Virus record (IMG/VR): IMGVR_UViG_3300029787_000219
Coordinates: 1 to 30,919 of that record
Length of the DNA stretch: 30,919 nucleotides
Source of the DNA: a virus
Reading direction: 5' to 3' (one strand)
Positions 1 to 30,919 of this stretch are shown piece by piece. Every line of letters starts with the position of its first letter. Position 1 is the first letter of the stretch. The position numbers and the translations under genes were made by a program. Below the pieces are notes generated by a model. That model searched no databases, was not told where the DNA came from, and was given only the letters and a program-made list of their open reading frames with translations.

Positions 1-419
1 CGACTCGGACTGATCGTAATTCTGCCAGTACCGGTGCGAGCCCCTTTCAAAGACCCGATCCCTTCCGCTGCCTTACCCAATCCCCTGGCCGATCGCAGAG
101 CACCACCCACCACCGGGATCATTCCCAGCATCTGGAGCCCCGCAGAACCGAGGGAACCTTCGCGAATGTTCTCCGCCAGACTCGGGGAGCGTTCTCCACG
201 CAAAACCATCTCTTCGATCGACACTCCTGGCTCTGGAAACGCCGGAAACTGGCCTGTGATGTCCGCCATACCGAGTGGATCGGCAAAAGCGGCGCTGATA
301 TTGGCAATTTGAGCCGGAGTAAGCTCTGGAAGGGCCGATTCTGGCGTTCTGCCCATCATTTGGGACACAGAACCGCCTAAACTATAGCCAAAAACGTCTA
401 TTTCATCGATTTTTTGCAT
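1..419 (-). CDS. Hypothetical phage protein, C-terminus cut off by the window
   Basis: An open frame starts at ATG 419-417 and stays open for 139 codons to the window edge, so the protein is truncated here. The start overlaps the stop of the upstream endonuclease gene by one base (TGATG), which suggests translational coupling. The visible part begins MQKIDEIDVFGYSLGG and contains a Pro/Glu-rich stretch, a Gly/Ala-rich hydrophobic segment around residues 95-115 (LGMIPVVGGAL) and then a basic Gly-rich stretch. I do not recognise the family. The Gly/Ala-rich hydrophobic segment resembles those in the large internal virion proteins at 11746-19926, so a virion or ejection protein is possible, but this is only inferred from composition. 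Confidence 0.6.
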   Translation of the reverse strand, partial: MQKIDEIDVFGYSLGGSVSQMMGRTPESALPELTPAQIANISAAFADPLGMADITGQFPAFPEPGVSIEEMVLRGERSPSLAENIREGSLGSAGLQMLGMIPVVGGALRSARGLGKAAEGIGSLKGARTGTGRITISPS

Positions 420-829
420 CAAGCCGCCTCTTCACACCCCGAAAATGACGATTTCAACAGCTCGAGCCACTCATCAAACGTGATCACCGCTGTCCTTGAG
501 TTATTTCGCGCCATTTTTTCGTTAATCGCATACAACGGTAAGCAAACGCGGATCGCTTTGTTGTTAAACTTATACACCAGAACCGGCGTATTGTCGCCAC
601 AAGCCGCACAAACTTGATCCCACCAGGCGGGAGAGAACCACCACCCGGATTTATAGGCTTTGCACTCGATCGCGTGCCCAGGAATCTCAATGTCACACAG
701 ATCCTTGGCTTGATATTGATCTAAGTTGCGCTTGCAAGAAAACCCGAGGTCGTGATCGCTGGCGAAAGTGTTGATTCGCCGGACAATATCGCGCTCGAAA
801 GCCGCGCCCTTGATCCTTGAGTCAGCCAT
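419..829 (-). CDS. PD-(D/E)XK endonuclease, Holliday-junction-resolvase-like
   Basis: The protein has 136 residues. An N-terminal helix with Glu12 (GAAFERDIV) is followed by Asp43/Asp46 and Glu55-Cys-Lys57 (HAIECKAY). This E...D...ExK order is the catalytic layout of the PD-(D/E)XK superfamily, and the size and start motif resemble phage and archaeal Hjc-type resolvases. Such enzymes cut branched DNA during recombination or before packaging, with metal ions held by the acidic residues. The start at ATG 829 has only a weak ribosome-binding site (CGGGAC). The C-terminus ends in -CEEAA, the same ending as four other genes in the window. It is followed directly by the truncated gene at 1-419. The exact substrate cannot be told from sequence; a restriction-like or VRR-NUC nuclease is an alternative. 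Confidence 0.65.
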   Translation of the reverse strand: MADSRIKGAAFERDIVRRINTFASDHDLGFSCKRNLDQYQAKDLCDIEIPGHAIECKAYKSGWWFSPAWWDQVCAACGDNTPVLVYKFNNKAIRVCLPLYAINEKMARNNSRTAVITFDEWLELLKSSFSGCEEAA

Positions 830-904
830 GTCCCGAGTTTAGGCGAAAAAAAAATAGAAATAAAATTTTTCCAGGGTTACCTTTGACGCGATCCTGCGAT
901 CAAG

Positions 905-960
905 CCCTGCTCATCCATCCCCAGATTTTTTATCTCTCCTGAAAAATCGGATGGGCAGGG
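905..960. other. Long two-part hairpin in noncoding DNA
   Basis: Left arm 905-916 (CCCTGCTCATCC) pairs with right arm 949-960 (GGATGGGCAGGG) over 12 positions with one G-T pair. Inside it, 924-930 (GATTTTT) pairs with 942-948 (AAAAATC) over 7 bp, leaving a 7-base bulge on the left side and an 11-base loop. No T-run follows on either strand, so it is not a standard intrinsic terminator. Confidence 0.7.
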
Positions 961-967
961 TTCCTTC

Positions 968-1042
968 CTACCTGCTCAGGTAAATGCCCCAGGCAAACCA
1001 AGCTACCCAGGCGAGACCTATCAACCAACCGGTGAGTTCCAT
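968..1042 (-). CDS. Possible 24-residue membrane microprotein
   Basis: ATG 1042-1040 to TAG 970-968 encodes MELTGWLIGLAWVAWFAWGI followed by YLSR. Nearly the whole peptide is one hydrophobic, Trp-rich segment ending in a positive residue, as expected of a single-pass membrane peptide. The ribosome-binding site is weak (only CGAG a few bases upstream) and there is no homology evidence, so this may be chance. It lies between the small terminase and the endonuclease in an otherwise empty gap. Confidence 0.25.
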   Translation of the reverse strand: MELTGWLIGLAWVAWFAWGIYLSR

Positions 1043-1333
1043 GCTCGAATCATGCGGCCAGCGGATCGATCGGTCAAAAGAAAAGCCGCTGAGTATTTTT
1101 GCGCACTGAATGCGTCAAACTCAATTGTACAGCTGTCGCTGTCGGCGCCCGTGATCTGCGGGGGTGCGGGGGTCAAAATCTGACGCGATTCTACAGCTTT
1201 TTTCCGACCCTATAGGGATCCTAGCCGTACATAAGATCGTCGCTTAGACGCGCCTGTGCGGCCTCCTGTGGCCACAAACCGGGTCGACGCCCGGTGCCTG
1301 GCGCGGCGTATCGGCCCTGCTCAGAGGTGTGCG

Positions 1334-1347
1334 CAACGACACGGTAA
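1334..1347 (+). promoter_or_regulatory. Fourth copy of the CAACGACACGG element, on the plus strand
   Basis: CAACGACACGGTAA at 1334-1347 is identical over 14 bases to the element inside the promoter at 10475-10503 (minus strand there). Unlike the three promoter copies it lacks a recognisable -10 box at the right distance (AGCAGA), so it looks like a binding site rather than a working promoter. Confidence 0.45.
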
Positions 1348-1495
1348 AAAACAGCAGACTGTGCGCGCGCAAGTTATTGATTCCGTAGATTTTTTTCGTC
1401 TATTTAACATAATACCGATTTTTCGTTATTTTTTGGGGGCCCGGCGGGCGACGGGAAAAAGCAAGTTTTATTTACGATCCACGCCGATCGGGCTG

Positions 1496-2023
1496 TTACA
1501 TATCGTTTGACCGCATCTCGTCGTCGACTCCGAGCAGCTGGTTGAGCCGCTGCTTGATGTCTTCCTTCGTCATCTTCTGTAGATCGGCGTTGATGTTTAG
1601 GTTCTGGCTGCGGTGGATCGTCAGCCCAGCCAGCTGGTTCAGCTCCTTAACCGCGCTCACTGCCGCGTTGTAAGCGCCCGTCTCGAACGACGTCTCTGCG
1701 ATCTTCCAGAGCATAGCGCCTGTCTTTTGTGGCGTGATCGCATACTTCTCGCGCAGCTCGTCTTGCTTCACCCGGATCGCCCTGGTCACCTTTGGGAAGT
1801 CTTTCCCGTTGAGCATCTTCGTAGCCGCGCTCGATGGGAACGAAAACCCTGCCCGCCTGGCCGCTTCCGTTTGTCCGCACGCACCCTCAGTGTAATGCCA
1901 AACGAAAGCCGTCTGCATTTCTGTCAGCCCCTGTTCATCATCCGCCTCAAAAAGAGCCGGGATTGGGCTCAGCTGTTGGCGTTGTTTTCTTGGTCGACCG
2001 CGCTTTGGTTTGTCATCAGCCAT
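1496..2023 (-). CDS. terS: Terminase small subunit
   Basis: The 175-residue product begins MADDKPKRGRPRKQRQQ; KRGRPRK resembles an AT-hook. Residues 35-90 then carry the small-terminase helix-turn-helix pattern: TEMQTAFVWHY, GQTEAARRAGF, a serine/alanine-rich turn and a second helix ending in RVKQ. The rest is helical, as expected for oligomerisation. In known phages this subunit binds the packaging site and guides the large terminase. The start is set by AGGAG seven bases before ATG 2023; the frame also opens further upstream, to 2122, but without a comparable site. The large subunit is not found downstream, which is unusual, because a 666-base gap and an endonuclease follow instead. Confidence 0.8.
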   Translation of the reverse strand: MADDKPKRGRPRKQRQQLSPIPALFEADDEQGLTEMQTAFVWHYTEGACGQTEAARRAGFSFPSSAATKMLNGKDFPKVTRAIRVKQDELREKYAITPQKTGAMLWKIAETSFETGAYNAAVSAVKELNQLAGLTIHRSQNLNINADLQKMTKEDIKQRLNQLLGVDDEMRSNDM

Positions 2024-2184
2024 CCACTGCTCCTGAGTATTTTGAACACCTCTCGCGCCATATCCTGCGAATATGGCGCTTGTCCTGCGCTCTCTCGCTC
2101 CTCTGAGTTCATGAGGTGCCATTGCGTAAAGTTATAGCTCTCACTTCTGTTCTCGTCATACACAAATCGCTCACTGATCGTCAT
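1969..2184 (-). CDS. Small hypothetical protein upstream of the small terminase
   Basis: ATG 2184 is preceded by GAGGA with an 8-base spacer, giving 71 residues beginning MTISERFVYDENRSES. A GTG start at 2205 would add seven residues but has no better site. The gene overlaps the small-terminase start by 55 bases in another frame. The protein is polar with no signal peptide or membrane segment; residues 40-60 form a likely amphipathic helix (MAREVFKILRSSGWL). I do not recognise it. Its place just before terS suggests co-transcription. Confidence 0.55.
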   Translation of the reverse strand: MTISERFVYDENRSESYNFTQWHLMNSEERESAGQAPYSQDMAREVFKILRSSGWLMTNQSAVDQENNANS

Positions 2185-2205
2185 ACAGATTGTCCTCTTC
2201 TTCAC

Positions 2206-2395
2206 AGGGTACGGGGTCGAGGGTACAGCGCACTCAAAACTCTTTGAAACTTATACCCGTGTATTACCGCTATATACCTATATATATATTATTATTATTA
2301 TTATTGATTAGTAGTACCCTACCCTACCCTTAGTAATTACCTACTCATATCAATAGCTTACGATCGAACAGACCAGGGTATCATTAGCTATACCC
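2206..2395. other. Origin-like AT-rich region with repeated GGGTA/TACCC motifs
   Basis: This 190-base noncoding stretch holds an AT core at about 2270-2310 made of (TA)n and (ATT)n runs. Around it are eight GGGTA or TACCC pentamers: 2207, 2221, 2254, 2315, 2320, 2325 (three in tandem), 2376 and 2391. The last two form a hairpin, AGGGTAT (2375-2381) with ATACCCT (2390-2396), touching the stop codon of the primase-helicase. Repeated short sites beside an AT-rich unwinding core, next to the replication protein gene, are the usual make-up of a replication origin; the function is inferred. Confidence 0.45.
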
Positions 2396-4552
2396 TCAGA
2401 AGTCTGAACCCCACTTTCCAACGAACTTGTCAGCATTACCCACCTCGACCGGGGTATAGTCCAGATCGTACACTTTTTTACCGTTCGATTTACGAGGCTC
2501 TACCCCGTTATTTGCGAATACCCTGGCTGCGTCTTTAATGTCAGGCATCCTTGGTTGACTGATGCCCAGGTCTCTCAATAGCTTAGTCATTTGGACTGGT
2601 TTAGTGTTCGTACTGTGGAAATGGACGTGCTCGAGAATGAGATCTTCGACGCTCGACTGGGTGCGGTAGTATTCGTTTGAGTCTTGCAACATCTCGCGCT
2701 GGTCATGGTTGAGGAACCAGTCGACCTGGGGATACAGCGACTCCTTCACCTCGGCCCACACTTGCTGCATGTCAAGGCCATGGTTTGCGTTGATGTTAGT
2801 GACCGGAACGACCCAGAAGCGGCGGTTGCCGCTGGTGTCGGTGAGGAACTCCCTGGCGTTCACGCTCGCATAGAAGGCTGTGCGGCGCTGGTAGGTGGTG
2901 CTTGCCCGATCGTACGGTAGCCGCAGCTCGTCACTCTTTTTGGTTACAAAGGCCTTGAGCTGATCAATGTCGGACTTCTTGAAGGTGCTCTCGATCTCGC
3001 CAAGCTCGACGATCCAGTGGCTTACTGCCTGCTTTACGCTATCTTTGTCGCTAGGGTTCAGCGTTGCACCCTCCAGGAGCCAACCTTGCTCGTAGTCAGC
3101 CAGGCGCTTAAACCACAGAGTCTTACCCAGACCTTGGGCGCCTTGGAAAACCAGGATGCCCTCGAGTGCGACACCGTTTGGCTCACACACCGCTGCGACG
3201 CAGCTGACCAGCCATTTGGTCATGAGCATTTCTTTCAGTGGTTCGTTGGAGCTGGTGATCGTATCCAGGAACATCTTCAGCCTAGTGGTGCCGTCCCATG
3301 GTTTCGACTCCATCCACTCCTTCACCGGGTTGTACTCTCGAGCCAGTAGCTTGAGGTAGTCCCGCACCTTTTGGTGCGGCACCCCGATCTGGATACAACG
3401 ATCCTCGATCTCGATCAGCGCGCTTTCGTCCTTCATGTCGGCGATGAAGTCGACGTTAGGGACGCTTATCTCCATGTTCTTCTTTATGACGTTGTACCTC
3501 ACGTCAATCTGGTTGATCGTCAGCACCCCGCGCACGTTCTCCTTGGTGTTCAGAAACCGGCCCTTTTCGGTCTTGTTCCAGTCGAAGTCCACCGGCACGT
3601 CCACACTGTTTAGCTCGGGCATTAACTCGCCCTCGACGGCATGGTCGTTGTAATCACCCTTTGACTGCGGCATGAATACTTCAGCCTGCGATCCCTTGGA
3701 CTTTACGAGCTTAGCGGCTTTGATTGCCTCTCGCTCGCCGGTCTTGCTGTCATCGAAATCAGCGATGAAAACGTGCCTGGCTTTGGGGAAGTAGCGACTG
3801 ATCGTCTCAGCGACCGGGGAGAGATTAAAGGCATCGAAACACACCACCACCGGCTGGCCCAGGTCTGCAAAATAGCTGGCCCCTGTGGCGTAGCCCTCGA
3901 CATAGTTGATCGTGTGAGTGGTGCGCATATTGTCGGGGTCGATCACAAAGAAAGAGCCCTTTTTCTTAGTGCCAGATAGGAATTTTTTGTCGCCATCGCC
4001 GTCGATCAGCTGAAGCCCGACGATTTTCAGGTCTGCATCGAGCACCGGGAGCACCAACCGGCCGTCTTTTGTTTCCCTCAAACCATGGCTTTCGACGCCC
4101 TTGCGAACGAGGTAAGCGTTGGATTCACTGGCCTGTCCGTAGGTATCCCATAGTTTTTTTGCGGTCTCAGCGGCTTTCTTTTGCCGTTTCTCGCGGTCTT
4201 TTCGCGCTTGCTCAGAAAGCCGGGACATTTCTGCCCGCTGCGCGTCAGTCATCTGGTGCTTGCCGTCGTTTTCTGAGCGCCATTTTGCGATCGGCTCGTC
4301 GTTGCTCACGGTGCGATCACCGCAGCGACCGAAAGGTACTTCCTGGTCAAGCCAACACTGATACCACCCGACAAGCTTTTGTTTGCCATCGATCTGCATG
4401 TACGCACGACCGATGTCTCCGCCAATTACAAGCCCTCTTTTGGGGTCTGGAGTCATGCCATGGTCTAGTAAGAAGGACTCGAAATCAGCTCTTAGATCGC
4501 CGCTCAGCGGCCTGCTATGGTTCTTTTTGCTGCCCTCGATCTTAATTGCCAT
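2396..4552 (-). CDS. Toprim primase fused to VirE-type helicase, replication protein
   Basis: The protein has 718 residues. The N-terminal part (about 1-150) is polar with a Lys/Arg-rich helix. A Toprim domain follows at about 165-300, with VEGYATG (Glu219) and ADFDDS (Asp265-Asp267). The C-terminal half is a VirE/P4-type superfamily 3 ATPase: GAQGLGKT Walker A at 471-478, VELGEIE Walker B around 515-521, then ASVN and GNRRFW, with an arginine finger candidate in the last. Such proteins start and unwind DNA for phage or plasmid replication. The start at ATG 4552 has AAGGA five bases ahead; an upstream in-frame ATG at 4612 would run through the divergent promoter and is unlikely. No N-terminal zinc motif is visible. 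The gene ends at the origin-like repeats. Confidence 0.85.
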   Translation of the reverse strand: MAIKIEGSKKNHSRPLSGDLRADFESFLLDHGMTPDPKRGLVIGGDIGRAYMQIDGKQKLVGWYQCWLDQEVPFGRCGDRTVSNDEPIAKWRSENDGKHQMTDAQRAEMSRLSEQARKDREKRQKKAAETAKKLWDTYGQASESNAYLVRKGVESHGLRETKDGRLVLPVLDADLKIVGLQLIDGDGDKKFLSGTKKKGSFFVIDPDNMRTTHTINYVEGYATGASYFADLGQPVVVCFDAFNLSPVAETISRYFPKARHVFIADFDDSKTGEREAIKAAKLVKSKGSQAEVFMPQSKGDYNDHAVEGELMPELNSVDVPVDFDWNKTEKGRFLNTKENVRGVLTINQIDVRYNVIKKNMEISVPNVDFIADMKDESALIEIEDRCIQIGVPHQKVRDYLKLLAREYNPVKEWMESKPWDGTTRLKMFLDTITSSNEPLKEMLMTKWLVSCVAAVCEPNGVALEGILVFQGAQGLGKTLWFKRLADYEQGWLLEGATLNPSDKDSVKQAVSHWIVELGEIESTFKKSDIDQLKAFVTKKSDELRLPYDRASTTYQRRTAFYASVNAREFLTDTSGNRRFWVVPVTNINANHGLDMQQVWAEVKESLYPQVDWFLNHDQREMLQDSNEYYRTQSSVEDLILEHVHFHSTNTKPVQMTKLLRDLGISQPRMPDIKDAARVFANNGVEPRKSNGKKVYDLDYTPVEVGNADKFVGKWGSDF

Positions 4553-4624
4553 GTTTTTCCTTGCATCACTCGTTTGCCCTTGTGCATAATGTTGTAACTT
4601 TATGCAAAACACAAGGACAACGGC
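4553..4624. promoter_or_regulatory. Divergent promoter region with an operator-like inverted repeat
   Basis: Rightward promoter: TTGCAT (4561-4566), 18-base spacer, CATAAT (4585-4590). Leftward: TTGTGT, 17-base spacer, CATTAT. A perfect inverted repeat, TGCATAA (4583-4589), ten bases, TTATGCA (4600-4606), lies over the rightward -10 box and within the leftward promoter. Both flanking genes have good ribosome-binding sites (AAGGA and AAGGAC). This layout would let one dimeric regulator control both replication transcripts. Confidence 0.6.
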
Positions 4625-5314
4625 ATGGCCATATTAGCATCAGACTCGGGGGGTTCTGAATACGAACAGACACCCCAGGGTGAGCACTCAGCGATCTGCT
4701 ACAAGATCGTTGACGCGGGCACCCAGTTAACGGACTTCAAAGGCGAAATCTCGAAGAAGCACAAGCTGTATATCTTTTGGGAGCTGCCTGAATGCCTGCT
4801 CGAGGACGGCCGTCCGATGTCCGAGTTCAAAGAGTACACCTTGAGCTTAGGTGAGCGGTCGAATCTTCGTCGCGATCTACAAATGTGGCGCAACCGGCCG
4901 TTCAGCGAGAAAGAGCTGGCTGGCTTCGATCTGACTGCGATCCTGGGTGTGAGCTGCAAAATCAGCGTTGGTCTGACCAGTGGCGGTCGATCGAAAGTCA
5001 CCGGGGTTTTCAGTGCGGACGGTGGAGCCAAGAAGGTGCCCACAATCAACGAGCAGGTGGTGTTCGACCTCGAGGACTATCTCAAGGAGTTCACTGGCGA
5101 GTCGAATGAGCAGAGCAAAAAGATGTGCGACATCTTCGAGGAGCTGCCGCAGTTCATCCGCTGGGGGATCGCTGGGTGTGATGAGCCTGGCAAGGAGAAG
5201 ATTGAGCCGTGCTTTGAGATGCAAGCAGCTCTGGCCAAGGGCAAAGACAAGCCCGCGTCTGCAACAGCAGCAGACGTCGAGGAAGCTGATTTCGAGGACG
5301 ATATTCCGTTTTAG
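4625..5314 (+). CDS. Phage single-strand DNA-binding-like replication protein
   Basis: The 229-residue protein begins MAILASDSGGSEYEQTPQGE and contains AICYKIVDAGTQ, IFWELPE and EYTLSLGERSNLRRDLQMWR. These blocks match a phage family often labelled NGO0469-like replication initiation or SSB-like protein. The acidic C-terminus, ending DFEDDIPF, is the same kind of tip that bacterial SSB uses to dock partner proteins. It would coat single-stranded DNA during replication and recombination. The start follows AAGGAC by six bases. It is the first gene of the rightward unit and lies opposite the primase-helicase. The assignment rests on motif memory and on the tail; the DNA-binding fold itself is not proven here. 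Confidence 0.65.
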   Translation: MAILASDSGGSEYEQTPQGEHSAICYKIVDAGTQLTDFKGEISKKHKLYIFWELPECLLEDGRPMSEFKEYTLSLGERSNLRRDLQMWRNRPFSEKELAGFDLTAILGVSCKISVGLTSGGRSKVTGVFSADGGAKKVPTINEQVVFDLEDYLKEFTGESNEQSKKMCDIFEELPQFIRWGIAGCDEPGKEKIEPCFEMQAALAKGKDKPASATAADVEEADFEDDIPF

Positions 5315-5322
5315 AGGCAAGC

Positions 5323-5745
5323 ATGAAGCAATACAAAGGTTTGAAATCGCCTAGAGCGCCGGAGCTGCTCAGATACTTCGAGCAGAACCCTGGGTGCGGG
5401 GTGGGCGAGGCGTCGGTGGCTGTAAAAACGCACTACGGGCTCGCGCAGTCAGTTTGGGACGCTATGCAGAACGATCCAGACGAAACCTGGCGGGAGATAC
5501 TGCACAAAAAGGGCGATATGGTGAACTCACCCAGTCACTACGCCTCTGGAGAAATCGAGTGTATCGACGCTATGGTGTCTGCGTTCGGGCTCAAAAGGGT
5601 GCAGGAGTACGCTGAGATCGCCAGCTTCAAATACATATGGAGAGCAGGAAAAAAAGATGATGCGAACCAGGATAAGGCAAAATCGATATGGTATCAGCGG
5701 TTTTCGATGGGCGACGATCCGAGAGGCGATCTTGACCCCAAGTAA
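5323..5745 (+). CDS. DUF3310-type protein with an N-terminal extension
   Basis: The protein has 140 residues. Positions 66-130 carry the DUF3310 signature: VNSPSHYASGEIECIDAM, then FKYIWRAGKKDDANQDKAKS and IWYQ. This short domain is common in phage replication modules and is sometimes labelled nucleotide kinase, but its activity is not settled. The N-terminal 60 residues (LLRYFEQNPGCGVGEASVAV) look like a small helical DNA-binding or regulatory domain fused to it. The start follows GAGG by five bases and lies eight bases after the SSB-like gene, so both share one transcript. Confidence 0.7.
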   Translation: MKQYKGLKSPRAPELLRYFEQNPGCGVGEASVAVKTHYGLAQSVWDAMQNDPDETWREILHKKGDMVNSPSHYASGEIECIDAMVSAFGLKRVQEYAEIASFKYIWRAGKKDDANQDKAKSIWYQRFSMGDDPRGDLDPK

Positions 5746-5746
5746 G

Positions 5747-5839
5747 TTGTGCTCGTCTCGCGGGTTGCCGATCTTTACTGGATACGCCATGCTCGGCGCA
5801 TTCGGATTGGGTCTGGCGATCGGATTCGGTTTAGGCTAA
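5747..5839 (+). CDS. Possible tiny hydrophobic Gly-rich protein
   Basis: An open frame just after the DUF3310 gene ends in MLGAFGLGLAIGFGLG. The ATG at 5789 gives 16 residues; a TTG at 5747 gives 30, adding LCSSRGLPIFTGYA ahead of the same hydrophobic Gly-zipper-like segment. The ribosome-binding site is poor for both. The same frame extends back into the DUF3310 gene, but that part is probably a shadow. The glycine spacing (GxxxGxG) is typical of membrane helices that pack together. It may be a real microprotein or chance. Confidence 0.28.
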   Translation: MCSSRGLPIFTGYAMLGAFGLGLAIGFGLG

Positions 5840-5933
5840 GGGTTCATCACGCCCTCCAACGACGTCCCGTCCGTCGAGCCGAAGGCGGGATTGTTTAGGG
5901 CAGAGGGACTAAACCCACTCTCTCCTGCACGTT

Positions 5934-5970
5934 GCCCAGTCCGTGCGCCCGAAGACTGGGCCTTTTTTTT
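5934..5970 (+). terminator. Intrinsic terminator placed just before a ribosome-binding site
   Basis: GCCCAGTC (5934-5941) pairs perfectly with GACTGGGC (5954-5961), followed by T8 (5963-5970). GGAGA of the exonuclease gene starts at once after the T-run, 12 bases before its ATG. A second small hairpin lies upstream, GTTTAG (5893-5898) with CTAAAC (5909-5914). There is no room for a promoter between the terminator and the gene, so the exonuclease needs read-through. Confidence 0.85.
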
Positions 5971-5981
5971 GGAGAAAAAAT

Positions 5982-6752
5982 ATGGATTTTAAGCCAGGCA
6001 TTCACGAAGACCTCGATTACCCCACCTATGACTCGATCCCAGCTTGGCGATCGCACGATCTGACCTCGATCATTCGTTGTCCGTACACCTGGAAACACCA
6101 GGAGTTTAAGGAATCACCCGCTCTTCTCGAGGGCCGAGTGCAGCACACGGTTTTCCTTGAGCACCACAAATTTTTTGATGAGTATGCGATCGAACCAGTC
6201 GTCGACAAGCGAACCAAAGCAGGGAAGGCCGAGTACGCAGAGTGGCTCGAGGATTTGGGCGATCGCACGCCCTGTAAGCAAGACCTGTACGACGTGTGCA
6301 TGGAACGGCGCAAGGTGGTGGAGGAGTACATACCCAAGCCCGAGCACCGCGTCGAGCTGACCCTGTGCTGGGTCTGGAACGGTCAGCCATGCAAGGGCAA
6401 GCTAGATTGGCATACCGGGACTGACGTGTGGGATCTTAAAACCTGCCGCGACGCATCCGCCAGGGGATTCCGGTCGGCGATCAACTCGTTCAACTATCAC
6501 CAGCAAGCTGCCTATTATCTCAACGGCTGTAGAGCCGTGGGTTTGCCCACAGAGAAGTTTTACTTCCTCGCTCAGGAAAAGGCACACCCTTACCCTTACG
6601 CCGTGTATACGCTCTCTGAAGAAGCCCTGGCGTACGCTGACGCGCGCAATGAACAGGCTATGGCCCTGGCCCTGGAATGTGAGCGGAAAGGGGAGTATCA
6701 GCCATTCAACCAGCAGAGTGTCACCGAGTTCGGCATTGGCGATCTCAGCTGA
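5982..6752 (+). CDS. RecE/exonuclease VIII-type PD-(D/E)XK nuclease
   Basis: The protein has 256 residues. It shows the ordered motifs of the PDDEXK_1 exonuclease family: SIIRCPYTWKH near the start, GRVQH at 51-55, VEL at 124-126, GKLDW at 139-143 (Asp142), VWDLKT at 149-154 (Asp151, Lys153) and YHQQAAYYL at 172-180. Members digest one strand of duplex DNA to give 3' tails for annealing. No RecT or Beta-type annealase is seen, but the SSB-like protein is in the same unit. The start at ATG 5982 is fixed by GGAGA seven bases upstream; the GTG at 5943 lies inside the terminator hairpin. Expression should depend on read-through of that terminator. Confidence 0.78.
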   Translation: MDFKPGIHEDLDYPTYDSIPAWRSHDLTSIIRCPYTWKHQEFKESPALLEGRVQHTVFLEHHKFFDEYAIEPVVDKRTKAGKAEYAEWLEDLGDRTPCKQDLYDVCMERRKVVEEYIPKPEHRVELTLCWVWNGQPCKGKLDWHTGTDVWDLKTCRDASARGFRSAINSFNYHQQAAYYLNGCRAVGLPTEKFYFLAQEKAHPYPYAVYTLSEEALAYADARNEQAMALALECERKGEYQPFNQQSVTEFGIGDLS

Positions 6753-7017
6753 GGATCTAGCCCAGGAAAAAAAATGGGCCGCTGATATCAAATATCATGC
6801 GGCCCGTTCAATCTGGCGCAAGCGCCGAGAGTTTGTACCCAGCAGAAAATACCGCTGGGAGCGTTGGTTTGAGGTTAAGTTTGGAGAGTCTCTCGACGCA
6901 TACGCCGAACGTGCTTCACAAGCGAAAGAGGCGGGCGCCCCATTCGGTCAAGCGCGTCGTCCAGGATCCGATCAATCTGGTCAATCGTCGCGTCGTGATT
7001 CACCACCACCGCGATGA
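6736..7017 (+). CDS. Small basic hypothetical protein after the exonuclease
   Basis: The frame reads AISAEDLAQEKKWAADIKYH and continues with many Arg, Lys and Trp residues through KYRWERWFEVKFGESLDAYA, which looks like a genuine helical protein. The nearest start is TTG 6736, inside the last 17 bases of the exonuclease gene; no ATG is available in frame near it. That gives about 94 residues. The last 20 residues are Ser/Pro/Arg-rich and less protein-like. The 3' part overlaps the opposite-strand gene at 6875-7171 by 143 bases, so one of the two tails may be overcalled. Function unknown. Confidence 0.5.
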   Translation: MAISAEDLAQEKKWAADIKYHAARSIWRKRREFVPSRKYRWERWFEVKFGESLDAYAERASQAKEAGAPFGQARRPGSDQSGQSSRRDSPPPR

Positions 7018-7171
7018 ACAGATCAGCCCAGTCAGGCTCCACCTCCTTGAGATCGGGCAGGTAGAACTGCTCGACGAAATTGAAGAAAACAGTGCGCAGC
7101 TTGTTCGACGTTGAGTAGTCGAATACCGCTGCGGTTGGGTGATTGGTCACAATTTTTTGTGTGGCTTTCAT
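6875..7171 (-). CDS. Hypothetical early protein
   Basis: The product has 98 residues, MKATQKIVTNHPTAAVFDYS at the start, then FVEQFYLPDLKEVEPDWADL and a helix IDQIDRILDDAL. GAGGAG stands nine bases before ATG 7171, which decides against the longer frame from 7282. It is the last gene of the first accessory unit, 13 bases after the 93-residue gene. The protein is mixed helix and strand with no membrane segment; I do not recognise it. Its C-terminal 30 residues overlap a convergent gene. Confidence 0.65.
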   Translation of the reverse strand: MKATQKIVTNHPTAAVFDYSTSNKLRTVFFNFVEQFYLPDLKEVEPDWADLFIAVVVNHDATIDQIDRILDDALDRMGRPPLSLVKHVRRMRRETLQT

Positions 7172-7184
7172 ACGACCAGGCTCC

Positions 7185-7466
7185 TCAGTGCTTGACCGAG
7201 CAGTTGGGACATGGCTCACGACCGCCCTCGAAGACGTTCTTGAAAGCCTCCTCGACGCTGAACTCGATGGTCTTTCGAGCAACCTCCTCTGAGGGCGCTG
7301 CCTCGAAAGCCAGCTCGGAGAAGATTCGCACCGCCTGGAAAATCACCTCTTCTGGCGGCACCTGGGCCTCGCCCATGTTTTCGATCAGATCCAATATGTC
7401 GTCCTGGAACTCGTCGAGTGCCTGGAACTGTTCTTGACCCATTTCGTAATTCGTTTCTTCGCTCAT
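7185..7466 (-). CDS. Small acidic hypothetical protein with a C-terminal CxxC
   Basis: The protein has 93 residues, strongly acidic and helical (QALDEFQDDILDLIENMG), and ends with EPCPNCSVKH, a CxxC pair that could bind metal or form a disulfide. The start is ATG 7466 with AAGGA six bases upstream; a GTG immediately before it is in frame (GTGATG), the same start arrangement as in five neighbouring genes. It follows the LPD29 gene by 36 bases. Acidic small early proteins of phages often bind and inhibit host enzymes, but nothing specific supports that here. Confidence 0.65.
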   Translation of the reverse strand: MSEETNYEMGQEQFQALDEFQDDILDLIENMGEAQVPPEEVIFQAVRIFSELAFEAAPSEEVARKTIEFSVEEAFKNVFEGGREPCPNCSVKH

Positions 7467-7496
7467 CACTTTTCCTTGTTTTTTTGAGGTTGGTAG

Positions 7497-7512
7497 GGCC
7501 GCTTACGCGGCC
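7497..7512. other. Perfect hairpin with a stop codon in its loop
   Basis: GGCCGC (7497-7502) pairs with GCGGCC (7507-7512). The four-base loop TTAC contains the TAA stop of the LPD29 gene, and the right arm encodes its last Glu-Ala-Ala residues. On the plus strand it is followed by TCGTTTTTG, a weak terminator shape; on the gene's own strand no T-run follows. The same hairpin occurs at 9499-9514. Confidence 0.7.
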
Positions 7513-7973
7513 TCGTTTTTGTTGCAATACTCAATGATTGCGGCGCAAGCTTCGCCGAAAGTCATGAACTGCTCTCGGCCGTACAAGATGCCCCTGGCCA
7601 TTTGTTGGTATTGGTATTCAGGATTTGAGTCGTTCACATTGATCTTGTCTTTCAAGATCTCGACCAAGGTCTCAGTGAAAACATCTGCGACCTTGTAATC
7701 GTACTCAATGAACAAGTATTTCGTCTGTGGAATCTCGTCCATGACGTTTGTGTTTTCGTACAGGTCTTGCATCCCGTCGAATTTGCCGTACTGATATATG
7801 GCCAAGTCGTCGTTGATCTCGTTCAAGACCTTGGGATCGATAATCTCTTTGATCTTGACGTTCACACTGTCGCCCATGCTGTAGTTTTTAGAAGTCACAG
7901 AGGCTTTGACACCTTTGGCCTTCATATACTTTCTGATCGCCGCTGCACACTTCGCTGCTTCTGTCTTCATCAT
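7503..7973 (-). CDS. LPD29-domain protein
   Basis: The 156-residue protein starts MMKTEAAKCAAAIRKYMKAK and continues VKASVTSKNYSMGDSVNVKI and YGKFDGMQDLYE. This is the pattern of LPD29, a domain first described in large polyvalent proteins of phages and mobile elements; its molecular role is unknown. Residues 85-150 form a second, helical part ending in NKNEAA. The start is ATG 7973 with AGGAG five bases upstream; an in-frame GTG precedes it. It is the first gene behind the promoter at 8013-8041, and its stop codon sits in a hairpin loop. Confidence 0.7.
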   Translation of the reverse strand: MMKTEAAKCAAAIRKYMKAKGVKASVTSKNYSMGDSVNVKIKEIIDPKVLNEINDDLAIYQYGKFDGMQDLYENTNVMDEIPQTKYLFIEYDYKVADVFTETLVEILKDKINVNDSNPEYQYQQMARGILYGREQFMTFGEACAAIIEYCNKNEAA

Positions 7974-8012
7974 CACTTCTCCTAGTTAATGGGGTCATCC
8001 CCCGACAAAGAT

Positions 8013-8041
8013 ATTGTCTCAAATCACCGTGTCGTTGTCTA
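8013..8041 (-). promoter_or_regulatory. Accessory promoter 1 with CAACGACACGG element
   Basis: On the minus strand: TAGACA (8041-8036), 17-base spacer, GACAAT (8018-8013). The element CAACGACACGG (8037-8027) overlaps the -35 box and the start of the spacer. It points to the LPD29 gene starting at 7973. Promoter geometry and element are the same at 9430-9458 and 10475-10503. Confidence 0.7.
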
Positions 8042-8072
8042 CTTTTTTGTAGATATTTATATACCAATTTAA

Positions 8073-8094
8073 CATAACAAGCGCGCTTCTTATG
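8073..8094. promoter_or_regulatory. Operator-like 22-bp palindrome upstream of promoter 1
   Basis: CATAACAAGCGCGCTTCTTATG is symmetric at all positions except one pair (8078/8089); the central ten bases AAGCGCGCTT are a perfect palindrome. It covers the stop codon of the HD hydrolase gene and lies about 32 bases upstream of the -35 box of promoter 1. With almost no loop it is better read as a protein-binding dyad than as an RNA hairpin. Confidence 0.4.
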
Positions 8095-8545
8095 CCTTGC
8101 CCAAATGCTCCAGCAACTCTTGCTCTCGCAGTTTGTACCTCGCGACCCTGGCTGCATCCTTCTCAGTGAATTCTGTCAGCCTGGTAACATCCAAGTTATC
8201 TTGCAAATCGGCCAACTTGATCCAGGCAGCTGTGTCGTAATCCTTCAATCGGTCGTAATACAAGTCGTTTGGCTCGTGCGGTATCTTGGTCAACAAGGCG
8301 ATCGTGTTTGCCACCTCCTCGCCGAACAAGACCTCGATGTCGCCGATCGTAGCGTCAGTGTCCTCGAGTACATCGTGAAGCACCGCAGCGATCAAACCCT
8401 CGATTGGCAAACCAGGATTCAATTGATGAGCTACGATCATCACTCGGATCGGGTGGAGCACATAAGGCGCCCCACCCTTGTCGACCTGGCCCTCGTGATA
8501 GGTCATCGCGAAGTCGATCGCTCTGATTAAGTCTTTCGTTTCCAT
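8090..8545 (-). CDS. RelA/SpoT-type HD-domain nucleotide hydrolase, Mesh1-like
   Basis: The protein has 151 residues and consists only of the HD hydrolase domain of the RelA/SpoT family: PYVLHPIRV (His31), AAVLHDVLEDT (His57, Asp58, Glu61, Asp62), and WIKLADLQDN (Lys110, Asp113, Asp116, Asn117). No synthetase, TGS or ACT domain is present, as in Mesh1 and small alarmone hydrolases that remove pyrophosphate from ppGpp using a metal ion. The gene is coupled to the PP-loop gene through an ATGATG overlapping its stop; ATG 8545 has the better spacing from GAGG. Plausible roles are blocking the host starvation response or neutralising alarmone-type toxins, as known toxSAS antitoxins do; other nucleotides remain possible. 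Confidence 0.8.
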   Translation of the reverse strand: METKDLIRAIDFAMTYHEGQVDKGGAPYVLHPIRVMIVAHQLNPGLPIEGLIAAVLHDVLEDTDATIGDIEVLFGEEVANTIALLTKIPHEPNDLYYDRLKDYDTAAWIKLADLQDNLDVTRLTEFTEKDAARVARYKLREQELLEHLGKA

Positions 8546-9405
8546 CATGCTGCCTCGTTTAACTCTCCGGCATCGATCGCCGCTTCCCATTCCTGGACGG
8601 TCATCTTCTTGCCGTTGTGTTTCTTGGTGAACAACCTGGCGCCGTTGGCCCAGCTGTCTTTTTTCCACATCCCGTCAGGGGCCCTCCAGCTGATTTTGTG
8701 AACGGGCAATCCGTCCTTGGTCACTGTGGGCTCTGCCGCCTTTCTCAAATTCAAAGGCTGACCAGCGTCCAACCAAGCCTGGTGTTTTCTGGGAGACGCC
8801 TCGCTGAAGTTCTTCTCAACAAGCTTGATTGTCTCCCAAGCCTCTGGATCGTTTCTGATGTCCTTGATCTCCTTGGGGCTCATGAAGGGGCAGAACACAC
8901 AGCTAGACTTGGCGACCTCGACTCCGTACTTGGCCAACAAGTCAACGCAGTCTTGCCTGGTCATCCCCATTTCAACCAAGGGATACTCGTAAATGTTCTT
9001 GTCGCCCTTGGGCTTGGTGAACCTCTCGGTTCTGTGGCCCTCGTCCAACTCGATCCCGATCAAGTAGGTGATCTCTTGGTCGGGGTACTTGGTGTCGATC
9101 CACTTCTGAATCACGTCACCCTTATACTTCTTAGAACAGACGTGGCTCCCGCCGGGCATCACCGGAACGATCCCCAACCTGGTGACCCACTCGGTAATGT
9201 TCTCACCATCCTTGGCGACGATCGTGAACGGCAAGCCAGCATCGGCACACAAGCCTTTGAAGAACTCGACGTTCTCGTAAGTCTTCTTAGACTCGGCTCC
9301 TGTGTCAGCGAAAATGACCTCCTCGATCCCGAGATCCTTCTCCATCAAGTGCATCGTCAAGATCGCACTAGAATCAACACCACCACCGAAAGACAAAATT
9401 TTCAT
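8545..9405 (-). CDS. PP-loop ATPase of the PAPS reductase family
   Basis: The protein has 286 residues. It opens with the ATP pyrophosphatase PP-loop, ILSFGGGVDSSA (residues 3-14), followed by IFADTGAES, VCSKKYKGD (Cys90) and SSCVFCPF (Cys169, Cys172). This cysteine layout is typical of phage and mobile-element PAPS-reductase-like proteins, not of the assimilatory enzyme, which has a single C-terminal Cys. Relatives adenylylate substrates for sulfur transfer, for example in tRNA thiolation or DNA phosphorothioation, so the reaction here is open. The start is ATG 9405 with GAGGAG six bases upstream. It is the first gene behind promoter 2 and is coupled to the HD hydrolase. It ends in -LNEAA. 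Confidence 0.78.
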   Translation of the reverse strand: MKILSFGGGVDSSAILTMHLMEKDLGIEEVIFADTGAESKKTYENVEFFKGLCADAGLPFTIVAKDGENITEWVTRLGIVPVMPGGSHVCSKKYKGDVIQKWIDTKYPDQEITYLIGIELDEGHRTERFTKPKGDKNIYEYPLVEMGMTRQDCVDLLAKYGVEVAKSSCVFCPFMSPKEIKDIRNDPEAWETIKLVEKNFSEASPRKHQAWLDAGQPLNLRKAAEPTVTKDGLPVHKISWRAPDGMWKKDSWANGARLFTKKHNGKKMTVQEWEAAIDAGELNEAA

Positions 9406-9429
9406 CACATTCTCCTCAACAACAAGAGT

Positions 9430-9458
9430 ATTGTCTCATAATCCCGTGTCGTTGTCTA
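9430..9458 (-). promoter_or_regulatory. Accessory promoter 2 with CAACGACACGG element
   Basis: On the minus strand: TAGACA (9458-9453), 17-base spacer, GACAAT (9435-9430), with CAACGACACGG at 9454-9444. The upstream sequence TTGTATAAAAGTG is shared with promoter 3. It drives the PP-loop and HD hydrolase genes. Confidence 0.72.
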
Positions 9459-9498
9459 CACTTTTATACAATTATTTGCACTTTTTTTTGGGAGAAAT

Positions 9499-9514
9499 GG
9501 CCGCTTATGCGGCC
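9499..9514. other. Second perfect hairpin with a stop codon in its loop
   Basis: GGCCGC (9499-9504), loop TTAT, GCGGCC (9509-9514). The loop holds the TAA stop of the 53-residue gene, and the right arm encodes its final Glu-Ala-Ala. Both arms match the hairpin at 7497-7512 exactly. On the plus strand a T-rich run (TTTGTTTTTT) follows after about ten bases. Confidence 0.7.
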
Positions 9515-9666
9515 TCCTCGATTTGTTTTTTGAGAGAAGCGATCACGCGCTCGACCTCATCGATCCTGCTCTGGTGGCCGATGCTCTCGTAATAATCGAG
9601 GTCTCGGTAACAACCATCGAGCGCAGAATGTAACGACTCGATGTATTGCTCTTGCAAATAGTTCAT
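9505..9666 (-). CDS. Small hypothetical helical protein
   Basis: The 53-residue protein MNYLQEQYIESLHSALDGCY continues as an acidic helix and ends RVIASLKKQIEEAA. AGGAGG stands nine bases before ATG 9666, which rules out the longer frame starting at 9687. It is the last gene of the four-gene unit behind promoter 3, one base after the previous stop. It is probably a helical hairpin or short coiled coil. Function unknown; its C-terminal -EEAA and stop-codon hairpin are shared with other early genes. Confidence 0.6.
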   Translation of the reverse strand: MNYLQEQYIESLHSALDGCYRDLDYYESIGHQSRIDEVERVIASLKKQIEEAA

Positions 9667-9667
9667 A

Positions 9668-9925
9668 TTATTTGTCCTCCTCTTCAAACAACCTCAACAC
9701 TTCTCCGTTTGGTTGCCCAAGATCCCCCTTTCGCATCGCAAGAACCTCATCGCGGACAAACTCCCGGTCTATCGTGTCTCCGTCAAAAGGCACGTCGGGA
9801 CGGTTTTTGAGTCGGCGCTCTAAACCCTCCGTCAACTCCTCGCGAGTCATGTTGAAGTCGTAAATACCGCCATCGCCATAAAATTCTAGGCAGTAGTCTA
9901 TAAACTCGATCTTGTTGTTTTCCAT
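9668..9925 (-). CDS. Hypothetical acidic early protein
   Basis: The 85-residue protein begins MENNKIEFIDYCLEFYGDGG and continues with an acidic helical region (TREELTEGLERRL) and DEVLAMRKGDLGQPNGE, ending FEEEDK. ATG 9925 is preceded by AGGAG with seven bases, and this ribosome-binding site lies inside the last codons of the preceding gene. No recognisable domain. Part of the promoter 3 unit. Confidence 0.65.
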   Translation of the reverse strand: MENNKIEFIDYCLEFYGDGGIYDFNMTREELTEGLERRLKNRPDVPFDGDTIDREFVRDEVLAMRKGDLGQPNGEVLRLFEEEDK

Positions 9926-9926
9926 A

Positions 9927-10181
9927 TCACTTCTCCTGTTTAGGCTTCACTACTTTTTTGTTGAAGAGCTTCTCAGCCTCAACGAACGGCATACCTGCCA
10001 CCGCCATTGCTTGAAGCTCTTTGTTGGGTTGATTGCGATACTGCTCACAGAGTCGCCATTTAGTGACGGTGTGACCTCGCTCGTAATTTTTGGATTCCGC
10101 GATTACGATGAATCCCTCGCCTCGCTTGACGACCGCAAACCGCTTGCCGGTTTTGTTTGATCCCAATCGATATGCTTTCAT
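9927..10181 (-). CDS. Hypothetical basic early protein
   Basis: The 84-residue protein MKAYRLGSNKTGKRFAVVKR has a beta-rich first half (RFAVVKRGEGFIVIAESKNY) and a helical second half with a Lys-rich end (FNKKVVKPKQEK). The start ATG 10181 follows GGAG by five bases, with the in-frame GTG just ahead. It is separated from the first gene of its unit by two hairpins at 10205-10241. Function unknown; the basic surface would fit nucleic acid binding. Confidence 0.62.
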   Translation of the reverse strand: MKAYRLGSNKTGKRFAVVKRGEGFIVIAESKNYERGHTVTKWRLCEQYRNQPNKELQAMAVAGMPFVEAEKLFNKKVVKPKQEK

Positions 10182-10204
10182 CACTTCTCCATTTGGTTAT
10201 CCAA

Positions 10205-10241
10205 GACCCCCGGAGGGGTTTCGACCAGGCACCACCTGGTC
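10205..10241. other. Tandem hairpins between early genes
   Basis: GACCAGG (10223-10229) pairs with CCTGGTC (10235-10241) around a 5-base loop. A few bases downstream on the transcribed minus strand, ACCCC and GGGGT (10205-10219) form a second stem with a CGGA loop. Neither is followed by a T-run, so they look more like processing or stability elements than terminators. Confidence 0.5.
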
Positions 10242-10253
10242 TCGTCAGTTAAA

Positions 10254-10451
10254 TTAAGCGGCCTCCTCCATCGCATCGAACAGCTCATCGAACATGTCAA
10301 ACTCGTCACCGGTAGGCTTGGCGTACTTGCCTTTCTTGACCAGCCCTTCCAAGAACTCTGCCATCTCAGCGGTCATCTTGGCGGGAGATGCCTCGGCAAT
10401 CTTCACCATGTCGTTTCGGGTCATTTCGTTGATCTTAAGTATTAACATCAT
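10254..10451 (-). CDS. Small hypothetical early protein
   Basis: The 65-residue protein MMLILKINEMTRNDMVKIAE is helical with an acidic C-terminal half (DEFDMFDELFDAMEEAA). The start at ATG 10451 follows GAGGAG by five bases; a second ATG and a preceding GTG are in frame, so GTGATGATG is ambiguous by one codon either way. It is the first gene behind promoter 3. No known domain; size and charge fit a host-interaction protein, without direct support. Confidence 0.65.
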   Translation of the reverse strand: MMLILKINEMTRNDMVKIAEASPAKMTAEMAEFLEGLVKKGKYAKPTGDEFDMFDELFDAMEEAA

Positions 10452-10474
10452 CACTTCTCCTCAATTACGAAGTA

Positions 10475-10503
10475 ATTATGGCATATTACCGTGTCGTTGT
10501 CTA
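10475..10503 (-). promoter_or_regulatory. Accessory promoter 3 with CAACGACACGG element
   Basis: On the minus strand: TAGACA (10503-10498), 17-base spacer, CATAAT (10480-10475), with CAACGACACGG at 10499-10489. Of the three this has the best -10 box. It drives four small genes ending at 9505. Confidence 0.75.
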
Positions 10504-10537
10504 CACTTTTATACAAATAATTTGAATTATTTTTCGC

Positions 10538-11251
10538 TCAAACAAGCTCTTCGTAGTTCTCGACCAGGCGTCTCTTGTTGTGTAGCCAGAAGACCAGGAG
10601 GTATCGATCACCGCTCTCAACCGCCAGGCCACGGTGCAGATTTGTGAAGCTAGGGAAAATTAGCGCGTGTCCGCTAGGCAGCGGGTTCAGCACGCCATGG
10701 TTATGGAACTCAGTGCCACCGCCCTTGTACTCGTCAGTGTTCAGCGGAACCACAACGCTGATGTCGGCGCTCTCGTCATGGTGCCAGGCGCCTTTCTGTT
10801 TGTCTTTAGGATTATAGTTCGCGATCTGAATCGATGCGACGTCGTGACAGTCGCGCTGATACAGGCTGTAAAAGATCGGGTTCAACACGTTCTGAACGAC
10901 GAACCACATATTACGGTACAGCTCCGGGACGTGATCGCGCAGAACAATCTCAGGGATCTGACGCAGCTCGTCCTCATCCTCGTTCACCTGGAACACGATC
11001 TCGCTTTCCATGTGCTTGATCTCCTCCACCAGCATCTTGCAAAACTGTCGGCGAAACAGCGGCACTCGATAGACGTCCGGGAATATCTTCTTACAGAGCT
11101 GCTGCGCTGGGGTGCGCGGCATACGGTTCACACCTTCCTTGGTACGGTACTCCGCGATCAACGGAACAGTCTCTTGCACGGCCTTGTAGAGGGGTTGGTT
11201 TATGAACCAATGCGACTGCATTGATAACATATAGTTTTTAATCTCGTACAT
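10538..11251 (-). CDS. 2-oxoglutarate/Fe(II)-dependent oxygenase
   Basis: The protein has 237 residues. The double-stranded beta-helix core lies in the C-terminal 100: His157 and Asp159 (AWHHDESADISVVVPL) give the HxD iron ligands, His206 (NLHRGLAV) the third, and Arg216 (SGDRYLLVFWL) the 2-oxoglutarate anchor. The N-terminal half is helical and not recognised. Such enzymes are common in aquatic phages and may hydroxylate protein, nucleobases or small molecules; the substrate is unknown. No Shine-Dalgarno site precedes ATG 11251, and a TATAAG box ends only eight bases upstream, so the message may be leaderless. It lies divergent from the regulator at 11300. Confidence 0.8.
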   Translation of the reverse strand: MYEIKNYMLSMQSHWFINQPLYKAVQETVPLIAEYRTKEGVNRMPRTPAQQLCKKIFPDVYRVPLFRRQFCKMLVEEIKHMESEIVFQVNEDEDELRQIPEIVLRDHVPELYRNMWFVVQNVLNPIFYSLYQRDCHDVASIQIANYNPKDKQKGAWHHDESADISVVVPLNTDEYKGGGTEFHNHGVLNPLPSGHALIFPSFTNLHRGLAVESGDRYLLVFWLHNKRRLVENYEELV

Positions 11252-11299
11252 TGCACAATCTTATACAATCTTGTAGAATCAAGCAATTATACAACGGGC
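11252..11299. promoter_or_regulatory. Short divergent promoter region, possibly leaderless both ways
   Basis: In 48 bases there is a leftward TATAAG (11265-11260) and a rightward TATACA (11288-11293), each six to eight bases from the start codon it serves. TTATACAA occurs twice (11261-11268 and 11287-11294). No convincing -35 box stands at 17 bases for either. The same TTATACAA is found beside promoters 2 and 3. Confidence 0.45.
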
Positions 11300-11497
11300 A
11301 TGGGTATGGAAGACCAGGCAGAAATAGACGAACAAGCGCAGGCCAGTAAGACTGCGCGCAAGTCGCTGGCGATCGACACCGACACTTACGAGATGTTACG
11401 GGATATCTGTAACCATGAGGGTCGCACGCTCATCGCTCAGCTCAAGCGCATGATTGACCAAGAGCACCAACGCTTGTTCAGAGACGAATACCATTGA
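11300..11497 (+). CDS. Ribbon-helix-helix-like DNA-binding protein
   Basis: The 65-residue protein has an acidic start (MGMEDQAEIDEQAQ) and then KSLAIDTDTYEMLRDICNHE followed by RTLIAQLKRMIDQ. A short strand with alternating residues followed by two helices of this length is the ribbon-helix-helix pattern of Arc/CopG regulators, which bind operators as dimers through the strand. ATG 11300 or 11306 could be the start; neither has a clear Shine-Dalgarno site. It may regulate the divergent oxygenase and itself, perhaps through the TTATACAA repeats, but this is inferred. Confidence 0.62.
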   Translation: MGMEDQAEIDEQAQASKTARKSLAIDTDTYEMLRDICNHEGRTLIAQLKRMIDQEHQRLFRDEYH

Positions 11498-11772
11498 TTA
11501 AATTTTTCAAGCGCCGTCAAAAAGACCAGGTGCCGCAGAGCTATCAGCCTATGTTAGAAGCTAGTGAAGTCATCGATTTGTTCAGCCGCATGACATTGCA
11601 TCAGCAGGCTGCATTGCTGAGACTCACGAGCCGCAACTTGATGATCGACTTCGATGGTGAGTTCCATATGGGGTACGACTTCGACTGGAACGTGAACGGC
11701 GCTATGATCGTCGCGAGCCCATCAGAACCGGACTATGTGCCTCAGTTAACTGAGACTAGCGATCCCACCTAG
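11494..11772 (+). CDS. Hypothetical protein coupled to the RHH regulator
   Basis: The start appears to be TTG 11494, overlapping the TGA stop of the regulator (TTGA). The product is about 92 residues, starting basic (MIKFFKRRQKDQ), then a helical centre (SEVIDLFSRMTLHQQAALLR) and an acidic beta-rich second half (FDGEFHMGYDFDWNV). I do not recognise it. Its last 27 bases overlap the convergent virion gene ending at 11746. Co-expression with the regulator suggests a regulatory or partner role. Confidence 0.55.
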   Translation: MIKFFKRRQKDQVPQSYQPMLEASEVIDLFSRMTLHQQAALLRLTSRNLMIDFDGEFHMGYDFDWNVNGAMIVASPSEPDYVPQLTETSDPT

Positions 11773-14304
11773 AGGCCCACGCAATCTTTGAGCGATCTCC
11801 CGATCTTGGGGGTTGGGTAAGATCGTCGGAGAGTCGGCCACAGAGAATGATGGCATCGTTGGCTCTGCTTCTGGGAGCGGCTCAAACACATCAACCTGGG
11901 GTGGCCCTACCTGGGGAATCGTCATGTTGTTAGCTCGAGCCATTATCTCGTCCGTGTTAGGCAAAAGCTTGTCGGCCGTGCTTTTAGGCACAGCTGTTCT
12001 AAAGCCGATCTCGTTGTCACGAGGCGTCTCACCCTTTTCTTGCTGAGATCTGCTGCCTTCCGTGGGTAAGGGCTCGATCGTCTCCTGCGTCAAACCCTGC
12101 AAAACACCGCGAACCTCGTCTCGGATGTCCGGGTTCACTTCGAAGATCTGGCCCAGGCGCCGGACGTGTTGACCGAAAGATTTAGGATTGTATACCGCTT
12201 TCTCAACGCCGGTGGTCAGCCATTTCACAAAGTCCGGGTTGGTCATCAGCTTGGCCCCAGCATACGGGCCAATCAAACTGCCGAATCCGTACTCGAAACC
12301 GTCAGAGCCCATCATACGACCGAACGCGCTGTCTGCGCCTAACACCCCTAGCATACCCATAGCGGCGACAGCGCGGCCTGTACCAGAGGGATTTGCCATA
12401 TCTGACGCGGCCTTACCTACTCGCTCGATCGTGAACACCAGGTCGTCGAGTTTAGGCACAAGCTCTTTGTACTCGGTGCCATTGAACAGGGCCTGCTTTG
12501 CTTCGGGAGATAGGTTATTCCAATTGGTCAAGAATCTAGCTGGAGAGAAGCCAGCGTCAGAAACAATCTCTGCCCCTTCTCTTGCAGCCGCTTCACCGAT
12601 CTCAGAAGCTCCCATGGCACTGGCTGTGGGTGTTCCCATCTTTCCGAGCATGTAGCCAGATATGACGTTAAACTCTTCTGGCGTGAATTGTCTGCGCAGC
12701 TTTTCAATGCGCTCGCCGCCTTCTTTTGAGCCACTCAAAACGAATCGTAAAGCTCCGGTGGCCTCTGACTCGCCGCGCTTGATCACATCATCGATGAAGG
12801 CAACGTCGCCGCCTTTCTTCATATTCTCGCGAACGAAAGCATTGGCTGCTTTATAACGCTTCAGTATTTCTTGCCCAGCATTGACGCCAGCTGCCTCGTC
12901 GAACATATCCAGCTGACGGCCACTTGCAGATGCCACGAGATCGTCCAGATCTTTTGTGACGAAGCCCACCAGCTCTTTGACTCTCTGCTCAGATTTATCC
13001 AGGGCACCCTGGCTTTCAGCTTTGCGAACCGTGCTCATCAAGCTGCTGCGAAAATCTTTGAGTCGATCGTAAGTGAGCAGTCCATCCTTCGCGTCTTGTA
13101 ATACTTTCTCTGCTTGGCGAAGCGCGGTAGCCACATCCTCTTTGCCAGTCGCACTGCGCGAATCGGCGAGAAATCGTTGTGTAAATTGGATCGTGTTTTT
13201 GGCTTGCGAAGTCAAATCATCTGGAATCAGATCACCGACTGCGTTGTACATCTCGTTCACTTTTTCGTTGTATCGAGCGCGCGCTGCCTGGGCAGCATCC
13301 ATGGTTCGGTAAGCCGCGTCGGATGTTGTGCGGGCTCCGCCAAAGTCTTCTGCCAATTTGGCAACAGAAGCATCGATCTCTCTGATCGTTTGCTGCGCGT
13401 TGTTACGCATCGTAACAGTCGATGTGGGCAGGTTTGAAAGTACAGCGTTTTCAACCAGGTTAAACAACGGACTACCCGTTACCTGGCCCAGGGTCGGCGA
13501 CGATACGCCTGCTCTGGTCATTCGTTCTAACGCTTCTTTCGCGGGCACAGACATCGCTCTGCTCGCGTATCGGATCGGCGCACCAGAGACAAATTTTACG
13601 CCGTCGATTATTTTACTGACGACGGGCCCGGCAGCTGCGTTTATGGCGGCAGTGGTTGAGAAATCGGCCAGCCGTTCCAGGCCAGTCCGGTTGTCTTCGG
13701 TCTCGCCAAAGTAATCCAAAATGCTGATGTAAGCTTCTCGAGCCGTCGCGCTGCCCAAACCCTCACCCGCAATAAATGCGGCTGTAGCGGCTGGCACCGA
13801 TCCGAGGATGGTGGGAGAAGCTGCCGTTCCTGCCGCGCCTGCTGCAAGCAAACCGGTGCCGACCCCGCCTACTGTCTCGGCGATCTCGGGCCCTACGTCT
13901 GCGATGTCGCCCAGCGTTGGAACCGGGATGCCAAACAAACGAATGTCCTCATCGAACAAAGTCAGCTGGCCCGTCTCTGGGTTGGTGAAAACAAAGTTGC
14001 CCCGACCGAACTTGGTCGCACCATACTCTGGATCGAAAACCTCGACCGGTACGGCGTCAGGGAAGAAATTCTTGAGAGTGGAAAGCTTGTCCTCTTGGCG
14101 CTGCGCGGCAGCGACTTGCGCCCTTACGCCAGCGGGCGCTCCACTCTGCGTGTCGACTGAATCAGACAGGCGTCGCGCAGCGATATCCATAAGCAAACTA
14201 TTATCGAAATCACCGGTGTCTGCGATACCCATGCCTTTTCCGGCCGGGGTTGCCATCCGCAACAAAGTATCGTCACTGAGCGTATCGAGCGCGTTCTGCG
14301 TCAC
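11746..14304 (-). CDS. Large internal virion / ejection-type protein
   Basis: The protein has 852 residues. Polar and Asp-rich at the start (MTQNALDTLSDDTLLRMATP), it then has a long Gly/Ala-rich hydrophobic segment around 140-190 (GVGTGLLAAGAAGTAASPTI) that could insert into a membrane, followed by about 500 residues of mainly helical sequence and a proline-rich tail. Proteins of this make-up at the end of podovirus virion operons are ejected with the DNA and form a channel across the envelope. It is the last gene of the virion block, coupled to the preceding one by ATGA. No lytic enzyme motif is visible. The assignment is by composition and position. Confidence 0.6.
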   Translation of the reverse strand: MTQNALDTLSDDTLLRMATPAGKGMGIADTGDFDNSLLMDIAARRLSDSVDTQSGAPAGVRAQVAAAQRQEDKLSTLKNFFPDAVPVEVFDPEYGATKFGRGNFVFTNPETGQLTLFDEDIRLFGIPVPTLGDIADVGPEIAETVGGVGTGLLAAGAAGTAASPTILGSVPAATAAFIAGEGLGSATAREAYISILDYFGETEDNRTGLERLADFSTTAAINAAAGPVVSKIIDGVKFVSGAPIRYASRAMSVPAKEALERMTRAGVSSPTLGQVTGSPLFNLVENAVLSNLPTSTVTMRNNAQQTIREIDASVAKLAEDFGGARTTSDAAYRTMDAAQAARARYNEKVNEMYNAVGDLIPDDLTSQAKNTIQFTQRFLADSRSATGKEDVATALRQAEKVLQDAKDGLLTYDRLKDFRSSLMSTVRKAESQGALDKSEQRVKELVGFVTKDLDDLVASASGRQLDMFDEAAGVNAGQEILKRYKAANAFVRENMKKGGDVAFIDDVIKRGESEATGALRFVLSGSKEGGERIEKLRRQFTPEEFNVISGYMLGKMGTPTASAMGASEIGEAAAREGAEIVSDAGFSPARFLTNWNNLSPEAKQALFNGTEYKELVPKLDDLVFTIERVGKAASDMANPSGTGRAVAAMGMLGVLGADSAFGRMMGSDGFEYGFGSLIGPYAGAKLMTNPDFVKWLTTGVEKAVYNPKSFGQHVRRLGQIFEVNPDIRDEVRGVLQGLTQETIEPLPTEGSRSQQEKGETPRDNEIGFRTAVPKSTADKLLPNTDEIMARANNMTIPQVGPPQVDVFEPLPEAEPTMPSFSVADSPTILPNPQDREIAQRLRGPLGGIASLS

Positions 14305-14942
14305 GGTATGAGCCCCCTCTGTCTGAGTTCAGCCTGTAACTCGGGATTATTCTTCGCTCTTTGAATCAAGATCCGCAAAGCCTCACTAGACGACGGGGTA
14401 GACGGCGCATCGGCTCCCCCCTCAGCGGCTACGATATCGGCTGTGCGCTTATATGCCTCACCCGCGTCGCCTTTCATCGCCGCCAAAGCGGCACGTCTTG
14501 CTTCTCGTTTCGCTTGTAAAACAGACGCTTTATCGCCAGGGAGAGGCAAATACGTTTTGTACATGAGGTCGAACTCGCCCGGCGTGATGGCCGCGCCAGA
14601 CTCTTTGCGCAGCTGAGCCGTCAAAAAATCATTTACGGCTCTGTCGTACAATTGGTACTTGGCAGTTTTGAAATAGTTTTCAACCAAGTCGCCGACGAAC
14701 GGGAAGTTTTCAACCGTGACATCATAAGCGTTCACAGGATTAAAACCGCTGTCCTCAAGCGCCTCCATCTGTCCGACCGCAGCGTCCATGCGCACAGCAA
14801 AACCAGCGGCGTCTTTTTGCCCCTCAGTAAACGGGTCTTTTTTCTTTTCTGTTCCTGCGATCGGTTTTGCTTGGAACCCAGAGGTCGGTGCAGTGGTCGC
14901 TCGAGCAGACTGTTCTTGTGTCAGAGGTACAAACCCGCTCAT
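14301..14942 (-). CDS. Phage internal/ejection protein
   Basis: The protein has 213 residues, MSGFVPLTQEQSARATTAPT at the start and a conserved-looking segment TAQLRKESGAAITPGEFDLM near 120-140. This AQLRKESGAAIT block is widespread in phage internal virion proteins. The rest is helical, with a Pro/Ser linker near the end. Overlaps of four bases (ATGA) on both sides couple it to its neighbours. It probably acts together with the other ejection-type proteins inside the head. Confidence in virion location is good, in exact role low. Confidence 0.6.
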   Translation of the reverse strand: MSGFVPLTQEQSARATTAPTSGFQAKPIAGTEKKKDPFTEGQKDAAGFAVRMDAAVGQMEALEDSGFNPVNAYDVTVENFPFVGDLVENYFKTAKYQLYDRAVNDFLTAQLRKESGAAITPGEFDLMYKTYLPLPGDKASVLQAKREARRAALAAMKGDAGEAYKRTADIVAAEGGADAPSTPSSSEALRILIQRAKNNPELQAELRQRGLIP

Positions 14943-15754
14943 TCTAAAAAGCCCTCTTGACCCTCAGCGTTTTTAAAAACCGGCTTGCCATCGACATATT
15001 TGCCAGTGAAGCTGAATCCCTCTGGCGCTTCTGGTGTAGGAGTCGTAGTAGCGTCTGTCGTAGTGCCCAGAGCTTTGTTGATATCTAAGCCAGGGACGAC
15101 GATCGTTTTGGCGCCCTCTTCAGTCTGTATGACCTGCGTCCTCGGCCTGCCTGCTACTGCCAGAGCAATCTTGTATTCCGCAGTCTTTTTCAGTTGCGGC
15201 TCTTGCTCCGCGCGCAGAATAAAATTTAGCGCAGAAGCCAGGTCGCCTTTACCCTGGAATACGCCGGATCCTGCTTGCTTCAGTCTTTCGAGTTGTAATT
15301 TGAATGACGCCTCAAGCCCAGCTTCTGCAATTTTGATATCGTCAGCTCGTTCTTTTTCGATCTCTTGACGGGCCATAAGCATCAGCTGCTGCTTCATCTT
15401 GTCCGCCTCATCTCGCTTGCGCTGAGCTTCTTGAGTGAACAAATCAAACCCTACTCCAAGCCCGTAGCCTAAAGGCGTGGGTCTGCCGCTTTGTGCGTTT
15501 TGTGCGAGACCTCTGGCAACACTGCTAGCCAGGTCAAACAGGCTCATGCGCCGAGGTGCTGGGAAGTAAGCCGCCAGCTCTTGCGCCCTGGTTGCGACAT
15601 CTTTGTATGCCGCAGGAGATCTATCAATAGATTTCAGTCCCGCCACATATTGATCGGCGACTGTTGGATCTGCTTGGGGCGCGGCCGCTGCCGGTTTGCC
15701 CCCGCCAGATAGAGCGTCGATTTGTTCAGACAGTTGTGCTCGAGATATTGCCAT
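14939..15754 (-). CDS. Internal virion-type protein, unknown
   Basis: The protein has 271 residues. It has an Ala/Pro-rich start (GGGKPAAAAPQADPT), a helical section with LFDLASSVARGLAQNAQSG, a long charged helix from about 112 to 160 (EAQRKRDEADKMKQQLMLMA) that may form a coiled coil, and a C-terminal section ending in YVDGKPVFKNAEGQEGF. It lies 15 bases after the 693-residue protein. Not recognised by family; composition and position point to a head-internal or tail-associated protein. Confidence 0.55.
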   Translation of the reverse strand: MAISRAQLSEQIDALSGGGKPAAAAPQADPTVADQYVAGLKSIDRSPAAYKDVATRAQELAAYFPAPRRMSLFDLASSVARGLAQNAQSGRPTPLGYGLGVGFDLFTQEAQRKRDEADKMKQQLMLMARQEIEKERADDIKIAEAGLEASFKLQLERLKQAGSGVFQGKGDLASALNFILRAEQEPQLKKTAEYKIALAVAGRPRTQVIQTEEGAKTIVVPGLDINKALGTTTDATTTPTPEAPEGFSFTGKYVDGKPVFKNAEGQEGFLE

Positions 15755-15769
15755 CAGATATCCACTTGG

Positions 15770-17851
15770 TTACATCGGTACGTTGGGATTGCCGTACGGC
15801 GTGTTCTGCGAGGCGTAAGTGCCCAGTGCTCCAAGAGCGCCAAGCCCTGCCGTCAACCCAGCGCCTAGCGCAGAAGGTGGCGGAGTGAACTGAGTTTGAA
15901 ACTGTGTTCGGTTTTGAGGAGCGAGCTGAACGAATGGCATAAGCGCCTGGTACTGAGCCAGAGGTGCTTGTTGTGCCTGTAACAAACCAGCTCGCTGCGC
16001 GTCTAGTTCACGCTGCCTTTGTTGTTGCGCCATGCCGCCGATACCCTGGAGCGCAGCCATATCCTGCATTCCCGCCTGTTGCGCTTGACCGCCCAAACCT
16101 GCCAGGGTTTGACCAAAGCCCATTTGTGCCGCGCCTAGCGCCTGACCTCCGGCCGCTTGTTGTTGACCGATCTGACCAAATTGTCCGGCGAGTTGCCCTG
16201 CGATATTCATACCGGTTTGTCCGGCCGCTTGGCGTGCGGCTGCATCTTGCTGACCCAGTTGTGTGAGTGTCTGGCCTAATCCTGTGCCAGCCGCAAAACG
16301 CTGCTGCGCTTGTTGTCCGAGCTGAGCACCGAGCTGTTGTTGAGCACCTAATTGTTGCTGCGCTGTCTGTTGCAGAAGGTTGCCGAATCCGGTGCCAGCC
16401 GCTAATTTAGCACTTGCCGCTCGCTCGGCTTGTCCAGCAACTTGTTGACCTGCTCCAAAACGTGTTTGAGCGCCGCCGCGAAGAATGTCAGAAAGACCGC
16501 GAGCGGCGGCTAACTCACTGGCTGCGCGTGCTTGCCGGGTGCCAGCAATATTTTGCGCAGCTCCGAATCTTTGTTGACCTGCTTGCGCCGCTCGATCAAC
16601 CAAACCTCTAGCACCCGCCAGTTCTTGACCCGCTAGTCCCGCGAGACCACTCGAAGCGGCTCTTGCCGCTTGTCGCCGCCTTTCGTCTTCGCTAATAGCC
16701 GTCTGCTGAGCCTGCTGAAAGCCGCGTGAGCGCAGTTCGCCAACACTCTTTGCCAGACCCCTACCAAGGGCTTCCGCCCTCTCTTCGGCGCTCAGACGCG
16801 CTCTGGAGCCAAATGCAGACTGGCCACCTCTTTGTATATCGCTGGCAATCGCACCGATGTCCTGCTTAGCAAGACCTTCGGTTGCGTCTTGAATCATCTG
16901 TTGCACGACTTGATCTTCAAAGGGGTCTTGCAGATCTCGTGTGGCTGCACCGATATCAAAATCACCAGTCGTTCGACGTAATTGTTTGCGAGCTTCTCCG
17001 AGATTCGTCCCAAACCCTCCAAGCAAATCTCTTTCGGCTCGAATCTGTCTACTCAAATCACGATCCAGTCGAGAAGCGGCACCGGTCAAACCCATCTCAG
17101 CGAGACCAAGCCTTTGCCGTTGAACGTCACCCGCTTTCGCAGCTATTTGCTCTCCGCGCTGCAAACCACGCTTCAAACCTTCGCGCTCGATCATTCCCAA
17201 GCCGACAGAATCGGTGATGTCACGGCCAAACTCATCCAAAGTCCGCCTGCCTTGTTGCCTCGCTCGCGCAAGATCCATGCCAAATCTTTGCGTGTCTCGC
17301 ACGCCGCGACGCGCCAGGTCGCCCAAGTCGCCGCGCAATCTTTCTTCAGCGACAAGAGCGCGACCTCGGCCTTGTTGAGTGGCTTGCATGGCGTCCATCA
17401 ACGCTCGATCGCGTTGGTCAAGCGCGAAGCCTGCTCCTTCCCTGGTGGCTTCCAAGGCGCGACGAGAGGCTAGTGCTTGGTCGTCTAAACCTCTGCGGAT
17501 GGAACCAATTCCTGCGGCACCCTCTCTGACAGCTCTGTCAATGAAGGGCGTTTGCACGCCCACGTTGCGCCGAGCAAGCTGCATCGCTCTGATTTGATCG
17601 GGAGACAGCCCGGCGATTTCTTGAGGGATGACGATCGGTCTGCCTTGGTCATCGAAGAACGTGCGCTCTGCTGCGCGAAAGGCGCCAGGAATAAACCCGC
17701 CTTGTCCATCAAGCCCAAACAGAAGCTGCTGAGTGATTGGATCCATTCGGGTTTCTGTCTTGGTGACACCACCAACGAAGGGTTGTTCTGCGCTCCCGCC
17801 CTCTTGAAACCGACGAACCTGTGCTAACTGTCCTGGCGTCAAGATGCTCAT
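15770..17851 (-). CDS. Ala/Gly/Gln-rich internal virion protein
   Basis: The protein has 693 residues. The first 400 are helical and Arg/Asp-rich (GRRTLDEFGRDITDSVGLGM). From about 400 to 630 the sequence is low complexity, dominated by Ala, Gly and Gln, with short repeats such as AAGTGFGNLLQQ and AAGTGLGQTLTQ and runs like QQLGAQQQLGAQLGQQAQQ. It starts with ATG overlapping the previous stop (ATGA). Long helical, Gln/Ala-rich proteins at this place in podovirus operons are usually ejection proteins. No enzymatic motif is seen. Confidence 0.6.
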   Translation of the reverse strand: MSILTPGQLAQVRRFQEGGSAEQPFVGGVTKTETRMDPITQQLLFGLDGQGGFIPGAFRAAERTFFDDQGRPIVIPQEIAGLSPDQIRAMQLARRNVGVQTPFIDRAVREGAAGIGSIRRGLDDQALASRRALEATREGAGFALDQRDRALMDAMQATQQGRGRALVAEERLRGDLGDLARRGVRDTQRFGMDLARARQQGRRTLDEFGRDITDSVGLGMIEREGLKRGLQRGEQIAAKAGDVQRQRLGLAEMGLTGAASRLDRDLSRQIRAERDLLGGFGTNLGEARKQLRRTTGDFDIGAATRDLQDPFEDQVVQQMIQDATEGLAKQDIGAIASDIQRGGQSAFGSRARLSAEERAEALGRGLAKSVGELRSRGFQQAQQTAISEDERRRQAARAASSGLAGLAGQELAGARGLVDRAAQAGQQRFGAAQNIAGTRQARAASELAAARGLSDILRGGAQTRFGAGQQVAGQAERAASAKLAAGTGFGNLLQQTAQQQLGAQQQLGAQLGQQAQQRFAAGTGLGQTLTQLGQQDAAARQAAGQTGMNIAGQLAGQFGQIGQQQAAGGQALGAAQMGFGQTLAGLGGQAQQAGMQDMAALQGIGGMAQQQRQRELDAQRAGLLQAQQAPLAQYQALMPFVQLAPQNRTQFQTQFTPPPSALGAGLTAGLGALGALGTYASQNTPYGNPNVPM

Positions 17852-19926
17852 GCTGCCGCCCTCTTTGGTTTGTCAGCGAACTCAGAGAACAGCTCCATCA
17901 TCTCGTACATAAGATTTGTGCCTTTGTCTCTGCTTTCACTGCCGTTAGGCGTAAGCGTCAGAATGCCGCCGTCACCTCTTTGGAGATCAAATGCCCCGGC
18001 TCCTCGAACTGCACGACCGGTCATAACGAACTCACCATCTGACAACATCGCCGGTATGTCATCGCTGACCTCGGTGCCAGGCCCATTGATCGGGCCATCC
18101 ATTCTTTTGAAATCTTCCTTCGCGACATCGCCGCCCTCGGCGAAGGCCATCACTGGGCCACCGTATCTCGCAGACATGACTGCTTTGTCTGGCGATGGCT
18201 TGCCAACACCGTCCCGTTCTTTCATCAAAGATTCATAATCTGGATCGAACAAACGAATGATGCTGCCGTCAGCGCGGCGTCCCATCGCGGGGTTGATGCC
18301 CCGATTGCCTCTGTATTCAGGTGTTCCGAATACGTTGCCTTCCTCATCTCTAGGAATTTTCATTTGAAGTTTGAGTTGCATATCCGAAGCGCCTTCGGTT
18401 TCGGGTTCAGGCGCTCGCCTACCCCCGCTCAACGTCGGTATCGTTCCCGTTGGCAACAAACCAAATTCCACAGGGTTTGGTGCTTCTTTGCCCATGCGTC
18501 GAGCGATCTCAGCTTCGATATTGTATCTGCCCGTTGAACCTTCTTGAGTGAGAGGAGTTAAGGGCACTCCGCGCATATTCTTGGCTTCATCATAAGCAAG
18601 CTTGCCGATCAAACCAGCAGCACCGAGCGCGCCTAGGGTTCCTAGGTTGAAACCACCGCCACCGCCGCCGCCGAACAAACCGCCAATACCTCCGCCTTGT
18701 CGAACCGGGTCGGAGGGTCTGCCCTTGAGCATGTCCTCTAACACACCGAGCTGACTTTGGCCTGGCTGACCGCCGCCAAGGAGGTTTCTGAAAATATTGC
18801 CGGTGCGCGACCCGCCGCCAAGTGATGCAAGACCACCTTGCGGGTTCATAAAGCTTGCGGATGAAACGCCTAGCTCGCCAAGAACTTCTGATGGACTCAT
18901 CCCTTGCGTCAACAAGGATTCGATCTGACCCGTTAATTCTGGGTTTGTTGAAGTAATTTGACCTAATATTTCAGAGTCACTCAACTTGGCTTGCCCACTC
19001 ATGGTTGCGCCACGCAACAAGCCAGGTATGCCACCTCCCTCAGCCGATCCGGTAAAAGTGCCGATTGGGTTTTTCAGCAATCCCCCGATTCCGCTGCGTA
19101 GAGCAGAGCCAGTACCAGCGAGGCCTTGACCGATGCCGCCGAGGAAGCTACCACCACCAGCTTTTGTAATGTCTCCAATATTTTTGCCAAGACCCCCACC
19201 AGTCGCCAGAGGCCCCGCAACAGTCAACAAGCTCAAAGGGTTGGCTCGACCCTTAGCTACGTCATAGACGGTGAATGCTTTGTTCGCCAATGCTGCGATC
19301 GGTTGCCAAGGCCCTGGAATAAATTGGGCGACTTTTGCGATCGGCTTGACGACCTTTTTTACAACCTTCTTGATCCCTTTAGCGATCTTCTTGAAAAAGC
19401 CGAACTCCTCTAGCCCGGTGATCGGGTTGAGGCTTGCAATACCAAGCCCAACGACATGGGCCTCTGGATCCAGATCAAGCTCGCCGAAACGGCTTTCGAC
19501 CATCCGTTCGAACTCTGGATCCTCGAACATTTCTGGAGGAAGAACCACCTCACCCGGTCGGAGGTGCGCCAAGGCAGTGTCTTCGCCCCGGCCTTGTGCT
19601 GCGATCTCAAATGCTTGAGCGGCCATCGGGGCCTCCTGGCTCAGCACCGCTGCTTCTGCCATGTGCTCGATCTGAGCACGCTCGCTGGGATCCTCTGCTT
19701 GGTCACGTTGAGCCATCAGCTCATCGATGTATTCGACCAAGGAGGCATTTGGATCCTGTTGTGCCCCCTCGGCGACGCCTTGTTGCGCCTCCATGAGCAT
19801 CCGATCCATTTCGGGGGTTGTCTCTGTTTCAGCTTCGACGACGGTTCCGCCTTCAGCAAAAGGCTCAGCTATTTGCCTGTCTTTTGTGTTGTAGACGTTG
19901 AGTAACGCTTGCTCGAGTTCCATCAT
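17848..19926 (-). CDS. Pore-type internal virion protein with basic amphipathic segment
   Basis: The protein has 692 residues. It has an acidic N-terminal 150, then HLRPGEVVLPPEMFEDPEFE and GLGIASLNPITGLEEFG. A strikingly basic amphipathic helix follows (FFKKIAKGIKKVVKKVVKPI) running into a hydrophobic stretch, FIPGPWQPIAALANKAFTVY. Gly-rich hydrophobic segments follow (GLFGGGGGGGFNLGTLGALG), then a Met/Gly-rich end with MLSDGEFVMTGRAVRGAGAF. Such lytic-peptide-like segments fit insertion into the host membrane during DNA entry. The start at 19926 or 19923 (ATGATG) overlaps the previous stop. The role is inferred from composition and gene order. Confidence 0.6.
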   Translation of the reverse strand: MMELEQALLNVYNTKDRQIAEPFAEGGTVVEAETETTPEMDRMLMEAQQGVAEGAQQDPNASLVEYIDELMAQRDQAEDPSERAQIEHMAEAAVLSQEAPMAAQAFEIAAQGRGEDTALAHLRPGEVVLPPEMFEDPEFERMVESRFGELDLDPEAHVVGLGIASLNPITGLEEFGFFKKIAKGIKKVVKKVVKPIAKVAQFIPGPWQPIAALANKAFTVYDVAKGRANPLSLLTVAGPLATGGGLGKNIGDITKAGGGSFLGGIGQGLAGTGSALRSGIGGLLKNPIGTFTGSAEGGGIPGLLRGATMSGQAKLSDSEILGQITSTNPELTGQIESLLTQGMSPSEVLGELGVSSASFMNPQGGLASLGGGSRTGNIFRNLLGGGQPGQSQLGVLEDMLKGRPSDPVRQGGGIGGLFGGGGGGGFNLGTLGALGAAGLIGKLAYDEAKNMRGVPLTPLTQEGSTGRYNIEAEIARRMGKEAPNPVEFGLLPTGTIPTLSGGRRAPEPETEGASDMQLKLQMKIPRDEEGNVFGTPEYRGNRGINPAMGRRADGSIIRLFDPDYESLMKERDGVGKPSPDKAVMSARYGGPVMAFAEGGDVAKEDFKRMDGPINGPGTEVSDDIPAMLSDGEFVMTGRAVRGAGAFDLQRGDGGILTLTPNGSESRDKGTNLMYEMMELFSEFADKPKRAAA

Positions 19927-20234
19927 GATATTGTCACCGATACTCCACCCACTGCTGTCGTTGCCGCCAAGCCTGTCGCGTACGTCTGATGACTATACAG
20001 ATCCCTGAACTGCGTCCCGTCGAAAGCTTGGTGAATCTGCGTGGTAGTATTAAATATGATTGATCCGGTTGCAAACTGAAGCTGACTGATTTCGGTGGCG
20101 TTGAAATGCGGTGATATTGTGAAATCGACACGGCTCAGGTTGAGTTCAAGAATACGAATGAGTCTGTTAAACGTGTCTGCTGATACCGTTTCGCCCTGGG
20201 CAAACGGCAACCGCGTTTCGAGCAGCTTGCTCAT
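19923..20234 (-). CDS. Small virion-region protein, possibly tail-fibre related
   Basis: The 103-residue protein has an N-terminal helix (SADTFNRLIRILELNLSRVD) and a beta-rich C-terminal half (TGSIIFNTTTQIHQAFDGTQ) reminiscent of short trimeric tail-fibre ends that carry a description-like phrase of strand, turn and strand. It starts inside an ATGA overlap with the tail-hub gene and ends inside the start of the next. Gene order between tail hub and ejection proteins supports a tail-tip or fibre-linked part; the family is not certain. Confidence 0.5.
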   Translation of the reverse strand: MSKLLETRLPFAQGETVSADTFNRLIRILELNLSRVDFTISPHFNATEISQLQFATGSIIFNTTTQIHQAFDGTQFRDLYSHQTYATGLAATTAVGGVSVTIS

Positions 20235-22129
20235 GCACGTCTGCCGCTGGGCTGAATATCAATCCTCGTTGAGCCGAGCCGCCACTTGTAACCGAGTTGA
20301 TCAATGGCAGTATTGTCGTCGTCGCTTTCGAACCTAAATACCATCTGTCGTGCGCGGCTTCGGACATTACTGAACGTCGAGGATTGTGTCACTTGTGTTG
20401 TGGCATCTACGGTGAGAGATTGGTTTGGAAAGTCACGTCGCTTCAGAACAATATTCATGGCAGGCGTATTCGACACCGCTGGATCGGTGACAAACTTCAT
20501 GTCCGGTATGATTTTTTTGATGAAGCTAAAGCTATCGCCTGAGCTGATATCAAGATCTGCACTCTCTATGAATACGCCAGTCATTGCAGCGCCATTGTCA
20601 TCGAAGCCAGTCTCGTGCTCGAAAATGCACTCGCCCTGTGGGGTAGTGGCTCCACTTGCAGGAAGATCTTCGATACCTGCATCTAACCAGGAGTATCGAA
20701 TCAAACTGCCGACAGCCCAATGGTTTTCTTCGTAGTTATAGATCACATAACGGCTAATCTCACCGGTTGCGTCTTCGATGCTAGGATAGAAAAACCAAAT
20801 TTCTCCGAACTCACTGTTCACACCCATGTGGCATTTGAACGCCTGTCCCAAGTCGAGATCGTTGAAGACGAACTCTTGAACGGAGCATGGCAGCTTTTTC
20901 ACTGAGCCGTTATAAAAATAGAACCCCGTCTTGCTTGCGTAAAATACGCCGTTTGGCGCGTTGACTGCCGCCTTCGGGCCGATAAGACCTGACCCCTCAT
21001 TAACCAGGTTCAGAGCAAAGGTCAAGGGTGGCCCGATAAAGTTCATCGAGTACAGGCTTGTGTCAGTGAAAACCAAAACCTCTTGTCGGGACTTGATGCC
21101 TCCAACGATGAAAGAGCCGGACGACAAACGCAACGAACCAGCCGTGTTCGTAGCGGTCGGCTCGAACTCGAGTTCGTTTTCTTGATCACTAAATGCGATC
21201 AGCATCGGGTCGATTACCCCGGTGCGGCTACTGCCGGATATCGGGTCTGCGCCCAGCACGATCAAGTGCCGATCGGTTTCGGAAGTGATTACCTGTAAGG
21301 CTACGGTTGGCACAAGATTCGCTCCCGATATCCCCGAAAGCTCGAGCGCCCTCGTGCTGACACCGTTATTTTCTACCCATCGGAAGATGCCAGCGCCTCG
21401 CGGATTAATGATCAAGTTTTCACCGTAATTATCATGCGTCCACAATCGCAGCTGGTTCACAGCACTAATGCTCGAGGCAGAGCCAAAACCGCCAGACCCC
21501 CAGGTGCCTACGCCCCAACCCGATGACTTGATGAAGGTGTCAAGCCCAACATTGATTTGGTAAGCGCCGACCGTGCTCGAACCGCCGTTACCAGAATCCG
21601 ATGAATTTGCCGTGACGGTGGCGCCGTCTGTGTCCTTGGCGGTGATGGTATAGGCGTTGACGGTCGTCACGAGATCGATCTGATATTCTTGATTCAGCAC
21701 CGCTGCGGTGACGTTGCCGCCCAGCGAAGCTGCGCCACTGAAGGTTACAAAGTCGCCATTCACCGCGCCATGAGACGTGTCTGTTACAGTGATTGTGGAC
21801 GAACCATCGGTCGCGCTGAACGTGACATCGCCCGCGTTGGTCGTCGTGCGGATCGGGGTGACGTCGTAAAACGCCTCACCCTCTTCGATGTAATACTTGA
21901 CCGTAGTGCCGATTCCCAAATATCGAACACCGCCAAGTGAGATCCAAGAGTGAAGCGCGCGGGCTCTGCCCAGGAAGTAAGTGGATCCTAGCTTCAGCCA
22001 GCCACCAACTTTTTCGACACGACCCTTGCGGAATCGAACCAAGTTACTGTCAACCCAGCCGCCTTTGGCTGAATAATCAGTGCCCTCTTTATCGACGCCT
22101 GGTTGAAAGTCTAGGATTTGCAGTGGCAT
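20231..22129 (-). CDS. Tail hub / DNA-stabilisation-like protein (P22 gp10-like)
   Basis: The protein has 632 residues. The N-terminus MPLQILDFQPGVDKEGTDYS plus GGWVDSNLVRFRKGRVEKVG is typical of podovirus tail-hub proteins that I associate with the P22 gp10/T7 nozzle group, which close the portal and keep packaged DNA in. An inserted immunoglobulin-like section rich in Thr/Ser lies at about 95-195 (TFSATDGSSTITVTDTSHGA). The remainder is beta-rich with repeating blades (SLYSMNFIGPPLTFALNLVN; YASKTGFYFYNGSVKKLPCS). It ends in DIQPSGRRA and is coupled to the next gene. The assignment rests on the remembered N-terminal pattern. Confidence 0.65.
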   Translation of the reverse strand: MPLQILDFQPGVDKEGTDYSAKGGWVDSNLVRFRKGRVEKVGGWLKLGSTYFLGRARALHSWISLGGVRYLGIGTTVKYYIEEGEAFYDVTPIRTTTNAGDVTFSATDGSSTITVTDTSHGAVNGDFVTFSGAASLGGNVTAAVLNQEYQIDLVTTVNAYTITAKDTDGATVTANSSDSGNGGSSTVGAYQINVGLDTFIKSSGWGVGTWGSGGFGSASSISAVNQLRLWTHDNYGENLIINPRGAGIFRWVENNGVSTRALELSGISGANLVPTVALQVITSETDRHLIVLGADPISGSSRTGVIDPMLIAFSDQENELEFEPTATNTAGSLRLSSGSFIVGGIKSRQEVLVFTDTSLYSMNFIGPPLTFALNLVNEGSGLIGPKAAVNAPNGVFYASKTGFYFYNGSVKKLPCSVQEFVFNDLDLGQAFKCHMGVNSEFGEIWFFYPSIEDATGEISRYVIYNYEENHWAVGSLIRYSWLDAGIEDLPASGATTPQGECIFEHETGFDDNGAAMTGVFIESADLDISSGDSFSFIKKIIPDMKFVTDPAVSNTPAMNIVLKRRDFPNQSLTVDATTQVTQSSTFSNVRSRARQMVFRFESDDDNTAIDQLGYKWRLGSTRIDIQPSGRRA

Positions 22130-22135
22130 GAGGCA

Positions 22136-22564
22136 TTACGCAATCCGAATGATGGCGCCCGTCGCCGTAGGGCTTGGGAATACCACCGTGAAGTCGCCAG
22201 CTGTGCTGGTTTTGTCGCCGCCAAAATCGATGATTGCACAAGCCTTGTCTGATTGGGTGTCGTTATAGATCATTGCCCCACGCGCCGTGATGGTTGCCGA
22301 GGAGAAAGTCAGGTCGGCAAAATCGCAAACGGCTGTTGTGCCAGATGTGGTTGGCGTGACCGATGTGACGGTAGAGCCACCTGACGTGTAATTCGTGCCG
22401 CTGGCTTGACCTGTCGTTGTGAACGCTGTTGTCGCAGCACCGAGCGTGGCGCTCGAAGTGTACAAAGCCAGCTTGAAAGCGTTACCGCTGGTCGCTGTAA
22501 AATTGTGTGTGCCCACCAAAAGCTCTTGCTTGAAGCTGGTAGGAATTGCGGAAGTGATGGCCAT
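22136..22564 (-). CDS. Thr/Ser-rich virion structural protein
   Basis: The 142-residue protein starts MAITSAIPTSFKQELLVGTH and continues with FKLALYTSSATLGAATTAFT, a beta-rich sequence with many Thr, Ser and Ala. I recognise this beginning from many marine phage and prophage structural proteins, usually near tail or head-completion genes, without a defined role. The start has AAGGAG seven bases upstream, one of the better sites in the block, which suggests it is made in quantity. A decoration or tail-surface protein is a reasonable guess. Confidence 0.58.
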   Translation of the reverse strand: MAITSAIPTSFKQELLVGTHNFTATSGNAFKLALYTSSATLGAATTAFTTTGQASGTNYTSGGSTVTSVTPTTSGTTAVCDFADLTFSSATITARGAMIYNDTQSDKACAIIDFGGDKTSTAGDFTVVFPSPTATGAIIRIA

Positions 22565-22565
22565 T

Positions 22566-22850
22566 TCAAAGCTCCTTGATTATCTTTGCCATGTCTTCGT
22601 GACCCTGAGAAGCAAGTAAACCACGAATCGTAACTCTGTCTGAAGCGATGGCATTCTTCATGCCCAACAGTATAAGCGTATAGACCTGATTTCGGAAAGC
22701 CTCAGCTTGCATACGAATGTGTGGTTCTGCCTCTGCGCTGATACCTAATATCTTCTCGGTGGTGTGCTTTGCCCAAAACTCTGCGTCATGCCCTCGGTTG
22801 TCAGTTGTTGAAACCATGACTTGGCCAAGCTGTATTTGACCTTGTGACAT
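22566..22850 (-). CDS. Small virion-region protein
   Basis: The 94-residue protein MSQGQIQLGQVMVSTTDNRG continues with HDAEFWAKHTTEKILGISAE and a C-terminal helix around RNQVYTLILLGMKNAIASDR. The phrase GHDAEFWA plus the following helix is common in marine phage small proteins between structural genes; function unknown. The start follows AGGGG. It could be a chaperone or connector component. No membrane segment or signal. Confidence 0.5.
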   Translation of the reverse strand: MSQGQIQLGQVMVSTTDNRGHDAEFWAKHTTEKILGISAEAEPHIRMQAEAFRNQVYTLILLGMKNAIASDRVTIRGLLASQGHEDMAKIIKEL

Positions 22851-22852
22851 AC

Positions 22853-23575
22853 TTACCCCTTGTATGGTTCTGGCGAGCGTATCTGCTCAACGGTTTCTAA
22901 GCCATGCTCTTTGACCATGCGAGCTAACTCTGAGCGATTGCATACGATCCATTCGCCCGCTGGGTTCGGCATCGCGACCTTTGGATTTGGCAAGCGGTGG
23001 TATCCGTAAAGCCTCTCCTCCAACTCAACATTCTGGTCAAGCAAAGAACTGCGCGGACTGACGCCCACAGTGATTCCCATGGATATCAGCTTGCACAACC
23101 AGAACTCGACGCAAGCGCGCCCGGCTTCTGCAAAGTGCAGGTTGTTCCGATAGGAAAAATCCATGCCAAACAGGTCGACGTGCCCGACTCGATGAAACGC
23201 CGCAAAGGCTAAAGAGTAAGCAACAGTCGTATTCATGTACGCACACCGCTGATCCTCGATGACGTCTTCAAGAGGGTATTCGACAAGGCTTGGTACGCGC
23301 TCGTCGAGCTGACAAGTGTAGATGGGTTTTGTGAACGTCGGCAGGATCCTGCGCATGACATCCGTCTGGTTCCCCGCGTCATCGGTGTCCAGAAACCGAC
23401 TGGCCGGATCCATCATAAAAACCCGATCGCATTCGAAGACAGCCAGGGCGGAGTTGATTGTCCAAACCTCATCCCAAGTTTTGCTGTTTTCGACCCCGAT
23501 AACGTAATCGATTTGAGACGCGCCCAAGCCGAGTATTGCTACGTTTTTGTCTCGTAATTCTGCAATCTTCCCCAT
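22853..23575 (-). CDS. Rossmann-like protein of the DUF115/glycosyltransferase type
   Basis: The protein has 240 residues. The N-terminal NVAILGLGASQIDYV is a nucleotide-binding beta-loop-alpha start. WTINSALAVFECDRVFMMDP and HVDLFGMDFSYRNNLHFAEA follow, a pattern I associate with DUF115 or flagellin-modifying-factor-like proteins with a Rossmann fold. These lie oddly within virion operons of marine phages; modification of a structural protein or of cell-surface sugar is possible. The start ATG overlaps the previous TAA (TAATG). The family call is moderate, the activity unknown. Confidence 0.5.
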   Translation of the reverse strand: MGKIAELRDKNVAILGLGASQIDYVIGVENSKTWDEVWTINSALAVFECDRVFMMDPASRFLDTDDAGNQTDVMRRILPTFTKPIYTCQLDERVPSLVEYPLEDVIEDQRCAYMNTTVAYSLAFAAFHRVGHVDLFGMDFSYRNNLHFAEAGRACVEFWLCKLISMGITVGVSPRSSLLDQNVELEERLYGYHRLPNPKVAMPNPAGEWIVCNRSELARMVKEHGLETVEQIRSPEPYKG

Positions 23576-24225
23576 TAAGTCACACCTGATCGTAGTAAGT
23601 CATATCTGAACTCGTCTCTTGAGGCGCGGCCTTCGCTCACATTCTTCATGCGCGCGACGCCCTCCTTGAAACGAGCCTCGAAGTTGGCAACTACGTCAGG
23701 GGCTTCCTTGAGAAAAACAGCGGCCTCGACCAGGGTGCCATAAAGCAACGGGTCGGGGTGATCTGTCGAGAGCACAGTCGAACCTGAGTCACTGCCCGCC
23801 GTCAGCGATGCTGGCTTGTGCAGGTAATGAAGCTCGACAGTAAAGTTTGCATTGGGCACCGGAGAAAGCTCGAAAGCAGAATCGTCAAACAACGAATAAT
23901 ACTTAGGCGTCCCGGTGGTTGTGGACGTCGGACTGAACTCCTTCAGGAACGAAGGGTGCTTGAAATCCAAGTATATGTATTTGCTGCTACTGTTTATGAT
24001 CGCGAGCGAAAACGGCGCAAAGAAATCAGAGGGTGTGGCGAGAAACCGGTTGCCCGATGTCGCCGTGCCCGTCACATTTTTGCGTTGCTCGGGCAGCTGA
24101 ACAAGCTTGAAGATCCTGCTCTCCGCCTCTTTTATAAACGTGTTTAGATTGTTGTTGAAAGTCGTTTCGTTGACTTGCAGGTAATCTTGCACGGTCGATT
24201 TCAGTGTCGCTAAAGTAAAGCTCAT
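23575..24225 (-). CDS. Head-tail adaptor-like protein, second copy type
   Basis: The protein has 216 residues: MSFTLATLKSTVQDYLQVNE, then a helix FIKEAESRIFKLVQLPEQRK, a beta section with FLATPSDFFAPFSLAI and YYSLFDDSAFELSPVPNANF, and a C-terminal helix with FEARFKEGVARMKN. This helix-beta-helix order with ATPSDF is typical of phage adaptor proteins that bind below the portal. It overlaps the neighbours by ATGA and TAATG. A second protein of similar make-up is at 24545-25240, so two stacked connector rings are likely. Confidence 0.6.
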   Translation of the reverse strand: MSFTLATLKSTVQDYLQVNETTFNNNLNTFIKEAESRIFKLVQLPEQRKNVTGTATSGNRFLATPSDFFAPFSLAIINSSSKYIYLDFKHPSFLKEFSPTSTTTGTPKYYSLFDDSAFELSPVPNANFTVELHYLHKPASLTAGSDSGSTVLSTDHPDPLLYGTLVEAAVFLKEAPDVVANFEARFKEGVARMKNVSEGRASRDEFRYDLLRSGVT

Positions 24226-24545
24226 GATGTAGTTACCTCTACAGTGCCGACACTAGCAGTAAGTGCAAATGTTTGCAAAAGTGTACCAAGCTTTCCATCT
24301 CCCACGTTTGTGTAAACGGTAAAAACGGTGGAGTCATTGCCGTCGGCCGCTTGATCTGGGCGGGTAATCTGTAACGCCTGGGGATCAATTGGAGAGGGCT
24401 TCGGCATGAGCTGCGGGTGCTTTGGGCTCCACTGATCGGGGCCGACGAGCAAACCATTCCAGGTCATTTTCATATCTTTGAGCCGATAGCGAAAACCCGT
24501 GATGTCACAGATTCCGTAGGCTTTTCTGTTGGAAGCGTAAGCCAT
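24222..24545 (-). CDS. Small structural protein with a degenerate zinc-ribbon-like start
   Basis: The 107-residue protein begins MAYASNRKAYGICDITGFRY and continues MTWNGLLVGPDQWSPKHPQL followed by a Pro-rich linker and a beta-rich C-terminal part (VFTVYTNVGDGKLGTLLQTF). I remember relatives in marine phages with two CxxC pairs around GFRY...L and LLVC..CW; here only the first Cys (13) remains, the others being Thr, Gly and Gln. It lies between the two adaptor-like genes and is coupled to both. A connector or neck component is likely. Confidence 0.55.
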   Translation of the reverse strand: MAYASNRKAYGICDITGFRYRLKDMKMTWNGLLVGPDQWSPKHPQLMPKPSPIDPQALQITRPDQAADGNDSTVFTVYTNVGDGKLGTLLQTFALTASVGTVEVTTS

Positions 24546-25240
24546 TATGCGATGTTATATCCTCGAAGGTCAGGAGCAACTCGAAACGACGCCCGATCCT
24601 CGTCTTGACTTAGGGCGCGTTGAAATTCTTCCTCATACAGTTGCTTTAACATCCCAACTTTTTCTGGTGCTCGTTTCAGCGCGAGATAGTAAGCCAGTCC
24701 CGCTGCTAAGCATGGGAAAAATCGGAATGGTATCTCCATCGTGTTTGCACCTACATCCGCATCATCAATTCGAGTCAACACGTTCAGATACAATTCGTAT
24801 TTACTGTTCTGATCGGGCGCAGGCCAAATTTTTACAAGCGGACTAATCTGTTTGTCGATGAGGTATTGGTTTGGCTTGCCAGTCGTGCTTTTGGTAGAGA
24901 TGTTCGCATACTGAGACCGCGACATCCGAGTCATCGGCACATCGGTCGAAACACCACCAAGCGTCTCTCGTATGAACACGTCAAGCACATCGATAGTCGC
25001 AGTCGGATTGGTCGAGTCGATCGTGTAAGAGGTTGTGTCTTTGACTAGGGTCAACACTTTCTGAGTGATAGTCCATTGGTTGAGGCCCCGGTTTGCCCAC
25101 TCTGCCAGCATCAAGTTCAAAGAACGAGTTGCGGTTTTCAAGTCGTAACCGGTGCGCAGCTCGAGCCCACAACGCTCGAACGCCTCTTCGACGTAATCCG
25201 CAACATCTAATTCGAAATTTTTACTTCCGCTTACCGCCAC
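24545..25240 (-). CDS. Head-tail adaptor-like protein (P22 gp4-like)
   Basis: The protein has 231 residues. The first 50 contain VADYVEEAFERCGLELRTGY and AEWANRGLNQWTI, a signature I associate with podovirus adaptor proteins related to P22 gp4. A central section follows with VLDVFIRETLGGVS and MSRSQYANISTKSTTGKP, and a C-terminal helix LAAGLAYYLALKRAPEKV. These form a ring under the portal. The start is GTG 25240, with GGAG seven bases upstream inside the previous gene's end; the two genes overlap by 20 bases. Confidence 0.65.
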   Translation of the reverse strand: MAVSGSKNFELDVADYVEEAFERCGLELRTGYDLKTATRSLNLMLAEWANRGLNQWTITQKVLTLVKDTTSYTIDSTNPTATIDVLDVFIRETLGGVSTDVPMTRMSRSQYANISTKSTTGKPNQYLIDKQISPLVKIWPAPDQNSKYELYLNVLTRIDDADVGANTMEIPFRFFPCLAAGLAYYLALKRAPEKVGMLKQLYEEEFQRALSQDEDRASFRVAPDLRGYNIA

Positions 25241-25919
25241 GCTTCGTCTCCGAGTAAAGATTATCGAACACTTGATTCACATCCAGAGTGTAATCTAAAT
25301 CAGACTTTGAGTAATGGATATGTTGTGATGGACGGAAATCTGGTGCGCCTTCTCCCGTTTCAAACCAAGCGGGATGTGTCACCCGCACTCTATTGTTTGG
25401 TAGAGCTACGATATTCCCAGTCCACTCACCAGCATCCAGTAGCTCCATCACATGACTCTGCTTATGTTGTGCAGGATCATCAGCAATCTCGTTGTTTGTA
25501 TAATCCACTGTGAACATATACTTCGCGGGGTACATCTCGCCGTCGATCTTGGCCAACCAAGGACAAGGCGTGCAGCGATCCAAGACATAGACGGCATGAT
25601 CCCGAGATGAGCAATCCCAGGGTTGAGCCGCCCAAACCGGCATCGGCTCTGGCCACTCCTCCAGGGGCGTGTCACCGACTAAGCTTGTTATGGGCATACG
25701 AGCCCACATCGCACCGCCATGCACGTTCGGATCTTCGTCATCGTCGTAAGTTTCAGCGCCTGTGAAAATGACCTGGAAGCTCAAACAACGGGTCGGCATC
25801 GTCGTGACCGCAATCGCCATCGCGTGAATAAACTCGCCATGATACTTCTCATGGTTGTGCGTGTATTCCTTACGAACCCAACATTTGAAGTAAGGGACGT
25901 TGCTTTGCAGATACGCCAT
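25221..25919 (-). CDS. Virion-region protein of unknown function
   Basis: The protein has 232 residues and starts MAYLQSNVPYFKCWVRKEYT. It has conserved-looking aromatic and Cys residues (AQPWDCSSRDHAVYVLDRCT followed by PCPWLAKIDGEMYPAKYMFT), an Asp/Glu-rich early segment and a basic end (SETKRGGKRK). I recall similar proteins in marine phage genomes near the connector genes, without known role. It starts in a TAATG overlap with the repeat protein gene and its end holds the ribosome-binding site of the adaptor gene. Confidence 0.55.
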   Translation of the reverse strand: MAYLQSNVPYFKCWVRKEYTHNHEKYHGEFIHAMAIAVTTMPTRCLSFQVIFTGAETYDDDEDPNVHGGAMWARMPITSLVGDTPLEEWPEPMPVWAAQPWDCSSRDHAVYVLDRCTPCPWLAKIDGEMYPAKYMFTVDYTNNEIADDPAQHKQSHVMELLDAGEWTGNIVALPNNRVRVTHPAWFETGEGAPDFRPSQHIHYSKSDLDYTLDVNQVFDNLYSETKRGGKRK

Positions 25920-26461
25920 TATCTGCGGCCATACAATCCGCTATTTTTATTCGAAGGCTTTTTCATACCGCCAGCTGCACCGCCTTTGGCGTAACCCTTG
26001 GTGGTCATCTTCCCGCCCTTGGCCATGCCCTTGGCTTTCATCTTGCCGCCCATGGCCATACCTTTGGCTTTCATCTTGCCCCCGGCTTTCATGCCCTTGG
26101 CTTTCATTTTGCCGCCAGCCATCATGCCTTTCGCTTTCATCTTGCCTCCGGCCTTCATGCCTTTGGCCTTCATCTTCCCGCCAGCCATCATGCCTTTGGC
26201 ATTCATTCTTTTCTTTTTCATAGCTCCTCCGCTTTGCATTTTATCGAGAGGATCGACACGCAAACCCAAGCTTGCAAGCTCCTTCTCACTCAACGCTGCT
26301 CCAGATTCCTTGCCGAGCATCCTTCGAACCGCCTCGCCCATTTCTTTTTTGGTGAGCATCGCGCCGGTTTCCTTCTCGAGAGCCTCTGAGGCTTTCCGCA
26401 TAGTGCGACGGCCACGATCCTTGAAATCTTTGACGGCCTTTTTGGTCTCCGATCTTTTCAT
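25919..26461 (-). CDS. Lys/Met/Gly repeat protein
   Basis: The protein has 180 residues. Residues 1-80 are helical and basic (KAVKDFKDRGRRTMRKASEA). Residues 89-165 are seven units of an 11-residue repeat, KGMMAGGKMKA with small changes, followed by NSGLYGRR. The net charge is strongly positive and there are about twenty Met residues. The start is ATG 26461 with GAGGAG six bases upstream; the longer frame to 26674 is a shadow of the next gene. Such low-complexity basic repeats suggest binding to DNA or to an acidic capsid lining, as with internal or condensing proteins. I know of no defined function. Confidence 0.65.
   Translation of the reverse strand: MKRSETKKAVKDFKDRGRRTMRKASEALEKETGAMLTKKEMGEAVRRMLGKESGAALSEKELASLGLRVDPLDKMQSGGAMKKKRMNAKGMMAGGKMKAKGMKAGGKMKAKGMMAGGKMKAKGMKAGGKMKAKGMAMGGKMKAKGMAKGGKMTTKGYAKGGAAGGMKKPSNKNSGLYGRR
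25967..26197. repeat. Seven tandem 33-bp coding repeats
   Basis: Each unit encodes 11 residues of the type KG-M-x-x-GG-K-M-K-A. Five units are close to identical in protein and vary mainly at the third and fourth positions and in codon third bases; the last two (KGMAKGGKMTT, KGYAKGGAAGG) are more diverged. Confidence 0.85.
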
Positions 26462-26463
26462 CC

Positions 26464-26820
26464 TCAACTCCTCGGTACTCGTGTCATCTTTTGTTTCTCG
26501 GGCATGATAGCACCACACCCTCGCGCTTGAATCATTACTGCGCCACCATTGGCAAGGAAAGTTTTCACGTTGGTTGGCTTGCCACCCACCCCTTGCTTCT
26601 TGGATCGCTTGCGAGCCACTGCCGATTTGATCTCGCCTTTCGTCATCTGTTTTGCAGTCGATCTCGGCACACATTTTGGGTATTTGCGTTTCGACCCCTT
26701 GGTTTTAGCTCTGCCGCAAGACTGAAACTTGCCATCTTTTTTCGGGGCGCCAATGTCTACCCAGTCGCCGCCCTTGCCCTTGCCAAACCATTTTTTCAGA
26801 CCACCCTGGGGCTTAGCCAC
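26464..26820 (-). CDS. Small basic protein with shared C-terminal tag
   Basis: The protein has 118 residues. Residues 1-70 (GGLKKWFGKGKGGDWVDIG, CGRAKTKGSKRKYPKCVPR) match a small basic Cys-containing family I recall from marine phages and giant viruses. Residues 92-117 are a tag, starting GGAVMIQARGCGAIMPE and ending MTRVPR, shared at 23 of 26 positions with the next gene's C-terminus. The start is GTG 26820, inside the end of the preceding gene. Two Cys in the core and one in the tag could bind metal. Its high Lys/Arg content fits nucleic acid or capsid-inner-surface binding. Confidence 0.6.
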   Translation of the reverse strand: MAKPQGGLKKWFGKGKGGDWVDIGAPKKDGKFQSCGRAKTKGSKRKYPKCVPRSTAKQMTKGEIKSAVARKRSKKQGVGGKPTNVKTFLANGGAVMIQARGCGAIMPEKQKMTRVPRS

Positions 26821-27184
26821 GAGGCACCCTCGTCATCTTTTGTTTCTCAGGCATGATCGCGCCACAACCCCGGCTTTGAACCATCACAGTCCCGCCGTTG
26901 CGCATACCTTTTGCTTGTTTGGCCATACTCTTCGCGATCGCTGTCCCGCGCTTGCGTTCGTAGCCACTGAGCTTGCCGTCACGATCCAAATCGCTTTTCT
27001 GCGGATCGAGTGTGACCTCACCACCCTGGGCGCCTTTATATTTACCGCCCATTCTCTTGTACTCTTGGACTAAAAAGCCCGACGCATAAGCACTAGGAAA
27101 GACATCAAACTTCCGCTTAGCTTTGGCTTTTGCTTTTCGGTACAAAGCTGGGTTTGCTACGTTTGTAGGTACTTTTTCTGCCAT
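26813..27184 (-). CDS. Small basic protein with EF-hand-like loop and the same tag
   Basis: The protein has 123 residues. An N-terminal helical part (NPALYRKAKAKAKRKFDVFP, SAYASGFLVQEYKRMGGKY) matches a small basic family common in marine phage genomes. Residues 65-76, DLDRDGKLSGYE, fit the canonical 12-residue calcium-binding EF-hand loop (Asp1, Asp3, Asp5, Gly6, Leu8, Glu12). Residues 97-122 are the tag shared with the neighbouring gene. ATG 27184 has AAGG close upstream. A virion-associated, calcium-sensitive role is an inference. Confidence 0.6.
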   Translation of the reverse strand: MAEKVPTNVANPALYRKAKAKAKRKFDVFPSAYASGFLVQEYKRMGGKYKGAQGGEVTLDPQKSDLDRDGKLSGYERKRGTAIAKSMAKQAKGMRNGGTVMVQSRGCGAIMPEKQKMTRVPRG

Positions 27185-27186
27185 TT

Positions 27187-29328
27187 TTACCTTCTCAATC
27201 TATTGAAAATAACTGGGCCTGTCATCACCGGCAGTGGCTTCTTGATCGGCAACTCACGCTTGACCTTCGGCGCTGGTGGTGGTGTGGGAATTGTTACCCG
27301 AGGCTTAGGTGTACGGTCTGCTCGAATCGCTATGTTGCCCACACCCGGCGTCTTGTCCGCAGACCCGTTGGCGGCTTTTAAACCGACCAAACTGGAGAAA
27401 GCATTGCTCGCTGTCGGCGCTACTGTAGTTTCTGGTATAAAAGCACCTGCGCGACCCGTCATCTGGTTCTGGCGTGGCGTCGGAACCGCAATCGTGTCTC
27501 TGATATCAGAGGACGGGTTGAACTGCTGCATCGGTCTTGGATCATCAAAAAGACCCAAAGCATCTGCGCGACCGTCCGAGACATTCATGTCTGCCGCCGA
27601 GCCACCACCGTAAGGATTGAAGCCAGCGGCCTCCGATGCAGACGGCCCTAGATCGGCGTAGGCGTCAGCCTCTGGCTCAACCGATACACCTTGCTGGCCC
27701 TCTGCTGACTGTTGTTGCGGTAAATTCGCCATAATCTCATCAGTGATCTGCTGACGCAGCGCCTCGGTGTCTATTTGTTGCGGTATCTCTCCGCGCAACG
27801 CTTCTATCTGCGCTTGAATGGGGTTCACAGCAGCCGTGATAGCTTCTTGCCGTTGTTCAGCTATCGGGTTTATCGCTGCGGCTAAATCGTCTTGCGTCAA
27901 GCCAGCGGCCTGTAAAGCATCGATACGCGACGCCAACTCTGCTCTCTGCCCTGTCGCTGCATCGACGGCTTGCTGAAATTGTGCGGTTTGATCGTTGACG
28001 GCAGCGAGCTGAGACTGAATCGACTCAATCGGCAAAGCGCCGAGATTGTCGGCCAAACCGCCGACTTGTTGTTCCAGACCTGCTATAAGATTCGCGGTTT
28101 CGTTGCGTATCGTTTCGGATTGAGCCGCGTTTCCAGACTCCACATCTGTATACAGGCTTTCTAACTGTTGGTTCAAACTGTCTATTTCGGCTTGCGCTGA
28201 AACGGCTTGTTCTTGCGCCAAGCTGCTCAGATTTTCAATCTCAGAATCTATTCTTCCGTCTATTTCATTCAGAGTCTCACTGACGTTTTCGAGTCGCGTC
28301 GCTAAGTCTGCGGTTTCCGTAGACTGTCTGTCCGTCAATCCTCGTATTTGTTCAGCAAGAGCAGACCTTTCGTCCGTCGCCGCCTGTGCGGTTTGGTTCA
28401 AATCAGACGCTTGTTGGCTTAAATCTGAAATTTGTTGCTGCAATTCTGGAATTTGCAGAGTGCTCAGTTCATCAGAAACTCCGCTGATTTTCCCCTCTAA
28501 ACCAGCTAATAGGTTGGAGGTTTCGTTACGCAATTCCTCTGATTGACGCAAATTTTCTGCATCTACCGCTTGCTGTAACGAATTCAGTTGTTCATTGAGA
28601 GTGCTCAACTCGGTTTGAGCGAGATCCGCAGATGCTTTTTGGTCAGCGTCGAGTTGCAAATACTTTTCATCAATCGTTTGATTGACGGATGTCAGATCGT
28701 CACTTAAGGAGCCAATTCGTTCTTTCAGGTCACGAACTAAAGAACTCTGTGTATCTGACAAATCGCCAATCGCAGCCTCTTGCGCCTGTCGAACTAAACG
28801 GTCGCCTTCTTCGATTTGCCGTAGCAGATCGGCACGCTCGTCGACACCCGCTTGGCGCAAGGCCTCGGTTTCTGTGTCAACGCCAGTGCGCAACTCGGCG
28901 ATTCGATCCTCCAAACTTTTGGTGATATCGGAACGCTCAGAGCGAGCAGCTTCCTCACTGGTTGATATGTCTTGCCTTAGCGCGTCTCGGAGATTAGATA
29001 TTTCTTCGTTGCGACCGATTCGATCCGCCATTCCGGTGTCGATAAAACCGGGAAAGGGTCTTCTGACGTTGGCTTGTGCCGTCCCGATTTCGCTTAGCGT
29101 CGGAGCTTGCATTTCTGGCAAAGAGCCTCGATCAAATACGGGCCGGTTCAAAAACGAACTAAGGTCTGCGTAAGGTGACGCGCTCCCGCCATACTCTGCC
29201 TGCGACGCTGCTAGATCTGAAGACGTCCGGGGAGGCATAAAGATTGGGCCCCCAGGTATCCCAGGAAGCGGTTTCGGGAATCTCCTCTTCAAGAAGTCGC
29301 CGATGCCTGTGCCAGGTCTTTGACTCAT
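27187..29328 (-). CDS. Giant coiled-coil protein with internal duplication
   Basis: The protein has 713 residues. A Pro-rich basic N-terminus (residues 1-45, MSQRPGTGIGDFLKRRFPKP) leads into more than 400 residues of heptad-like coiled coil rich in Leu, Gln, Glu and Ser. Inside it two long segments are clearly related: LNEQLNSLQQAVDAENLRQS..RNETSNLLAGLEGKISG and LNQQLESLYTDVESGNAAQS..RNETANLIAGLEQQVGG, about 135 residues apart. A disordered section and a Lys/Pro-rich end (TPKPRVTIPTPPPAPKVKRE) follow. It could be a fibre, tape-like or head-internal rod. No catalytic motif. The start at 29328 has only a weak GGTGATGG site. Confidence 0.6.
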   Translation of the reverse strand: MSQRPGTGIGDFLKRRFPKPLPGIPGGPIFMPPRTSSDLAASQAEYGGSASPYADLSSFLNRPVFDRGSLPEMQAPTLSEIGTAQANVRRPFPGFIDTGMADRIGRNEEISNLRDALRQDISTSEEAARSERSDITKSLEDRIAELRTGVDTETEALRQAGVDERADLLRQIEEGDRLVRQAQEAAIGDLSDTQSSLVRDLKERIGSLSDDLTSVNQTIDEKYLQLDADQKASADLAQTELSTLNEQLNSLQQAVDAENLRQSEELRNETSNLLAGLEGKISGVSDELSTLQIPELQQQISDLSQQASDLNQTAQAATDERSALAEQIRGLTDRQSTETADLATRLENVSETLNEIDGRIDSEIENLSSLAQEQAVSAQAEIDSLNQQLESLYTDVESGNAAQSETIRNETANLIAGLEQQVGGLADNLGALPIESIQSQLAAVNDQTAQFQQAVDAATGQRAELASRIDALQAAGLTQDDLAAAINPIAEQRQEAITAAVNPIQAQIEALRGEIPQQIDTEALRQQITDEIMANLPQQQSAEGQQGVSVEPEADAYADLGPSASEAAGFNPYGGGSAADMNVSDGRADALGLFDDPRPMQQFNPSSDIRDTIAVPTPRQNQMTGRAGAFIPETTVAPTASNAFSSLVGLKAANGSADKTPGVGNIAIRADRTPKPRVTIPTPPPAPKVKRELPIKKPLPVMTGPVIFNRLRR

Positions 29329-29332
29329 ACCA

Positions 29333-29626
29333 TCACCAGTTTTTGCACGACCAATACCCCGCGGAAAAAACGTCCTTTTTCTTTTCTACGGCGTCACAGT
29401 TGTGCCGAGCGCGAAAAGACTTTCTGCGATCTGGCTGGTCTTTTTTGATTGACATTTTGGGATCGCCATATCGCACGATCTTCACTTGATCACCTTTCTT
29501 GGCAAGAACGGCAAACTTTTTGTTTTTGCCGGGCGTTCGCTTCTGTTTGTTATAACCAGGAAAAGACTCGCCACGATAGACGAGCCTCCCTGATTTGGTT
29601 CGTGTGACGTCCGACGTATCAGCCAT
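29333..29626 (-). CDS. DUF6321-like small basic phage protein
   Basis: The 97-residue protein has GYNKQKRTPGKNKKFAVL, KIVRYGDPKMSIKKDQ, then RKSFRARHNCD and FSAGYWSCKNW. KRTPG, a RYGD-like centre, SFRARH and a final xAxYWxxKxW are the features I recall for DUF6321, a small basic family frequent in aquatic phages. Its function is unknown. The start overlaps the previous gene by eight bases. Two C-terminal Cys (76 and 94) are unusual for the family as I remember it. Confidence 0.65.
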   Translation of the reverse strand: MADTSDVTRTKSGRLVYRGESFPGYNKQKRTPGKNKKFAVLAKKGDQVKIVRYGDPKMSIKKDQPDRRKSFRARHNCDAVEKKKDVFSAGYWSCKNW

Positions 29627-30023
29627 AGGACTTGATCAACTCTAGGATGATCATGTAAGTGTCACCGCTTGAGTGCCCCACCGTCGTAAAGTCCAGGTCT
29701 CCGGTTTTTCCACTGCCCGCATTGTTCGGTAAACCCGAAAAATCTGAATAGTCGTGATAACCGTTCGAGTCTTCACTCAAGCCGATCGCCAAGACGTTTG
29801 AGGTGGCGTCGAACTCGATCTTGACGCTGAGGCCCGTGCACTGCCACCAGATTTTGTTGATGGTGACAGCCGAGCACGACTCTCCTCGAGCATTGGCTGT
29901 GAGAGCAGAAACGTCTACTTTTTTGACAGCCGACTCACCAGTGCCGTCAGAGGCGTTGGTGAATTTCAGAATAGCTTTACGCTCACCATCCTGAATCGTT
30001 TGGCTTGTGACTGCATCAGCCAT
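29619..30023 (-). CDS. Virion structural protein, probably abundant
   Basis: The 134-residue protein starts MADAVTSQTIQDGERKAILK with FTNASDGTGESAVKKVDVSA and ends SGDTYMIILELIKSY. It is beta-rich throughout. I recall this sequence type from many marine phage structural regions, without an agreed name. The ribosome-binding site, AAGGAGGTG, is the strongest in the window, so high expression is expected, as for a capsid, decoration or tail-tube part. It lies 11 bases after the preceding gene. Confidence 0.65.
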   Translation of the reverse strand: MADAVTSQTIQDGERKAILKFTNASDGTGESAVKKVDVSALTANARGESCSAVTINKIWWQCTGLSVKIEFDATSNVLAIGLSEDSNGYHDYSDFSGLPNNAGSGKTGDLDFTTVGHSSGDTYMIILELIKSYG

Positions 30024-30034
30024 AGTTCACCTCC

Positions 30035-30745
30035 TTAAAGTTCGGTGGTGGCGGTGCGCTCTTTCATGGCACTAATGTAATCAACGGTCAACACCTTGGC
30101 TGCGGCGGCACCGTTTTGTATACCAAAACTGACCGTCAGCTCCTCATCATCAGGAGCATTGGTGCTTACCACCGTCCCGACCTCGACGTTGTTTTGGTAC
30201 ACATGAAACAGCTGATCTTTCGGATCGAACATGAACCCGACCGTCATGAAGGTGTCGTCCGCCATTGCGGTAGGCAGATCTAGGGTGCTCTGAGTGCTAT
30301 CTTTCTCGACGATAAATTGCAAAGTCGTCGAGCCGTCTGTAAGCAAAAAGAAAATGCCGTCAGTAACATCGAGCGGTGACGTGTCGGTGAGCTGTAAACC
30401 CATGACGACATCAGAGGCGTCTGCGTCGCTGGTCTTCATTCGCGCAGCAAAACCAAGCTGCTTGGTTGACTCAAACTTGAAGCCCTCTTTTACAAGCTGC
30501 AAGAAGTCGTTGTCGTTGTCTGCATCATCGTTAGTGATGACCAACAGACCGCCGTCGCCATCGCCCAAGGCCTCGGAGGCATTTCCCGATCCGCCCTCGG
30601 TCGTGGTGATCGTCCAGTCGGAGGCAAGGTAAGTATCGAAATCGTTGAAGTATGTGTGGTACTTCTGCGGTGCTGGCATCTTCAGCTTGCCAGAGGTGCC
30701 AGTCGATGAGACGTTCGTAACGCCGCTAGTAAAATGAGTTGTCAT
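30035..30745 (-). CDS. Beta-rich virion protein, possible capsid decoration
   Basis: The 236-residue protein starts MTTHFTSGVTNVSSTGTSGK and has FNDFDTYLASDWTITTTEGG, then a jelly-roll-like sequence (GFAARMKTSDADASDVVMGL; FMTVGFMFDPKDQLFHVYQN) and ends DYISAMKERTATTEL. The fold resembles LamG-like sandwiches. ATG 30745 has AAGGAG seven bases upstream; a longer frame to 30784 has none. It is the first gene after the terminator at 30825-30854, so it begins the visible virion block. Decoration, head-fibre or capsid-surface roles are likely. Confidence 0.6.
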   Translation of the reverse strand: MTTHFTSGVTNVSSTGTSGKLKMPAPQKYHTYFNDFDTYLASDWTITTTEGGSGNASEALGDGDGGLLVITNDDADNDNDFLQLVKEGFKFESTKQLGFAARMKTSDADASDVVMGLQLTDTSPLDVTDGIFFLLTDGSTTLQFIVEKDSTQSTLDLPTAMADDTFMTVGFMFDPKDQLFHVYQNNVEVGTVVSTNAPDDEELTVSFGIQNGAAAAKVLTVDYISAMKERTATTEL

Positions 30746-30824
30746 GAAAGTTCTCCTTTGTGAACCAGTGATCGCCCCATGCAATCACCATCTGACCTCT
30801 TGAGTGTATGGTAACGCTGAGTAC

Positions 30825-30854
30825 AAAAAAAGGGGGCTTGCGCCCCCCTTTTTT
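30825..30854 (-). terminator. Strong, probably two-way intrinsic terminator
   Basis: A-run 30825-30831, GGGGGC (30832-30837), loop TTGC, GCCCCCC (30842-30848) and T-run 30849-30854. On the minus strand the hairpin is followed by seven T, ending transcripts of the truncated gene at 30864-30919; on the plus strand six T follow. One unpaired C interrupts the extended stem. Confidence 0.9.
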
Positions 30855-30863
30855 GGGTTGGTT

Positions 30864-30919
30864 TTACGCCCCTTGCGAGCCGAAAATTCCGCGCCAGTCG
30901 GAAAAGCCGAATGAATATC
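30864..30919 (-). CDS. C-terminal fragment of a further phage gene
   Basis: A frame open from the window edge ends with TAA 30866-30864 and reads YSFGFSDWRGIFGSQGA. Only 17 residues are visible. It lies directly upstream of a strong terminator and before the virion block, so a head protein such as the major capsid protein is possible, but the fragment is too short to assign. Confidence 0.6.
   Translation of the reverse strand, partial: YSFGFSDWRGIFGSQGA

Follow-up and report, generated by a model that had tools for sequence, protein, structure and literature searches.

A conserved box over the -35 element and spacer of promoters in a clade of uncultured phages: a predicted operator with p78 as candidate regulator

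Results

Promoters and gene units of the window

The DNA analysed (the window) is a 31-kb fragment of an uncultured virus of bacteria, comprising 30,919 nt (positions 1-30,919) of IMG/VR virus record IMGVR_UViG_3300029787_000219. A 2OG-Fe(II) oxygenase-like gene at 10538-11251 on the minus strand is a syntenic anchor across the clade, and promoter 3 (10475-10517, minus strand) lies just behind it. This promoter consists of the UP-like tract TTTGTATAAAA at 10517-10507, the -35 element TAGACA at 10503-10498, the 11-base box CAACGACACGG at 10499-10489, a TG and the -10 element CATAAT at 10480-10475, and it heads a unit whose first gene encodes 66 amino acids (10454-10254). Many relatives have an equivalent promoter in this position relative to the oxygenase gene. 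Promoter 2 (9430-9473, minus strand), with an A/T tract, TAGACA at 9458-9453, the box at 9454-9444, TG and GACAAT at 9435-9430, heads a PAPS-reductase-like gene (9408-8545) and an HD phosphohydrolase gene, and is kept in relatives L019, L023, L011 and L037. The two genes form a single box-driven unit (9408-8090, minus strand), which is present only in some relatives. Promoter 1 (8013-8060, minus strand), with an A/T tract, TAGACA at 8041-8036, the box at 8037-8027, TG and GACAAT at 8018-8013, heads a gene encoding 157 amino acids (7976-7503).

Exact copies of the 11-mer were found at 8027-8037, 9444-9454 and 10489-10499 on the minus strand and at 1334-1344 on the plus strand, which bears out the four copies claimed by an earlier, sequence-only reading of this DNA. 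First-order Markov resamplings of the window gave an expectation of 0.017 exact copies per window, and the four copies seen are therefore not due to chance. The overlap of the three minus-strand copies with TAGACA was verified as well, as were the -10 elements 17 bases further on (GACAAT, GACAAT and CATAAT, respectively). The three promoters had been described as identical; this holds for box, -35 element and spacing, while the remaining sequence is merely similar. Promoters 1, 2 and 3 are of a strong sigma70 type with an A/T-rich UP-like tract, TAGACA and an extended -10 in which TG precedes the hexamer; the two hexamers, expected 16-18 bp apart in sigma70-type promoters, are separated by 17 bp in the window and by 16-17 bp at related sites. 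An independent promoter scan of the window also selected these three promoters. With a position weight matrix built from a 107-site set (described below) that contains the window sites and close relatives, they scored 52-64 bits, compared to 1.2 for the fourth copy and -4 for the next site in the window.

The fourth copy (1334-1344, plus strand) lies in a noncoding gap of 665 bases between the nuclease and TerS-like genes (830-1495). It shares the 14-base match CAACGACACGGTAA with the 10.5-kb copy, as had been noted. It has neither a -10 element nor an A/T tract, it is absent from the syntenic gap of four relatives (G014, G004, G005 and G022), and an Rfam search of the window including the gap gave no match. 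The proposal that this copy titrates the regulator finds no support, given its missing promoter features and its lack of conservation in the matching gap of the four relatives; the copy is probably a chance occurrence or a relic.

The box in related phages

An exact 16-base scan of IMG/VR returned 36 stretches, a good part of which were chance matches without promoter context; the others had the same frame, in phages with differing gene content. In whole-contig searches, sites were found in 24 of 32 contigs, compared to no matches in the same 32 contigs with a reversed-pattern control. After refinement, the scans yielded 107 distinct promoters from 66 loci, among which the core CGACACG was invariant; shuffled cores passed through the same filter gave 0-6 (eight tests, seven distinct cores). 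Once later loci were added the set grew to 152 sites, including at least one likely chance match in a bacterial contig; these sites head 67 first-gene families in one clade of uncultured phages, and the median distance from box to start codon is 54 bases. Many of the contigs are fragments or near-copies, and these counts do not represent independent events.

The consensus promoter comprises an A/T-rich tract with TTTG(T/C)(A/G)(T/C)AAA, a -35 element T..ACA, the box (A/T)CGACACG(G), approximately 7-8 bases with TG, and the -10 element. Two -35 classes, TAGACA-like and TTGCACA, carry the same box, and the variants TAGACA, TGTACA, TATACA and TTGCACA all retain ACA and the box. The T, A, C and A of T..ACA are each retained in at least 103 of the 107 sites, and the box is centred at about -26. 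A lack of conservation in relatives beyond the -35 and -10 boxes had been named as an outcome that would speak against a control element; in related phages the box proved more strictly conserved than either. A palindrome, GTGT..ACAC, surrounds the box at only some class I sites. Of 49 literature matches to box 11-mers, the ten listed appear to be chance occurrences in unrelated papers. These findings show that the shared element proposed from the window is a genuine conserved spacer box heading accessory-gene units. They also suggest that the 11-mer is part of a clade-wide operator box, ACA(A/T)CGACACG(G), situated in the 3' half of the -35 element and the spacer.

The box-bearing contigs have a set of early and structural genes in common, and the structural genes match those of the cultured phages HTVC027P, HTVC023P, DSL-LC04 and 023Pt_psg01 at roughly 30-60% identity. 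The element was not found in DSL-LC04 and HTVC027P, searched whole, nor in HTVC023P and 023Pt_psg01, searched over their first 30 kb.

Replacement of the box in two groups

When 80 loci were retrieved with the oxygenase protein family alone, a box promoter was present 25-80 bp behind the oxygenase gene in most of them. In group X (five loci: L043, L172 and L175-L177) the -35, -10 and leader at this place are the same and the spacer differs, as in TGTAGACACCAAGGGTTGTTTTTGAGATAC. Group Y (L192-L194, L196-L198 and L200) also keeps the place and the promoter frame, and the sequence there is TTGCACATTTGTRYAYATNTGTTATTAT. In the midpoint-rooted oxygenase tree, group X is nested in the box-bearing clade beside L011, L042 and L184 (support 100/99), and group Y is placed beside G022 (support 96/94). 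From these positions the box has been replaced at least once, perhaps twice, and since both groups keep the frame with another sequence in it, the box behaves as a swappable operator.

Downstream of the start region, many box promoters have a short hairpin. In the window, GGGG-AUGA-CCCC follows promoter 1 (7990-8012, minus strand), and further examples occur in L156, L026, L146, L159 and L006. The stems differ and keep their pairing (GGGG-AUGA-CCCC, GGGAGG/CCUCCC, GGCGGG/CCCGCC and GUCGAG/CUCGAC). The scan pattern itself is too loose, and the hairpins were taken only from behind recognised promoters. Because group X has the hairpin too, it is independent of the box.

The RHH protein of the window

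The gene at 11300-11497 (plus strand), divergent from the oxygenase gene, encodes a 65-amino-acid protein of the ribbon-helix-helix (RHH) fold (Arc/CopG/PutA-like). The strand-helix-helix fold was confirmed by fold comparison, in which the leading matches were nearly all RHH proteins, with Z up to 6.1 over 48 residues. The contact strand RKSLAVD is identical in the canonical phages and in the box-less group Y, and altered only in group X. Repeats phased at 10 bp (GATTCTACAA/GATTGTATAA/GATTGTGCAA, minus strand) lie between the oxygenase and RHH genes at 11251-11300 and are also present in relatives; they are possibly an autoregulatory site of the RHH protein. Group X has a GTTGCAAC-like form of the repeat motif, together with a K to R change in the RHH strand. 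TTGYRYAA-like repeats phased at 10 bp were seen in both the intergenic region and class I promoters; as the steps are 12 and 8 bp in class II and group Y promoters, a tandem-repeat site of the RHH protein is no more than a lead.

p78, a protein that accompanies the box

The gene for p78, a basic protein of 77-78 amino acids, lies outside the 31-kb window, which does not contain the p78 region. In a comparison of gene content that took in the genes of two near-complete box contigs, p78 was the one gene tested that all six near-complete box contigs contain and that groups X and Y lack; the only other entry flagged was an antisense ORF overlapping p78. The p78 gene is located shortly upstream of a gene for a serine recombinase. 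The contigs of groups X and Y hold the recombinase gene, and p78 was not seen upstream of it. In all groups the recombinase gene adjoins a repetitive GWG-rich fibre-like gene (L102:1246-2781, L208:3744-5606 and others), suggesting possible fibre inversion or exchange.

The p78 operon begins with a box promoter. Among 80 p78 loci retrieved by protein, without reference to the box, 63 had enough upstream DNA; in 53 of these a box promoter on the same strand lay no more than 2.6 kb away, mostly approximately 320 bp upstream, and the other 10 have a version of the box that was filtered out because of 1-2 mismatches or its flanking sequence. None of the 63 loci was found with any of 12 shuffled cores. 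Box and p78 occurred together in 26 of 47 contigs, the box alone in 17 (all shorter than 36 kb), neither in four and p78 alone in none. The first gene of the operon often encodes a small conserved protein (about 82 amino acids, motif LLPGLF; L034:2336-2581 and 24 other sites), which was not detected in all groups. At three loci a variant box, TAGACACGG, upstream of p78 accompanies a change of KDG to KGG in p78 (L239:5452-5682, L244:2599-2829 and L277:1970-2200); this pairing was discarded, as a fourth locus with a variant box, L296, does not have the change.

No family was assigned to p78 in Pfam, PHROGs or NCBIfam, no convincing relative was found in the PDB by sequence, and there was no match in 50,697 phage records. 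Its predicted structure is alpha-beta-beta-beta-alpha (pLDDT 87). Double-stranded RNA-binding domains led the list in the fold search, with weak scores (Z of at most 5.6; Foldseek E above 0.6), and known DNA-binding folds were not matched by the model in the fold searches.

Discussion

The findings are best explained, with a probability of roughly 60%, by a clade-wide operator box, a phage regulator, p78, and gene units that would be switched together. Conservation, promoter frame, distribution, replacement in two sub-groups, operon position and co-occurrence are read directly from the sequences; what we infer is binding at the box, p78 as the protein bound there, the sign of the control and the early timing of the units. 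The box promoters head many exchangeable gene units, probably early or accessory, and a phage-encoded protein would bind the box and switch all of these units together. It is likely that the box is the site of a trans-acting phage regulator. With its operon under a box promoter, p78 would regulate itself, and as it accumulates it would repress the early units through the box over the -35 element and spacer.

The identity of the regulator is the more tentative part, and p78 as the reader of the box comes a little short of even odds. Independent losses of box and p78 number only one to two, and the profile could reflect shared ancestry; p78 could also be merely one more box-driven target, the other small genes of its operon may be candidates too, and because the window fragment does not include the p78 region, p78 was not seen in this very phage.

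Repression is somewhat favoured over activation, because the box overlaps the -35 element and spacer of promoters that already have strong parts for the host polymerase. Such promoters, which combine strong features of the T4 early type with a box over the -35 element and spacer, and a box that heads the operon of the putative regulator would fit an autorepressor. An activating role, with a factor bound in the spacer as at the MotA box, is the less probable of the two. In T4 middle promoters the MotA box is centred at -30 (PMC2988021), and the MotA-AsiA system resembles the present one in that a box specific to the phage occupies the -35/spacer region of sigma70 promoters. It differs in that the box promoters keep their -35 as T..ACA, the box being centred at about -26 and not replacing the -35 element at -30, and in that p78 belongs to no known family.

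Alternatively, the box may form part of a longer sequence recognised by the host RNA polymerase or a phage-modified one, so that a separate regulator would be unnecessary. T4 early promoters, with their UP/-35/TGn/-10 arrangement and extra consensus (PMC2988021), provide a precedent, and like the box promoters they have a strong sigma70 frame, an UP-like tract, an extended -10 and many similar copies. By the position table of the 107 sites, the box promoters share these T4 early-type traits, all of the sites having an A/T-rich upstream tract in the promoter frame and most an extended -10. However, the spacer from -29 to -21 is near invariant while the TTG of the -35 that sigma contacts varies, and in groups X and Y the frame is combined with different spacers, which makes this explanation unlikely. 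Neither an invariant spacer box of 9-11 bp nor a swappable one is known to us from descriptions of T4 early promoters.

P22 Arc and plasmid CopG are small RHH autoregulators whose operators overlap promoters. The window likewise encodes an RHH protein, and its binding to the box, as Arc and CopG bind operators at or near -35, had been proposed. Its fold, the nearness of its gene to box promoters, its conservation across groups and the change of both its strand (RKSL to RR[SN]L) and the operator region in group X accord with that proposal. Nevertheless, the protein occurs in groups with and without the box, its strand is unchanged in group Y, and the divergent intergenic region of its own gene contains no box. 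The protein thus does not track the box, and p78 is not an RHH protein; we doubt strongly that the RHH protein is the reader.

A host transcription factor whose site the phages exploit is improbable, even though CtrA sites recur at many promoters of phages of Alphaproteobacteria (PMC9437464), where, as here, one regulator site is repeated at many phage promoters. CtrA is the regulator of the host, whereas no host regulon with the box was found: a strict search for the pattern within a promoter frame gave only four matches in 84,980 species genomes (GTDB), about the chance level, and the box is common to phages of very different base composition. Recent duplication of one cassette, without selected control function, is very improbable: promoters are alike within a contig, but flanks and N positions have diverged around a core that stays invariant in many lineages and in front of 67 gene families.

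Beyond the favoured reading of an operator box and a phage regulator lies a bolder and doubtful one, in which p78 would be the founding member of a new family of phage regulators that are sequence-specific and have a fold with a three-stranded sheet, one that is not known among bacterial transcription factors. By reading the spacer box, p78 would govern interchangeable early units across the clade as one network coupled through their promoters, and in sister groups rival pairs of box and regulator would take its place, much like the immunity groups of phages.

In this clade of uncultured phages, which is widespread and aquatic, the box promoter signature would mark early gene units, and the many accessory genes without known function may be found by their control instead of by homology. 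A small protein of no known family, p78, is put forward as the leading candidate to read the box, and the sister groups in which the box has been naturally replaced would offer a ready specificity series.
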